This document shows, piece after piece, positions 1 through 64,000 of a DNA stretch of 64,000 bases. Origin of the DNA: Methanococcus maripaludis (GTDB taxonomy: Archaea > AGJL01 > Methanococci > Methanococcales > Methanococcaceae); NCBI RefSeq assembly GCF_013760955.1, contig NZ_JACDUL010000001.1, positions 24,481 to 88,480 on the forward strand. Direction: 5' to 3'. Position numbers and translations under genes: made by a program. The notes beneath the pieces were generated by a model. The model was given only the letters and a program-made list of their open reading frames with translations. It did not search any database and had not been told where the DNA came from. Positions within the stretch are counted from its first letter, which is position 1. Each line of letters starts with the position of its first letter.

Positions 1-1616
<1,616 letters not shown>

Positions 1617-1691
1617 CTTCTAATTATTTTTTAATTTTGCTTTTTTCGGATAAGTTTTTTAAAATAGTAATTAAATCATTTTTGCCACTTT

Positions 1692-2076
1692 TTGAAATTT
1701 TTATGGATATTTTCAGATTACAAGAAATACAAAGAAATCTATAAAAAACTAATGAAATCAGAAATTATGGCTAAATTTCAGTTAAATAGCTCCGATAAAG
1801 AATATATTAAAGATAAAGGGATAAATAATATTGAAAACCATGCATATGATTTTATAAAACTTAAAATTAAGCCAAAATCCATAAAAAATGATGGAAAACA
1901 GACTCCCATGAAAGGATATCCTGTATTTACCGCACAGCATGCAACTGCAACATGCTGTAGGGATTGTATTGAAAAATGGCATAAATTTCCAAAAAAATAA
2001 GGAATTAACTGATGTCGAAGTTGAATACCTCGTTGGACTAATCATGTTTTGGATAAACATTCAGATGATGGATTAA
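1692..2076 (+). pseudogene. DUF4186 family protein, frameshifted near the 3' end
   Basis: The translation matches my recollection of DUF4186: a basic N-terminal part, then KNDGKQTPM, GYPVFTAQHATATCC and CIEKWH. The frame stops at 1998 straight after KFPKK. One frame over, the expected family C-terminus continues (NKELTDVEVEYLVGLIMFWI) to a stop at 2074-2076. The break lies in a run of seven A (1991-1997); six A would restore one frame. There is no GGTG-like ribosome-binding site before the TTG at 1692 or the internal ATG at 1752, which fits gene decay. A sequencing error or ribosomal slippage remain possible. The molecular function of the family is not known to me. Confidence 0.7.
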
Positions 2077-2153
2077 CCCAATTTACGAACGATTTCGATA
2101 CATTTAAAAAGTCATGAACGTTATAAACTAGTAACTTATGATATGGTGAAAAC

Positions 2154-2702
2154 ATGAACAAAATTGTTTTGATATTGTCGCTCGTTTTGATAAGCAGTTT
2201 TTGCCTCTGTACCGATAAAACGGATAGCGGAAGTGAAGATTTAAGTGAATTTAGCAGCACAATTGTACTTCAGTTTGGCGAAACCACAGTGAATGTACCT
2301 TTAAGAGCACCAATAAACGATTCGATGACTACAACGTTAATAAATACGAATGATTCAGAGATAAAAAGCGACTATACAAGTGGAAACTACAAAATAATGT
2401 ACTTTGAATATGATTTCAATCTTTCAAATGAAGAAGGCGGTATTGTACTTACAGACCTTGTTTCAAAGGTGAGCTTCTTTACTACAGCATATCCTTACGT
2501 AATTGCTGACCAGACTTTGTTTAACAATACCGAAGACATTGCAAAAGTAAAAAACAGCAATCAAACGCTTGTTATTCAGATTGAAAGAAGCAATAGTTCT
2601 GCAACAATTGAAAAATACAACAACACTTACGTAATCGAAGGGAATTCATTGAATGAACTCGATAAAGCAGAATCAAGATTTGTAATTGCAATGCTTTCAT
2701 AA
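2154..2702 (+). CDS. Secreted lipoprotein of unknown function
   Basis: Predicted 182-aa protein with a short basic N-terminus, a hydrophobic core and a cysteine-containing cleavage region (LISSFCLC) like an archaeal lipobox. The mature part is rich in Asn-X-Ser/Thr sequons (NDS, NLS, NNT, NQT, NSS), as expected for N-glycosylated methanococcal envelope proteins. The start has a good GGTG five bases upstream. No known domain recognised. It stands alone between the broken DUF4186 gene and an ABC transporter operon. Confidence 0.75.
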   Translation: MNKIVLILSLVLISSFCLCTDKTDSGSEDLSEFSSTIVLQFGETTVNVPLRAPINDSMTTTLINTNDSEIKSDYTSGNYKIMYFEYDFNLSNEEGGIVLTDLVSKVSFFTTAYPYVIADQTLFNNTEDIAKVKNSNQTLVIQIERSNSSATIEKYNNTYVIEGNSLNELDKAESRFVIAMLS

Positions 2703-2881
2703 AGTTATTTTTAATTTATTTTCTTATTTTGATATTTTTTCTTAATCGAAATTAATCAGCCTTTTTTTACCGAATTATCTAAAAAATTTTGCTTTGAATG
2801 TTTTACATTTAAATAGTTAAACTTTTTTATATTCTAATAACAATAATCACGTTAGTTAGTTTTTTAATACGGTGAATTTAA

Positions 2882-3643
2882 ATGAAATTACTAAAAAACC
2901 TTACTTTACCAGTACTTGGAATTTTAGCATGGGAACTTCTTGCAATTTATTTAAATAACCCCGTAATTCTTCCAAAAGTTGAAAGTGTAATTTCAATTCT
3001 TTTAAATCCGGGAGTAGGAATACTTGGAACCGGGAATTTAATTGAAAATACGATTGTAAGTATCGAACGGGTTTTGATAGGCTTTTTGATTGCCGGAGCT
3101 TTTGCAATTCCTATCGGCATTCTTATGGGCTACTATTCACTTATAAATGACTTATTAGATATGACAGTTGAACTTTTTAGACCAATACCGCCACTTGCCT
3201 GGGTTCCACTTGCACTTGCATGGTTTGGAATTGGTGAGTCGTCAATGCATTTTATTATTTTTATAGGTGCATTTTTCCCAATTTTGATAAACACGATTTC
3301 AGGCGTTAAAAGTGTGCCTGTAATCATGGTTGAAGCTGCAAAAACGCTTGGAGGATCTACAAAAGATATTTTAAAGAGTGTCATAGTTCCCGCATCTTCT
3401 CCTGACATTTTAACAGGCCTTAGAATTGGAGCAGGCATTGCATGGATGTGTGTTGTTGCTGCAGAAATGCTTCCTGGAAGTGATGCAGGACTTGGATACC
3501 TGATCATGTATGCATACTCTTTGAGCAAAATGAACGTTGTAGTCGCTTCGATGATAATAATTGGAATAATTGGAATAATTCTTGATAAAGGACTTAGATA
3601 TATTGAAACTAAATATTTCTGCTGGAAAAAAATGATGAAATAA
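2882..3643 (+). CDS. ABC transporter permease, SsuC/TauC type
   Basis: 253-aa integral membrane protein of the binding-protein-dependent permease family used for sulfonate, taurine, nitrate or similar small anions. Several hydrophobic segments flank the cytoplasmic EAA loop (EAAKTLGGSTKDIL, about residues 155-168) that docks on the ATPase. GGTG precedes the ATG. The ATPase gene follows after 34 bp, so the two form an operon. No binding-protein gene adjoins. The nearest candidate of the right family in this window is the SsuA-like lipoprotein at 62580-63728. The substrate cannot be told from sequence. Confidence 0.88.
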   Translation: MKLLKNLTLPVLGILAWELLAIYLNNPVILPKVESVISILLNPGVGILGTGNLIENTIVSIERVLIGFLIAGAFAIPIGILMGYYSLINDLLDMTVELFRPIPPLAWVPLALAWFGIGESSMHFIIFIGAFFPILINTISGVKSVPVIMVEAAKTLGGSTKDILKSVIVPASSPDILTGLRIGAGIAWMCVVAAEMLPGSDAGLGYLIMYAYSLSKMNVVVASMIIIGIIGIILDKGLRYIETKYFCWKKMMK

Positions 3644-3677
3644 ATTACTTTAATAACTTAAATCGGACGGATTAATT

Positions 3678-4442
3678 ATGTCAGTTCTAGAACTTAAAAA
3701 TCTTATCAAAAAATTTGGAAACGGTAAAAAGGACCTCGTTGCAGTTGATAATGTAGATTTATCAGTACAACATAATGAATTTGTATCAATAGTTGGACCT
3801 AGTGGCTGTGGAAAATCCACAATCTTAAGAATGATTGCAGGACTTGAAACTCCAACATCAGGTGGAATTTACTTAGATGAAAAGGAAGTTTTAGGGCCTG
3901 ATGCAGATCGGGGAATGGTATTTCAACAGTATACGCTTCTTCCGTGGAAAACAGTTCTTCAAAACGTTACTTTTGGACTTGAAATTAAAAAAATTCCAAA
4001 AGACGAAAGAATTGAAACTGCCAAAAAATTTATAAAAATGGTTGGACTCGAAGAATTTTGCGATTCATATCCTTATGAATTGAGCGGTGGAATGCAGCAA
4101 AGAGTTGCAATTGCAAGAACTCTTGCAAATAATCCAAAAATTGTGCTGATGGACGAACCCTTTGGGGCCCTTGATACGCAGACTAGGGCAGTTTTACAAG
4201 ATCACCTCTTAAAAATATGGGAAACTGAAAAAAAAACTGTTGTTTTTGTAACGCACAGTGTAGATGAGGCAGTTTATTTATCTGACCGTGTTGTCGTGAT
4301 GACAGCACGACCTGGAAAGATAAAAAGCATTATCGATATAGATTTAGATAGGCCTAGAAAAAGAACTAGCGTCGAATTCTTAGAATACAAGAAAAAAATA
4401 ATCGATGACTTAAAATCGGAAGTTTTGAAAACTTACATTTAA
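3678..4442 (+). CDS. ABC transporter ATP-binding protein, SsuB/TauB type
   Basis: 254-aa nucleotide-binding subunit that powers the permease encoded just upstream. Walker A is GPSGCGKST (about residue 40), the Q-loop lies in MVFQQYTLLPW, the signature is LSGGMQQR, Walker B is IVLMDEPFGALD and the switch histidine is in VFVTHSVDEA. Length and motif spacing are normal for the nitrate/sulfonate/bicarbonate importer class. Substrate unknown. Confidence 0.92.
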   Translation: MSVLELKNLIKKFGNGKKDLVAVDNVDLSVQHNEFVSIVGPSGCGKSTILRMIAGLETPTSGGIYLDEKEVLGPDADRGMVFQQYTLLPWKTVLQNVTFGLEIKKIPKDERIETAKKFIKMVGLEEFCDSYPYELSGGMQQRVAIARTLANNPKIVLMDEPFGALDTQTRAVLQDHLLKIWETEKKTVVFVTHSVDEAVYLSDRVVVMTARPGKIKSIIDIDLDRPRKRTSVEFLEYKKKIIDDLKSEVLKTYI

Positions 4443-4542
4443 TTATTATTTTTATACTCAAATTTATATATCTTAAAAGCATATTCTTTTTTAATGAACT
4501 ATTATTCAAAATATATGAAATTTAATTCATCAAAGGGATACT

Positions 4543-5397
4543 ATGCTGAGGGGAAAAGATGCAACACTTGCTGCAATAATAAATATAATTCTTGACGAAG
4601 AGCCAGAAACTCAGGATGATATTGCAGACAGGTTAAACGTAAGCAGACGATACGTTGCAAAACTGCTAAAACCGCTTGTAGATGGGGGAGCGATACTGCA
4701 CCCTTATGTCGTAAATCTTGAAAAATTAAAAGAATTTGAAGATTATATTGAAACTGATCGATATTTTAAAGAGATTTACGAAACTTTCGATAGGATGGGA
4801 ACTAACGTTATTCAAAATATAGATAAAGTGTTTGATTCATTAAAAACTCATGATTTGGATATTGCCAATAGCATTATTCTTGAAGATTATGCATTGAACC
4901 GGATGGAAGATGAAGTAAACCTCGTAATTAAACTAAAAGCTTCAAAATACATGGACATGAACAGCCTTATGCAGATATCAAATATTGCTGCAAATATCGA
5001 AAGATGCGGTGATTATCTTTCAAATATTGCGGAAGAAGTGGTAAATGGGCTTTTTGTTGACCCTGCAATAAAAAAAGAAATTTTTGAGATACGGGACATA
5101 ATTTCAAAGATGTTCGATCATGCAATGAATATGGTTAAAAATAAAACGATTGATACTGAAATTTACGAATTAGAAGGAAAACTTCACAAAAAACTCGATA
5201 TCATGATGGAAAAACTTTCAGAAAATCCTGATGAAAATTTGAAAGATATTAATCAGTTTATCCAATTTGGAATGTTTTTAAAGGATGTTGAAAGATTCGG
5301 GGATAGAAGTCTTAAAATATTTGAATTGGGTCGTGAATTCCACTACAATATTCCAAAAAATGTTAAAACTCCAGAATATGTAAGAAATTTGAAATAA
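4543..5397 (+). CDS. PhoU-domain regulator with N-terminal winged helix
   Basis: 284 aa. Residues 1-60 look like a winged helix-turn-helix (TQDDIADRLNVSRRYVAKLLKPL). Residues 75-270 form two alpha-helical PhoU repeats, with characteristic IERCGDYLSNIAEEV and VERFGDRSLKIFE segments that carry the metal-binding acidic motifs. Such fusions are archaeal phosphate-response regulators. No pst transporter gene is adjacent, and the ABC pair upstream is of the sulfonate type, so a link to phosphate is by family only. Confidence 0.85.
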   Translation: MLRGKDATLAAIINIILDEEPETQDDIADRLNVSRRYVAKLLKPLVDGGAILHPYVVNLEKLKEFEDYIETDRYFKEIYETFDRMGTNVIQNIDKVFDSLKTHDLDIANSIILEDYALNRMEDEVNLVIKLKASKYMDMNSLMQISNIAANIERCGDYLSNIAEEVVNGLFVDPAIKKEIFEIRDIISKMFDHAMNMVKNKTIDTEIYELEGKLHKKLDIMMEKLSENPDENLKDINQFIQFGMFLKDVERFGDRSLKIFELGREFHYNIPKNVKTPEYVRNLK

Positions 5398-5545
5398 TTT
5401 AATATTAAAATAATTTTGACATAAAACTTTTTAATTCGGCTTTTTTAACGAGATATTAATTAAAGGATGAATTATATATTGTATTTCATCGACATATTTA
5501 AATAATATCACTGCTTATGATGAAAAAACAACTTATGGTGAAATC

Positions 5546-6856
5546 ATGGAATTCTTGGGGAACGAAATGCTTACCGTTGAAGGTAAAAACTTAAAAATTG
5601 ACGGATATGATGCAAGCGAACTTGCTAAAACTTACGGAACTCCACTCTACGTCATGAGTGAAACGCAAACCGTTAAAAACTTTACAAGATACGTTGACTC
5701 ATTTAAAGAATACTCTGAAAAAACCGGAAAAGAATTCATAATTTCATTTGCATACAAAGCAAACACGAACCTTGCTGTAACAAAACTCCTCTCAAAACTC
5801 GGATGTGGTGCAGATATCGTGAGTGCAGGGGAATTGTACATTGCAAAACTTTCAAATGTTCCTTCCGAAAAAATTGTATTTAACGGAAACTGTAAATTAA
5901 AAGAAGAAATTAAAATGGGAATTGAAGCTGAAATAAGAGCATTTAACGTTGACAGCATCAGTGAACTTGTTTTAATTAATGAAACTGCAAAAGAAATGGG
6001 AAAAATTGCAAATGTTGCATTTAGGGTAAATCCAAACGTTGATGCAAAAACGCACCCTAAAATTTCAACAGGAATGAAAAAGAACAAATTCGGGCTCGAC
6101 ATTGAAAGCGGAATTGCACTTGAAACTATTAAAATGGCAGAAAAAATGGAAAACGTAAAAATTGTTGGAATTCACTGCCATATTGGTTCACAACTAACTT
6201 ACATCAGCCCATTTGTTGAAGAAGCTAGGAAAATCATGGATTTCGTAGTTTCACTCAAAAATGAAGGAATTGAAATAAAAGATGTAAATTTAGGTGGGGG
6301 CCTTGGAATCCCATATGATAAAAATACAAAAATCCCTGTTCAAAAAGATCTTTCAAAAGCAGTTCTCGATGTAATTTACGAATACGAAGGAAAAATCGAA
6401 CTTCCAAATTTAATATTGGAACCTGGAAGAAGTTTGGTTGCTACCGCGGGAGTTTTACTTGGAACTGTCGAACACGTCAAAGAAACACCTGTTGCAAAAT
6501 GGATAATGATTGATGCTGGAATGAACGACATGATGAGACCTGCAATCTATGAGGCATACCACGAAATCGTTCCTTGTACCATTAGAGACGAAAAAGAAGT
6601 TGTAAGCGTTGCAGGAGGACTTTGTGAAAGTTCCGATGTATTTGGAAAGGATAGGGAACTCTCAAAAATGGAAGTAAAAGATACCGTTGCAATTTTAGAC
6701 GTTGGAGCATACGGAATCAGCATGGCAAACAACTACAACTCAAGAGGAAAACCTGCAATGATCCTTACAAATGAAAAGGAAGTTTCATTAATCAGAGTTA
6801 GAGAAACCCTTGCAGATTTAATTTCAAAAGATATCGTACCAAACCATCTTTTGTAA
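5546..6856 (+). CDS. lysA: Diaminopimelate decarboxylase
   Basis: 436-aa fold-III PLP enzyme catalysing the last step of lysine synthesis, meso-diaminopimelate to L-lysine plus CO2. The PLP lysine lies in SFAYKANTN, the phosphate-binding glycine loop in LGGGLGIPY, and the active-site segment of the partner subunit in GLCESSDVF. The start is set by GGTG five bases before ATG at 5546. Length is typical. An AT-rich ATTTAAATA element at about 5495 is a plausible TATA box. Confidence 0.96.
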   Translation: MEFLGNEMLTVEGKNLKIDGYDASELAKTYGTPLYVMSETQTVKNFTRYVDSFKEYSEKTGKEFIISFAYKANTNLAVTKLLSKLGCGADIVSAGELYIAKLSNVPSEKIVFNGNCKLKEEIKMGIEAEIRAFNVDSISELVLINETAKEMGKIANVAFRVNPNVDAKTHPKISTGMKKNKFGLDIESGIALETIKMAEKMENVKIVGIHCHIGSQLTYISPFVEEARKIMDFVVSLKNEGIEIKDVNLGGGLGIPYDKNTKIPVQKDLSKAVLDVIYEYEGKIELPNLILEPGRSLVATAGVLLGTVEHVKETPVAKWIMIDAGMNDMMRPAIYEAYHEIVPCTIRDEKEVVSVAGGLCESSDVFGKDRELSKMEVKDTVAILDVGAYGISMANNYNSRGKPAMILTNEKEVSLIRVRETLADLISKDIVPNHLL

Positions 6857-6915
6857 ATTAAGTTATTTTTAAAACTTTTTTAAAAAAATAATAAATATCT
6901 AAAATTTTTAAAGTG

Positions 6916-7467
6916 TTAGTTATTGTAGTTCCAAAGACCTGTTTTTTCAGATTTTGCTGTTTTTTCGGTTTCTAAAAATCCAGCTTTCAATTCAAAATCA
7001 CTAACGTATACTCTTGCAAATCCATATTCTATCAAATTTTCGTTGAAATTTTCATTTTCCAAATATATGTATGCAAGATATCTTCCGTATTTATCCTGTT
7101 TATCACTGTTTTTATCAAAAACTACATATACCGATTTATTTTCAAGAGTATTTCGCGTGTAGTTTGTTGCCAAATGCCCCCAGTAATCTAAATATTCAGT
7201 ATCAGTAATTGGAGTTTCATAATCGATATAATATTCTGAAACACTGTTTTTTTGATAAGTTTCTGGAGTATCAACGCCCAAAAGCCTAATATTATAATCA
7301 ACCCCGTTTGAATCAACGTGCACGGTATCGCCATCAACCACACGAGTGACAGTTCCAGAAAAGTGTTCGTGAGAATCGATAAAGTCCCCTGAATCAATAT
7401 TATCATCAGAAATGCAACCTGAAAAAATCAAAAGTAAAATTGGAGCTAAAAAAATTATCTTTTTCAT
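6916..7467 (-). CDS. Secreted thermonuclease-like lipoprotein
   Basis: 183 aa. A lipoprotein signal (MKKIIFLAPILLLIFSGC) precedes a staphylococcal-nuclease domain. Family catalytic residues are visible: Arg and Glu in RLLGVDTPE and the second Arg in DKYGRYLAYIY, with metal-binding Asp in VVDGDTV. It probably degrades DNA or RNA outside the cell, tethered to the membrane. It starts 7 bp after trmO and ends the cbiD-trmO operon. Role in DNA scavenging is inference. Confidence 0.9.
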   Translation of the reverse strand: MKKIIFLAPILLLIFSGCISDDNIDSGDFIDSHEHFSGTVTRVVDGDTVHVDSNGVDYNIRLLGVDTPETYQKNSVSEYYIDYETPITDTEYLDYWGHLATNYTRNTLENKSVYVVFDKNSDKQDKYGRYLAYIYLENENFNENLIEYGFARVYVSDFELKAGFLETEKTAKSEKTGLWNYNN

Positions 7468-7474
7468 AATAGCC

Positions 7475-7858
7475 CTATAAATCCAGTTCTTTTGAGTATC
7501 TTTTTATATCAATTATTGGAGTTTCTGAAAATGCATCAATTTCTTCGATATATAATTTATTTCCAGAAATTTCTTCAATTTTTACAGTGTAAAGCGCAAT
7601 AGGGTTAGGCCTCATTGGAGATCTTGTAGAAAAAACACCCCTTATCGGGTTATTAATATTTCCTCTCGGGTGAACCTTTAAAGTCTTTCTTTTAGTTTCA
7701 TTGTCAGACCCGTCAAACCATAAAAAAACTAAAATCTTTGAATTTTTGGTTAATCCATCCATCCCACCTAAAAATTCGTCGTAAATTTCTAAATATGAGT
7801 TTTCCCCCTCTTTTTTAAACATCCCGATTTCAAAAATTTTGTATTCCTTTCTGTTCAT
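7475..7858 (-). CDS. trmO: tRNA (adenine37-N6)-methyltransferase, TrmO/TsaA-like
   Basis: 127-aa protein of the TrmO (UPF0066) family, which methylates N6-threonylcarbamoyladenosine at tRNA position 37 using S-adenosylmethionine. Core motifs VHPRGN, GVFSTRSPMRPNPI and the C-terminal TPIIDIKRY are present. I place the start at ATG 7858, preceded by AGGGTTGAT; the upstream TTG at 7885 would overlap cbiD and lacks a binding site. It begins 4 bp after the cbiD stop, so the genes are likely cotranscribed. Confidence 0.88.
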   Translation of the reverse strand: MNRKEYKIFEIGMFKKEGENSYLEIYDEFLGGMDGLTKNSKILVFLWFDGSDNETKRKTLKVHPRGNINNPIRGVFSTRSPMRPNPIALYTVKIEEISGNKLYIEEIDAFSETPIIDIKRYSKELDL

Positions 7859-7862
7859 AATA

Positions 7863-8963
7863 TCAACCCTGATCATATTTTCCAAGCATATTTCCTTTCA
7901 TATTGATTATAATACAGGAAAAATTAATTCCATCCCATCTTGAAGAAAGTCTTTCGACAACTCTTTTTGAAACATTGTCAAAAACTTCTTTTAAAATACC
8001 TTTTTCAGTCAAAATTTCAACTATATCTTCAGTTGTATTTGATTGAAGTATTTTTTGAAGTATTTCTACATCCTGTGTTACTAATGAAGTATAAGCACAG
8101 AGTATTTCGTTTCTTGCATCTGCGACTTTTGAATGGGTGTCAAAAATTCCGCCAGCAAGCTTTACGATTTTTCCAGCGTGTCCAAAGACAGTTATATCTT
8201 TAACACCTTTTTCTTTTGCCTTATTGAGCATGTAGTCCCAAAAATTTGAAACTTCAATAATTTGATCTTCTTCTGCATGTAATAATATTTTAGCATGCTT
8301 TGTTCCAATGTTTCCTGGAACAAATATTAGGTTTTCAAAATTATTTGCTAAAGCTACATCAATTTGTGGCGCGAGTGATTCTTTGTACGCGTCATTTGAC
8401 ATTGGCCGAACGATTCCAGTAGTTCCAAGAATCGAAATTCCGCCAATTATCCCAAGTTTAGGATTTAATGTTTTTTTGGCAATTTCATCCCCATTTGGAA
8501 CTGAAATTTTTACAGTTACACATTCATTATCAGTTAAAAGAGATTTTAAATTAGTTTCAATCATTTCTCTTGGTTTTGGATTTATTGCAGGTTTTCCAAG
8601 CGTTACCTGTAAACCAGATTTTGTAATTATTCCAACACCGATTCCCCCGATAATATCGACATTACTCGATTCTGAACTGTTGTTATCCAAATTAAGAGTA
8701 ACTTCTATTTCGATATCCATTCCATTTGTAATATCGATGTCCTCCCCTGAAAATTTTTCTACCGTTGAAATTGCAGTGTCTCCCTGTTTTTCAATGTTTT
8801 TAATTGGAATAATTAAGGAATCTTCTTTTAAATTTACAATTTCAACAAAATTTAATCTTTCATTATTTTTTAAAAAATAGAGTGCAGAATATGCTCCAGC
8901 AGCAGCACATGCGCCTGTGGTATACCCAAAAGTTTTTTCGAGTCTAAAATCAATCTTGCCCAT
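7863..8963 (-). CDS. cbiD: Cobalt-precorrin-5B (C1)-methyltransferase
   Basis: 366-aa CbiD of the anaerobic corrin pathway; it methylates C1 of cobalt-precorrin-5B. The hallmark N-terminal GYTTGACAAAGA and the glycine-rich IIGGISILGTTGIVRPMS are present, and FGHAGKIVKLAGG lies in the C-terminal half. Start chosen at ATG 8963 with GTGAT upstream; the GTG at 8972 is part of that ribosome-binding site. Other corrin genes in the window (cbiP, cbiT, cbiE, hemB) are scattered, not in one operon. Confidence 0.95.
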   Translation of the reverse strand: MGKIDFRLEKTFGYTTGACAAAGAYSALYFLKNNERLNFVEIVNLKEDSLIIPIKNIEKQGDTAISTVEKFSGEDIDITNGMDIEIEVTLNLDNNSSESSNVDIIGGIGVGIITKSGLQVTLGKPAINPKPREMIETNLKSLLTDNECVTVKISVPNGDEIAKKTLNPKLGIIGGISILGTTGIVRPMSNDAYKESLAPQIDVALANNFENLIFVPGNIGTKHAKILLHAEEDQIIEVSNFWDYMLNKAKEKGVKDITVFGHAGKIVKLAGGIFDTHSKVADARNEILCAYTSLVTQDVEILQKILQSNTTEDIVEILTEKGILKEVFDNVSKRVVERLSSRWDGINFSCIIINMKGNMLGKYDQG

Positions 8964-9003
8964 ATAAATCACAAAATAATCAATATCATAATAAAAATGT
9001 AAG

Positions 9004-10023
9004 TTAATATTCTAAAATTTTTGCATTGCTGAGTTTTTCAAAGCCGTTCTTTTTTACAAGATAGAGGTCTTCAATCCTTACTCCGAAATCATCCGTATAA
9101 ATTCCAGGTTCAATTGTAACAACCATTCCTTCTTTTAATATAACATCTTCTTTTATTTTTGAAGAAATTGCTGGATTTTCGTGAATTTCAACACCTACTC
9201 CGTGTCCAAGAGAATGTATGAAATAATCTTTAAATTCACCCATATGTTCTCTTGCAATCAAATCGAGTTCTTTTACAGAAATTCCTGCCTTTAAATTTTT
9301 TTCCGCCTCTTTTTTCGCAGAATGTACAATATTATAAATTTCCGAATAATTCTTGATGTTTTCATTTAAAATTACTGTTCTCGTAATGTCTGAACAGTAA
9401 CCTTCGTAAAGTGCCCCAATATCCATTAAAAGTATGTTTTTTACAACATCTTCAGAAGGCATTCCATGAGGAAGTCTTGTCTTTTTGTCAGAAATTGCGA
9501 TTGTGTCGAATGAAGGCCTGATACTTCCATTTTTCTTCATAAAATACTCAATTTCTGCTGCAATCTGGTTTTCAGTTAAATTATCATTTTCAAGTGCATA
9601 AGTTGTAGCATGTTCAATTGCACCATCGCTTATTTTTGCAGCTTTTTTAATATTTTCAAGTTCTGCTTTTGTTTTTGTTTCCCGCATTTCCTCGATTTTT
9701 TTAGAAACTAACTTATAATCTTTGACAAACTTTAAAAATCGGATTGGAAGGGAGTCTTCGATTCCATCACAACCTTTAAACGTACTTTCAAAATTTTCGT
9801 AAAGTTCAATACCCAGATTTTTGATCTTGTATCCTTTTGCCATTTCAAAATCGAGTTTTGAAACCTGTAATGTTACAGTGTCTTTTTTAATATCAAAAAT
9901 AAGCATTGAAAAATTTGGAGGGTATTTTTCCAAAAAATAATTTATAGTTTCTTTTTTTGTAATAACCGCCTTTTTTATATCGTTTTCTTTTAGATATTCT
10001 AAAAATTCCCCAAACTTATCCAT
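9004..10023 (-). CDS. Xaa-Pro peptidase, M24B family
   Basis: 339-aa cytoplasmic metallopeptidase that removes residues next to proline (PepQ or PepP-like). The N-terminal half is a creatinase-type domain. The C-terminal pita-bread domain has the five metal ligands: Asp in LLMDIGALYEGY, Asp in CSDITRTV, His in HSLGHGVGVEIHE, and two Glu in TIEPGIYT and VRIEDLYLV. Dipeptidase versus aminopeptidase activity cannot be decided from sequence. GGCGGTTTT precedes the ATG. Confidence 0.92.
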   Translation of the reverse strand: MDKFGEFLEYLKENDIKKAVITKKETINYFLEKYPPNFSMLIFDIKKDTVTLQVSKLDFEMAKGYKIKNLGIELYENFESTFKGCDGIEDSLPIRFLKFVKDYKLVSKKIEEMRETKTKAELENIKKAAKISDGAIEHATTYALENDNLTENQIAAEIEYFMKKNGSIRPSFDTIAISDKKTRLPHGMPSEDVVKNILLMDIGALYEGYCSDITRTVILNENIKNYSEIYNIVHSAKKEAEKNLKAGISVKELDLIAREHMGEFKDYFIHSLGHGVGVEIHENPAISSKIKEDVILKEGMVVTIEPGIYTDDFGVRIEDLYLVKKNGFEKLSNAKILEY

Positions 10024-10088
10024 AAAACCGCCTTTTTAATTAAATAATTTATTAAATACTAATTTTTAAAAATTGAAAACTAATTATT

Positions 10089-11378
10089 TTAAATTACTTC
10101 AATATTACTTCCAATTGACTTCATTTTATCTACAAAATCTGGAAAGGAAATTTTAACTGAATCTTCGCCTTCTATTACGGTTTCCCCATCTGCCATCATT
10201 CCTGCAATTGTAAATGCCATTACAAGCCTGTGGTCGTGGTATGTTTTAAGTTTTGCACCATTTAATTTATGAACGCCAGTAATTATGAGTCCATCTTTTT
10301 TTTCTTCGATCTCCGCACCCATTTTTGATAGTTCAGTAGTGCATGCCGCAAGTCGGTCACATTCTTTGAGCCTTACATGTTCTCCATTATAAACAACTGT
10401 TTTTCCTTCAGCAAAACATCCCAAGACTGCAATTGTTGGAACAAGGTCAGGAATGTCTGTTACATCAATTTCAATTCCTTTTAATTTGTAGGGGCCCATA
10501 ATTTGAACATTGTCTTCGTTTATTTCTACGTTTGCGCCCATTTTCTTAACTATTTCAATAATTTCCCGATCCCCTTGCTTTGAATCTTTGAATACGTTTT
10601 TAATTACGATATCTGAATTTAATAAAACTCCTGCTGCAACTAAATAAGATGCAGATGAATAATCGCCTTCAATTGTATAATCGCATGGCAAATACTTTTG
10701 ATTTCCTTTGATTTTGTATCCAACTTTATTTTTTTCTTCAATTTTATCGATTTTAACCCCAAATTTATCCAAAACGTCTATTGTAATGTTTAAATAAGGT
10801 TCAGACTTTATTGGGGTAGTCAATATTATTTCAGAGTCATTTTCACTGAACGGTAGTGTCATCATGAGCGAAGTTATGAACTGAGAACTCATGTCCCCCC
10901 TGATTTCAACGACATTGTTACTAATTTTTCCAGATTTAACAACAATTGGAGCTGTACCATTATTTTTTGTTGAAAAACAGTTCAGTCCAAGCTGTTTTAA
11001 TGCATCCAATAGTGGTTGCATTGGCCTTTTTCGAATAGAATCGTCTCCAGTAAGTACAGTATATCCATCTGAAATTTGAGAAGAAATTCCAGTTAATATC
11101 CTTAAAGTAGTTCCACTGTTTCCAATATCAACAATATTATCTGGTGTTTTAAATTCTGAGCCCCTAACTACCCATTTTTCATCGTTTAAGTCAATTTCGG
11201 CACCAAACATTTCACATGCGTGAGCAGAAGATAAACAGTCTGCGCCATTTAACGGATTTTTTAGATTAGATACTCCGTTTGCGAGTGATGCGCAGATAAC
11301 TGCCCTGTGCGTATAAGATTTTGATGGGGGTGCGCTTAATATTCCTTTTATTTTAGGGGTTTTTTTCACTACCAGCAT
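10089..11378 (-). CDS. aroA: 3-phosphoshikimate 1-carboxyvinyltransferase (EPSP synthase)
   Basis: 429-aa shikimate-pathway enzyme joining phosphoenolpyruvate to shikimate-3-phosphate for aromatic amino acid synthesis. Signature segments include PPSKSYTHRA near the N-terminus, DIGNSGTTLRIL, and RLKECDRLAAC with the downstream HDHRLVMAF. Length is typical. GGTG precedes the ATG by five bases. It is divergent from glnA, sharing the 168-bp intergenic region. Confidence 0.96.
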   Translation of the reverse strand: MLVVKKTPKIKGILSAPPSKSYTHRAVICASLANGVSNLKNPLNGADCLSSAHACEMFGAEIDLNDEKWVVRGSEFKTPDNIVDIGNSGTTLRILTGISSQISDGYTVLTGDDSIRKRPMQPLLDALKQLGLNCFSTKNNGTAPIVVKSGKISNNVVEIRGDMSSQFITSLMMTLPFSENDSEIILTTPIKSEPYLNITIDVLDKFGVKIDKIEEKNKVGYKIKGNQKYLPCDYTIEGDYSSASYLVAAGVLLNSDIVIKNVFKDSKQGDREIIEIVKKMGANVEINEDNVQIMGPYKLKGIEIDVTDIPDLVPTIAVLGCFAEGKTVVYNGEHVRLKECDRLAACTTELSKMGAEIEEKKDGLIITGVHKLNGAKLKTYHDHRLVMAFTIAGMMADGETVIEGEDSVKISFPDFVDKMKSIGSNIEVI

Positions 11379-11469
11379 TAAATCACCGAATATAATATTA
11401 ATATTGAAGTAAATAGTTTTTATGTTAGCAATACCAGAATTATGGCTAATATATATTAATAAATATTGA

Positions 11470-11484
11470 TTTACGTACCGTAAA
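11470..11484. promoter_or_regulatory. Palindrome abutting the glnA TATA box
   Basis: Perfect inverted repeat TTTACG-N3-CGTAAA directly upstream of the glnA TATA element. Position suggests a site for a second regulator or part of the transcription-factor-B contact, but I know of no named factor for it. Confidence 0.4.
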
Positions 11485-11517
11485 ATATATATATTGAAAA
11501 AGCGGAAAGCTATTTCC
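11482..11517 (+). promoter_or_regulatory. glnA promoter with NrpR operator
   Basis: A TATA-type element, AAAATATATATAT, lies at 11482-11494. GGAA-N6-TTCC (GGAAAGCTATTTCC) lies at 11504-11517, about where transcription would begin. GGAAN6TTCC is the established operator of NrpR, which represses nitrogen-assimilation genes in M. maripaludis when ammonia is plentiful and is relieved by 2-oxoglutarate. Repression here would occlude RNA polymerase at the start site. Confidence 0.85.
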
Positions 11518-11546
11518 TATATAGTAATGATTTCGGAGGCATGAAT

Positions 11547-12887
11547 ATGAATTCTGTTGAACAGGCTATGGAATACATAAAAACGAACAACGTTAAATTC
11601 ATAAGATTCCAGTTTGTAGACATACACGGTGAGCCAAAAAACATCGCTTACCCTGTAAAAGCAGGTGCTGCTGGTGAAGAAGAATTATACGATGTATTAA
11701 GCAAAGGATTATACTTCGATGGTTCTTCGATTGAAGGATTCGTTTCAATTGAAAGTTCTGACATGATGTTAAAGCCAGACTTAAAAACACTTTCAGTACT
11801 CCCATGGAGACCAACTGAAAAATCCGTTGCAAGAGTTATCTGTGATGTATACACTACAACCGGAAAACCATTCGAAGGAGACCCAAGAGGATGCTTAAAA
11901 AGAATTTTAGCTAAATTCGATGAAGAACTTGGAGGAGAATTCTTCGTAGGTCCTGAACCAGAATTTTTCATCTTAAAACAAGATGCATGCGGTTCATGGG
12001 TTCCAGCAGACGATGCAGGATACTTCGATTTAGAACCTGTTGATGCAGGATGCGACATCAGAAGAAAAATCGTATTTGCTCTCGAAAACTTAGGATTCCA
12101 CGTAGAAGCAAGCCACCACGAAGTTGCAGAAGGTCAGCACGAAGTTGACTTCAAATTCGCAGATGCAGTAAAAACTGCAGATAGCGTTGTAACGTTCAAA
12201 ACAACAATCAAAACACTTGCAGCACAGGAAGGTTTAAAAGCTACATTCATGCCAAAACCATTCTTCGGAATCAACGGAAGCGGTATGCACTGCCACCAAA
12301 GTATCTGGTTAGGCGGCGAACCATCATTCTACGATGAAACCGCAAAACACCAATTAAGCTCAACCTGTATGAACTATGTTGCAGGTATTTTAGAACATGC
12401 AAAATCAATCGTTGCTGTTACAAACCCAACAGTAAACTCATACAAAAGATTAGTTCCAGGATATGAAGCTCCTGTAAACATTGCATGGGCAAACGCGAAC
12501 AGAAGTGCGATCATTAGAGTTCCAGCACCAAGAGGAAAAGGAACAAGAATCGAATTCAGAGCACCTGATCCAGCATGCAACCCATATTTAGCATTCACAG
12601 TAATGCTCGCAGCAGGTTTAGATGGTGTAAGAAGAAATTTAGAAGCACCTGAACCAGTTGAAAAGAACATCTTCGCAATGAACGAAGCTCAGAAAAAAGC
12701 TGAAGGAATTGAATCAGTTCCTGCAAACTTAAAAGCTGCGCTTGACGAGTTAGAAAACAACTCCGTATTAAAAGATGCATTAGGAAAACACATCTTTGAA
12801 AACTTCATTGAAATCAAAAACGCTGAATGGGATTCATTCAGAACCGCAGTTACAGACTGGGAAACAAAACAATACTTAAAAATCTAA
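11547..12887 (+). CDS. glnA: Glutamine synthetase, type I
   Basis: 446-aa enzyme making glutamine from glutamate, ammonia and ATP. Family segments seen: FDGSSIEGF, metal-site PEPEFF, the GMHCHQSIW histidine loop, NPTVNSYKRLVPG, and RSAIIRVP. I choose ATG 11547 over ATG 11541 because GGAGG at 11535-11539 is seven bases from the former and only one from the latter. I see no clear adenylylation motif. Expression is expected to be NrpR-controlled through the upstream operator. Confidence 0.97.
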   Translation: MNSVEQAMEYIKTNNVKFIRFQFVDIHGEPKNIAYPVKAGAAGEEELYDVLSKGLYFDGSSIEGFVSIESSDMMLKPDLKTLSVLPWRPTEKSVARVICDVYTTTGKPFEGDPRGCLKRILAKFDEELGGEFFVGPEPEFFILKQDACGSWVPADDAGYFDLEPVDAGCDIRRKIVFALENLGFHVEASHHEVAEGQHEVDFKFADAVKTADSVVTFKTTIKTLAAQEGLKATFMPKPFFGINGSGMHCHQSIWLGGEPSFYDETAKHQLSSTCMNYVAGILEHAKSIVAVTNPTVNSYKRLVPGYEAPVNIAWANANRSAIIRVPAPRGKGTRIEFRAPDPACNPYLAFTVMLAAGLDGVRRNLEAPEPVEKNIFAMNEAQKKAEGIESVPANLKAALDELENNSVLKDALGKHIFENFIEIKNAEWDSFRTAVTDWETKQYLKI

Positions 12888-12905
12888 TTATCTTTTTTTT
12901 TCAAT
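12888..12905 (+). terminator. T-tract terminator after glnA
   Basis: A run of nine T (12893-12901) begins five bases after the glnA stop, as expected for intrinsic archaeal termination on a U-rich RNA. Confidence 0.55.
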
Positions 12906-13097
12906 ATTTTTATTAGTAGTTTATTCGAGTTCTACCAATTCTTATCAGTGTTGCTTTTTCCAAAAACTATAAAAGTAATAAGTTAGTAATAGAACAAAGA
13001 CGGGAATTTAGGAAAATTTTTGGAAAAATAAATTTTTAGAGCTTTTTCGCGAACGATTTGAAACAAGGTATATTAAAACAAAAAACGAGGTAATATC

Positions 13098-13472
13098 ATG
13101 GCTTTTAAAGTTGTTGTATCAGATACTAAAACAGGAAAATCATACCAATTCGAAACAGAGTCCACTGCACTTATCGGTAAAAAAATTGGTGATGAAATCA
13201 GCGGTTCAGTTGTTGAATTAGAAGGTTACAAATTAAAAATCACAGGCGGATCCGACAAATGTGGATTTGCAATGAGACATGACATTCACGGCGCTATGAA
13301 AATGAGAGTACTCTTAAAAGAAGGACCTGGATACAACGTTAAAGAAAAAGGTCTCAGAAGAAGAAAAAGCTTAAGGGGAAACACAATTTCAAAAGACGTT
13401 ACATTAATCAACACAAAAGTTGTAGAATACGGTTCAGCACCACTCGGTGGAGAACCTGAAAGCACTGAATAA
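13098..13472 (+). CDS. rps6e: 30S ribosomal protein S6e
   Basis: 124-aa archaeal/eukaryal small-subunit protein. Typical segments GKKIGDEISGSVV, ITGGSDKCGFAMR and RRRKSLRGNTIS are present. The start is preceded by GAGGTAATATC. It lies upstream of the eIF2-gamma gene, a common archaeal arrangement, but a T-rich tract at 13481-13487 and a TATA-like TATATCTATATAAA at about 13522 between them suggest the downstream gene also has its own promoter. Confidence 0.96.
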   Translation: MAFKVVVSDTKTGKSYQFETESTALIGKKIGDEISGSVVELEGYKLKITGGSDKCGFAMRHDIHGAMKMRVLLKEGPGYNVKEKGLRRRKSLRGNTISKDVTLINTKVVEYGSAPLGGEPESTE

Positions 13473-13632
13473 ATTAACTCTTTTTTTCTATTTTAGTTGG
13501 TTAGACTTTTTAAAGATTATATATCTATATAAATGATTAGCCACAAAGTGAGTATAGTTTTAAAGTCATTTTTATATTGATTTTCAAGTATTCTTGTAAT
13601 TTAAAAAATTAAAAAATTGTGCGAGGGATAAA

Positions 13633-14865
13633 ATGGCAGCATCCAACCAATCAGAAGTTAACATTGGAATGGTAGGTCACGTAGACCACGGAAAAACGAG
13701 TTTGACAAGGAAATTAACTGGTGTATGGACCGACACACACAGTGAAGAACTCAAAAGAGGAATTTCAATAAGGCTCGGATATGCAGACTGTGAAATAAAG
13801 AAGTGCGAAACATGCGATGAACCAGAATGCTATACCGTTGATAAAAAGTGCGATGCTTGTGGCGGTAAAGTATCTACTTTAAGAAAAATATCATTTGTGG
13901 ATGCTCCAGGACACGAAACACTGATGGCTACAATGCTCTCAGGAGCTTCACTTATGGATGGTGCAATTTTAGTTATTGCTGCAAGTGAAGAATGCCCTCA
14001 ACCCCAAACAAAAGAACACTTGATGGCTCTTGATGCATTGGGTGTTGAACATATACTTATTGTTCAAAATAAAATAGACCTCGTATCTGAAGAAGCTGCA
14101 ATTGAAAATTACAACCAAATTAAAGAATTTACAAAAGGAACTGTTGCAGAAAATGCGCCAATTATCCCTGTTTCAGCACACCACGGTGCAAATTTAGATG
14201 TACTGCTAAAAGCAATTCAAGAGTTTATCCCAACTCCTGAAAGGGACGAAACATTAACTCCTAAATTATATGTTGCCAGGAGTTTTGATGTAAATAAACC
14301 CGGTTCTGAAATAAAAGACTTAAAAGGTGGAGTTATCGGGGGAAGTATCATTCAAGGTGCTTTAAAAGTTGGTGACGACCTCGAAATAAGACCTGGTATA
14401 AAAGTAACCGAAGGAAACAAAACCCACTGGGTTCCAATAGTAACCAAAATTATATCATTGGGAGTTGGCGGTAAAAAATTAAAATCTGCAGCACCGGGTG
14501 GATTAATAGGTGTTGGAACTGAATTAGATCCAAATTTAACAAAATCCGATGCATTAAGCGGAAGTTTAGCGGGACTTCCAGGAACACTTCCTGAAACCTT
14601 AGAAAAAATGGTTATCAAACCACAACTTCTTGAAAGAGTTGTTGGTTCCCAAGACGAACTCATAATCGAACCTTTAAAAACAAACGAAGTTTTGATGTTA
14701 AACGTTGGAACATCCACAACTGTTGGAGTAACCGTATCTGCAAGAGCTGATAAAGCAGAAATTAAATTAAAATTGCCAGTATGTGCCGATAAAGGCGACA
14801 GAGTTGCAATAAGCAGAAAAATCGGATCAAGATGGAGATTGATCGGATACGGAATAATTTTATAA
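13633..14865 (+). CDS. eif2g: Translation initiation factor 2 subunit gamma
   Basis: 410-aa GTPase subunit of aIF2, which delivers initiator Met-tRNA to the small subunit. G-motifs: [15 protein letters not shown] and NKID. The archaeal zinc knuckle is visible as paired CxxC-type cysteines (CETCDEPEC and CDACGG) between residues 55 and 80. Two beta-barrel domains follow. Length is normal. A NurA-domain gene follows within 40 bp. Confidence 0.97.
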
Positions 14866-14902
14866 CTCTTTTATTATTTTTTTAATTTTTTAGGTGTATT
14901 TT

Positions 14903-15967
14903 ATGGACTATTCAAAACTCCTATCAAAAAAGGAGAATATATGTTCTAAAATAAAAAATATCGATTTTAATTTTGATTATAAAAATTACTGGACTAATTC
15001 CGATTTTAATAGCCATTCTGATACCATTTTTGCTGGTGGGGATGGCAGTTTCAATAAAATCGATTATGTAAATTACTGCCTGTATATTTCTGGTACTGTT
15101 TCATACATTCAAAAAACCGATGGAAAAATCGAAGAGTCTATTTCTGCGTGGGATTCAAATATAATTTTACCTTACAAGTACGTTCAAAGTAGGCTTAGTC
15201 TTTACATGTTAAATATGGAGTTAAAAATTGCTCTTTGGAATTTAAAAAATAAAAATATCAATTATTACCTATATGATGGGTCTCTTTATTCACTGCTCGT
15301 TCAAACAAACAACAAATTTTCGATCAACGGGGAAAACTTAGAAAATATAATTTTCAAGTATTACGAACTTTATGGCGATGAAATAAAAAATAAAATTTTT
15401 GAAGAAATCGATTCTAATAATATCAATTCAAGCGTTGAACTTTCAAATAATTTAAACTTTAGTGAAGAAGAAAAAATTATACTCGAACAGCTTGAATATT
15501 TAATATTATTATCTGAACTTTTAAAATACCGTGAAAAAATTGTTGGAGTTGCAAAAACCTCAAAAATGAATATTTATTTTAAAGATGCACTGATTCCAGA
15601 CCTTGCAATCTTTTCAAAATGTAAAAATTCAGGGTATTCAAAACCCCTAGATCTCGTTGACGAAAAAATAAATAAAAACTTCTATAAAAATGTGGAATAC
15701 TTTAAAAAATTTGGAATTGACCTTAAAAAACTAAATTACCAGTTTGCAAAACTTGATAAAAACAGCGGAACTTTGTGCATAACTTCTTTTGAAGACTTGG
15801 ATGAAACTTTCTTTTCGAATCTTCAGAAAATATCTGTTTCAAATTACCCCTACATATTAAAAAAATCACACGAAAAAGTAAAAATTGAGAAAAAAGAGAT
15901 CGAAAAATTCGTAAAACTTCTTGGAATCTATGAAAAAAGCGACAGAGATTCCAATTTAGAATATTAA
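14903..15967 (+). CDS. NurA-domain nuclease-like protein
   Basis: 354-aa protein resembling NurA, the 5'-3' nuclease that works with HerA in archaeal end resection. The catalytic Asp segment GGDGSFNKID (about residue 47) and a second acidic site YLYDGSL (about residue 125) are present, as is the C-terminal EDLDETFFSNL region. No herA, mre11 or rad50 adjoins. Start taken at ATG 14903, with AGGTG upstream; GTG 14894 lies inside that site. The low-complexity Asn/Lys content is ordinary for this genome. Confidence 0.7.
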   Translation: MDYSKLLSKKENICSKIKNIDFNFDYKNYWTNSDFNSHSDTIFAGGDGSFNKIDYVNYCLYISGTVSYIQKTDGKIEESISAWDSNIILPYKYVQSRLSLYMLNMELKIALWNLKNKNINYYLYDGSLYSLLVQTNNKFSINGENLENIIFKYYELYGDEIKNKIFEEIDSNNINSSVELSNNLNFSEEEKIILEQLEYLILLSELLKYREKIVGVAKTSKMNIYFKDALIPDLAIFSKCKNSGYSKPLDLVDEKINKNFYKNVEYFKKFGIDLKKLNYQFAKLDKNSGTLCITSFEDLDETFFSNLQKISVSNYPYILKKSHEKVKIEKKEIEKFVKLLGIYEKSDRDSNLEY

Positions 15968-16059
15968 TACATTAAATTCTATTTTTAATCCAATTTATTC
16001 ATTTTAAAAATACATATTTGACCATTTCGACATATGGCGAATGACTTTATATTTTAAAT

Positions 16060-16098
16060 CGAAATATTTATATAAGAATTAGCGCACATATAGTGCCA
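16060..16098 (+). promoter_or_regulatory. Promoter giving a probably leaderless transcript
   Basis: TTTATATA at about 16068-16076 is centred about 26 bases before ATG 16098, the usual TATA-to-start-site distance in archaea. There is no GGTG or GGAGG in between. Both points suggest that transcription starts at or next to the ATG. Confidence 0.5.
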
Positions 16099-16787
16099 TG
16101 GAGAAAATAGCGATACATATCATGGGAGAAATTGTATTGTCCGAAGATATCGGTAAGGCCATGAAAAAATGGAGAGAAATGTTTGGCATACCGCAGATAG
16201 AAACTGCAAGGTACCTAGATGTCTCCCCATCAGTGATCAGTGATTACGAAGTTGGCAGAAGAAAAAATCCTGGAGTAAATATCGTCAAAAAATATGTATA
16301 TGCACTCTTAGAAATTGACAAGGAAAGGGGCGGACATACTATAAAAGCGTTGAGTAAGGTGTTAAACCCAACTTCAATGAAGGCGATTTTGCAGATAAAA
16401 GAATACCAAAACCCAGTTGGAGTCAGAGAATTACTTTCCACTATCGAAGGAAAAGTAATCTGTGGCGAAAACAGTTTAAATAATCAGCTATTTGGCCACA
16501 CCGTAGTAGACAGTGTTAAAGCTATTTTGGAAATGAATGGCCAGGATTTCCTAAATCTCTATGGTTGGACAACCGAAAGAGCATTGATTTTTACCGAAGT
16601 TTCCGCCGGACGAAGCCCCATGGTTGCAATTCGTGTAAGTAACATCAAACCACGAGTCGTTATCTTCAACGGAGTTTCCGAACTAGACAAACTTGCGGTT
16701 AAACTTGCCGAACTTGAGGGAATATGCCTCATAGTAACTGAATTGAGTACCGATGAGCTTTTAAAGCGTTTAAAAGAAATAAAATAA
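16098..16787 (+). CDS. XRE-family HTH regulator with C-terminal archaeal domain
   Basis: 229 aa. Residues 20-75 form a lambda-repressor-like helix-turn-helix (IPQIETARYLDVSPSVISDYEVGRRKNPG). The rest is a conserved archaeal domain with no catalytic motif I recognise. It lies 61 bp upstream of the HMG-CoA synthase, thiolase and DUF35 genes on the same strand, so a regulator of isoprenoid lipid synthesis is a reasonable inference. No ribosome-binding site precedes ATG 16098; an internal ATG at 16122 is the alternative start. A T-run at 16788-16795 may terminate part of its transcripts. Confidence 0.8.
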   Translation: MEKIAIHIMGEIVLSEDIGKAMKKWREMFGIPQIETARYLDVSPSVISDYEVGRRKNPGVNIVKKYVYALLEIDKERGGHTIKALSKVLNPTSMKAILQIKEYQNPVGVRELLSTIEGKVICGENSLNNQLFGHTVVDSVKAILEMNGQDFLNLYGWTTERALIFTEVSAGRSPMVAIRVSNIKPRVVIFNGVSELDKLAVKLAELEGICLIVTELSTDELLKRLKEIK

Positions 16788-16848
16788 TTTTTTTTGTTTA
16801 TATTGTTATGTATTAACAATTGTTCATTAACAAAAAAATGGTGAGCAG

Positions 16849-17898
16849 ATGAAAGAAGTAGGTATTGTAGGATATGGAAGTGACCTTCCAAAATACAGGA
16901 TAAAAGCGGAAGATATCGCTGGTGCTTGGGGTAAAGATGCTCAAGCAATCAAAAGAGGCCTTGTTGTAAACGAGAAAAGCGTTCCAGGGCCTGACGAAGA
17001 TACTGCAACAATCTCAGTACAGGCTGCAAGAAGAGCATTATCAAGAGCAGGAATTAACCCAAAAGATATTGGTGCTGTTTACGTAGGAAGTGAAAGCCAC
17101 CCTTACGCAGTAAAACCAACATCCGGAATTGTTGCTGAAGCGTGTGGTGTATCGCCAGACTTTACCGCAGCAGATTTAGAATTTGCATGTAAAGCAGGAA
17201 CTGCAGGAATCCAGATGTGTATGGGTTTAGTTGGAAGCGACATGATGGAATACGCAATGGCAGTTGGTGCAGATACTGCTCAAGGGGCTCCAGGAGATGC
17301 TCTTGAATACACTGCCGCAGCAGGTGGTGCTGCGTACATCATCGGTGCAAAAAAAGAAGAACTTATCGCTAAATTCAATGGAACATACTCTTACACCACA
17401 GATACTCCAGATTTCTGGAGAAGAGAACATGAACATTACCCAAAACACGGTGGTAGATTTACAGGGGAACCTGCATACTTCAAGCACGTTTTAAACGGTG
17501 CAAAAGGTATGATGGCAAAAATGGATACAACAGCAAAAGATTACGACTACTGTGTATTCCACCAGCCAAATGGAAAATTCTACATAAGTGCAGCTAAACA
17601 ATTAGGGTTTACCGAAGAACAATACAAATACGGACTTTTAACACCGTACTTAGGAAACACCTACTCAGGAGCAGTTCCACTCGGACTTTCAAACATTTTA
17701 GACCATGCAAAAGCAGATGACAGAATCTTCGTTGTATCATATGGTAGTGGTGCAGGAAGTGATGCATTTGATATTACAGTAACTGACAGAATTTCAGAAG
17801 TGGTCGACAAAGCAATAACCACTGAAAAACTCTTGGAAAGTAAAAAATACGTAGATTACGCAGTTTACTTGAAATACAGAGGAAAAATTAGAATGTAA
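16849..17898 (+). CDS. Hydroxymethylglutaryl-CoA synthase
   Basis: 349-aa archaeal HMG-CoA synthase condensing acetyl-CoA with acetoacetyl-CoA. The catalytic Cys is in [11 protein letters not shown] (about residue 111) and the catalytic His in [13 protein letters not shown] precedes the ATG. It is followed after 18 bp by thiolase and then DUF35. In methanogens these three proteins are known to form one complex that channels acetoacetyl-CoA into the mevalonate pathway for ether lipids. Confidence 0.96.
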
Positions 17899-19095
<1,197 letters not shown>

Positions 19096-19132
19096 TTAAT
19101 AATTTAAGCAAAAAATGATTTCCGGTGAGATT

Positions 19133-19525
19133 ATGGTAGTAAGAACCTGGAGAAGCATGCAAGAAAGGTACAACCTTATTGGATCAAAATGTAAAACATG
19201 TGGAACCGTTTACTTCCCTGCAAGAAGTGTCTGCCCAGAATGCAGAAGAAAGGGAGAGTTGGAAGATTTCAAATTTGAAGGTAAAGGTAAAGTGTACACT
19301 TACTCGGTAGTATATGCTGCACCAAAGGACTTTGAAAAACAGTCCCCATATGTAATTGGTATCGTAGAACTTGAAGAAGGTACGAAAGTTACAGCTCAGA
19401 TCGACTGCGAACTTGAAGAAGTTAAAATAGGAATGCCTGTCGAAACCGTCTTTAGAAAAATAAGGGAAGACGGATGCGATGGGGTAATCAGCTACGGATA
19501 CAAGTTCGTTCCAACCGAACAATAA
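19133..19525 (+). CDS. DUF35 zinc-ribbon/OB-fold scaffold protein
   Basis: 130 aa. The N-terminal rubredoxin-like zinc ribbon has CKTC and CPEC pairs (about residues 22-40), followed by an OB fold that ends KVTAQIDCELEEVKIGMPVE. In the methanogen thiolase/HMG-CoA synthase complex the DUF35 protein bridges the two enzymes and forms a shared CoA-binding site. Start at ATG 19133, five bases after GGTG; an upstream ATG at 19115 lacks a site. Confidence 0.9.
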   Translation: MVVRTWRSMQERYNLIGSKCKTCGTVYFPARSVCPECRRKGELEDFKFEGKGKVYTYSVVYAAPKDFEKQSPYVIGIVELEEGTKVTAQIDCELEEVKIGMPVETVFRKIREDGCDGVISYGYKFVPTEQ

Positions 19526-19539
19526 TTAAATAACTTTTT

Positions 19540-20217
19540 TTAATTGTTTTTAAATTTAGAAATTACATGTTTTAATGAATCAAAATCAATGTATATTTCG
19601 CGATGAACATCGGAATATTTGTACGGTACAGATAATTCATCTAGTTTTTTACACTTTTCAATTGCTTCCTCTTCATTTACGCTGAATGCATAATACGGCG
19701 TAATGCGTTTAAGATCAAAAACAGTTGATACTCGTTTAAACATTTCTTTTACAGTATCTGAAATATCAACAATTATCGACCCATTTTCAAGCGATATATT
19801 AAACCCGAGTTCTTTTAATTCGTTGTATGCAAATTTTTCCCCATCATCCATCATTTTAAATCGAATTATGCCACTTTCACGACCGCTTGTGATAATCGGG
19901 TTAAAATTTCGAGATATAAATTCGATTACGGAATTATGAAAATTCATCGATTCGATTAATTCCTTCATTCTTTCCTTTTTTAACAGACCAACTATTTCCC
20001 CGATATATTGATCCCTAAAAATTTCAATTTTTGAAATATCGTCAGTTTCTTTTGTCTTTATTCCTTCTTTTTCGAGCAATTTTTTAAAGTATTTAGAATA
20101 CGAAGTATTTTCAAATTCAATTTCGTAAATATCCCCACCCATTCTGCTTTTATAAACTCCCCTCAGTTCATAACGGATGTAATATTCCAGTTCAGAGCGA
20201 ATCTTTTCGTCGATCAT
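19540..20217 (-). CDS. Hypothetical protein
   Basis: 225-aa soluble, charged protein with predicted mixed alpha/beta composition and no motif I recognise. There is no signal peptide and no membrane segment. A strong GGAGGGG lies before ATG 20217, so it is very likely translated. It is convergent with the DUF35 gene (14 bp apart) and lies downstream of cbiP on the same strand, separated by 100 bp. Function unknown. Confidence 0.75.
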   Translation of the reverse strand: MIDEKIRSELEYYIRYELRGVYKSRMGGDIYEIEFENTSYSKYFKKLLEKEGIKTKETDDISKIEIFRDQYIGEIVGLLKKERMKELIESMNFHNSVIEFISRNFNPIITSGRESGIIRFKMMDDGEKFAYNELKELGFNISLENGSIIVDISDTVKEMFKRVSTVFDLKRITPYYAFSVNEEEAIEKCKKLDELSVPYKYSDVHREIYIDFDSLKHVISKFKNN

Positions 20218-20317
20218 AGCCTTGCCCCTCCAAAAAATAGATATTAAAAAATATGTTGTTTCAGTATTAAAAATCTTTAAAAAAAGTTAAGAATAAATTT
20301 GTTCGATGTTTTCAATG

Positions 20318-21796
20318 TTATTTTATAATTTTTGAAAGATCGAGACTTTCCTCGATTAGTTTAGATAATTTATCCATATTTTTATTGAAAATTTCAGCGT
20401 AATTATCATTTTCAATTTTTGATAGGTTTTTTCTGTTGTTTACAATATTTACGAGGTAATTTCTAAATTCGAAATTTTCGAGTATCCCGTGAAAATAGGT
20501 TCCGAAAATATAGGAATTCCCTACTACCTTAAAGGAACCGTCATATGAATTCCCGCAATTTCCAAAACCTCTTGAAAGTGATATTAAGGGAGTTTCATTT
20601 GAAACTGAATATCCTTCATGTAATTCATAGCCCGCCACATCAAAATTTTGATCAAAAATTGATATTTTTCCAGTTGAGTTTTTTATCGCCTTTTTATTTC
20701 CAAAAGTCGTTTCCATATCAAATAGCCCGAGTCCTGAAATCGTTCCAACGTCGCCTTCTGAAAAATTTTCATCAATTAACATTTTTCCAAGTGTTTGATA
20801 CCCCCCGCAGATTCCAAGAATTATTCCCCCACGTTCTATGAATTCCATTATTTTTTTATCCATTCCGTGTTTCTTCATTAAATCCATTTCAACGGTTGAA
20901 CATCTGGTTCCCGGCAAAATCAAGATATCTCCAGTTATATCATCGTTAAAATCAAGATATCTCATTAAACAGTCGCTTGAAAGCGGATCAACATCTGTAA
21001 AATTTGCAATTTTTGAAAATTTAACAATGTTTACTTCAATAGGGCTTTTTAAATTTCCAAATACCCTCTTACCTTCCAAAGCCTGACTGTCTTCTTCAGG
21101 AAGTATCAATGTTTCGTCATAGGGAATAGTTCCAATAACAGGAATGTTTGTCAGTTCCTCGATTTTTTCAAATCCATCTTTTAAAACGTCGATATTTCCC
21201 CTAAATTTATTGATTACAAATCCTTTTAAGAGTTTTCTCCAATTTTCCGGGAGTAACTGAACTGTTCCATAAATTGCTGCGAAAACTCCGCCTCTATCAA
21301 TATCAGATACTAAAATTGCATCAGCTCCAGAAATTTCTGCAATTCTTAGGTTTGCTATATCATCTTTTAATAAATTTATCTCACAACAGCTTCCAGCCCC
21401 CTCAATTACGACGTAATCATAATTTGTATCCAAATAATCGATACTTTCTTTTATTTTTTCGAGCATGTCGTCCTTATTTGATCGGTATTCATTATAATCC
21501 CTATCTTCATAAGGAGTTCCATGAACTATAACTTGCGATATAAAATTACCTTTTGGCTTTAATAAAATCGGGTTAAAATGAACAGAAGGTTCAGCTCTTG
21601 CAGCCATTGCTTGAGTATACTGCGCTACTGCAATTTCCCCATCCTCAATGCTGACTCTTGAATTTAAACTCATGTTCTGTGATTTAAAAGGTGCTACCTT
21701 GTAACCTTTGTTTGATAACATCCTGCAAATTCCAGACACTAAAACCGTTTTCCCACTGTTTGAAGAGGTTCCTACGACCATGATAAATTTAGCCAT
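20318..21796 (-). CDS. cbiP: Cobyric acid synthase, glutamine-dependent
   Basis: 492-aa amidotransferase that adds four amide groups to adenosyl-cobyrinic a,c-diamide. The N-terminal P-loop-type ATPase domain begins [17 protein letters not shown]. The C-terminal class-I glutaminase-like domain has its Cys in [14 protein letters not shown] and the His in [10 protein letters not shown]. Start set at ATG 21796 with GGTG upstream; the longer frame to 21865 has no binding site. It belongs to corrinoid synthesis with cbiD, cbiE and cbiT in this window. Confidence 0.95.
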
Positions 21797-21925
21797 TTTT
21801 AAACACCGAGAAATTTTTTTAATTTGTAAATTTTTCTTTAGCAAGGTTATGGAAAAACCGAACATATAATAGTTACGATATATCAGTTATATCTTCAAAA
21901 TAAAATTAAAAAATAGAAATAAAGA

Positions 21926-23041
21926 TTATTCGACTACTTCGGACATTATTTTCAAAAATCTCTCGTTTTCGTCAAATGTTCCTATTGAAACTCTGAAATA
22001 ATATGGTTCAAGCCCTTCAAATGAATAACAGTCCCTTACGATTACTCCTTTTTTCAAAAGAACTTCACAAAATTCACTCGAATTCATGCCGTTTTTAACT
22101 TTTACAAGCATGTAGTTTGCTTCAGTAGGGTAGACTTCGAGCTGTTTAAATTTTTTCAAACCATTGTAGATTTCTTCCCTGCTTTCAATTCCTTCGTTTA
22201 AGCATTTTTCAAAGAATTCTTTATCTTGAAGTGCAGTTATTGCAGACGCTTGGGAAGCCCTTGTTAAACTAAAGATTGGTTTTATTCTCATCATGTAGTC
22301 AACAATTTTTTTACTTGTAACCCCATAACCGACCCTCTGTCCTGCAAGTCCAAATACTTTTGAAAATGTTCTTAAAACAAGCACATTGTCGTATTTTAAA
22401 GCCCAGTCTGTTAAATCGTAATCTTCATTTGAATATTCAATGTACGCATGGTCAATCATTACGAGTGCATCCGTACTTTCAACGATTTTTTTAATATCTT
22501 CGGTTGGAATTACGTTTCCAGTCGGGTTATTTGGCGTGCATAAGAATATTGCTTTTGTTTTTTCAGTAATATTATTTAAAACGCTTTCAATATCCAATTT
22601 AAATTCATTTTCTTCGTCAAATTTTGCCCATTTTATGTTTGCACCGTGGATTTTTGCAGAAATTGCGTACTGTGTAAATGTTGGAATTGGAATGATTACT
22701 TCATCGCCTTCATCGATTAATATTCTCATGATGTTATCGATTACTTCATCCGCCCCATCTCCACCAACAATGATGTTTTCAACAGGCATTTTTGTAAATT
22801 TACTTATTTCATCCATTAATTCAGGATTTATTGGTTGGGGGTACTGGTGGAGTTTCGAAACTTCATCCATTAATTTTTCTGCAATTTTTGGCGAACAGCC
22901 CCATGGGTTTTCATTTGAACCCAATTTAATAATTTTTTCAGGATCTATTCCATAATTTCTTGCAATTTCTTCTTTTGACTTTCCTGGAACGTACGCTTTA
23001 AATTCTTTAACTATTGCTCTTACTTTATCATCAATTGACAT
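21926..23041 (-). CDS. hisC: Histidinol-phosphate aminotransferase
   Basis: 371-aa fold-I PLP aminotransferase of histidine synthesis. Family segments: [34 protein letters not shown], and the PLP lysine in [17 protein letters not shown]. Start at ATG 23041 with GGTG upstream; GTG 23050 lies in the binding site. It is downstream of the LOR/SDH-type and DUF2100 genes with short gaps, suggesting one transcript. Confidence 0.95.
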
Positions 23042-23066
23042 TAAAAACACCTAAATAAAATAAAAA

Positions 23067-23726
23067 TTAAAGTATTTCATCAGCATTTAATTTTTCCGCG
23101 TTGTAGAGTTCTTTTGCTCTTATGTAGATCAATTCATCGGCAACGTCTCCATCTTTAACAAGCACTACAACTTTAGACGGGGATATGTTTGATATAACTT
23201 TTGAAATCTGCTCTTTTGTGATTTTACATTTTTTTTCTATTCCCAATAAAGCTTTTTCAGGAATTTTAGGATTTACAACTTTCATATCCTCAATTTCCAA
23301 GACTCCTTCTGTTGAAATAATATTCAAGTCAGGATTGATGTCTTTTAAGGATTTTAATACTTTTTTATTGCTTACAATATAAAGTGCCTGTCCATCCAAA
23401 GAAATTGTTTCAAAATCAAATCCAAATCCGCTTAAGACATTGTTAATATGTTTTTGAGCTTCAAAAAGAAGTTTTGAAAATTCTTTAGCTTTTTCTTCAT
23501 CCAGATCATGATTTGGTGCATATTTGTATAGATCTTCATCTGCCTCAAAAAGCGAATGAACTGCCTTTTTAAATTCTAAAGTATCGATTTTACCTGCTTT
23601 TGCATCTGAAAATGTCTTTTTATCATTATTCTGGCTTAAATTTTGAGTAGTTGAAACTGTTTTTGTTTTTGAAATTGTTTCAACGGCCCTTTTAATTAAT
23701 TCTTTTGAATGCTGTGTTTCTGACAT
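23067..23726 (-). CDS. DUF2100-like archaeal protein
   Basis: 219-aa soluble protein resembling the archaeal family DUF2100, as far as I recall it; function unknown. The first 50 residues are polar and probably disordered. The C-terminal part has ordered segments such as GQALYIVSNKKVL and KVVVLVKDGDVADELIYIRAKELY. Start chosen at ATG 23726 after GGGGAAAAAT; the longer frame overlaps the upstream gene. Position 16 bp after the LOR/SDH-type gene and 25 bp before hisC suggests an amino-acid-related role. Confidence 0.6.
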   Translation of the reverse strand: MSETQHSKELIKRAVETISKTKTVSTTQNLSQNNDKKTFSDAKAGKIDTLEFKKAVHSLFEADEDLYKYAPNHDLDEEKAKEFSKLLFEAQKHINNVLSGFGFDFETISLDGQALYIVSNKKVLKSLKDINPDLNIISTEGVLEIEDMKVVNPKIPEKALLGIEKKCKITKEQISKVISNISPSKVVVLVKDGDVADELIYIRAKELYNAEKLNADEIL

Positions 23727-23742
23727 ATTTTTCCCCAAAAAA

Positions 23743-24990
23743 TTATTCCTGTAATTCAAGTCTTTCTAATTCTTTCAAAAGAAGTACTAAAAATACCCCT
23801 ACATCAGTAACTACTCCGATAGCCTGTGAAGTTCCCCTATCCATTAATTTAGTAACTGTTGAAGGCTGTATGTCGACACAGACTGTTTTTATGTATGAAG
23901 GCATTAAGTTACCCGTTGCAACAGAGTGTAAAAGTGTTGAAAGCATGATAACCATTTTTTTATCCATTACCATAGTTCTCATTTCATCCTGTGCAACCAT
24001 AGCATCGGTTATAACATCTGGAAGTGGTCCATCATCTCTAATACTTCCCGCAAGTACATATGGAATCTCATTTTTTATGCACTGATACATTATACCTTCT
24101 TTTAATGTGCCACTCTCGACTGCGTTTTTAATGCATCCTGCATCAATTATCGTATTTATTGCATAGATATGGTGTTTGTGCCCGCCAGTTACAGGTTTTG
24201 CAGTTTTTATATCTACTCCAAGTGAAGTTCCAAAGAGTGCTGATTCAATATCATGGGTTGCAAGTGCATTTCCTGCCAAAATTGCTTGAATATATCCAAG
24301 TTCGACCATTTTTGCTAAAGCAGGGCCTCCACCGGTGTGTATAATTGCAGGGCCGCCAACAATTGCAATTCCGCCTGTTCCTGTTTTTTTATACTCTTCC
24401 CGTATTTCGTACATTTCCTTTGCAATTCTCTTAATAATTGCTTCTTTTGGCTTTTCTGAAGATACTTCTGAGTTCATGAATTCAAAAAGCTGTCCTGCTT
24501 CTCTTGACTTTTCAGGAGGCATTACTCTGATTCCGTTGTGGCCAATTACTACAAAGTCTCCTTTTTTCACTTTTCTCATTACTTTTGTTTCTGCCCTTTT
24601 TTCTTCAGGATAAACAACAATTACAGCATCCATCTTTGGATTTGCAACTTCTATCCATTCATCATTTACTTTTACGTGTGTTGGGTGATTTGTAGTTGAA
24701 TAAAATCCATCTGGTAAAACACTGTCTTTTAAAGCAGGTTTTAAATTGGCATTTTCAATTTCAGGGATATTTGCACCGACATTTTGAAGTTCTTCAAGGA
24801 TTTGGTCAAGATGCTGTTCAGAAGTTCCAGAAATTAACAATTTTGCATATGATACATCGGTTTTTTTCTTCCCGATATCAAATTCCAAAACTTTATAGTC
24901 TCCGCCAAGTTCCAAAGTTCTGTCAAATACTTTTGCGAGTATAAAGCTGTCAATTATGTGTCCTTTTAATTCAATTTCCCTCATGAACAT
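23743..24990 (-). CDS. TIGR00300 / LOR-SDH-type protein, probable ornithine cyclodeaminase
   Basis: 415-aa protein of the TIGR00300 family, which shares a domain with bifunctional lysine-ketoglutarate reductase/saccharopine dehydrogenase and with arginine-catabolic enzymes. A glycine-rich dinucleotide-binding stretch is visible (GTGGIAIVGGPAIIHTGGGPALAKM), and so is an ATHDIE segment. I recall a M. maripaludis member being reported to convert ornithine to proline, an NAD-dependent route in organisms lacking the classical one. That is memory, not something the sequence proves. Start at ATG 24990 by GGTG spacing; ATG 24984 is possible. Confidence 0.75.
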   Translation of the reverse strand: MFMREIELKGHIIDSFILAKVFDRTLELGGDYKVLEFDIGKKKTDVSYAKLLISGTSEQHLDQILEELQNVGANIPEIENANLKPALKDSVLPDGFYSTTNHPTHVKVNDEWIEVANPKMDAVIVVYPEEKRAETKVMRKVKKGDFVVIGHNGIRVMPPEKSREAGQLFEFMNSEVSSEKPKEAIIKRIAKEMYEIREEYKKTGTGGIAIVGGPAIIHTGGGPALAKMVELGYIQAILAGNALATHDIESALFGTSLGVDIKTAKPVTGGHKHHIYAINTIIDAGCIKNAVESGTLKEGIMYQCIKNEIPYVLAGSIRDDGPLPDVITDAMVAQDEMRTMVMDKKMVIMLSTLLHSVATGNLMPSYIKTVCVDIQPSTVTKLMDRGTSQAIGVVTDVGVFLVLLLKELERLELQE

Positions 24991-25078
24991 CAAATCACCC
25001 GATAAATCTCTCTAAAATTCAGTTATCAATTGTGTATGTGCTACATAAATATATAATTTTTTGAATGTAATAAAAAAA

Positions 25079-27088
25079 TTATTTAAAAAAAGAACTGTTT
25101 TTCAAATTATCTTCTTTCATCTTTTTCATGAATTTTGGAATGTATTCTTCAGCGGTATCGACAGACATTGGTAAAAATTTATCTTTTAGATATTTTCTTT
25201 TTAACATTTCTGAACCCACCCATTCATTGAATCGTTTATCCTGTATAATTACAACACCATAATCCGTTTCAGTTCTGATTAATCGTCCAATCATCTGTAT
25301 TACGGTTCTTGCCATTATATGAAACGACGTCATTAAAAATGCACTCCAGTGGGCATCTTTAACTTTTCTCGACTTCAATCGTTCTTCGAGAAGTGTTTGT
25401 TCTCTTTTTAAAAGCGGTGTTGGAACTGGAAACGGTAAACTATCGATTATAACACATGTTAATGCATCACCGGGGATATCTACACCTTCTGCAAATCTTC
25501 CCGTTGCTAAAAGGAGTCCGCCGTATTTTTGAAAGTCTTCTTTTAGTTTTTTTGCAGCTTTTCCGTCCATTCCTGATTCATAGCAGTATATGTTTCCACG
25601 ATATCCTGCATCCAAAAAATATTCGTGAGCAGTTTTTAAATCCCCAAAACTTTTAAAAAGTATCAAAGTGTTTCCTTTTGCAGCTTTTACCATTTTAAAC
25701 AGATTTTCATTTGCTTTATTTCGTTTTTTATTGTTTGATTGGAAATCCGTTGAATTAAATTTCATATCTTCCCCGTCTGAGAGTGAAATTATATTTCGCC
25801 TATCTTTTGAAAAGGGGCTGTCAAGAAGCAGCGTTTCACTTTTTCCCATACCAGTCTTTATTGCGTGAATATTTAAATCTCCAAGTGTTGCCGAACAGTG
25901 AACTACTGATGCATCCCCGTAAAGTTTATTTAAATAATTTGAAACGAGCACAGGTTCACAGAGAATCGATCCGTTGTTTTTATACACGACAAAATTTCCA
26001 GTAATATTTCTAAGATTACCCAAATTTTCCAAAAATTCAACGAGTGGAACGTCTGAAATTCTCCTATCTGCAATAAATTGAAGTTCTAGTGGGATCAAAC
26101 CCTTGTTATCAATTTTAAATTTCAAATCTTTTTTGTCAAGTTCTTCGTTTTCATTTAAATCTTCGATTTTTTCCTTAATTTTAACTATATCGTTGTATCC
26201 TTCAAGAAGAGTTCCTAAAATTGCTACATCTTCTTTTAATCCAAATGAAGTAATCTTAAATCCATCAAATACCAGCGAATTTTTACAATCTTTTCCAGCC
26301 GCATTTTTTACAACGTAATCTTGAACAATTGTCCAGAAAATCTCGTCTTCTTCCTCAGATACTCTATCCATATGCACCCTCAACCTTGAATTTGAGTAGT
26401 GGTATGCCATAAATCTAAGTCTTCTTAAAGCATATTTTGGATTTATTACAATTGTTGCCGCATTCCTAATACTTCCCTCAAGTTTGTGGGCCTCGTCACA
26501 GATTACAATGTCAGTTTGTTTCTTTTTGTCGATTTCGTCTTTTAAATAATAGTAAATAGTGTTGTTCATCACGATTATGTTTGCATCAAAGCATTCGATC
26601 TTTGCTTTTTGATAATCACACATACAAAGCGGACAGTAAAATTTTATATTTCCATCAAATTCAATCTTTTCCTTTTTTGTACCACAAACACAGACCGGTT
26701 TTTTGTTTGGCCTGTAAATACATCCTTTATTTAATTGGCAGTACAGTGTGTTTGCTTTTTCCCCTTTTGATTTACAGAAAAAGTTTCCCTTCCCCATCAT
26801 GAAAGATACTTTTAAATTGTGTTTTAATGAATTCAAATCTTCTACGATTCTTTCTTGCTGGTCAATCGTTTCCGTAAGAATCATTACCCTTTTTCCACGT
26901 TCTGCAAAGTACAATGCAGGAATTAAGTATGATAATGTCTTTCCAACTCCCGTTGGAGCTTCAACTACAAGGTTTTTCTTATTGGTTACACATTCGTAAA
27001 TTTTTCCCATTAAAACTTCTTGCTGGGACCGCATTCCATGATAAGGAAATTTTTCTTTAGAATATTCTTTAAATTCGTAAAAATCCAT
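25079..27088 (-). CDS. DinG/XPD-like DNA helicase
   Basis: 669-aa superfamily-2 helicase of the Rad3/XPD/DinG group. Walker A is APTGVGKTLSY, motif II is CDEAHKLE, and motif VI lies in QMIGRLIRTETDYGVV. Between motifs I and II there are many cysteines (CKSKG, CQLNKGC, CVCGTK, CPLCMC). Those at the usual position could ligate the [4Fe-4S] cluster of this group and the CxxC pairs could form a zinc site. Start at ATG 27088 after GTGGTAATC. It acts in repair or replication; the specific role is not evident. Confidence 0.88.
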   Translation of the reverse strand: MDFYEFKEYSKEKFPYHGMRSQQEVLMGKIYECVTNKKNLVVEAPTGVGKTLSYLIPALYFAERGKRVMILTETIDQQERIVEDLNSLKHNLKVSFMMGKGNFFCKSKGEKANTLYCQLNKGCIYRPNKKPVCVCGTKKEKIEFDGNIKFYCPLCMCDYQKAKIECFDANIIVMNNTIYYYLKDEIDKKKQTDIVICDEAHKLEGSIRNAATIVINPKYALRRLRFMAYHYSNSRLRVHMDRVSEEEDEIFWTIVQDYVVKNAAGKDCKNSLVFDGFKITSFGLKEDVAILGTLLEGYNDIVKIKEKIEDLNENEELDKKDLKFKIDNKGLIPLELQFIADRRISDVPLVEFLENLGNLRNITGNFVVYKNNGSILCEPVLVSNYLNKLYGDASVVHCSATLGDLNIHAIKTGMGKSETLLLDSPFSKDRRNIISLSDGEDMKFNSTDFQSNNKKRNKANENLFKMVKAAKGNTLILFKSFGDLKTAHEYFLDAGYRGNIYCYESGMDGKAAKKLKEDFQKYGGLLLATGRFAEGVDIPGDALTCVIIDSLPFPVPTPLLKREQTLLEERLKSRKVKDAHWSAFLMTSFHIMARTVIQMIGRLIRTETDYGVVIIQDKRFNEWVGSEMLKRKYLKDKFLPMSVDTAEEYIPKFMKKMKEDNLKNSSFFK

Positions 27089-27214
27089 GATTACCACATA
27101 ACTTGAAAATAGTTTGAAAATCTAATAAGGTGCCACCTTTTATTTATAAGTATTTATTGGTGGCAAAAATACAAAAAAAGCTGTTTTCATATTTAAAATT
27201 AAATTTAAATGATT

Positions 27215-28777
27215 TTAATCACTGTAAAGTTTTTTATCATACTCTATTATCATTCTTTCAGCATCAAAATATTCTACAACGTGGTTTACGGCATTTGCAG
27301 CCTTTTCCCACCATTTGTCAGTATCGTAAATCTTTATCGCTTCTTCAAGATACTTGTACATTTCATTTGCTTCGTAATTTTCATCGAGATTCACCCCGTC
27401 TCCGATAGTAAAACTGTCCTCAGGATAAGCTTTTGCCCATTCAACATGCCATCCATCCATTGTACTCATGTGTATCGATGCATTCATTGATGCAGTCATT
27501 CCAGAAGTTCCGGATGCCTCATTTGGTCTTCTTGGGGTGTTTAACCATACATCAGACCCCTGTTTTAAAAGTTTACTGAGTTTCAGTTCATATCCAGTCA
27601 AAACTGAAACATTTTTAAGTTCCCTCGTTTTTGAAACTATCCAGTTAAATGTAATCTGCGCATTTGCATCTGCAGGGTGCGGTTTTCCGGCCCAGAGTAT
27701 CTGAATTTTTCCAGTTTTCAATAAATTTTTAAACCTTTTTTCGTCTCGAAGTAAAAATGAAGGTCTTTTGTAGTCTGCAAATCTTCTTGCCCACACAACA
27801 GTTAAAATATTTGGATCAAAGAGACTTCCCGTTTGATCAGCTACTTCTTCAAAAAGCTGCTTTTTTAATTCCAGTTTACGTTCACGGAGCATTTTTATAT
27901 CTTTTTTTTCCGCAGCTTCCTTTATTTGAGTATCTTGCCAGTAATATTTATCCTGTGCATTTGTAATGTTTATTATAGGCTCTCGATTAGTCACCCATGC
28001 CCACATTTTTTCCGAAGTTTCCCTGTGAAGTTCTGAAACTGCATTTGATCGTTTGCACATTCTTAAAGCTGCGACTGTTAAATTAAATGGATTTCCACCA
28101 TATTTTTCAGCAGTTTTCGTATCGATACTTCCAAAAAATCCCATGCTTTTTAAAAGATTTATATCCTGTGTTTCATTTCCAGCAGGAATTGGGGTGTGCG
28201 TTGTAAATAAAAGATGCTCTTTTACATAATCAATTCCGTAGTCTTCGAGCATTTTAAATGCAATTGGTAGAGAATGAGCTTCGTTGATATGAAAAAGTTT
28301 TACATTTTCACATTCTCGAATGACTTTGTATCCTCCGATTCCCAGAACGATTTCTTGAGCGATGTGGGTTAAATTATTCCCATCATATAGTCCGTAAGAA
28401 ATAGTTCTCGATAAATGATCATTTTCTGGAATATCAGTAGTTAAAAAATAGATTGGACATGTATTAAACGTATTTTCTTCTAATTTGTACGCTTTAACCC
28501 ATATATTTGTTCCGTTTATTACCACTGGAACTTTTAAATCAATATCTGTTAAAAAATCGTAGTATTTCCTTATATTTTCAACTTTCATACGACCTTCACG
28601 ATCCCGTACTTGGTCGTAGTATCCGTAGCTCCATAGCATGGAAACGCCAACTAGCGGTACATTTAGTCTTTTTGCTGCTCTAAAATGGGATCCTGCTAAA
28701 AACCCGAGTCCTCCTGCATACGTCTTTAAAGACTGATCGATTGCAAACTCCATGCTAAAATAAGCAGTGTTTTTCAT
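27215..28777 (-). CDS. GT35 alpha-glucan phosphorylase homologue lacking the PLP lysine
   Basis: 520 aa, much shorter than classical phosphorylases (over 700). The GT35 fold is clear: YFSMEFAIDQSLKTYAGGLG, RFADYKRPS, AGKPHPADANAQ and NTPRRPNEASGTSGM. The residue after GTSGM, where phosphorylases carry the lysine that binds pyridoxal phosphate, is Thr here (about residue 428, codon at 27494-27496). Either PLP is bound otherwise or the protein is not a normal phosphorylase. Start at ATG 28777 after GGGGGATTTA. The organism stores glycogen, so a glycogen role is plausible. Confidence 0.85.
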   Translation of the reverse strand: MKNTAYFSMEFAIDQSLKTYAGGLGFLAGSHFRAAKRLNVPLVGVSMLWSYGYYDQVRDREGRMKVENIRKYYDFLTDIDLKVPVVINGTNIWVKAYKLEENTFNTCPIYFLTTDIPENDHLSRTISYGLYDGNNLTHIAQEIVLGIGGYKVIRECENVKLFHINEAHSLPIAFKMLEDYGIDYVKEHLLFTTHTPIPAGNETQDINLLKSMGFFGSIDTKTAEKYGGNPFNLTVAALRMCKRSNAVSELHRETSEKMWAWVTNREPIINITNAQDKYYWQDTQIKEAAEKKDIKMLRERKLELKKQLFEEVADQTGSLFDPNILTVVWARRFADYKRPSFLLRDEKRFKNLLKTGKIQILWAGKPHPADANAQITFNWIVSKTRELKNVSVLTGYELKLSKLLKQGSDVWLNTPRRPNEASGTSGMTASMNASIHMSTMDGWHVEWAKAYPEDSFTIGDGVNLDENYEANEMYKYLEEAIKIYDTDKWWEKAANAVNHVVEYFDAERMIIEYDKKLYSD

Positions 28778-28873
28778 TAAATCCCCCAAAATAAAGTTAA
28801 AGCGTGAATTCTTGAGTAATATTATGTTTCTATTTTATATTTATTAAATATATCTAAAAGAGATTAATAAATT

Positions 28874-29419
28874 CTATTTTAAAGTAGCAGTTATGATAGT
28901 TATCGGGTTTTTTGAAAGCATTATGTGCCCGGAATTAATTTTTTTTCCGTAAGACACAGATACATTTACAAAATCCACGTTGTATCTGAGTTCTTCAAAT
29001 TTACTAATTATTTTTACACTGTTTTCAAGAACGATTGTGTTTGCAACCACTTTCTCAATTTTCTTTTCTTTTAAAATTTCCAAAATTTGTTCGATATTTT
29101 GCGTTCCGCCAATAAATACCTTGTTAAAATCAAATTCTGAAATTAAATCTTTTGCATCTCCAAGAAATACTTCACAATTTTCTATTTTAAACTTTTTTAA
29201 GTTAGTTACTGTCGTATTTTTTGCGTCTTCGCTGTTATCGATCGCATAAACAAATTTTGAGCGTTTTGATATCTCCACACTCATGCCGCCGCTACCGCAA
29301 CCAATATCTAAAACAATATCTTCGGGATTCAAATTTAATTTACCGATACTCACAGCCCTAATTTCTTCCTTAGTTATCGGAACCCCTTCCATTCTAAAAA
29401 ATTCACTGTCTTGGATCAT
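28874..29419 (-). CDS. cbiT: Cobalt-precorrin-6B C15-methyltransferase (decarboxylating)
   Basis: 181-aa class-I SAM methyltransferase of corrin synthesis, methylating C15 and removing the C12 acetate carboxyl. Motif I is VLDIGCGSGGMSVEIS and the acidic motif II end is FVYAIDN. The FIGGTQNIEQIL segment is typical of CbiT. GTGAAAAA precedes the ATG. In many bacteria CbiE and CbiT are fused (CobL); here cbiE is a separate gene at 34470. Confidence 0.93.
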   Translation of the reverse strand: MIQDSEFFRMEGVPITKEEIRAVSIGKLNLNPEDIVLDIGCGSGGMSVEISKRSKFVYAIDNSEDAKNTTVTNLKKFKIENCEVFLGDAKDLISEFDFNKVFIGGTQNIEQILEILKEKKIEKVVANTIVLENSVKIISKFEELRYNVDFVNVSVSYGKKINSGHIMLSKNPITIITATLK

Positions 29420-29567
29420 TTTTTCACATTAATTATTATTTTGATTAACAAGTTATAAATACTGATTTTAGCTACTTATATATTGGCTTAATTTTTAAAT
29501 AGTAACAATTACGGTATTTCTATACACATTTTATTATTCTCATCATATCTAACAAAAAGGTGAAGTT

Positions 29568-30536
29568 ATGGCTGACGTTTTGACTGAATTGCCGGGAGTA
29601 GGCCCATCAACTGCGGAAAAATTAATTGAAGCAGGATACCTCGATTTTATGAAAATTGCAACAGCAACAATTGGTGAATTAACCGACATTGAAGGAATCA
29701 GTGAAAAAGCTGCTGCTAAAATGATTATGGCTGCAAGAGACTTGTGCGACCTTGGATTTAAAAGCGGTGTTGAATTATTAAGACAGAGACAGAGTGTTTG
29801 GAGACTTTCAACAGGCAGTAAAGAATTAGATACTGTTCTTGCAGGAGGACTCGAAAGTCAGTCAGTAACTGAATTTGCAGGTATGTACGGAAGCGGTAAA
29901 ACGCAAATCATGCACCAATCATGTGTAAATTTACAGATTGCTGGAAAAATATATGCTGATTTAGAAGGGGTAGTTGAAGAAGAACTTGAACATCCAAAAG
30001 CAGTTTATATTGATACTGAAGGTACATTCAGACCTGAAAGAGTTGTTCAAATGGCTGAAGGACTTGGAATTGACGGTCAGCTTGTTTTAGACAACACATT
30101 TGTTGCAAGAGCATACAACTCAGACATGCAGATGTTATTTGCTGAAAAAATCGAAGACTTGATTAAAGGCGGAAATAACATTAAATTAGTAATTATCGAC
30201 TCCCTTACAAGCACTTTCAGGAATGAATTTACAGGAAGAGGTAAATTAGCTGAAAGACAGCAAAAATTAGGTAGACACATGGCTACACTAAACAAACTTG
30301 CAGATTTATACAACTGCATTGTTTTGGTTACAAACCAGGTTGCTGCAAAACCAGATGCATTCTTTGGTGTTGCTGAACAGGCTATCGGTGGACACGTTGT
30401 TGGACACGCTGCAACATTTAGATTCTTCTTAAGAAAATCAAAAGGAGATAAAAGAGTTGCAAAATTATACGACTCCCCACACTTACCAGATTCAGAAGCA
30501 GTTTTTAGAATTACAGAAAAAGGTATTATGGATTAA
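29568..30536 (+). CDS. radA: DNA repair and recombination protein RadA
   Basis: 322-aa archaeal RecA/Rad51 recombinase that forms filaments on single-stranded DNA and drives strand exchange. The N-terminal helix-hairpin-helix domain begins [19 protein letters not shown]. The ATPase core has Walker A GMYGSGKT and Walker [11 protein letters not shown]2-loop and ATP-cap features ([26 protein letters not shown]) are present. GGTG precedes ATG by five bases. A 148-bp upstream region contains TTATATATTGG (about 29477), a plausible promoter element. Confidence 0.98.
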
Positions 30537-30616
30537 TATCTTTTAAAATAAATTTTAATATTTTCTTTTTTTAAAACTTAAAAAAATAGAAATTTTTGAT
30601 TATTTTTAATTTAAAC

Positions 30617-32095
30617 TTATTTTATCATTCCCATTTCTTTTTGTCGTTTTATCCTCTGAGCCAATATGCATGGACCGTTTCTTTTTCCGCCGATTGGCAC
30701 ATTTGGCGTTCCAAGACAGTTCATACATCTTGCCATAACACTTGCACCAAGGGCGAGTCCATCTTCAACGAAAATTATGTTTTCTGAAACATTGTCCCAT
30801 ATTCCAAGCTCTGAAAGCATTTCAATTATCAATTTTGGCTTTTGGCCGGTAATTCCTGCCCTTCCAGTAATTCCTATTGCAGTAGCCCCACTTATAATTC
30901 CTTCTTCATGTGCAATTTTTATCAATCTTTGAGTGATTTTTGCAGAAACTATGTCTAAGGTGTACATCATAGTTGGAAGATTTGACTCTTTTAAAATTTT
31001 TGCACCGATTTTTTCAAGTTCTGGAATATCGCTTCCATTTTCACCGACATCGCAACCTATTAAAAACGTTCCTGCTTTTTCCGCACTTTCAGGGTTTACT
31101 GGAACAGTTCCAAATCGTTCCATTCCTTTTGGAACTTCTTTTATAATTACGTGCTCGTGGATTTCTTTTGCATATTTTTCCGCAAGTTCCTTATTTGGAC
31201 TTCCTTTTTCAGCGTGAATATCTAAAACCGCACCGCCCCTTTTACTTACCAAATCAGTTCCACGAACAACCGCATCTGAAACTGCACCTGCAAGCCCACA
31301 GAGATTTCCAATAACTTTTGCATAAGGCTCCCCATTGTTTGTAATCCTTCCTGCCAAGGTTGTTCCAAAATCAATACTGATACAAGGGTTTCTGTAGTCC
31401 ACCCCAGTCCATTTACTTCCAATTTTTAATCCTGCGGTTACAAGTTCCCCTTCCATTTCGTTTGCAACCACTTCTTTTCCAGTTGGCGGAACTACTCCTG
31501 TTACCGCCCCATCGAAAATCAATTTTTCAATTAAAGTGTAGTCTTGAAGTATTTCTGGAAGCTGTTTTTTTGTCATTATTGGAGTCATCTTTCCATTTGG
31601 AATTCCCGCCATTCTGCATCCTTCTGCAAGAGATACAATCATTACACCAACTTCTTCAGGTGATGCAAAACCTGCAGTAACCCCTGTACTTCTAACAACA
31701 AAATGGAGGTCATCTACATTCAAATGTGCTTTATCCATCGCCCCTTTTAACACATCTCGAACCATTTCAGAAACTGCTTCTTTTGTTAATTCAACGTCCC
31801 ATATGGTTCGTCCAAAAACTTCTTCTCCTTTTTTGGGAGTTCGAACATCCCTCGTCATTCTAACTTCTTTTGATACAACGTATGTCTTTCCAGAGCCCAT
31901 CTCTGTTGCAGTTATTATCGCTTTTGTGGTAGTATTTCCAAGCTCAACAGATGCAACAGTATAGTATGGCAATATATTCTGATTTGGGCCTACCCTCTTT
32001 GGATTTAAATCCATTACATCAATACTTTGTGATTTCGCATAATGAATTTTTGGTGATTTACTAAATATTCCTTTAATTGAATCAAGAAACCCCAT
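30617..32095 (-). CDS. Methanogenesis marker protein 14
   Basis: 492-aa protein matching methanogenesis marker 14, a family confined to methanogens and relatives and predicted to be an ASKHA-type ATPase. A phosphate-1-like segment (VASVELGNTTTKAIITATE) and a second DFGTTLAGRI are visible. Cysteines cluster near the C-terminus (MARCMNCLGTP). Such proteins resemble reductive activators of corrinoid or methyl-CoM reductase systems, but the function of this one is not established. Start at ATG 32095 after AAGGAGAAGA. Confidence 0.88.
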   Translation of the reverse strand: MGFLDSIKGIFSKSPKIHYAKSQSIDVMDLNPKRVGPNQNILPYYTVASVELGNTTTKAIITATEMGSGKTYVVSKEVRMTRDVRTPKKGEEVFGRTIWDVELTKEAVSEMVRDVLKGAMDKAHLNVDDLHFVVRSTGVTAGFASPEEVGVMIVSLAEGCRMAGIPNGKMTPIMTKKQLPEILQDYTLIEKLIFDGAVTGVVPPTGKEVVANEMEGELVTAGLKIGSKWTGVDYRNPCISIDFGTTLAGRITNNGEPYAKVIGNLCGLAGAVSDAVVRGTDLVSKRGGAVLDIHAEKGSPNKELAEKYAKEIHEHVIIKEVPKGMERFGTVPVNPESAEKAGTFLIGCDVGENGSDIPELEKIGAKILKESNLPTMMYTLDIVSAKITQRLIKIAHEEGIISGATAIGITGRAGITGQKPKLIIEMLSELGIWDNVSENIIFVEDGLALGASVMARCMNCLGTPNVPIGGKRNGPCILAQRIKRQKEMGMIK

Positions 32096-32406
32096 GTATA
32101 TCTTCTCCTTAATTTTAAAATGCATTACAGACATTAACGGATTAAAAAAACAGTATAAATTATGGAAATTTGATTATATAAATGTAGTATTTTTGAATTT
32201 TAATTTGAGAATATATATTATACGTTAAATATCCCATTATTTTGCTTAATATAACCCATTAATCGTTACGATTGTAATGGTTTAAACTTACTATTATACT
32301 AAAATTAATTATTTTTGGTTAATTAGATCAATAACCTCAGCTAAAAGTTAATATATGTGGACAGTGCAGAGAAATATCATTATTATCAACCCATAATGGA
32401 GATAAT
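32096..32406. other. 311-bp intergenic region with palindromes between marker 14 and a binding-protein gene
   Basis: This is a divergent promoter region. CCATTA-type words recur at 32234, 32256 and, inverted, at 32275, with CCATAATGG at 32391. The 25-bp element at 32256-32280 is a nested palindrome: outer CCATTA/TAATGG, inner AATCG/CGATT around TTA. AT-rich TATA-like stretches surround it. No RNA gene is recognised. Confidence 0.5.
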
Positions 32407-33171
32407 ATGAAAATCCCCGAAATCCCCGTAATAATAGCATCTATATTGATAATAACTTCTTTTTCAGGATGTATCTCTTCTTATGGTATGGACTCTGACA
32501 CAGTAACTCCGGGTGTATTGACTATTGGAATCACACCTTCCCTGCCACCACTGGAGTATTATGAAAACGGTGAATTAAAAGGATATGATATAGACCTGAT
32601 GAAGGAAATTGCATATAAAATGGGTTTAAAACCGGAATTCAAAATTTACAGTTACGAAGGTGCACAAAAAGCACTTTTGAATGGCGAAATTGACTGTATA
32701 CCTTCAACGGCAATTTCACCTGAAAGAAAGGAAAAAATGGACTTTTCAAGGGCATATGTACAAACATACATGGTAATTGCAGTTTTTGAAAGCAGTTCTT
32801 ATCGCGAAATTAAAGATTTGAATGGAAAAAACGTTGCAGTTATAAAAAATACCTATACTGAAGACTGGGCAAACTTCTACTTAGGAAGTACTACTGCAAA
32901 TATCAAACCTTATGAAAGTGTTGACAGTTTGATGTCAGATGTAGAATCCGGAAACCTTGATGCAGTAGTTACTGATCAAATACACATGGATTACTACGCC
33001 CACAAGAATAATCTCGATGCTAGAATGATTTCTGAAAAGATTACGATTATTTACTGGGCAATTGCAGTGAAAAAAGGTAATAATGGGCTTCAGGACCAAA
33101 TAAATGATGCATTGTTTGAACTAGAAGAAGATGAAGCACTATACGAATTAAGAAATAAATGGTACGATTAA
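32407..33171 (+). CDS. Solute-binding lipoprotein, family 3
   Basis: 254 aa. A signal peptide ends in the lipobox SFSGC (about residue 21). The mature part is a periplasmic-binding-protein type II domain of the amino-acid type: LTIGITPSLPPLEYYENGELKGYDIDL at its start, then IPSTAISPERKEKMDFS and VAVIKNTYTEDW. It should capture an amino acid or similar solute outside the membrane for an ABC importer, but no permease or ATPase adjoins. GGAGATAAT precedes the ATG. Confidence 0.88.
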   Translation: MKIPEIPVIIASILIITSFSGCISSYGMDSDTVTPGVLTIGITPSLPPLEYYENGELKGYDIDLMKEIAYKMGLKPEFKIYSYEGAQKALLNGEIDCIPSTAISPERKEKMDFSRAYVQTYMVIAVFESSSYREIKDLNGKNVAVIKNTYTEDWANFYLGSTTANIKPYESVDSLMSDVESGNLDAVVTDQIHMDYYAHKNNLDARMISEKITIIYWAIAVKKGNNGLQDQINDALFELEEDEALYELRNKWYD

Positions 33172-33199
33172 TAACTTCAATTCTATTTTTATTAATTTT

Positions 33200-34357
33200 C
33201 TATTTTCCAAAGATAACTCGATCCAAAATCGGCCTAACAACTGTTGATGGGTTATCCATATCTCCTTTTTCATTTATAAATTCTACAAGGTTATTTTTAT
33301 TAATAAAATCAAAAATCCTGTCCATTTTATCGTTATTTAACATGTTTAATATTTTTCTAATTTTGATATTCTTATCAATTTCAGATGAAATTTCGCGTTT
33401 CCAGTTTTTTTCATAATTTTTTAAAAATTCAACATTGTAATTTCCTTCAAAATAATGATTTATTGTATCTGCACAGATTTTTCCACATTTTGCACCATAG
33501 TAAAGTCCACCCCCACTTAATGGCTTTACCTGGCCTGCGGAATCTCCAACAAGCATTACGTTATTTTTTACTGTTTTTGAATAACCGATTGGAATCGCAC
33601 CACAGATAAATTCAACCGGAGTTGCATTTTTCAAAATTTCTTTTGCAATCTGGTTATTTTCTATAAAATCCAGCAATTTTTTGTAAGAATTAGTTGAATC
33701 ACACATTCCAACCCTAACCCTATCGTTTCCAAGCGGAATTAACCACGTGAAAAACTTTTCAGAATACCTTTTATCATAAATTACGTAAACAAAATCATCA
33801 TCAATTTTCGCATTTACAAATTCAATCTGAACTCCCGAAATTATTTCCCTTTTTTTATCAAGCATATTCAATGATCTTCCAATTGTTGACCTTATCCCAT
33901 CAGCTCCGATAATTATCTCAGGAGAAACCTCGAAAATTTCGTCCATGTGCATTATTTGCAATTTATGCCTGTTGTTATCTCGATCGGAGGGTAAATTTGA
34001 ATTTTTAATTTTCCCGTATGATTTTAACAGTACATCCACATTTTTAGATGCCCTTACTGCAATATCTTTATCCATTACTTTTCGTTCGAAGACTTCTGCA
34101 CGAATCTCTTCATTTCCAACAGTAATAGAGCTGTTTTTTGAATAAATATGCGCTCCCCTAACTTTATTTACTGAACCCTTTGGATTTCCAAGTTCTTTTA
34201 TACAATTTTTACTCAAAAGCCCTGCACACTGGAGTGGAACTCCAATTTCCTGATGTTCTTCCAAAACGAGAACTTTTCTATTTTTAATATTTTCCCCAGT
34301 AATAAATCCAGAAGGCCCACCACCAACAATTACGACATCGTACTTTTCAAAATCCAT
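33200..34357 (-). CDS. Geranylgeranyl reductase-family FAD protein
   Basis: 385-aa flavoprotein. The N-terminal Rossmann motif is DVVIVGGGPSGFITGENI, PLQCAGLL follows, and the second FAD motif is VMLVGDSAGQVKPLSGGGLYYG. Family members hydrogenate the isoprenoid chains of archaeal membrane lipids. Paralogues exist in methanogens, so the exact substrate is uncertain. GGAATATC lies before the ATG. The start is divergent from cbiE. Confidence 0.85.
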   Translation of the reverse strand: MDFEKYDVVIVGGGPSGFITGENIKNRKVLVLEEHQEIGVPLQCAGLLSKNCIKELGNPKGSVNKVRGAHIYSKNSSITVGNEEIRAEVFERKVMDKDIAVRASKNVDVLLKSYGKIKNSNLPSDRDNNRHKLQIMHMDEIFEVSPEIIIGADGIRSTIGRSLNMLDKKREIISGVQIEFVNAKIDDDFVYVIYDKRYSEKFFTWLIPLGNDRVRVGMCDSTNSYKKLLDFIENNQIAKEILKNATPVEFICGAIPIGYSKTVKNNVMLVGDSAGQVKPLSGGGLYYGAKCGKICADTINHYFEGNYNVEFLKNYEKNWKREISSEIDKNIKIRKILNMLNNDKMDRIFDFINKNNLVEFINEKGDMDNPSTVVRPILDRVIFGK

Positions 34358-34469
34358 GATATTCCTGAAAAATTTTTTCGAAAGATTAATAGTTTTTAAA
34401 TCTTATATTAAATATCATTTTAAATATAGTTTCGCAAAAACTCTTTTGAAAATTAAAAATGAGGATATC

Positions 34470-35096
34470 ATGATTTATATCGTTGGAATTGGACCTGGAA
34501 ACAGGAACTATGTTACAGAAAAAGCATTTGATACAATTAAAACTTCAGATTTTGTTTTGGGAAGTAAAAGATCCCTTGATATCTTTGAAATTAACGGAAA
34601 AAAAATAGAACTTACGGTAAACCTCAAAAACGAACTTTGCGAATTTTTAACAAATTATAAAAAGTCAAATTCTAAAAAAAAGGTTTCTATTTTGTCAACA
34701 GGGGACCCCTGTTTCAGCGGCCTTTTAAAAACCATTTTTTCATTTGATTTTATTGAAAAAGAAGATTTTGAAGTGATCCCTGGAATTTCTTCAATTCAAA
34801 TAGCTGCTGCAAAAGCCAAAATCTCTTGGGAAGATTACAATATCCTTACATTACATGGAAAAGAAGAAAATCTAAAAAAATTGCTAAATTATGTAAAAAA
34901 TGGTGAAAAAGTGATTTTTTTACCAAACAATTTAAAAAAGGACCTCAAATTCCTGATTGAAAATGGCATTTCTGGCGAAAAAGAATTAACCGTTCTTGAA
35001 AATCTTTCATATGATAATGAAAAAATAATTACTGATAAAATATCGAATTTACTTGAAAATGATTATTCTTACCTTTTGGTCTGCATTATAAACTGA
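34470..35096 (+). CDS. cbiE: Cobalt-precorrin-7 (C5)-methyltransferase
   Basis: 208-aa tetrapyrrole methylase with the family N-terminus IYIVGIGPGNRNYVT and the internal STGDPCFSGL and ISSIQIAAAKAKISW. It methylates C5 in the anaerobic corrin pathway just before or with CbiT action. Start at ATG 34470 after GAGGATATC; the frame extends upstream to 34356 but has no binding site and overlaps the divergent gene. A lipoprotein gene follows after 13 bp. Confidence 0.93.
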   Translation: MIYIVGIGPGNRNYVTEKAFDTIKTSDFVLGSKRSLDIFEINGKKIELTVNLKNELCEFLTNYKKSNSKKKVSILSTGDPCFSGLLKTIFSFDFIEKEDFEVIPGISSIQIAAAKAKISWEDYNILTLHGKEENLKKLLNYVKNGEKVIFLPNNLKKDLKFLIENGISGEKELTVLENLSYDNEKIITDKISNLLENDYSYLLVCIIN

Positions 35097-35109
35097 GGAA
35101 GGGATACTT

Positions 35110-35742
35110 TTGAAAAAAATAGTCGCGCTATTTGTAGTTTTAACCTTATTTTCAGGATGCATTGGAAATGATTACAGTTCTGTTGAAATCGTTGAAAATA
35201 GCCCGTATCCAGAATTTATCTACGTAAATAACGATATGCTAAAAATAATAGTAAATAACATATCTGAAAAGCAGATTTCTGACCATTTTTTTGTAATACT
35301 TGATGGAGCATATATTAATAAAAATAATTACTCAAAATTGGCAGTTAGAACTCCACTCTGGAGATTTGGGGGCCTTTTTGTAAATGAAAATACAAAATCA
35401 GGAAATGGCCTTATATTTTTAAATTCGAATTTTGTTGGAACGCCAGATCTTAAATACAATATACCTCTCAATTACAACGATATAATAATATACGATGAAA
35501 ATTACGGAATATTTATTGAAATTGGAAAAGAATACAGCTCAGCTGAGATAATTGCTGAAAATTTTCCCGAAAATAAATATTTTATGGAATATACTAATGA
35601 CATTGCAAGTAAAAATATTATAAATCGTACGATTATTGAAAAAGAAGATATTTTAATTGGAATATACGTATTGGAAGGTGGAATTCCTATTACAAATCTG
35701 AATAACGGCGTATTTAACATGCATATTAAATCCAAATCTTAA
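35110..35742 (+). CDS. Hypothetical lipoprotein
   Basis: 210 aa. It starts at TTG 35110 with AGGGATAC upstream. The signal KKIVALFVVLTLFSGC ends in a clear lipobox. The mature part is predicted to be mainly beta with several Asn-linked glycosylation sequons. No known domain recognised. It is cotranscribed with cbiE to judge by the 13-bp gap; a corrinoid or cobalt link is only positional. Confidence 0.7.
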   Translation: MKKIVALFVVLTLFSGCIGNDYSSVEIVENSPYPEFIYVNNDMLKIIVNNISEKQISDHFFVILDGAYINKNNYSKLAVRTPLWRFGGLFVNENTKSGNGLIFLNSNFVGTPDLKYNIPLNYNDIIIYDENYGIFIEIGKEYSSAEIIAENFPENKYFMEYTNDIASKNIINRTIIEKEDILIGIYVLEGGIPITNLNNGVFNMHIKSKS

Positions 35743-35837
35743 AAAACTTTTAATTTTTGAAAACCAAATAAAAAGATATAAAAAATGAGTTAACGAATTA
35801 AATATTAATATATAAAAGCGGAAGAAAGGGATAGATC

Positions 35838-36140
35838 ATGGACCTAATGCAATTTGTTCCAGACCTCGGAACTGGATTTATAACGGGTTTTGTTGTTGGA
35901 TGGGGAATTAAAATGGCCATAAAAGTAGTTATTGCATTAATGGGCCTTTATGTATTCAGTTTAATTTATTTGAGTAATTTGGGAGTTATTTCCATAAACA
36001 CTGAAGCATTGTTTGGCCTTGTTGGAAACGTTGAAGGTGCAGTTATGTCTTATGGAAGTTTAGCTGTTGGATTAATTCACTCTGTGTCACTCGGCGGAGG
36101 ATTTGCAGCAGGTGCAGCAGTCGGATTAAAACAAGGTTAA
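35838..36140 (+). CDS. FUN14-family membrane protein
   Basis: 100-aa small membrane protein resembling the FUN14 family. The N-terminal FVPDLGTGFITGFVVGWGIK and two later glycine-rich hydrophobic segments match that fold. GGGATAGATC precedes the ATG. Prokaryotic function is unknown. A nucleotidyltransferase gene follows after 36 bp. Confidence 0.75.
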   Translation: MDLMQFVPDLGTGFITGFVVGWGIKMAIKVVIALMGLYVFSLIYLSNLGVISINTEALFGLVGNVEGAVMSYGSLAVGLIHSVSLGGGFAAGAAVGLKQG

Positions 36141-36176
36141 TTAAAAACCCATATTTAAATTTAAAAAAGTGAAACT

Positions 36177-37232
36177 ATGGATACACGTATTAGGGATTTT
36201 ATAAAAACCGATGAAGGTTATTTTGCAGTAAATACTTATTATCACCCCGAAAATGCCCTCATTTCCTTTTTAAGATATATAAATATTGAAAAAATAGGGA
36301 ATCATATTTTAAAAGACTACGATCTCGACGAAAGTGACATAAGGATACTCGACAGCCAGAGATTTATAAAAGTAGCAGATAGCGCGAAAGCCTATGCAAT
36401 TTTAAAAGAATATTACCCAGAATATTTGTTTTATGATACTATAAATGACGTTCTCTTGCATGCAATTCCTAAAACCAATATTAAAGAGATTTTAAGTCCT
36501 CAAAAAAGGTTGCAGGACGTTTTAAATGAGCAGAATACGGAAGCCGAAATAAAATGTGCGAAATTAGCAGATATTCTCCATGATTATGGGCTTGACTATA
36601 AAAATATGGGGGTTTCAGGATCTACTGTTTTAAAACTAAACAATGAAAATTCAGATATCGATTTTGTAATTTATGGAATGAAAAACCACAAAAATGCAAG
36701 AGAAATTCTTTCAGAAACATTTGAAGATGGTGTTTTATCCCCACTTTCTGAAGATTTCTGGAAAAAAGCGTATGCAAAACGAATAAAAGATGGAACTTTA
36801 ACTTACGACGAATTTGTGTGGCATGAAACGAGAAAATTGAATAGAGGTGTTGTTGACGGCGTTATGTTTGATTTACTTGCGACACGGGACTGGAATGAAA
36901 TAACTGAAAAATACGGGGAAAAGAAATATAAAAATTTAGGATTTATCCAGATTAAAGCAAAAGTAAAAGACGATTCGTTTGTTTTTGACAACCCTGCAGT
37001 ATACAAAGTTGAAAATGTTGAAATTTTGAACAATGAAAATAACGCAGATGTTTCTGCATCCGAAATTGAAGAAATAGTATCTTTTACCCACACTTATGCG
37101 GGATCTGCATATAATGGCGAAGAAATAATTGTTCGGGGAAAATTAGAAGAAGTTTCTGGAAAAGAAACTTACAAAAGAGTTGTTGTTGGAACTACAAGAG
37201 AAGCATTCAACGAATACGTAAAACTTAGCTAA
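36177..37232 (+). CDS. Predicted nucleotidyltransferase
   Basis: 351 aa. The central DNA polymerase beta-like nucleotidyltransferase core has the characteristic GVSGSTVLKLNNENSDIDFVIYG (about residues 143-165), with two catalytic Asp in DID. The C-terminal 100 residues look like a separate small beta domain. Similar archaeal proteins are annotated as predicted nucleotidyltransferases with unknown targets. A HAD-type gene follows after 27 bp in the same frame, so the pair is probably one operon. Confidence 0.75.
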   Translation: MDTRIRDFIKTDEGYFAVNTYYHPENALISFLRYINIEKIGNHILKDYDLDESDIRILDSQRFIKVADSAKAYAILKEYYPEYLFYDTINDVLLHAIPKTNIKEILSPQKRLQDVLNEQNTEAEIKCAKLADILHDYGLDYKNMGVSGSTVLKLNNENSDIDFVIYGMKNHKNAREILSETFEDGVLSPLSEDFWKKAYAKRIKDGTLTYDEFVWHETRKLNRGVVDGVMFDLLATRDWNEITEKYGEKKYKNLGFIQIKAKVKDDSFVFDNPAVYKVENVEILNNENNADVSASEIEEIVSFTHTYAGSAYNGEEIIVRGKLEEVSGKETYKRVVVGTTREAFNEYVKLS

Positions 37233-37259
37233 ATTAATTTTCTTTTTTTAGGTGGTATT

Positions 37260-37709
37260 ATTATTGATATTCCAAATTACGGTAAAATAACTTCTAAAAC
37301 GGTTGTTTTTGATTTAAACGGGACTTTAGCAGTTGATGGAATTGTAAACTCCGAAATAAAAGAACTTTTAAAGAAACTTGGAAAAACTTATAAAATCGTC
37401 GTACTTACGGCAGACACTTACGGAACTTTAGAAAAGGAATTTAATGGTCTTCCAATTGCCATTGATAAAATAAAAAACGAAATAGAAAAAGTAAATGCTG
37501 CTGAAAAATATTCGCCATATATTGGAATTGGAAACGGGAATAACGACTGTTTAATGCTTGAAAAAAGTGAACTTGGAATATTAATAATCGGGGAAGAAGG
37601 AGCTTCAACTAATGCGCTTTTAAAATCAGATATTGTTATTAATAATATAAAAGATGCGATAAAGTTACTTTTAAATGAAAAAAGGATTGTTGCAACGCTT
37701 AGAAAATAA
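37260..37709 (+). CDS. HAD-superfamily phosphatase-like protein with ATT start
   Basis: 149 aa. HAD motif I is VVFDLNGTLAVDG, motif II lies in IVVLTADTYG, and the acidic motif III region is YIGIGNGNNDCLMLEKSELGI. It resembles the catalytic-domain-only 'soluble P-type ATPase' group of HAD proteins. No ATG, GTG or TTG occurs in frame between the stop at 37230 and motif I. GGTG at 37251-37254 with the genome's usual five-base spacing points to ATT 37260 as initiator. The gene is easily missed by standard start-codon rules. Confidence 0.75.
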   Translation: MIDIPNYGKITSKTVVFDLNGTLAVDGIVNSEIKELLKKLGKTYKIVVLTADTYGTLEKEFNGLPIAIDKIKNEIEKVNAAEKYSPYIGIGNGNNDCLMLEKSELGILIIGEEGASTNALLKSDIVINNIKDAIKLLLNEKRIVATLRK

Positions 37710-37731
37710 AATATAAAAAATAAAATTAAAT

Positions 37732-38622
37732 TTAAACTTTTTTTAAAATTTCTTCAATTTTTTTAAGGTATTTTTCTTCTTCTGGAATTACGGTTATTTC
37801 TTTTGTTGGAAGGGTAATTGATGCCCTAAATCCGTTTTTTCTTGCAATTTCTGTTGCTTTTTTATTTAGATCATATAAATCATCAAATAATTCAGTTGTT
37901 AATTCGCAAGTTGGACTACAATACTGAAGACAGCAGCCTTCTCTCCAGTACCCGATTTTATTCCCTGCTTCACTTACACGCTTTATATCTATTTTATAGT
38001 GTTTTTGAAGATTAAACACATCAAAATGTCCAACCCTAATTAATGGCCTGAAAAAATGAATTTTGTACCTTTTTGGAACTTTTGTAAGTTCCATTTTTTT
38101 ATAAAGTTCGAATTCATCTTTTCTATTTAGTTTCGAATTATTTTCACGCATATATTGAAAGACAGGACCTGCAATTTTTTCAAGAGCAGTTTCTCCAGTC
38201 ATTATTATTTTTGCATTTTCTTCTTTTGCAATATCTATCATTCTAGCTTTCATTATCGTTTTACAGATCCTGCAGATGCTTTTTCCTTTTGCACCTTGCG
38301 TTTTTTTGGCCAATTCTTCAGTAATGTCTGGAAATATTATCGGTACATTAAATCTATCTGCTAATTTTTTTGCTTCGTTTGTTGAAATATCCCAACTCCA
38401 TTTATGGACAAAATGAACACACAAATGAACGTTTAATCCAAGATCCTTTGCAATCGCGAGTGCAACAGCACTATCTTTTCCGCCACTGAGCATTACAACT
38501 ATTTTTTCGTCTTTTAAATTCAGTTCTTCAAAATTATTTAAAATATCGTCTTTTAACTGATTTAAATGCATTAAATTCCGTTTATTCTGTGTCCAGGGCC
38601 TAAATTCAAGATTATTATCCAT
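37732..38622 (-). CDS. PP-loop ATPase, tRNA-thiolation/TtcA-like
   Basis: 296-aa adenine nucleotide alpha-hydrolase protein. The PP-loop is VMLSGGKDSAVALAIA (about residue 45). Cysteine sites follow: CRICKTIM and a dense CCLQYCSPTC. These may bind a metal or Fe-S cluster and carry sulfur, as in TtcA/TtuA-type tRNA thiolases. It lies 56 bp downstream of fdhD on the same strand, so a role in cofactor sulfuration is also possible. Start at ATG 38622 after GTGATTTT. Confidence 0.75.
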   Translation of the reverse strand: MDNNLEFRPWTQNKRNLMHLNQLKDDILNNFEELNLKDEKIVVMLSGGKDSAVALAIAKDLGLNVHLCVHFVHKWSWDISTNEAKKLADRFNVPIIFPDITEELAKKTQGAKGKSICRICKTIMKARMIDIAKEENAKIIMTGETALEKIAGPVFQYMRENNSKLNRKDEFELYKKMELTKVPKRYKIHFFRPLIRVGHFDVFNLQKHYKIDIKRVSEAGNKIGYWREGCCLQYCSPTCELTTELFDDLYDLNKKATEIARKNGFRASITLPTKEITVIPEEEKYLKKIEEILKKV

Positions 38623-38678
38623 AAAATCACATTTCTTTAAAAGTTTAAAATTAATTAACATAACTAAAAAACAAATAT

Positions 38679-39380
38679 TTACGATTTAAAATCTATGTTT
38701 TCTACCCCGTTGTAAACTGTAAAACGATCAATTCGTGCAAAACCAATTAATAAAACGTCATTTTCTTTTGCCAAAATTACTCCTTTGTCAGTTGACGGGG
38801 ATTTCGTAATAATTACCGGAATTTTAGAATTTACTGCTTTTTTAACCATTGCAGTAGGCTGTCTTCCACTTGATGCAAGTACACAATTGTTTAAATCAAT
38901 ATTATTTAAAACGGCATATCCAACTACCTTATCTACTGCATTGTGTCTTCCAATGTCTTCAAAATAAATGATTTTGTTTCCTGAAAAATCAAAGAGTGCT
39001 GCCCAGTGAACCCCACCCGTTATCTTCCATGTGTCTGATAATGTGGGCATTGTTTCCATGATTTTTTTAATCGTGCTTAAGTTTAAATTTACATCCTTGT
39101 TTTTTGTAAGTTGGTTTTTTGAGTCCGTTGTTTCTACAAATATTTTCTTATTTTCTATCTTAATTTTTGAAAAATTTTCAGGAGCGATATATCCTTCTGA
39201 AATTGTATACCCCAATCCCAATTCTTCAATATTTTCAGGAGATACAACCATTGTTTCAATTAATTTTCCATCAAGGTATAATTCATAAAAATCCTCAGTT
39301 ACTATCGTGTCTTCTTTTTCTAAAAGGCCATTTTCTGCGCTCCAAGAATACGTTTTAACTTTTGTAACCATTTTAGACAT
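38679..39380 (-). CDS. fdhD: FdhD-like sulfurtransferase without the catalytic Cys pair
   Basis: 233 aa. The FdhD fold is evident from GLGYTISEGYI, ITGGVHWAALFD, EDIGRHNAVDKVVGYA and KSPSTDKGVILA. FdhD sulfurates the molybdenum or tungsten bis-pterin of formate dehydrogenases. In E. coli this uses Cys121 and Cys124 on a loop; here that region (about residues 88-100) contains no cysteine, and the only Cys in the protein is at about 166. Start taken at ATG 39380 after GGAG; 39401 is an alternative. Confidence 0.85.
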   Translation of the reverse strand: MSKMVTKVKTYSWSAENGLLEKEDTIVTEDFYELYLDGKLIETMVVSPENIEELGLGYTISEGYIAPENFSKIKIENKKIFVETTDSKNQLTKNKDVNLNLSTIKKIMETMPTLSDTWKITGGVHWAALFDFSGNKIIYFEDIGRHNAVDKVVGYAVLNNIDLNNCVLASSGRQPTAMVKKAVNSKIPVIITKSPSTDKGVILAKENDVLLIGFARIDRFTVYNGVENIDFKS

Positions 39381-39456
39381 TTTCGCACACTCCAAAATCA
39401 TACCATCAATATTATTATAACTTAAAGGACATAGTTGTTTAAATAACTGTGATACC

Positions 39457-40176
39457 ATGAGCTTTGAAAGATACAAAAGACAAATTTTGATGGACGATTT
39501 TGGAGAAAATGGCCAAAAAAAACTATTAGATTCAACTGTAACTGTCGTTGGTGTTGGAGGACTTGGAACCGTAGTTTCGCAATATTTGGCCGCTGCAGGG
39601 GTTGGAACATTAAAACTTATTGATTATCAGGAAGTTGAACTTTCAAATTTAAACAGGCAAATACTGCATTTTGAAAAAGATGTTGGAATACAAAAGGTCA
39701 ATTCTGCTAAAGAAAAGTTAGAAAGCCTTAATTCAGATATAAACATTGAAATCTATCCTGAAAAATTAAAAAAAGACCACATTGAAAATTCAGATGTTAT
39801 TATTGACTGTCTTGATAATTTTAAAGCGAGATACCTTTTAAACAGCTTTTCGAATAAATACAAAATCCCTCTTGTTCACGGGGCAATTGAAGACTTACGC
39901 GGGCAGGTTACAACGATAATTCCTGATGAAACACCATGTATTGAATGTATTTTTAAATTAAAAGATGATGAAGAAAATAAATCATTTCCAGTTATTGGGG
40001 TAACTCCCGGAGTAATTGGTTCAATTCAGGCGAGTGAAGCGATAAAATTAATAACTGGAATAGGGGCGCCTTTGAAAAATAAATTGCTTTCGATAAACAT
40101 GCGAACAAATGATTATTTCACATTTAATATTAAAAAAAATCCTGAATGCAAAATTTGCGGTGGTTTAAATGATTAG
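39457..40176 (+). CDS. E1-like adenylyltransferase, MoeB/HesA/ThiF family
   Basis: 239-aa protein that should adenylate the C-terminus of a ubiquitin-like sulfur carrier such as MoaD or ThiS/SAMP. The nucleotide-binding loop is GVGGLGTVVSQYLAAAG, with NLNRQILH and VIIDCLDNF downstream. Zinc cysteine pairs are CIECIF and CKICGG. The last 8 bp overlap moaE, which supports a role in molybdopterin synthesis. It is divergent from fdhD (76 bp between starts). Confidence 0.9.
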   Translation: MSFERYKRQILMDDFGENGQKKLLDSTVTVVGVGGLGTVVSQYLAAAGVGTLKLIDYQEVELSNLNRQILHFEKDVGIQKVNSAKEKLESLNSDINIEIYPEKLKKDHIENSDVIIDCLDNFKARYLLNSFSNKYKIPLVHGAIEDLRGQVTTIIPDETPCIECIFKLKDDEENKSFPVIGVTPGVIGSIQASEAIKLITGIGAPLKNKLLSINMRTNDYFTFNIKKNPECKICGGLND

Positions 40177-40594
40177 AGTTTCAGAAGAAGATTTTAATGT
40201 AGATATAGAAACTAAAGCACTTTTTAAAGATCATCCTGAAATAGGCGGTCTTGTAAACTTTGTAGGCGTTGTTAGAAACGTAGGATACGATAAAGGTGTT
40301 GAAAAAGAGGCCGAATTTATTGAATTTGAATGCTACGAACAAATGGCTTCAAAAAACCTTGAAGAATTAAAAAATAGAGCGATTGAAAAGTTTAACATTA
40401 TCGATGCTACCGTAATTCATAGGATTGGAACGTTAAAAGTGGGCGATAACATAGTATTGATCGTTGTTGGTGCAAAACATAGAAAAGAAGCATTTTTAGC
40501 TTGTGAATACTTAATTGACAGCTTAAAAGAAGAAGTTCCGATATGGAAAAAAGAATTTTCAAAAGATGGTTCTTACTGGGTAGAACAGCACTAA
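40169..40594 (+). CDS. moaE: Molybdopterin synthase catalytic subunit
   Basis: 141-aa MoaE, which with thiocarboxylated MoaD converts precursor Z to molybdopterin. Recognisable segments: GGLVNFVGVVRNVG, EFECYEQMASKNL, IHRIGTLKVGDNIVLIVVGAKHRKEAF and PIWKKEF. Start at 40169, inside the end of the E1-like gene with GGTG upstream, so translation is probably coupled. The product supports tungsten or molybdenum enzymes such as Fwd and formate dehydrogenase. Confidence 0.94.
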   Translation: MIRVSEEDFNVDIETKALFKDHPEIGGLVNFVGVVRNVGYDKGVEKEAEFIEFECYEQMASKNLEELKNRAIEKFNIIDATVIHRIGTLKVGDNIVLIVVGAKHRKEAFLACEYLIDSLKEEVPIWKKEFSKDGSYWVEQH

Positions 40595-40622
40595 TTTATT
40601 TTAAGTTTAAAAAAGGAAAACC

Positions 40623-41366
40623 ATGAAATTTTTTCAAGAAAAAATATCCATTAAAGAGACCAACATTCTTTTAAAAGTTGATAATCCAAAATTTTTCAAA
40701 ATTGCTAAAAATACAATTATCAACGAAAGATTTAACCTTGAAAATTATATTTTGAGAAATCCTATATTTTTAACGAGTTATTCGCCAGTTGAAGTACTTG
40801 ATAACGCCCCAAAAATTGTAAAATTAATGGCTGAAGCGGGGTTTAACGCGGATGTTGGGCCAATGGCGGCAGTTGCAGGAACCTTCAGCCAGTTAATTGT
40901 TGAAAACTTGATTGAAAATGACTGCAAAAATGCAATTTCTGAAAATGGTGGCGATATCTGCTTAAAATGCGAAATGGATACTACTGTTGGGCTTTATGCG
41001 GGAAATTCGTCACTTTCTGGAAGTTTGGGGTTTAAGCTAAAAAAGGAAAAAATAAAAAATGGGTATGGAATCTGTACTTCATCGGGAACAGTTGGACATT
41101 CAGTGAGCCTTGGAAATGCTGATTCTGTTACCGTGTTTTCAAAATCTGCAAGCATTGCTGATGCAGCTGCTACGTCAATTGGAAATTTTGCAGTTGGAAA
41201 CAATGTTGATGCAATAAATAAGTGTCTTGAAAAAGCTGAAAACATCCCTAAAATTGACGGTGTTTTTGTGTGTATGGGGGAACACGCTGGAAAAATTGGA
41301 AAAATCCCCCAATTCATAAAGACAGATAAAAAAGAAGGTTTAGGAAATGTTTTTGAAATGTTTTAA
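40623..41366 (+). CDS. UPF0280 (ApbE-like) protein
   Basis: 247-aa member of UPF0280, a family distantly related to the ApbE flavin transferases and common in methanogens. The GICTSSGTVGHSVSLGNADSV segment and AGTFSQLIVENLIE are conserved features as I recall them. No catalytic assignment is established to my knowledge. Spacing of 28 bp after moaE suggests cotranscription. Confidence 0.8.
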   Translation: MKFFQEKISIKETNILLKVDNPKFFKIAKNTIINERFNLENYILRNPIFLTSYSPVEVLDNAPKIVKLMAEAGFNADVGPMAAVAGTFSQLIVENLIENDCKNAISENGGDICLKCEMDTTVGLYAGNSSLSGSLGFKLKKEKIKNGYGICTSSGTVGHSVSLGNADSVTVFSKSASIADAAATSIGNFAVGNNVDAINKCLEKAENIPKIDGVFVCMGEHAGKIGKIPQFIKTDKKEGLGNVFEMF

Positions 41367-41399
41367 CATAATGTATAGTGTAATATTTTGGTGTAACTC

Positions 41400-41603
41400 A
41401 TGAACTCAAAAGCGATCAAGGGTATCTTTTTAATTTCTGCAATAATTTTTTGCATAATCCTTACAGGATGTAACGAATATACCGATCCCTCAAATGAAAC
41501 TGTTCAGGCAGCCGTTTTAAACGAAGAATATGAAGAAGAAAATGAAGAAAAATACGGCAATTCAAATGATGAAATATATGATGGATCTGAAGAAGATAGA
41601 TGA
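41400..41603 (+). CDS. Small acidic lipoprotein
   Basis: 67 aa. A signal with lipobox CIILTGC precedes a mature part of about 43 residues that is very acidic (repeated EE and DE). GGTG lies before the ATG. No homology recognised. It stands between the UPF0280 gene and bioB. Confidence 0.65.
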   Translation: MNSKAIKGIFLISAIIFCIILTGCNEYTDPSNETVQAAVLNEEYEEENEEKYGNSNDEIYDGSEEDR

Positions 41604-41677
41604 TCATTAAATTTAAAATGTAAAAACAAATACTATTTTTAAAATCATTTGGAACCACAAACCACAAAGGTGGTCTT

Positions 41678-42661
41678 TTGAAGGAAATTGAATTAAATTC
41701 TGATTCTTTAGAAATTTACGAAAAATCAGCTTCTGAAAAATTGAATAAAAAAGATTTAGTCGACTTATGGAATTTAGATTTAAAGAATTTGCTCGATATT
41801 TCATACAGTTTAAAAAAATTGTTTAATAAAGAAAAAATCGATTTATGCTCGATTATGAATGCAAAATCAGGAGTGTGTTCTGAAAACTGCATATTCTGCT
41901 CCCAATCAAAACACAACAGTTCAAAAATAGATACTTATGAATTAAAATCAAAAGAAGAAATTTTAAAAAATGCTAAATCGGTTGAAAAATATTCAAACCG
42001 CTTTTCAATCGTTGTTAGTGGAAAATCAGTTACAGATTTAGAATTTGAAAATATTATTGAGTCAATTGAAGAAATTCAAAATAAAACGAAATTGAAGGTC
42101 TGTGTTTCATTAGGGCTTTTAAATAAAGATAAATTAAAAGCGTTAAAAGAAAAAAACGTAAGAATCCATAATAACCTTGAAACCTCTGAAAATTACTTTA
42201 AAAATATCTGTACGAGTCATGATTATATCGACAAAATAAAAGTAATCCTCGAGGCTAAAAAAATGGGACTTGAAATGTGTAGTGGTGGAATTTTTGGAAT
42301 GGGTGAATCAGTTGCAGATAGAGTCGACTTACTTTTAGATTTAAAAAAGCTCGATGTTGATAGCGTTGCACTAAATTTATTAAATCCAATTTGTGGCACT
42401 AGAATTTACGATAAAATAAATTCAGGCGAGTTTATTGAAATTAATCATACTGATGCACTAAAATCAATCTGCATTGCAAGAATTGCACTTCCTAAAAAAG
42501 TAATACGGCTATGCGGTGGAAGAGAACATGTTTTAAAAGATATGCAGAAGTATTCTCTTTATGTACTTGACGGATTAATGATTGGTAATTATTTGACTAC
42601 AAATGGACAAAATATTCAGTCTGATTTAAAAATGATTGATGAAATGGGTTTTAAGCAATGA
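41678..42661 (+). CDS. bioB: Biotin synthase-like radical SAM enzyme
   Basis: 327 aa. The radical-SAM cluster motif is CSENCIFC (about residue 66), followed by QSKHNS. Downstream match to BioB is good: KVCVSLGLL, NNLETSENY, EMCSGGIFGMGE and VIRLCGGREH. These include two Cys ([2Fe-2S] ligands 128 and 188 in E. coli) and the Arg260 position. The third Cys ligand (Cys97) aligns with Ser (codon 42005-42007, in RFSIVVSGK). It should convert dethiobiotin to biotin if the auxiliary cluster is retained. The start is TTG 41678, five bases after GGTG. Confidence 0.82.
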   Translation: MKEIELNSDSLEIYEKSASEKLNKKDLVDLWNLDLKNLLDISYSLKKLFNKEKIDLCSIMNAKSGVCSENCIFCSQSKHNSSKIDTYELKSKEEILKNAKSVEKYSNRFSIVVSGKSVTDLEFENIIESIEEIQNKTKLKVCVSLGLLNKDKLKALKEKNVRIHNNLETSENYFKNICTSHDYIDKIKVILEAKKMGLEMCSGGIFGMGESVADRVDLLLDLKKLDVDSVALNLLNPICGTRIYDKINSGEFIEINHTDALKSICIARIALPKKVIRLCGGREHVLKDMQKYSLYVLDGLMIGNYLTTNGQNIQSDLKMIDEMGFKQ

Positions 42662-43434
42662 TAAACATGGAAAAAGGTCTGCTTGAAAAGTATACTTCTT
42701 TAAAAGAGTTTCTCAACAATAAAAAAGTAATCGTTGCATATTCCGGAGGTGTTGACAGCACCCTCGTTTCAAAAATTGCAAGCGATAATACAAAAACACT
42801 TGCAGTAACGATTGACAATGGATTTTTTTCTGAAAATATAATAAAAAAAGCGGAAAACCGTGCTAAAAAATACAATATACCTCAAAAAACCATAAAAATA
42901 GATTATTTAGATGAGATTACTTCAAAAGACTTGAAAAATCGATGTTATAACTGTAAAAAAAGAATTGCAGAAGAACTTAGAAAAATAAAAAATGAATTCA
43001 ATTATGATATTATCGTTGATGGAACAATTTACAACGATACTTTTGAAGACCGGCCTGGAATAAAAGCTTTTCACGAAGAAAATATAATTTCCCCCCTATC
43101 GGATTTAAAATTCAGTAAAAGCGATATTTTTGAATTATCAAACTATTTAAAAATTGATATTCCAAAAAAAGACACCTGTATGGCCACCCGTATTTTATCA
43201 CCCCCGATTTCAGAAGAAAATATGAATAAATCGAATTTAGCAGAAGAGTTTATAAAATCAAACTTCCATATTGAAAGTTATTTAAGGGTTCGATACCTTG
43301 AAAATATTGCAATTATTGAGATAACAAAAGAAGAATCAGCAAAAATAATAGATAATGATTCAATAGAACGAATAGACACAGAACTTAAAAAAATAGGGTT
43401 TGAAAAGGTTGTACTTGACCTTAAGTTTAAATAA
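42658..43434 (+). CDS. larE: LarE-type ATP-dependent sulfur insertase
   Basis: 258-aa PP-loop protein (AYSGGVDSTLVSKIA) of the LarE family, which sulfurates pyridinium dicarboxylate in making the nickel-pincer cofactor of lactate racemase. Three cysteines, two in NRCYNCKK and one in KDTCMATRI, match the Fe-S cluster form of LarE. I recall that form as catalytic, not sacrificial, and studied in methanococci. The start overlaps the bioB stop (ATGA); ATG 42667 is an alternative. larB and larC are not in the window. Confidence 0.82.
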   Translation: MINMEKGLLEKYTSLKEFLNNKKVIVAYSGGVDSTLVSKIASDNTKTLAVTIDNGFFSENIIKKAENRAKKYNIPQKTIKIDYLDEITSKDLKNRCYNCKKRIAEELRKIKNEFNYDIIVDGTIYNDTFEDRPGIKAFHEENIISPLSDLKFSKSDIFELSNYLKIDIPKKDTCMATRILSPPISEENMNKSNLAEEFIKSNFHIESYLRVRYLENIAIIEITKEESAKIIDNDSIERIDTELKKIGFEKVVLDLKFK

Positions 43435-43461
43435 TCAAATTACGCGAGAACTGGTGATTTT

Positions 43462-44604
43462 ATGGATATAAATACTGACAAATACAAAAATATTACGAGA
43501 AATCTTGAAAGAGAAATGATTAATTTAAATCCGATACAGAGGGGAGGAATAATTCCAACTGAAGCTAAAAAAATAATATACGAATACTGGGATGGATACA
43601 GTGTCTGCGATTACTGTTCTGGAAGACTTGACCAGATAGAAACTCCCCCGATAAACGAATTTTTAGAAGATATGTCTAAATTTTTAGGAATGGACATAAC
43701 TAGACCTACACACGGTGCAAGAGAGAGTAAATACGCGGTTATGAATTCCATCTGTAAAGAAGGAGATTACGTAGTTTTAGATGGAAACGCGCACTATACT
43801 TCATATGTAGCACTTGAAAGGGCGAAATTAAACTACGAAAAAACTGAAATTGAGGAATATCCGACATTTAGAGTAATTCCTGAAAGCTACGCTGAAAAAA
43901 TTGATTTGCTCGAAGATTCTAAAAAAAATATCGGATTAATCCTTTTAACTCACGTTGATGGAAACTACGGAAACGTTGCAGATGTTGAAAAGGTCGGAAA
44001 AATTGCAAAATCTAAAGGATACCCATTTTTATTAAATTGTGCATATTCTGCTGGAAGAATGCCGATTGATGGGAAAAAATTAAATGTTGACTTTATTGCA
44101 GCGTCAGGTCATAAAAGTATGGCTGCTTCAGGCCCTTGCGGCCTTCTTTCAATAAATAAAAAATACGAAGATGAAGTGCTTGAAACTTCAAAAGTAAATG
44201 TCGTAAAAGAACTCCAGATGCTTGGATGCACAAGCAGAGGAATTCCAATTTTGAGTTTGATGGCAAGCTTTGAACACCTGATTGAAAGGGTTAAAAAGTG
44301 GGATTTAGAAGTTGAAAAAACAAGAAAAGTTGTCAATGAACTTGAACCACTCGGATTTAACCAGATTGGAGAAAAACCAAGAAACCACGATATTATACGA
44401 TTTGAAACTCCGATTTTAGATAAAATTGCGGAGAAAGATAAAAGAAGAGGCTTTTTCTTTTATGAAGAACTTAAAAAAAGAGGAATTGGTGGAATCAGAA
44501 GAGGGGTTACAAAAGAATTCAAGATGAGTGTTTATGGATTAACAAATGTTCAAGTTGATTATGTAATAAATAGTATGAAATCCATCATAAACGAGTTAAG
44601 GTGA
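43462..44604 (+). CDS. pscS: O-phospho-L-seryl-tRNA:Cys-tRNA synthase
   Basis: 380-aa PLP enzyme (SepCysS) turning phosphoseryl-tRNA(Cys) into cysteinyl-tRNA, the route used by methanococci that lack cysteinyl-tRNA synthetase. The N-terminal RGGIIPTEAKKIIYEY, the cysteine segment SVCDYCSGRLDQ, GARESKYAVMNSI and the PLP lysine in AASGHKSMAASGP are present. GGTG precedes the ATG. A small membrane-anchored protein gene begins 4 bp after its stop. Confidence 0.96.
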   Translation: MDINTDKYKNITRNLEREMINLNPIQRGGIIPTEAKKIIYEYWDGYSVCDYCSGRLDQIETPPINEFLEDMSKFLGMDITRPTHGARESKYAVMNSICKEGDYVVLDGNAHYTSYVALERAKLNYEKTEIEEYPTFRVIPESYAEKIDLLEDSKKNIGLILLTHVDGNYGNVADVEKVGKIAKSKGYPFLLNCAYSAGRMPIDGKKLNVDFIAASGHKSMAASGPCGLLSINKKYEDEVLETSKVNVVKELQMLGCTSRGIPILSLMASFEHLIERVKKWDLEVEKTRKVVNELEPLGFNQIGEKPRNHDIIRFETPILDKIAEKDKRRGFFFYEELKKRGIGGIRRGVTKEFKMSVYGLTNVQVDYVINSMKSIINELR

Positions 44605-44608
44605 ATTA

Positions 44609-44968
44609 ATGAGTTCTAAATATATACTTCCAGTAATTATGCTATTAATTCTTGCGGTTGCAGCATATTTCTCTTTTGGACCAGATACTCCCGAAAAGTA
44701 TGTATATTTGGGGGTAACATTTAATCAAGGCGGTGTAGGGTATCAAGGTTATACTGTTGAAGGACAGAATATAATTTTTGAATACTCAAGAGAAGGAGAA
44801 TCTTTTTCACAAGCGCTAAATCTAAAAATTGCACAGACTGATGAACAGTATAAAAATATAGAACATGTATACGTAAAAATCGATACTAATGGAGACATAC
44901 AGTACTACGAAGCCGAAATATTCGATGAAACTGAAGGAATGGTAAAATACTACGTAAAAGAAGAATAA
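44609..44968 (+). CDS. Small membrane-anchored hypothetical protein
   Basis: 119 aa. Residues 5-22 form one hydrophobic segment, either a signal anchor or an uncleaved signal. The remainder is a predicted beta-rich polar domain. GGTG lies in the end of pscS, so translation is probably coupled to it. No domain recognised, and there is no evidence beyond position linking it to tRNA metabolism. Confidence 0.7.
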   Translation: MSSKYILPVIMLLILAVAAYFSFGPDTPEKYVYLGVTFNQGGVGYQGYTVEGQNIIFEYSREGESFSQALNLKIAQTDEQYKNIEHVYVKIDTNGDIQYYEAEIFDETEGMVKYYVKEE

Positions 44969-44979
44969 AATAAAAAAAT

Positions 44980-45897
44980 TTAAATTGAAAGCATTCTCTC
45001 GATTGCTTTTCTTGCATCTTCAATTATTTTTTCGTCAAGTTTTACTTCATAGTTTTCATCCATAAGACATTTTTCTATTTTTTCTAAAGTTATGTTCTTC
45101 ATGGAAGTGCATAAAGCATCTTTTCTTAAGGGGATCAACTTCTTTGATTTTCCCGCCTTTTTAAGATCTATTTTAAGTCTTGATATCATATCACATTCTG
45201 TTCCAATAATAAATTCATCACATTTTGAATTTAAAACGTGTTTTACCATCCCACCAGTACTCATTACATGATCTGCAATTTCCTGCAATTCAGGGTTACT
45301 TTCAGGGTGGATTAAAAGCTCTGCATTAGGATAATTTTCTTTTACTGCTTTTGCATCATCTAATGTAAACATTTTATGAACATAGCAGTGTCCCCCCTTT
45401 GGCATTGGAATAATTTTTTTATCTGACCTTCTTGATACAAAATACCCTAAATTATTGTCTGGACCAAATAATATCTCGTCTTCTTCGAAAGAATTTACCA
45501 CCAAATCTGCATTTGCAGAAGTACATGTTGCATCAGCCAGCGCCTTTGCAGATGCAAGCGTATTTACATAAATGATAACTTTTGCATAGGGGTGTTTTTT
45601 CTTTGCATCGAGTATAACTTCGGGTGGAAGCTGGTGTGCCATTGGGCAGTCTGTTTCAATAATTTCTGGAATCAGCACCTTTTTTCCGCTGTTTAGTACC
45701 TTTGCGGTTTCTGCCATGAAATCCACGCCACAAAATACAATTATATCTGCATCCGTATCTCTTGCAGCAATGCATAGTTCCAGTGAATCTCCAATGATAT
45801 CAGAAATTTTCTGTATTTCTTCAGGCTGGTAGTTGTGAGCCAAGATTACTGCGTTTTTTTCGTTTTTCAGTTTATTTATTCTCTCAATTATATCCAT
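44980..45897 (-). CDS. nadA: Quinolinate synthase
   Basis: 305-aa NadA, an Fe-S enzyme condensing iminoaspartate with dihydroxyacetone phosphate to quinolinate for NAD synthesis. NAVILAHNYQPEEIQ is near the N-terminus. Candidate cluster cysteines sit in IVFCGVDFMAE, IIGTECDMISR and DALCTSMKNIT, the expected three positions. GGTG lies five bases before the ATG. Convergent with the pscS operon. Confidence 0.95.
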   Translation of the reverse strand: MDIIERINKLKNEKNAVILAHNYQPEEIQKISDIIGDSLELCIAARDTDADIIVFCGVDFMAETAKVLNSGKKVLIPEIIETDCPMAHQLPPEVILDAKKKHPYAKVIIYVNTLASAKALADATCTSANADLVVNSFEEDEILFGPDNNLGYFVSRRSDKKIIPMPKGGHCYVHKMFTLDDAKAVKENYPNAELLIHPESNPELQEIADHVMSTGGMVKHVLNSKCDEFIIGTECDMISRLKIDLKKAGKSKKLIPLRKDALCTSMKNITLEKIEKCLMDENYEVKLDEKIIEDARKAIERMLSI

Positions 45898-45955
45898 AAA
45901 AACACCAAATGTAAATTCGTGATTCTAAATTGATTTTTTACTTTTTTATTACATT

Positions 45956-46567
45956 TTAGTTTATCAATTCTTTTTTAATTTTTAAAGATTCTATAACGAT
46001 GCGTTTTGCCATCTCGTCTAAAGTGTATGGTGTTATTGGTTCCATATCTTTTATAAATTTACCCGTACCAATTACCAAATGTCCTTTTGTTTCCATTTTT
46101 AAAAATTCCACAGGCCCTTTTTCAGACACTGCATCACCAATTTTAATTATTGGATTGAATCCAAATACCCCGTTAGTTCCAATTGCAACTTTTCCAGTGT
46201 TTTTACAGTATTCTACAATTTTTTTTCTAATTGGGAGAGTATCCCCCCCTGCAAAAACAATTAAAACTACATTTCCAGTAATTTTTTCGATATTTTCTTC
46301 AGTTATATCTTCAAAAAATGCTTCGATTCTTTCTGGGAAAAATTCTTTTAAAAAATTTACCTTATATTCTCCAAGTTTTGCACCGTGTTTTCTGTGCACT
46401 ACATCATTTTGATCAATTCGTGCCGCATCAAAAATCTGGAGCTTTTCAAATCCGCCCCTGTGAACTTCCAGTAAATCCATTGCAATTCTGATTCCAAGTC
46501 TTCCGCAACCAATAATAGAAACGGTTCCTTTCGGTTTTAAATTATCTTCCAGTGCTTTGATATCCAT
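45956..46567 (-). CDS. ThiF-like NAD/nucleotide-binding protein
   Basis: 203 aa with an E1/ThiF-like or Rossmann N-terminus (GTVSIIGCGRLGIRIAMDLLE) and an FDAARIDQNDVVHRKHG segment similar to the LIDxDxVExSNLxRQ region of E1 enzymes. It lacks the zinc cysteine pairs. It is divergent from the HTH/iron-sulfur gene that heads the fwd operon. Function unknown; a true adenylyltransferase role is doubtful. Start at ATG 46567 after GTGATTTTT. Confidence 0.65.
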   Translation of the reverse strand: MDIKALEDNLKPKGTVSIIGCGRLGIRIAMDLLEVHRGGFEKLQIFDAARIDQNDVVHRKHGAKLGEYKVNFLKEFFPERIEAFFEDITEENIEKITGNVVLIVFAGGDTLPIRKKIVEYCKNTGKVAIGTNGVFGFNPIIKIGDAVSEKGPVEFLKMETKGHLVIGTGKFIKDMEPITPYTLDEMAKRIVIESLKIKKELIN

Positions 46568-46665
46568 AAAAATCACGCATATAATATATTTATTTGAAAT
46601 TGACATTTTTCAATTAAATTTTTGAATTTACATATATAATTATCCTTTATTAATATAAAGATAAC

Positions 46666-46680
46666 GTTAGCAAACCTAAC
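46666..46680. promoter_or_regulatory. Inverted repeat in the fwd upstream region
   Basis: GTTAG-N5-CTAAC lies about 40 bp upstream of the TATA-like TATATATA (46721-46728) of the fwd operon and in the divergent region shared with the ThiF-like gene. It is a candidate operator for the HTH/iron-sulfur protein or another regulator. Confidence 0.4.
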
Positions 46681-46771
46681 ATAACTATATATAGATTACC
46701 ATTTGACTTTAGAAGAATCATATATATAGAAACGAGGCGTATGTTGTATATGACTCACATGGGATGAAAAT

Positions 46772-47218
46772 ATGCCAGAACATATACTATCAGGGATCAA
46801 AGCAGTAGTCGCAATAAATATGCGAAAAGAAGGGAAACTTCAAAGAGAGATAGCAGAGTTTCTAGAAATGGATCGTTCAATCATCTCCCACTACCTACAC
46901 GGCAGATATCCATCAGATAAGGTCATGAGAGTCTCTGAAGAGATTATAAATTTACCCCGAGAATACGGTATTCCATTAATTACTTCGCTTGGCGACAACA
47001 AGCAGATTACTAAAAAGTTAATAGAACGGATTTACAAAATAAAAATAAGTATTGACATGGAAAAGTGTATCGCGTGTGGCAAATGCCTTGAATGCGAATA
47101 CGGGGCAATTTCAGTATATTCCGAAGATATCGGCATATCAATAGACAGAGAAAAATGCATTCTTTGTTGTAAATGCGTTTCCGAATGTCCTGTTGGTGCT
47201 TTAAAAATAGTCAGATAA
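46772..47218 (+). CDS. HTH regulator with C-terminal ferredoxin domain
   Basis: 148 aa. Residues 5-50 contain a helix-turn-helix (KLQREIAEFLEMDRSIISHYLHG). Residues 92-148 form a ferredoxin-like domain. Its second cluster site is normal (CxxCxxCxxxCP at 129-139, with an extra Cys133). The first is unusual, CxxCxxCxxC (99, 102, 105, 108), one residue short and without the proline. It precedes fwdF by 22 bp. A redox-, iron- or metal-responsive regulator of fwd is inference; it might instead be a structural part of the complex. Confidence 0.75.
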   Translation: MPEHILSGIKAVVAINMRKEGKLQREIAEFLEMDRSIISHYLHGRYPSDKVMRVSEEIINLPREYGIPLITSLGDNKQITKKLIERIYKIKISIDMEKCIACGKCLECEYGAISVYSEDIGISIDREKCILCCKCVSECPVGALKIVR

Positions 47219-47240
47219 TCGAAATTAGGGAGGAAATACA

Positions 47241-48299
47241 ATGAAAAACTTCAAAAAAGACGACAATGATGGCGTCATTGAAATTTCAAGAAGCGGCGTT
47301 GAAAAGAGAGTCTTGAAATGGGACGACTGCACCTGTGTTGGTTGCGGTATTTGTAGCGAAATCTGTCCTACAAGCGCTATAGAAATGGGGCCATTAGGTG
47401 CTATTTTTAAAGGAGAACTTGATGCTCCAAAATTGGATATCTCAGAAAAATGTGTTTTATGTGGTATGTGTGCATGTGCATGTCCCTTTGATGCAGTTAA
47501 ATTAAGCATTAACGACAAACCAATCACTGAAATGTCACAATACCCTAAAATCAAAAGAGGAATTGAATTAAATCAATCCAAATGTGTTTTATGTGAACAG
47601 TGTGAATTAGTATGCCCTCAGTGCGCTATTGACGTTGAAAGAGAACTTCCTGAAAGAAAATCTCTAGTATTGGGAGAAATTACAATTAAAAAAGATGCTT
47701 GTGTTTTGTGTGGAATCTGTGCTGAATACTGTCCTGCTGATGCAATTGAATTGATTCCAAATGAAATGAACGCTTTAAGTTTAAACCCAATTGCAGATAT
47801 TAAGGTGGATTTAGATGCTTGTGTATACTGTAAAGTGTGTGAAAAAGCATGCCCTCACAATGCAATTGAAGCAATTTGCTACAAATGTCCACTTGCAAGC
47901 AGAATTAAAGAGCCTGAACTTTACAAAGAAATCAAAGGACAAACAAACATTGACAAAGACCTCTGTGTATCCTGTGGATGGTGTGCAAACATCTGTCCTG
48001 CTGATGCAATAACAGTTGAAAAACCATTCGAAGGAGAATTAATCATTGACGAACCTGCATGTAACGCATGTGGTGCATGTATTTCAGTTTGTCCATGTAA
48101 CGCACTTGTATTCCCTCAACCTGAAAAACAGGGAGACAAAGTACCTAATGTTGTCGTTAACCAGGATGTATGTATCCTCTGTGGTGCATGTACACACTCA
48201 TGCCCTGTTGATGCATTGACCGTTAAGAGAACAAAAATAAATATGACCGAAGCAAATGCACCTGCATGGAAAAAAGCTTTCTCAAAATTAATGAAATAA
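47241..48299 (+). CDS. fwdF: Tungsten/molybdenum formylmethanofuran dehydrogenase polyferredoxin subunit
   Basis: 352-aa polyferredoxin. Eight CxxCxxCxxxCP motifs are visible, for example CTCVGCGICSEICP, CVLCGMCACACP and CVSCGWCANICP, giving up to eight [4Fe-4S] clusters. It conducts electrons to the active site of formylmethanofuran dehydrogenase, the first step of CO2 reduction to methane. A strong GGAGG precedes the ATG. First structural gene of fwdFGDAC. Confidence 0.93.
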   Translation: MKNFKKDDNDGVIEISRSGVEKRVLKWDDCTCVGCGICSEICPTSAIEMGPLGAIFKGELDAPKLDISEKCVLCGMCACACPFDAVKLSINDKPITEMSQYPKIKRGIELNQSKCVLCEQCELVCPQCAIDVERELPERKSLVLGEITIKKDACVLCGICAEYCPADAIELIPNEMNALSLNPIADIKVDLDACVYCKVCEKACPHNAIEAICYKCPLASRIKEPELYKEIKGQTNIDKDLCVSCGWCANICPADAITVEKPFEGELIIDEPACNACGACISVCPCNALVFPQPEKQGDKVPNVVVNQDVCILCGACTHSCPVDALTVKRTKINMTEANAPAWKKAFSKLMK

Positions 48300-48321
48300 T
48301 TTGAATATTATAGGTGATTTA

Positions 48322-48564
48322 ATGTACAAACTTGAAGTATATCCTGATAAATGTCACGGATGCGGAAACTGTGTTGTTGCATGCCCAGTAAATGCACAAG
48401 ACCCTGATGTATACGGTGGCAAAGGACCGAGCAGTGATGAAAAATTAATTATGAGAATAGAAAATGGTGTTGTATCCGTCGTAAATGGGGACTTATGCGG
48501 TGGATGCGGTGCATGTATTGAGGCATGCCCTGTTGATGCCATTAAATTAGTTATTGTAAAATAA
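48322..48564 (+). CDS. fwdG: Formylmethanofuran dehydrogenase subunit G (ferredoxin)
   Basis: 80-aa two-cluster ferredoxin with CHGCGNCVVACPVNA and CGGCGACIEACPVDA motifs. It carries electrons between the polyferredoxin FwdF and the catalytic subunit. Start at ATG 48322 after GGTGATTTA; TTG 48301 has no site. Confidence 0.92.
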   Translation: MYKLEVYPDKCHGCGNCVVACPVNAQDPDVYGGKGPSSDEKLIMRIENGVVSVVNGDLCGGCGACIEACPVDAIKLVIVK

Positions 48565-48605
48565 CTAAAATTCTAAGCATATCTTATCTATTGTTGGGTG
48601 ATATT

Positions 48606-48992
48606 ATGAAATTTATGCTAAATACGGGACGAACCATCTGGCAAGGCGAAGCCATTGAAGCTGGAAAGAACCTTGAAATGTACAGGAAAGCTGCAGGAGT
48701 CTGCTACATGAATCCAGAAGACATGGATGCATTGGGAGTTAAAGATGGCGATGCAATAAAAGTAACTTCAGAATACGGTGACGTTGCAGTAAATGCAATT
48801 ACAACAGACCAGCCAGCTCCAATTGGTATGATATTCATCCCAATGGGACCTTGGGCAAATAGGGTTGTTTTACCAGATACTGAAAGTACAGCAATGCCCT
48901 CTTTTAAAGGACCTCTTGAAGTAAACGTCGAAAAAACTGACGAAGAAGTACTGTTAATGTCTGATCTAATGAGAAAAGCATACATTGAATAA
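48606..48992 (+). CDS. fwdD: Formylmethanofuran dehydrogenase subunit D
   Basis: 128-aa subunit with a molybdopterin dinucleotide-binding barrel: DALGVKDGDAIKVTSEYGDVAV and FIPMGPWANRVV. It helps hold the bis-pterin metal cofactor together with FwdB, whose gene is not in the window. Start at ATG 48606 after GGTGATATT. Confidence 0.92.
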   Translation: MKFMLNTGRTIWQGEAIEAGKNLEMYRKAAGVCYMNPEDMDALGVKDGDAIKVTSEYGDVAVNAITTDQPAPIGMIFIPMGPWANRVVLPDTESTAMPSFKGPLEVNVEKTDEEVLLMSDLMRKAYIE

Positions 48993-49012
48993 TTGGAATA
49001 TCGGGTGATCTC

Positions 49013-50716
49013 ATGGAATATATCATAAGAAATGGTACCGTCTACGACCCTAAAAACAAGGTCAACGGAGAAAAGATGGATATCTGCGTAAAAGACGGAA
49101 AAATCGTAGAATCTGTATCAAAAAATGCTTTAGAAATTGATGCAAATAAAAAAGTAGTAATGGCAGGTGGTGTTGATTCACACAGCCACATTGCTGGTGC
49201 TAAAGTAAATACTGGAAGGACACTAAGACCTGAAGACAGTAAAAAAGATCTATTTTCAAAAGAAGGATTGAGACAAGGTTCTGGATTTTCAATACCTTCG
49301 ACATTTAAAACAGGTTACCAATACTCCGGTATGGGTTACACAACAGTTATCGAAGCAGCTATGCCGCCGCTTGTTGCAAGACACACACACGAAGAATTTA
49401 TGGATTTACCACAAATCGACAAAGCTGCAATGCCATTATTTGGTAACAGCTGGATGGTACTCGAATACTTGAAAAATGGCGATTTGAGTATGTGCGCTGC
49501 ATACGTTGCATGGCTTTTAAGAGTAACAAAAGGATATGCAATAAAAATCGTAAACCCTGGTGGAACCGAAGCTTGGGGTTGGGGTAAAAACGTACACGGT
49601 TTAGATGATGAAGTTCCATACTTTGGAATTACACCAAGAGAAATCGTAACCGGACTTGCAAAAGTAAACGAAATGCTCGGATTACCCCATTCCGTTCACG
49701 TACACCCAAATAACCTCGGTCACCCCGGAAACTGGGAAACTACCATTGACACAATGGATTGTGTAAAAGATATCAAAGCTAAACCAAAATTCGGTGAAAG
49801 GGATACTGTTTACTATAACACCCACTTACAATTCCACTCATACGGTGGAACTTCATGGAAAGACTGTGTAAGTAAAGGTGTAGAAACTGCAGATTATGTG
49901 AACAAACACAAACACGTAATGATCGATGTTGGTCAGGTTACACTTGATGAAACCACCACAATGACTGCGGATGGACCAATGGAATACGATCTCCACATGA
50001 CAAACGGCCTTAAATGGGCAAACTGTGATGTTGAGCTTGAAACCGGTTCAGGTGTTGTTCCATTTATCTACTCACCGAAAGGACCAGTTTACGCCCTCCA
50101 GTGGGCTATTGGTTTGGATATTTTCCTCTACACAAATCCTGAAAAATTAATTTTAACAACAGACCACCCTAATGCAGGACCATTCGTAAGATACCCAAGA
50201 GTTATCGCTTGGTTACTTAGCAAAGAATACAGAGATGACTGGATTCAGAACCGAGTTCATGCATGGGCTGCACAAAAAAGCCACATAACTGAAACCGACA
50301 GAGAATACTCAATGTATGAAATTGCACAGATTACAAGAGCAAATTCATCAAAAGTACTCGGTTTAAGTGGCGACAGAGGCCATTTAGGTGTTGGTGCTAA
50401 AGCAGACGTTTCAATATACGACATTAGCCCTGAAGAAAAATCAGGTAAAAAGATAGAAAAAGCATTCCTTGAAGCAGCCTATGTGTTAAAAAACGGCGAT
50501 ATAGTTGTAAAAAACGGAAATGTTGTAAAAGAAGTTTATGGGGATACAATCTTTGTAAACGCAGAGGTAAACGAGACTTTAGAAGCAGAACTCTTAAAAG
50601 ACCTCAACATGAAGTTTAGAAAACTCTATTCCGTGAACATGGAAAATTACCCGGTTCAAGATGCTTATGCAAACAGCTGGATGCCTATAAACATTGATGC
50701 TACTGAAATACAATAA
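49013..50716 (+). CDS. fwdA: Formylmethanofuran dehydrogenase subunit A
   Basis: 567-aa amidohydrolase-type subunit that joins formate made by FwdB to methanofuran. Metal-binding His occur in VDSHSHIAG and VHVHPNN, with further His in TTDHPNAGPF and a conserved lysine region (GYAIKIVNPGG). Length is standard. GGTG lies five bases before ATG. Confidence 0.95.
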   Translation: MEYIIRNGTVYDPKNKVNGEKMDICVKDGKIVESVSKNALEIDANKKVVMAGGVDSHSHIAGAKVNTGRTLRPEDSKKDLFSKEGLRQGSGFSIPSTFKTGYQYSGMGYTTVIEAAMPPLVARHTHEEFMDLPQIDKAAMPLFGNSWMVLEYLKNGDLSMCAAYVAWLLRVTKGYAIKIVNPGGTEAWGWGKNVHGLDDEVPYFGITPREIVTGLAKVNEMLGLPHSVHVHPNNLGHPGNWETTIDTMDCVKDIKAKPKFGERDTVYYNTHLQFHSYGGTSWKDCVSKGVETADYVNKHKHVMIDVGQVTLDETTTMTADGPMEYDLHMTNGLKWANCDVELETGSGVVPFIYSPKGPVYALQWAIGLDIFLYTNPEKLILTTDHPNAGPFVRYPRVIAWLLSKEYRDDWIQNRVHAWAAQKSHITETDREYSMYEIAQITRANSSKVLGLSGDRGHLGVGAKADVSIYDISPEEKSGKKIEKAFLEAAYVLKNGDIVVKNGNVVKEVYGDTIFVNAEVNETLEAELLKDLNMKFRKLYSVNMENYPVQDAYANSWMPINIDATEIQ

Positions 50717-50748
50717 GGAATCTTATTCAATCTTTTTATGGTGAAATT

Positions 50749-51567
50749 ATGAATGAATTAATTCTTAATTTGAAGGGCGATGTATCAGTCCCTATTGAAG
50801 TAGATAAAATACTTCCAGAAAAAATTCAAGAAATGAGTTTAGAAGAAATCTCAAAAATTGAATTAATACAGGGAAATAAAACTGCTAAAATGAGTGAAAT
50901 CTTTGATATTGAACTCAAAGAAAGTACTGTTGCAAAAGTAATCATTAACAATTGCTCCAAAAAAGTTAAAAGAATCGGCGAAAAAATGACTTCTGGCGAA
51001 ATCGTTGTAAATGGAGATGCTGGAATGTACGTTGGAGTCGAAATGAAAGGCGGAAAAATTACCGTAAATGGGGATGCTGAAAGCTGGGTTGGCCAAAACC
51101 TCAAAGGTGGAGAAATTACCATTAACGGAAACGCTGAAAACTACGTAGGTTCTGCATACCGGGGCGACTGGAGAGGAATGAGTGGTGGAACAATTACCAT
51201 CACAGGTAACGCCGGATCCGAACTTGGAGAATACCTAAAAGGCGGAACGATTGTTATTAAAGGAAATACAAAAATCATGCCTGGAGTTCACCAAAACGGC
51301 GGTATGATAATTATTGAAGGAGATATTGAAGGAAGAGCTGGCGGGGAAATGATGAAAGGTGCTATCGTAGTTTACGGTAAAATCTTAGAAGCGCTCCCTT
51401 CATTCAAATTCGAAGGAATAGTTGAAGACCCACTCGTTAAATTATCTAAAAAAGATGCCGGAACCCAGTTAAAAGGAACATTTATAAAATTCACCGGAGA
51501 CTACGTAAACAACAAACCTAAAGGGGAACTTTACGCGGCTATCGATAACAATAAAAACTTACTCTAA
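50749..51567 (+). CDS. fwdC: Formylmethanofuran dehydrogenase subunit C
   Basis: 272-aa subunit with the glutamate-synthase alpha-C type beta-helix: repeated G-X-X-G turns such as GEIVVNGDAGMYVG, GKITVNGDAESWVG and GTIVIKGN. It is a scaffold for the Fwd complex. GGTGAAATT precedes ATG. Last gene of the visible operon. Confidence 0.94.
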   Translation: MNELILNLKGDVSVPIEVDKILPEKIQEMSLEEISKIELIQGNKTAKMSEIFDIELKESTVAKVIINNCSKKVKRIGEKMTSGEIVVNGDAGMYVGVEMKGGKITVNGDAESWVGQNLKGGEITINGNAENYVGSAYRGDWRGMSGGTITITGNAGSELGEYLKGGTIVIKGNTKIMPGVHQNGGMIIIEGDIEGRAGGEMMKGAIVVYGKILEALPSFKFEGIVEDPLVKLSKKDAGTQLKGTFIKFTGDYVNNKPKGELYAAIDNNKNLL

Positions 51568-51659
51568 TACTTTTTTAAATTTTTAAAATTAATACTATTT
51601 TGAATTATTTTTTATACCTCTATTTGTATAGTATCAATTATAATCTAAGGAGGATTACT

Positions 51660-52163
51660 ATGATTTTAGAATTAAACGGAATTTATGCAGGACTTCGATT
51701 TTCATCAGCACATATCGTATTTGGACATGACAGCTGCGGAGTAATTCACGGTCATTCTTACTACGTGGACGTAAAACTTTCGGGAGAGCCGTCCGGTGAA
51801 TTTGGGTTTGTCTGCGATTTTAAAATATTAAAGCAGATTGTAAAGGAACTCTGTGGTGAACTTGACCATAAACTGCTTGTTCCAAGAGACCATGAAAACA
51901 TGGAATACTCAATGGAAGGCGATTCAATTTATTTAGAATACGTTGAAAAAAGTGGAAATGTAAAAAAATACATGTTTCCAGTGGAAGACATTAATTTACT
52001 CCCATTAAAATCAACTACCGCAGAAGATCTATCCATTTACTTTGCGAAATTTATTGAAGATAAGCTTCGAAAAATGGATCTTGAAAAGTCAGTCGAATGG
52101 ATTGAAACCACAGTAAATGAAGGAATTGGTCAAGGTGCAAGATACATCTTAAACTTGAAATAA
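51660..52163 (+). CDS. 6-pyruvoyl tetrahydropterin synthase/QueD-like protein
   Basis: 167 aa. Zinc-binding His in FSSAHIVFG and IHGHSYYVDV, a catalytic Cys in the QueD-like position (SCGVIHGH) and the Asp-His pair in GELDHKLL match the PTPS/QueD superfamily. In archaea such proteins make carboxy-tetrahydropterin for archaeosine or other pterins; which one is not decided here. Start at ATG 51660 after AGGAGGATTACT. Confidence 0.82.
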   Translation: MILELNGIYAGLRFSSAHIVFGHDSCGVIHGHSYYVDVKLSGEPSGEFGFVCDFKILKQIVKELCGELDHKLLVPRDHENMEYSMEGDSIYLEYVEKSGNVKKYMFPVEDINLLPLKSTTAEDLSIYFAKFIEDKLRKMDLEKSVEWIETTVNEGIGQGARYILNLK

Positions 52164-52253
52164 TAGTGCAAAAGGCGTGAAATCAAATAAAAATTTATAT
52201 AAATCAGAATTTGCACACTTTTACCATGATTATTTTCTAAACCTGGTGATAAC

Positions 52254-52814
52254 ATGAACCTGGAGCTTTCAGTAACTGAAGCCATGAGTACGCCGGTAGC
52301 CACAGTAACATTGGATACCACCGCTTACGATGTGGCAAATATCCTTAAAGACAAAGGAATTGGTTGTTTAGTAGTATTAAACGATGCTGGAAAACCAGTT
52401 AGTATCATAACGGAACGGGATTTAGCACTAGGAGTTGCTTCAAGAAACCTAAAATCAAAAGAAGTAATTGTGGAAGAAATTGCTTCTCCAAAATTAATAG
52501 CCATTGCTCCAAAATCTACAATAATGGATGCGGCTAGGAAAATGGATTTGGAAAATGTAAAAAGACTCCCCGTAATTGATGGTGATGAATTACTTGGAAT
52601 AGTTACGGTAAGTGATATTACAAAACTATCCCCTGAGCTCTTCAATATAATGGTTGAAACAAATGAAATTCATAATTCAGAATATCCATACTCTGGAACT
52701 GAGGAAATCGAAGGAATTTGTGAAATTTGCGGAAGTACAGACAGTGTAAACTACATCAACGGAAGATATATCTGTAAAAACTGTACTGAAGATTCTGAAG
52801 GCGAAGATGAGTAA
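52254..52814 (+). CDS. CBS-domain pair with C-terminal zinc ribbon
   Basis: 186 aa. Two CBS domains (about residues 5-60 and 72-130) likely bind adenine nucleotides. The tail carries CEICG and CKNC cysteine pairs that could bind zinc, followed by an acidic end. GGTGATAAC precedes the ATG. It lies 23 bp upstream of a four-CBS protein, so they may act together as an energy sensor; the target is unknown. Confidence 0.85.
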   Translation: MNLELSVTEAMSTPVATVTLDTTAYDVANILKDKGIGCLVVLNDAGKPVSIITERDLALGVASRNLKSKEVIVEEIASPKLIAIAPKSTIMDAARKMDLENVKRLPVIDGDELLGIVTVSDITKLSPELFNIMVETNEIHNSEYPYSGTEEIEGICEICGSTDSVNYINGRYICKNCTEDSEGEDE

Positions 52815-52837
52815 TTATCTAAAAAAAGAGGGATATT

Positions 52838-53677
52838 TTGAAAATAAAAACCATTGTCGGCGAAAAAAAAGTCGAAAAAGTATACCCTACTACTAAAATT
52901 ATCGAAGCCCTTGACATGATGGATAAAAAAAACATCAGAAGGATATCTGTCGTTGATCCTGGAACTGGAAGAGTAGAAGGAATCCTCACAAATATGGACA
53001 TTGTAGATCTGTTAGGTGGAGGTTCCAAATATAACCTTGTAAAGTTCAAACACAACCACAACATGCTTTCTGCCATCAATGAGCCAGTAAAAGAGATAAT
53101 GACCGACAATGTGGTATTAATAAAGGAAAATGCAGAATTAGACGAAGTAATCAATTTATTTGTTGAGGAAAAAATTGGTGGAATGCCTGTAATCGATAAA
53201 TCAGGCGTTTTGATTACGACGATCAATGAACGAGATGTTATAAAATACTTAAAAGACCAGGTTGACGAAAAACTTCTTGTAAAAGACTGCATGACTGAAA
53301 ATGTAGTTTTCGCAACACCGGGGGAACGATTAAAGGATGTTGCAAGAACAATGCTTAGAAATGGATTTAGAAGGCTTCCTGTAGTTTCCGAAGAAAAATT
53401 AGTCGGAATTATTACTTCAACTGACTTTGTAAAATTATTTGGAAGCGACTGGGCATTTAACCATATGAAAACTGGAAATATCCGAGAAATTACAAATGTA
53501 AGAATGCAAGACATTATGAAAACAGATATCGTTTCCGTAACGTCTGATATCAAGTTAATTAATGCAGTTGCTAAAATGAACGAGTTAAATATCGGTGTAA
53601 TTCCAGTAGTTGATGGAGAAAAACTTATCGGACTGCTCACTGAAAAGGATATTGTAAAATGCATTTACAAAAAATAA
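52838..53677 (+). CDS. Four-CBS-domain protein
   Basis: 279 aa made of four CBS motifs in tandem (about residues 5-60, 75-135, 145-200 and 220-278), each ending in a segment like GILTNMDIVDLL, TTINERDVIKYL, GIITSTDFVKLF or GLLTEKDIVKCI. The start is TTG 52838 after GAGGGATATT. Probably a nucleotide-sensing regulator; partner unknown. Confidence 0.85.
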   Translation: MKIKTIVGEKKVEKVYPTTKIIEALDMMDKKNIRRISVVDPGTGRVEGILTNMDIVDLLGGGSKYNLVKFKHNHNMLSAINEPVKEIMTDNVVLIKENAELDEVINLFVEEKIGGMPVIDKSGVLITTINERDVIKYLKDQVDEKLLVKDCMTENVVFATPGERLKDVARTMLRNGFRRLPVVSEEKLVGIITSTDFVKLFGSDWAFNHMKTGNIREITNVRMQDIMKTDIVSVTSDIKLINAVAKMNELNIGVIPVVDGEKLIGLLTEKDIVKCIYKK

Positions 53678-53786
53678 AATAAATTACAACTTTTTTTAGA
53701 TTTTTTATTAAAATTAGCATTTATTTTTTATAGTGAAATTTACTATTATTTTTCAAATTTGATTAGTATATTACCGGTGATGACTT

Positions 53787-54683
53787 TTGAAAATTAAACC
53801 AGAATGTGCACTTTGTATTACACGACAGGTTGTAGATGTTGCAAAGGAATTAACAGATAACAAATCCGAACAGTTTAAAATCATAGCTTGGGGACTTGAA
53901 AAAATATCCGAAATGTATGGGGAATCTTCCGTTCCTTCATTTATGGGTACTGAACTCCACAGGCATTTGAAAGAAAAAACCCAAAATAGCGACCCTTACA
54001 AAAATTTAAAAGATGTTGCAAACGAATTTGCCCTCAAATATCTAAATGATGTTGAACATTTACTTGAAAGTGATGATGAACTCGAAAGATTGCAGAAAAA
54101 AGTAAAATTGGCAATTGCAGGAAATGTAATTGATTTTGGCCCATTTAGTACTGATGTCAATATCGAAAATATGGTAAAAACGACACTTGATGGAAAATTA
54201 GATCTTGATTTTAGTGAAGAATTATTAAATGAACTTAAAAGTTCAAAAAAAGTATTTTACACCTGTGACAATGCAGGCGAAGTTGTTTTTGACCTTCCAT
54301 TAATAAAAGAACTTAAAAATTACGTTGAAGTTGTTGTATCCGTTAAAGGAAGTCCAATATTAAACGATGCTACATTAGAAGACGTTAAAACCGCAGGAAT
54401 CGATAAAGTAACAAAAGTAATTACAAGTGGAACTGATACAATTGGAATCAGGTTTGAAGAATCCTCAGAAGAATTCCTAAGTGAATTAAATAGTTCTGAT
54501 TTCATTATTGCGAAAGGAATGGGCAATTATGAGAGTTTAACTGAATATGAAGAAAAACAGGGAAAATCCGAAAAAATACCTGTTTACTATATATTAAAAG
54601 CGAAATGTGAGCCTGTTGCTGAACACGTTGGAGTACATGAAGGCGATAACGTTCTTTTAAGGAAAGAAATAAGTAAAGTTTAA
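53787..54683 (+). CDS. DUF89-family metal-dependent phosphatase-like protein
   Basis: 298-aa DUF89 (ARMT1-like) protein. The N-terminal KPECALCITRQ cysteine pair, FYTCDNAGEVVFD with the metal Asp-Asn, and the later IIAKGMGNYESL motif are family hallmarks. Members are phosphatases acting on damaged or toxic sugar phosphates. Start at TTG 53787 with GGTG upstream. Substrate not evident. Confidence 0.85.
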   Translation: MKIKPECALCITRQVVDVAKELTDNKSEQFKIIAWGLEKISEMYGESSVPSFMGTELHRHLKEKTQNSDPYKNLKDVANEFALKYLNDVEHLLESDDELERLQKKVKLAIAGNVIDFGPFSTDVNIENMVKTTLDGKLDLDFSEELLNELKSSKKVFYTCDNAGEVVFDLPLIKELKNYVEVVVSVKGSPILNDATLEDVKTAGIDKVTKVITSGTDTIGIRFEESSEEFLSELNSSDFIIAKGMGNYESLTEYEEKQGKSEKIPVYYILKAKCEPVAEHVGVHEGDNVLLRKEISKV

Positions 54684-54746
54684 AATTAATAAACGAAAGA
54701 GTACATAAAGAAAAACATTTATTCATTATTTTTTTAGGTGGTATTT

Positions 54747-55796
54747 TTGGTAACATACAAAGACGCTGGTGTGGATATTTATAAAGAAGACAAAGTAATA
54801 AGGGCACTTGCATCCCAGATAAAATTTGAAAGAACTGATGCAATAAAACCTGCTGATTTAAAAGGACACTATGCAGGAGCTATTGAATTTGGAGATTATT
54901 ATTTGGTGCTCTGCACTGATGGTGTTGGAAGTAAAATGGTCGTTGCAGAAATGGCGAACAAGTTCGACACCGTTCCAATAGATATGATTGCAATGAATGT
55001 AAACGATGCAATATGTATCGGAGCTGAACCTGTTGCACTTGTTGACTACATGGCAGTTGAGGATATCACAGAAGATATAGCATCCCAAATTGGAAAAGGA
55101 TTGAATGACGGGATAAAAGAATCAAACATCAATTTAATCGGTGGAGAAACTGCGTCACTTCCAAACATGATCAAAGGAGTAGATTTAGCAGGAACCGTTC
55201 TTGCAGTTGTTAAAAAAGATGAAATCGTTTCAGGAAAAGAAGTAAAACCTGGAAATGTTATTGTCGGTTTAAGAAGTAGTGGAATTCACAGTAACGGACT
55301 ATCACTTGCAAGGAAAGTATTTTTCGAAATTTCAAACCTTGATGTTAAAAGCAAATTATCACACGGAAAAACGGTTGCTGAAGAACTTTTAACACCTACA
55401 AAAATTTACGTAAAACCAGTTTTAGAAATGATTAAACAGGTGAATGTAAAAGGACTCGCGCACATTACTGGCGGTGGCTTTAGAAAATTAAAAAGATTAA
55501 ACAAGGATGTATGCTACAAAATCGATGAATTACCTGAAATTCTTCCAATATTTAAAGAAATACAGAATTTAGGAAATGTAGCAGACCAAGAAATGTTTAA
55601 AACATTTAACATGGGTATTGGATTTTGTGTAATTGTTGAAAAAGACGATGCAGAAAAAATAATTGAAATATCAAACCACCACAACATCGCTGCATTTGTA
55701 ATTGGAAAAATCGAAGAAAGCGTTGAAGTAAATGGTGAAACTAAACGGGAAACAGTTTTAGTTGAATATAACAACAAAAAAATGATAATGGAATGA
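54747..55796 (+). CDS. purM: Phosphoribosylformylglycinamidine cyclo-ligase
   Basis: 349-aa AIR synthetase of purine synthesis, closing the imidazole ring with ATP. Segments: TYKDAGVDIYKED, LCTDGVGSKMVVAE, MNVNDAICIGAEPVALVDY, IGGETASLP and ITGGGFRKL. I take TTG 54747 as start, six bases after GGTG; GTG 54738 lies inside that site. Confidence 0.95.
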   Translation: MVTYKDAGVDIYKEDKVIRALASQIKFERTDAIKPADLKGHYAGAIEFGDYYLVLCTDGVGSKMVVAEMANKFDTVPIDMIAMNVNDAICIGAEPVALVDYMAVEDITEDIASQIGKGLNDGIKESNINLIGGETASLPNMIKGVDLAGTVLAVVKKDEIVSGKEVKPGNVIVGLRSSGIHSNGLSLARKVFFEISNLDVKSKLSHGKTVAEELLTPTKIYVKPVLEMIKQVNVKGLAHITGGGFRKLKRLNKDVCYKIDELPEILPIFKEIQNLGNVADQEMFKTFNMGIGFCVIVEKDDAEKIIEISNHHNIAAFVIGKIEESVEVNGETKRETVLVEYNNKKMIME

Positions 55797-55838
55797 TTTA
55801 AAGAATAATTTTTTAAATTAAGAACACGGGTGAATACT

Positions 55839-57503
55839 GTGCCTACAATTAATGTAAATAAAGTAGATTTAGAGAGATTAAGCAATATTTCCCTTTCGGA
55901 TAAGATGATTGAAGATAGATTTCCGATGATGGGGGTAGAAGTTGAAGAAATATTTGAAGAAGTCGATAAAAGCGGAAAAAAACAGAAAATGGTACAGTTT
56001 TCGATAAATCCGGATAGACCTGATTATTTAAGTGTCGAAGGTCTTGCACGAGGGTTCAGAGGATTTATGGGGATTACTACGGGAATTCAAGAATTCGAAG
56101 TACTCCCTTCTGACATTAAAGTAACTGTTGAAGAAAATAAAACAAGACCTTATGTTGCATTTGCACTCGTTAAAAATGTATTAATGGATGAACTTGTCCT
56201 TGAAAGCATGATAAACCTTCAGGAAAAGTTACACTGGGCAATTGGAAGGGATAGAAAAAAACTTGCAATTGGAATTCACGACTTCGATAAAGTAAAAGCT
56301 CCATTTACATACAAAGAAATTAAAGGAGACGAAATTAAATTTGTTCCTTTGGGTTATGAAGACGAAGAAATGACCCCTAGAGAAATTATTGAAAAACACG
56401 AAAAAGGAATAAAATACGCACACTTAATTCAAGACGATAGATTTCCAATCATTGTCGATGTAAATGGAGAAGTTCTCTCACTTCCACCAATAATCAACGG
56501 AACACTAACAAAAGTAACCCCTACATCCAAAAACTTACTTATAGATATTACTGGAACTGAAAAAGAGGCTGTTGAAGAAACGCTAAATATTATAGTATGT
56601 GCACTTGCAGAAAGGCGAGGAACAATTGTTTCAGTAAACGTTAACGGAAAAAAATATCCCGATTTAACATTAAAATCAAGAATAATTTCTATAGAATCAA
56701 TCAATAAAAAATTGGGTCTTGAATTAAATCCTGGAGAAATTATTCAGGCTGTTAAAAAATCTGGTATGGATGCACTCTACGAAGATGGAAATCTGATTGT
56801 AAAAATTCCTGCATACAGAAACGACATTCTTCATAATGTTGATTTAAAAGAAGAAATTGCTATAAACTACGGGTATGAAAAATTCGAAGGAAAATTGCCT
56901 TCAGTTGCAACTACCGGCTCAAAAGACCCTGTTGAAAAAAAATGTAACGCAATGTCTGATTTAATGATTGGACTTGGATTCTACGAAGTTATGAATCTTA
57001 CACTTTCAAATCAAGATACGTTGTTTGAAAAAATGAATTTAAAAGTAGAAGAAAAAGACTACATCGAAGTTTTAAAACCTGCTTCAATCGAACATAGGGT
57101 TCTTAGAACTTCGATTCTTCCGCTTCTTTTAGAAACGCTATATATCAACAAACATCATTCCCTCCCTCAAAAGATATTTGAAATTGGGGACTGTGTAATT
57201 ATCGATGAAAATGATACTGAAACTGATACCAAGTGCAAAAATATCAAGAAAATTGCGGGTGCGATAACACATCCTTTAACGAACTTTAACGAAATAAAAA
57301 GTTCAACTGAAGCACTTCTTAGAGAGTTTTTTGAAGATTTTGAATTTGAAAACTATGAACACCCGGCATTCATACCTGGAAGATGCGCAAAAATAATAAA
57401 AGATGGAAAAGAAGTAGGATTCTTTGGGGAAATTCATCCTGAAGTGATTTTAAACTTCGAACTCGAACATCCGATAGTTGGGTTCGAAATAACTATTGAA
57501 TAA
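55839..57503 (+). CDS. pheT: Phenylalanine-tRNA ligase beta subunit
   Basis: 554-aa archaeal-type PheT, partner of the catalytic alpha subunit encoded elsewhere. Segments: INPDRPDYLSVEGLARG, GRDRKKLAIGIHDFDKV, the B5-type region and the C-terminal RVLRTSILPLLLETL and GFFGEIHPEVI. Start at GTG 55839, six bases after GGTG at 55829; the in-frame GTG at 55830 overlaps the binding site. Confidence 0.95.
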   Translation: MPTINVNKVDLERLSNISLSDKMIEDRFPMMGVEVEEIFEEVDKSGKKQKMVQFSINPDRPDYLSVEGLARGFRGFMGITTGIQEFEVLPSDIKVTVEENKTRPYVAFALVKNVLMDELVLESMINLQEKLHWAIGRDRKKLAIGIHDFDKVKAPFTYKEIKGDEIKFVPLGYEDEEMTPREIIEKHEKGIKYAHLIQDDRFPIIVDVNGEVLSLPPIINGTLTKVTPTSKNLLIDITGTEKEAVEETLNIIVCALAERRGTIVSVNVNGKKYPDLTLKSRIISIESINKKLGLELNPGEIIQAVKKSGMDALYEDGNLIVKIPAYRNDILHNVDLKEEIAINYGYEKFEGKLPSVATTGSKDPVEKKCNAMSDLMIGLGFYEVMNLTLSNQDTLFEKMNLKVEEKDYIEVLKPASIEHRVLRTSILPLLLETLYINKHHSLPQKIFEIGDCVIIDENDTETDTKCKNIKKIAGAITHPLTNFNEIKSSTEALLREFFEDFEFENYEHPAFIPGRCAKIIKDGKEVGFFGEIHPEVILNFELEHPIVGFEITIE

Positions 57504-57564
57504 TTATTTTAACTTTTTTAAATATAGTTTTATTATTGTTTTTTTAAGTTTTAGAGGGATAATA

Positions 57565-58062
57565 GTGCAACTCTTTATTTTAGATTCCGATCCAGCAAAA
57601 GCTGCAAAAATGCACTGTGATAAACACGTTGTAAAGATGCCCCTTGAAGCTGCACAGATTTTATCAACAGTTCACCATATTCATGCTTCAATTTACAAAG
57701 AAAAATGCTATAAAAAAACGCATGAAAAACATCCCTGTGTCATATGGGCTTCGAAAACTAGAAAAAACTATGAATGGACACTTAATCTTTTAAAAGCACT
57801 TTTAGCAGAATACACTTATAGATACGGAAAAATACATAAATCTTCTGAAATTTTAAATTATTTGGAATATAATCCAGTAAAATCGGATTTAAACGAATTA
57901 ACACCTTTTGCTCAGGCAATACCAACCGAGTATATTTCAAATGATGCGGTATCAGCATATCGGAAATATTATATCGCAGAAAAATCAAGATTTTGTAAAT
58001 GGACAAAAAGAAAAGCGCCTGATTGGTATTTAAAAGGATTAAAAAAAGATAACAAAACTTAA
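57565..58062 (+). CDS. Conserved protein of a phage- and bacteria-associated family
   Basis: 165 aa. Conserved motifs are LDSDPAKAAKMHCDKHVVKM, EKHPCVIWASKTRKNYEW, EYTYRYGK and LTPFAQAIP. From memory, very similar proteins occur in phages and marine bacteria as hypothetical proteins. The CDKH and His-rich segments look like a possible metal site. Start at GTG 57565 after AGAGGGATAATA. It is convergent with and directly abuts the NERD-protein gene. Likely acquired, but no other mobile genes adjoin. Confidence 0.7.
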   Translation: MQLFILDSDPAKAAKMHCDKHVVKMPLEAAQILSTVHHIHASIYKEKCYKKTHEKHPCVIWASKTRKNYEWTLNLLKALLAEYTYRYGKIHKSSEILNYLEYNPVKSDLNELTPFAQAIPTEYISNDAVSAYRKYYIAEKSRFCKWTKRKAPDWYLKGLKKDNKT

Positions 58063-58737
58063 CTATAACTTTAAACCGCATTTTAAATTATTTGGACATT
58101 TGTGGCTTTTTTCAATTTCAGAAGTTTTGAGTTTTGAACCGCATTTTGGGCAGAAGTAATTTTTATCACCATTGATAATTTTTACAACAGGATACTCCCC
58201 AACATTTAAGCCGGGTTTTGAATTATTATGGTGTAACAATGCATATAATATATTTTCAACTTCTTTTTTATCAATTACAGGATTTTCGTATTGTTTTATT
58301 TGTCTAATAAGTTTTGGACTGTTTATAACACTATCGAACTCCACCTCTATTTTTGAAGTGGCATTGAAGACAGTTATGGGAATTATTTCAATATTTAATG
58401 AAAACATTTCTTTTAACATTTTTATTGATTTATCATTTTTCAAAAGAGGATTTTCAATTAAATTTTCGCGACCATTTGTTTTTTGAATCCATTTGCCATC
58501 CTTAGACTTTGCAATGATTCCAGATATATTTTTTGAGTTTATAACAAAAATTCCATATCTTGAAATTATAAGGTAATCAATGACAGCTGAATCGCCATTG
58601 CACTCTAAATTATAGTTTTTTAAAATAGAATACTCGTTTTTATCGAGATTTCTTAAGAATAAATTTATTGGAAAATCTTCTAATCTTCCAGTTATTGGCG
58701 ATAAACTATGTTGTGAAATTGAAGTTATAAATCCCAT
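58063..58737 (-). CDS. NERD-domain protein with C-terminal zinc ribbon
   Basis: 224 aa. The nuclease-related (NERD) signature is AVIDYLIISRYGIFVINSKNISG, where the usual Glu-x-Lys active-site reads Asn-Ser-Lys, so catalysis is uncertain. The C-terminus is a topoisomerase-like zinc finger (FCPKCGSKL and KCPNNLKCG). Start at ATG 58737 after GAGGGGGATT. It precedes nothing obvious functionally; possible role in DNA processing. Confidence 0.75.
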   Translation of the reverse strand: MGFITSISQHSLSPITGRLEDFPINLFLRNLDKNEYSILKNYNLECNGDSAVIDYLIISRYGIFVINSKNISGIIAKSKDGKWIQKTNGRENLIENPLLKNDKSIKMLKEMFSLNIEIIPITVFNATSKIEVEFDSVINSPKLIRQIKQYENPVIDKKEVENILYALLHHNNSKPGLNVGEYPVVKIINGDKNYFCPKCGSKLKTSEIEKSHKCPNNLKCGLKL

Positions 58738-58766
58738 AATCCCCCTCATAATTAATTTATAATTAT

Positions 58767-59735
58767 TTATAGCCAATTGGCTACTTCTTTTGCCCAGTAT
58801 GTTATTATAAAGTCAGCACCTGCGCGTTTTATGCCCAACAGAGTTTCAAATATTGCCCTTTCCCGATCAATCCATCCATTTTGGGCTGCTGCTTCAATCA
58901 TTGAATATTCCCCACTCACACAGTAGCCCCCTACAGGAATATTGGATGCTTCTTTTGCCATTTTTACAATATCCAGATACGGAAGGGCCGGTTTTACTAA
59001 AATCAAATCTGCACCTTCTTGAATATCGAGTTCTATCTCTTTTAAAGCCTCTTTTGAGTTTCCAATATCCATTTGGTAAGATTTTCTATCTCCAAATTGG
59101 GGCGTACTTTCTGCAGCATCTCTGAAAGGCCCGTAAAATGCCGAAGCATATTTTGCAGCATAGCTCATTATCGAAACGTTTTTAAATCCATTTTCATCCA
59201 AAACATTTCTAATTTTTAAAACTCTTCCATCCATCATGTCAGAAGGTGCTACAATATCTACTCCTGCTTTCGCATAGGATAAAGCAATATTTCCAAGGAT
59301 TTCGAGAGTTTCGTCATTTAATATTTCTTCCCCATTTATTATGCCGCAGTGTCCGTGGCTAGTATACTCACACATACAGACATCTGCAATTACTAAAAGG
59401 TCATCTCCCAAGTTAGCCTTCACTTTTGAAATAACCTTTTGAACTCCACCATTTTCATTTATCGCAGAAGTTGCAAATTCATCCTTTTCAGTTGGAATTC
59501 CAAATAGGATTACTGCAGGAACCCCCGATTTTGAAATTTCAACACATTCATTAACTGCGGAGTCTATCCCATATCTGAACTGGCCAGGCATTGATAAAAT
59601 CGGTGTTTTTTCGTCGTTCTTTAAATTTTCATCTATGAATATTGGCATTACTAAATCATTTTTTGTTAAAACTGTTTCTCTTACTAAATCTCTGATTTTC
59701 TGATTTGTTCTGAGTCTTCTTGGCCTAATCAACAT
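58767..59735 (-). CDS. hemB: Porphobilinogen synthase (delta-aminolevulinate dehydratase)
   Basis: 322-aa enzyme joining two aminolevulinates for corrinoid and F430 synthesis. The zinc-binding cysteine cluster [13 protein letters not shown], the Schiff-base lysines in [14 protein letters not shown] and [11 protein letters not shown], and [11 protein letters not shown] are present. GGGCGATTAA precedes the ATG. Early step of the tetrapyrrole pathway served by cbiD, cbiE, cbiT and cbiP in this window. Confidence 0.96.
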
Positions 59736-59877
59736 TTAATCGCCCGACAATCTATTAATCGTTAAAGTTAGGTATAATATATCGTAATCAAAAAATATGG
59801 TTTAAAGGATTATAATAGTTTTTGTTTTCAAATTCAATAAAAAAGTTTAAAAAAGGCTAAGATGCCGATAATCGTAC

Positions 59878-61206
59878 TTAAAATTTATCGAGTGTATCTT
59901 CTGCAGCGAAAACTATCGGGTCAATTACCATTGAAACTGGTGGTGCATAACAGAATTCTTGATTTGCTAATTCTTCAACAGTCATTCCATTTGAAATTGC
60001 AACTGACATTGCGTCTACCCTTTCTGCTACTCGTTCTTCTGAAATAATCTGACAACCGATTACTCTATTCGTATTTTTGTCTGCAACCATTTTTATGTAA
60101 ATTGCTTTTCCGCCAGGGTAATATCTTGCTCTTGTGAGTGCTTTTGAGTATCCTAAAACAACTTCAATTCCATTCATTTTTGCAGCGGTTTCTGTCATTC
60201 CTGTTCCACCGATTTCTAGACTTCCAATTTTTGAAACCATGCTGTTTAATACAGGTTTAATTTCCGCTTCAAGTCCTGCAATACGTTTAGCTGCTACTTT
60301 TCCCTGCCTTACTGCAGTTGTTCCAAATGGTGAAAGCGTGTTTTGCATGGTTATTGCATCGATTACTTCAACACAGTCCCCAACTGCATAAATATTTTCA
60401 ATTGATGTCTGCATTTTTTCATTTGTAAGAACTGCCCATCTTCCAATTTCACAGCCTGCTTTTTTAGCAAGTTCTATGTTTGACCTAACCCCTGTTGACA
60501 TGATAACCATTTCTGCAGGAATTGTTTCTTCACCAACTAAAACTGCTTCAACCTTGTCGTTTCCGATGATTTTTCCAACTGGTTTTTCAAGGATAATTTT
60601 AATTCCCTGCTCTTCCAAATATTTCTGGACAGTTTCTGCCATATCGGGATCTAATGCTCTTGGGAATACCTGTGGAACCATTTCAACAACAGTTACATCA
60701 AGTCCAAGTTCTTTCAATCCAAATGCAATTTCAATACCAATAGCTCCAGCACCTGCAACTACTGCATTTTTAGTGTCTTTTGCCCATTCTGTTATTTTTT
60801 GACCATCGTCAATAGTTCTTACCTTAAATACCCCATCTAAATTTACCCCTTCAATTGGAGGTACAAATGGAGTTCCACCTGTTGCCAAAACTAAATTATC
60901 GTATTTAATTTCTGTTTCGGTTCCATCTTTTTTGTAAATTACTTTATTTTCATTTGAAACTACATCTAAAACTTCAGCTTCGATAATTACATCGATTCCT
61001 TTTGTTTTATAGTCTTCAGGTGTGTGCATGATTATACTTTCAAAATCTGCAATTTCTTTACCAATTACGTAAGGTATGGCACACGGGGAGTATGCAATGT
61101 AATTATCTGAAGTAATTACTGTTACTTTTGCATTTTTATCGTGTTTTTTTATGTTTGATGCGGTTGTAAGTCCTCCTGCACCGCTTCCGACTATTACTAC
61201 GTCCAT
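59878..61206 (-). CDS. NADH oxidase / CoA-disulfide reductase-type flavoprotein
   Basis: 442-aa pyridine nucleotide-disulfide oxidoreductase of the Nox/CoADR group. FAD motif VIVGSGAGGLTTASNI, the single redox Cys in AYSPCAIPYVIG (about residue 43), NAD motif VVAGAGAIGIEIAFGL and the second FAD motif IYAVGDCVEV. It may reduce oxygen, CoA or CoM disulfide, or polysulfide. GGTG lies five bases before ATG. Confidence 0.92.
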   Translation of the reverse strand: MDVVIVGSGAGGLTTASNIKKHDKNAKVTVITSDNYIAYSPCAIPYVIGKEIADFESIIMHTPEDYKTKGIDVIIEAEVLDVVSNENKVIYKKDGTETEIKYDNLVLATGGTPFVPPIEGVNLDGVFKVRTIDDGQKITEWAKDTKNAVVAGAGAIGIEIAFGLKELGLDVTVVEMVPQVFPRALDPDMAETVQKYLEEQGIKIILEKPVGKIIGNDKVEAVLVGEETIPAEMVIMSTGVRSNIELAKKAGCEIGRWAVLTNEKMQTSIENIYAVGDCVEVIDAITMQNTLSPFGTTAVRQGKVAAKRIAGLEAEIKPVLNSMVSKIGSLEIGGTGMTETAAKMNGIEVVLGYSKALTRARYYPGGKAIYIKMVADKNTNRVIGCQIISEERVAERVDAMSVAISNGMTVEELANQEFCYAPPVSMVIDPIVFAAEDTLDKF

Positions 61207-61582
61207 ATTTTCACCAAAATTAACTAAAATGTTTGCGTAAATTACGAATAATTCTTAGAATATAGGAGCTTTTTTCAAATATATAAATTTAATTGATAAT
61301 AACAAAAATCTAACCTAATAGAGCCCTAAAAAAGCATTTTTTTCATTTTAAACTGCGTATTGTCCAATAAAGGTTATTAAAATTCTTAAAATAGAGTCCA
61401 GTATATCAAATAAATAACGTTCAAATTTTGGTTAAATTATTCTTGCACCAATATTTTAAACGCAAATTACGTCTTTATCTAAATTTTAGTCTAAAAGAAG
61501 ATTACCAAATAGCTATAATTACCCAAAGTTTATTTAAAAAATATATTTTTAAAAAAGAAAAGTTAATTCGTTTATTTATTTA
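61207..61582. other. 376-bp intergenic region with no supported gene
   Basis: AT-rich gap between the Nox-type gene (start at 61206, minus) and the end of the CooC-like gene. The part next to 61206 must hold the Nox promoter; CATAT-like and TATAAAT-like stretches occur near 61280. A short frame from 61428 on the plus strand is AT-driven and has no binding site. I see no tRNA or other RNA gene. Confidence 0.5.
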
Positions 61583-62359
61583 CTATTTTGATTCCACACT
61601 GGTTATTATTTCCCCAATGTCTCCTTCGATCATGTTATTATCGAGCCTGTTTCCTTTAAGGTTTTCACGGGCCATTGTCTTTGAGTAAGGTATGACACCA
61701 ATAATTGGAATATTCTTTTCAGAAATAGCATCTTCAAGGATTGACCTTGTTTCATCATCAACCCTATTCAAAACAACTCCAAATGGTTTGCCTGCTTCTT
61801 TGGATAACTCCGATACTTTTTCACTCAGTAAAACTGCATCATTGGATGGATCAATTACCATTATTACGGAATCTACCCCTTCAACTATTCCTCGGCCAAA
61901 ATGTTCAACCCCAGCTTCGGTATCCACCAAAACCCACTCATTTTTATCCACAATAACATGATTTAAAAAGTCTTTTGCAATTACACCCATCGGGCATGCA
62001 CAGCCCTCGTGGCTATGTTCTATCTTTCCAATCTGCATGAAACCTTTGTTTCCATTCCAACTAACGAACTCTGATGAAAGTTCATTTAAACTACTTTCCT
62101 GAAATAGTTCTAATTTTTCTTCCCAATTTGTCCGCATAGCAGCCATTAACTTACCCATAACAACAGGTCTGCCACCCAAATAGTCCATGAGTGTTTTCTC
62201 TGCAGGCCCTGTTCCAACCATTGTGCTAAGTCCAAGGTTAGATTCATCTGAATCTACAATTAAAACCTTTTTTCCCTGTTCGTCAATCTTCTGGGCCATT
62301 AATGTGATTAATGTACTTTTTCCGCAACCACCACGGCCACAAATAATCATTTTAGGCAT
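61583..62359 (-). CDS. CooC-like nickel-insertion ATPase
   Basis: 258-aa deviant-Walker P-loop protein (ICGRGGCGKSTLITLMA). Conserved CooC features are the CxC in SHEGCACPMG, DTEAGVEHFGRG and VIDPSNDAVLLSEK. CooC/AcsF proteins help load nickel into carbon monoxide dehydrogenase/acetyl-CoA synthase, which methanococci have; no CODH gene is in the window. Start at ATG 62359 after GGAGGTTAAAATC. Confidence 0.9.
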   Translation of the reverse strand: MPKMIICGRGGCGKSTLITLMAQKIDEQGKKVLIVDSDESNLGLSTMVGTGPAEKTLMDYLGGRPVVMGKLMAAMRTNWEEKLELFQESSLNELSSEFVSWNGNKGFMQIGKIEHSHEGCACPMGVIAKDFLNHVIVDKNEWVLVDTEAGVEHFGRGIVEGVDSVIMVIDPSNDAVLLSEKVSELSKEAGKPFGVVLNRVDDETRSILEDAISEKNIPIIGVIPYSKTMARENLKGNRLDNNMIEGDIGEIITSVESK

Positions 62360-62401
62360 GATTTTAACCTCCAATCTACAATTAACTCAGGTGAATACTT
62401 A

Positions 62402-62426
62402 GTATGAACACTTATATAAGTCATAC
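62402..62426 (-). promoter_or_regulatory. CooC-gene promoter with palindromic TATA element
   Basis: ACTTATATAAGT (62410-62421) is a perfect 12-bp palindrome that contains a TATA-box core. It is flanked by GTATG (62402) and CATAC (62422) as an imperfect outer repeat. It lies 51-62 bp before the ATG, so transcription would begin about 30 bp upstream of the gene. Confidence 0.5.
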
Positions 62427-62579
62427 ACATTTAATATAAAATATTATTAAACGCCCATAAATATAATTTAAATACTACTAAGAATTAACATTTTTAGCAA
62501 ATTTTGATCAAAAATAAAGACTTTTCTGCTAAATTAAAAATTTCTTTAAAAGAATAATAAAAAAAGAAAATTATGAAAA

Positions 62580-63728
62580 TTATTGTATTTCTTCCATGAT
62601 TTCATTGTATATTGTGAAATCGTAGAGAATTGCATTTATTTCTTCAGCATTTTCAAGACCTGCTAATTGGCCAGTCATTGCACCTTGTTCATCCATAACT
62701 TTTACAAATTCAGGTCCAATTGATTCTAAAGAACCGATTTCATTTGTAAAACCAATGTTTGGAATTGAAAGTTCTTCAACTTCTAAGTCTGTTCCAAGCC
62801 ATTCAGCACTCGCATTTATTGCAAGTTCTTGATTTGCCGTAATTTCGTTGTTTGATAAAGCCATTAATTTTAAGAATGTTTTTAAGCCGTCTCTTTTGTT
62901 TTCAATTGCATTGTTTGATGCTACAAATACACAGCAAGGGTGGTTTTCCCACATTCCTTCAGGAGGAATATCTCCCGAATAAAGTACTGACTTTCCAATT
63001 CCTGAAACTGCTAACTGTTCAGGTGTTGGTTCCCATGCAATTACTGCATCTAATTCATTGCTACTTAATAACTGAGGCATTGTTCCTTGGCCTTTACAGT
63101 TAATAAGCTGAACCATTGCATCTTTTTCATTTGGATTTTCTGTGTAGGTAATTCCTTCAGTATCGAGTGCAGATTTTATCATCACATACTGAATGGATGT
63201 TGGAAGTGGATGTCCAATTTTTACCTGAACTCCAGATTCTGCCTGTTTTTTTACATATTCAACAAATTCTTCCCAATTTTCAGCAGGAATATCGCTTCTA
63301 ATAACGATTGCTGAACCTTCAGATTGGGCAGGGCTTACAATTTTTGCATTTGATCCTTGATCAATTGAAAACACAGCCGGAGGAACTCCGTTTAAACCAA
63401 CGTCAACCTGACCTTGTGCCATCAAGGTCATGATTTTTGCTCCACCTTCAATAACTTTTATAAATTCAACATTTGCTACGAGTTTATCATTTTCATAAAG
63501 TTCGTAGGTATTTTTATCTTCAACTTCTTTCAAATAAACGCCATATTCCTCTTGGAATAATTCAGGATATTCTGCTGCAACAAATAATGGTGCATCATGG
63601 TCTGATGTAAGGTATGCAACCTTCAAGTCAGCAACTTCTGCATCTGAAGACGTACTGTCTGTACAACCTGCAAATAAAAGTGCCAACAATAAGCTTGCAA
63701 TTATTGCAAATTTTTTGATAAGTAACAC
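62580..63728 (-). CDS. SsuA-like ABC substrate-binding lipoprotein
   Basis: About 382 aa. The signal KKFAIIASLLLALLFAGC ends in a lipobox. The mature part is of the nitrate/sulfonate/taurine binding type (LKVAYLTSDHDAPLFVAAEYP, GQVDVGLNGVPPAVFS, AVIAWEPTPEQLAV). A Cys-Cys pair, HPCCVF, lies in the binding lobe. No permease adjoins; the orphan permease and ATPase at 2882-4442 are of the same class. GTG 63728 is the conventional start, but it overlaps the GGTG binding site; ATC 63719 has better spacing. TATATATA lies at about 63762. Confidence 0.88.
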   Translation of the reverse strand: MLLIKKFAIIASLLLALLFAGCTDSTSSDAEVADLKVAYLTSDHDAPLFVAAEYPELFQEEYGVYLKEVEDKNTYELYENDKLVANVEFIKVIEGGAKIMTLMAQGQVDVGLNGVPPAVFSIDQGSNAKIVSPAQSEGSAIVIRSDIPAENWEEFVEYVKKQAESGVQVKIGHPLPTSIQYVMIKSALDTEGITYTENPNEKDAMVQLINCKGQGTMPQLLSSNELDAVIAWEPTPEQLAVSGIGKSVLYSGDIPPEGMWENHPCCVFVASNNAIENKRDGLKTFLKLMALSNNEITANQELAINASAEWLGTDLEVEELSIPNIGFTNEIGSLESIGPEFVKVMDEQGAMTGQLAGLENAEEINAILYDFTIYNEIMEEIQ

Positions 63729-63833
63729 CTCGAATAATCATTCATAGAAAATATGTATTTTTATATATAAAATTTACAGTAAAATAAAAAGTAAAACAGC
63801 TTTTAAAAACATTTAAAAAAAGAAGTGTGTTTA

Positions 63834-64000
63834 TTATTTTTTTGAACCTTTGAGTCTGGTTCCACAGTATGGACAGACCATCCACGTTGGATCGACTTCC
63901 CTCTTACATCCTGTACATTTTTGAACCTTATCTTCTTCTTTTATAAGCTGGAATCCACAGTGTGCGCAGTTGTTCCAGTTTTCAGTAGTGTGTTTATTAC
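63834..64000 (-). CDS. Zinc-ribbon protein, C-terminal part (5' truncated by window edge)
   Basis: The reading frame ends at the TAA at 63834-63836 and runs off the window. The visible 54 residues hold four CxxC pairs in two ribbons (CAHCG, CTGCK, CPYCG, with W-N-N before the first), a double zinc-ribbon arrangement, and end in GSKK. The N-terminal part is unseen, so the function cannot be given. A TAATAA double stop closes it. Confidence 0.75.
   Translation of the reverse strand, partial: NKHTTENWNNCAHCGFQLIKEEDKVQKCTGCKREVDPTWMVCPYCGTRLKGSKK

Follow-up and report, generated by a model that had tools for sequence, protein, structure and literature searches.

FwdH, a helix-turn-helix ferredoxin protein at the head of the fwd operon of Methanococcus maripaludis, as a candidate autoregulator

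Little is understood of how the first, CO2-fixing step of hydrogenotrophic methanogenesis is controlled. The gene that we propose here as its regulator has so far been carried as an enzyme subunit. Several described systems offer points of comparison. The bacterial Fe-S transcription factors IscR, FNR, RirA, and WhiB (Rrf2 winged helix, Crp fold, and WhiB) share the logic that we propose for FwdH, in that the regulator's cluster tunes DNA binding, with autoregulation, but they are built on different folds. To our knowledge, none of them is a helix-turn-helix (HTH) joined to an eight-cysteine ferredoxin domain. In M. maripaludis itself, NrpR senses 2-oxoglutarate and uses paired palindromic operators at the promoter of an expensive metalloenzyme. 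That arrangement is like the one proposed below, although NrpR has no Fe-S domain and differs from FwdH in its signal, operator, and fold.

Two further systems belong to formylmethanofuran dehydrogenase. Tfx is an HTH regulator adjoining the molybdenum fmdECB operon (PMC3087415), and so resembles FwdH as an HTH protein beside an operon for this enzyme. Tfx-like proteins were weak matches to our FwdH HTH profile, and one of them (L240:1749-2159 in genome G037) adjoins an fmdB-like gene; unlike FwdH, these matches have 0-1 cysteines and lack a ferredoxin domain. In Methanothermobacter, the gene order is fwdHFGDACB, and FwdH is given as part of the enzyme "FwdA-DFGH" (PMC3087415). A search of open-licence papers turned up none on MMP1244, none describing an HTH-ferredoxin protein as a regulator of fwd, and no measurements of FwdH expression or binding.

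The fwdH gene, its product, and its operon

The sequence analyzed here (the window) is a 64,000-nucleotide stretch of one M. maripaludis contig. A preliminary description made from the sequence alone had read one of its genes as an HTH fused to a ferredoxin domain at the head of the fwd operon, and both points were borne out. The gene, fwdH (46772..47218, +), begins with ATG in the window's ORF list and encodes a 148-residue protein with an HTH and a 2x[4Fe-4S]-type ferredoxin domain, as judged from the ORF, Pfam, and orthologues. The HTH covers residues 24-42 (46841..46897, +), with a recognition helix at 35-42 (RSIISHYL), and is defined by AlphaFold helices, invariant residues, and HTH_3. 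The ferredoxin domain, residues 91-147 (47042..47212, +), is defined by Fer4 matches and eight invariant cysteines. Both Fer4 motifs exceed the Pfam cut-offs in the window protein, which itself scores 17.0 bits against HTH_3, below the 23-bit cut-off; across the family, the HTH_3 match reaches E<=0.01 in 50 of 51 proteins, the best at 2e-9. AlphaFold, run with 51 homologues, predicted six helices including the HTH followed by a compact ferredoxin domain (mean pLDDT 92, pTM 0.83), with the HTH helices 24-31 and 35-42 at pLDDT > 90. In a full-length alignment of 51 sequences from two phyla, all eight cysteines are invariant, as are R35, H40, Y41, and G44. Conservation is highest in the N-terminal 50 residues: mean pairwise identity is 0.87 over residues 1-16, 0.68 over 17-50, and 0.47-0.51 in the ferredoxin part.

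For the window protein, NCBIfam returned no specific family, only general ferredoxin-containing models far under their cut-offs, and a Foldseek search with the whole protein gave ferredoxin-domain matches only, none at E<=0.001. The protein gave no match to the Tfx family model; Pfam returned only Fer4 and subthreshold HTH_3/HTH_19 at E<=0.1. The IscR/Rrf2 and FNR/Crp families had no Pfam match, either in the window protein or among the 25 families listed for the 51 members.

Downstream, the order in the window is fwdH, then fwdF, fwdG, fwdD, fwdA, and fwdC. The polyferredoxin gene fwdF (47241..48299, +; NF042909 at 480 bits, cut-off 375) starts 22 bp past the fwdH stop. It is followed by a fwdG-type gene for a 2[4Fe-4S] protein (48322..48564, +), assigned by its Fer4 domains, position, and size, and by fwdD (48606..48992, +; NF042908 at 233 bits, cut-off 175), whose start we set at an ATG within a TTG-started ORF. 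The ORFs of fwdA (49013..50716, +) and fwdC (50749..51567, +) were recognized by their position and by sequence like that in relatives, N-terminal sequence in the case of fwdA. In the loci examined, those of Methanobacteriota included, fwdH likewise lies directly before fwdF. At one locus (L031 in G037), the order is H-F-G-D-A-C-B, and because this matches the published fwdHFGDACB, we identify the window gene as fwdH, a name that the preliminary description had not included. That description had asked for conservation across methanogens: full-length orthologues are present in 36/36 Methanococcales genomes searched with the HTH profile (identity 44-97%), and HTH-domain profile matches in 116 of 150 Methanobacteriota genomes. 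The Methanothermobacter protein is orthologous (about 36% identity), lies directly upstream of fwdF, and likewise combines an HTH with two ferredoxin motifs. It differs in being named as an enzyme subunit, in the normal spacing of its first motif, and in an operator half-site of TGTGT rather than TGTKAG.

The divergent ThiF-like gene was indeed found at 45956..46567 (-; PF00899, 39 bits), but the shared upstream region on which the preliminary description had remarked was not general. ThiF/NadA neighbors occur in only 5 examined loci, the five nearest (L001-L005), and the divergent genes were therefore rejected as part of the conserved unit. Since the palindromes described below persist beside other neighbors where ThiF/NadA are absent, the divergent arrangement is incidental, and it is with fwdH that the operator goes.

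A second claim did not survive the comparison. The first cluster motif in the window (47066-47095, +) runs from C99 to C108 as C-x2-C-x2-C-x2-C (CIACGKCLEC), one residue below the usual length, while the second (47156-47188, +) is a normal CxxCxxCxxxCP and reads CILCCKCVSECP. The shortened CxxCxxCxxC had been taken as the mark of a cluster sensing redox, iron, or tungsten status. It is present in every Methanococcales FwdH sequence inspected; those inspected from Methanobacteriota all have the normal CxxCxxCxxxC instead, CIGCGLCVDxC or similar. Because the shortening is confined to Methanococcales, while normally spaced Methanobacteriota orthologues keep the same operon position and operators, we rejected it as an essential sensor signature; the function common to FwdH of both phyla, whatever it is, does not require it. 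The fourth cysteine of motif 1 is a ligand of the second cluster in 8-Fe ferredoxins, and the shorter spacing may therefore change cluster II in the Methanococcales proteins.

Paired palindromes at the fwdH promoter

Upstream of fwdH, the preliminary description had noted a GTTAG-N5-CTAAC repeat. The repeat is real: GTTAGCAAACCTAAC occupies 46666-46680 with zero mismatches, within the putative operator O1 (CGTTAG-CAAAC-CTAACA, 46665..46681, no strand assigned). By itself such a site is weak, as most 64-kb windows should contain GTTAG-N5-CTAAC with at most one mismatch, at an expected frequency of about one per window. The copy upstream of fwdH gains significance from being the only exact one in the 1.76-Mb genome and from its positional conservation in two phyla. 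Phylogenetic footprinting and its position at the gene's own promoter support as probable the earlier suggestion that it is a FwdH operator regulating fwd.

The first TATA box, TATATATAG (46686..46694, +), begins 4 bp past O1 and is conserved in both phylum alignments. In relatives, an O1-like palindrome likewise lies in the region upstream of fwdH, separated by about 4-6 bp from a TATATATA box that follows it. Its consensus is TGTKAG-N5-CTMACA in Methanococcales; Methanobacteriota have TGTGTR-N5-YACACA. We scored a locus as positive when a palindrome plus TGT/ACA score of at least 9 of 12 was followed by a TATA-like box, with dinucleotide-preserving shuffles as the control. By this rule, O1 with its TATA box was found at 33/36 Methanococcales and 27/30 Methanobacteriota loci, against shuffled means of 2.7 and 1.6; under one fixed criterion, the inverted repeat lies at the gene's own promoter in 60/66 loci (shuffled mean, 4.3), these and the O2 counts below being locus counts uncorrected for shared ancestry.

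A second set of elements lies closer to the gene. A putative BRE with TATA box 2, TTTAGAAGAATCATATATATAG (46708..46729, +; the TATA box itself at 46721-46729), is a conserved block with a probable promoter role. It reads TAgAanAA..TATATA in Methanococcales, the Methanobacteriota form being TaGTAGnaA..TATAT. Beyond it is the O2 region, TGTTGTATATGACTCACA (46742..46759, no strand assigned). In the window its right half-site, CTCACA (46754-46759), is clear and stands 78 bp from the right half-site of O1; the left half is degenerate in this genus. An O2 right half 76-79 bp downstream of that of O1 and before the start codon was found at 15/33 Methanococcales and 26/27 Methanobacteriota O1 loci, and the best-scoring spacings among all those from 40 to 119 bp were 78 and 77. 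Relatives carry complete O2 palindromes at 76-79 bp. Neither O2 nor this spacing was part of the preliminary description. The two phylum alignments, built separately (effective 21 and 20 sequences), both retain O1, TATATATA, TTTCtAtTT, TAgtAGaA..TATATA, O2, and the ribosome-binding site; upstream of O1, little is conserved. As the same arrangement recurs in two phyla whose proteins are about 35% identical, the common layout would be hard to explain without selection.

There are exceptions. One locus (L049 in G025, with fwdH at L049:1111-1514) has fwdH-fwdF without visible O1 or O2, and its promoter region looks unlike all others; two more (L050 and L115) carry weak operator variants. Comparing operator half-sites by eye with the residues of the recognition helix yielded no clean rule.

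O2 might instead act in RNA, as a 17-nucleotide hairpin before the ribosome-binding site that controls translation, leaving O1 unrelated or vestigial. The Methanobacteriota O2, TGTGTGATTAACACACA, is able to form a stem-loop and abuts GGTGA. O1, however, is the same motif and, lying upstream of its TATA box, is not transcribed from the adjacent promoter; in many Methanococcales it is also the better palindrome of the two, and TATA box 2, if used, would start the transcript inside O2. We therefore think control at the RNA level very improbable.

A six-codon mini-ORF (ATG ACT CAC ATG GGA TGA, 46750-46767) overlaps O2 and ends four bases before fwdH. Similar sequences occur in other Methanococcus and at two loci (L012 and L013) of another genus, and the mini-ORF may be only the operator plus the ribosome-binding site.

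Natural loss of fwdH and distribution of the palindromes

In one Methanobacteriota genus (g15), nearly all genomes lack a FwdH-like match, the few matches listed being weak, and fwdA is present. This genus is presumably Methanosphaera, methanogens that do not reduce CO2. Eight of its loci (L217-L222, L224, and L225) keep fwdG-D-B-A-C and lack both fwdH and fwdF, and these eight stretches, each about 9 kb long, contained no TGTGT-N7-ACACA with at most one mismatch. In another genus, the control locus L226 has fwdH, fwdF, and both sites 77 bp apart. In a different lineage, G036 has a fwd operon with fwdF, without FwdH and without the operators.

Because fwdH was lost along with fwdF, the first of these losses also fits FwdH as a partner of FwdF. 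On such a reading, FwdH would be an electron-transfer subunit or accessory ferredoxin of Fwd, its HTH-like domain a docking module, and the palindromes would serve some other regulator. Its assignment to the enzyme FwdA-DFGH (PMC3087415) points the same way, as do its place beside fwdF in one apparent operon and the resemblance of its ferredoxin domain to FwdF and MvhB. Yet a search of the solved Fwd entries 5t5i, 7bkb, 9sfi, and 9sw6 with the FwdH HTH profile matched no chain, and the full-length profile found only polyferredoxins, FwdG, and other ferredoxin-type chains. These structures come from several methanogens, and the FwdF of one (9sfi chain T) is almost identical to that of the window. 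Absence from solved complexes weakens the case for a subunit, although a loose or substoichiometric one can drop out on purification. The HTH region is, moreover, the part of FwdH that is most conserved, and palindromes suited to a dimeric HTH protein sit at the gene's own promoter. Taken together, a role as an enzyme subunit seems improbable to us.

We also asked, by pattern searches only, how widely the operator occurs. In seven Methanococcus genomes, the pattern with at most one mismatch was no commoner than a reversed-pattern control. One extra exact hit in the window's own genome (L141:6899), with a second nearby, falls in a stretch without protein ORFs (4202-8159) that is possibly rRNA, and a hit in G006 lies inside an FdhB-like gene. 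With matches at control frequency, and those inspected in an ORF-free stretch or inside genes, a wider regulon was rejected in Methanococcus, where the operator appears essentially private to the fwdH operon. No operator was found before fwdB in 30 loci, fwdB being elsewhere in the genome in Methanococcales. Genomes of genus g11 each have 3-6 copies of TGTGT-N7-ACACA versus 1-2 for the control, so a few further sites may exist there.

Two other observations came from these loci. Most Methanococcales fwdB copies (L147-L176) contain one in-frame TGA, as expected for selenocysteine. In seven of the eight genus g11 genomes searched, a palindrome, TGTGTGTATGAGACACACA (L192:1501-1519), precedes a methyltransferase-like gene, and the eighth has a version differing by one base. 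The palindrome is possibly the operator of some other regulator.

A proposed autoregulatory circuit and related proteins

The HTH, the palindromes at the gene's own promoter, and their shared conservation and shared absence make autoregulation the best reading of these data. FwdH probably regulates its own operon, and, as a whole explanation, it is likely to be an Fe-S-dependent autoregulator of that operon and not a stable subunit of Fwd. We infer three things here, namely, that FwdH is the operator-binding protein, that it represses, and what it senses; another protein could occupy the putative operators.

We envision that a FwdH dimer, one protomer for each half-site, would bind TGTKAG-N5-CTMACA (TGTGTR-N5-YACACA in Methanobacteriota). 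At O1, it would sit just upstream of TATA box 1, over the position of the BRE; at O2, about 78 bp downstream, it would sit at or near the start predicted from TATA box 2, beside the ribosome-binding site. With both operators filled, initiation would be blocked and transcription of fwdHFGDAC limited, a negative autoregulation. The 2[4Fe-4S] domain would set DNA binding according to the presence or redox state of its clusters, so that synthesis of the Fe-S-rich Fwd would track the supply of Fe-S clusters or reduced ferredoxin. We lean slightly toward repression as the mode of action; whether FwdH senses through its cluster is an even call.

The main rival to repression is activation from O1. Archaeal activators often bind immediately upstream of a TATA box. 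FwdH bound at O1 would then recruit TFB/TBP, with the ferredoxin domain turning activation on, and the position of O1, immediately upstream of a TATA box that is conserved along with it, is typical of such activators. O2, by contrast, coincides with or follows the predicted start, beside the ribosome-binding site, a repressor-like placement that is well conserved in Methanobacteriota. Expression of fwd also appears constitutive or nearly so: under H2 limitation, FwdF, FwdD, FwdA, and FwdC shift by only 0.20-0.28 log2 (PMC2723118), and the tungsten enzyme is formed constitutively (PMC3087415). Activation thus seems unlikely to us.

These published results also argue against strong switching, whether by H2 (PMC2723118) or by Mo/W (PMC3087415). 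Because little response to H2 and a constitutive tungsten enzyme fit homeostatic feedback better than an on/off switch, we favor Fe-S-dependent negative autoregulation. FwdH might, in addition, exchange electrons with the ferredoxin pool or with FwdF/FwdG, letting the redox poise for CO2 reduction set Fwd synthesis, although we put this forward tentatively. That such a ferredoxin-pool feedback loop is old enough to be common to Methanococcales and Methanobacteriota is, to the same degree, a speculative possibility. If DNA binding does depend on the cluster, FwdH would be an archaeal Fe-S regulator, an HTH plus a bacterial-type ferredoxin, built unlike the classical bacterial ones. With one named protein and two short DNA sites, in the genetically tractable Methanococcus and Methanothermobacter, the proposal is directly testable.

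Proteins of related design were also seen. In two Methanococcales genomes, an HTH-ferredoxin paralogue of FwdH is encoded beside korABC-like 2-oxoacid:ferredoxin oxidoreductase genes (L032:7953-8432 and L033:4397-4876, both -). The FwdH operators are absent upstream of these two genes. Since such Kor-linked paralogues exist, HTH-ferredoxin regulators of ferredoxin-dependent enzymes may form a small class.

The FwdH HTH profile also reached weakly into a further, distinct HTH family, whose members carry a Cys-rich segment, CEICRKxRTEDILCxLHK...CxxC, at the C terminus (L241:2151-2531, L242:968-1387, L243:1539-1961, L245:1316-1786, and L246:1389-1748). Several of its genes lie beside cysE/cysK-like genes, and the family appears to be a further putative regulator that binds a metal or a cluster.
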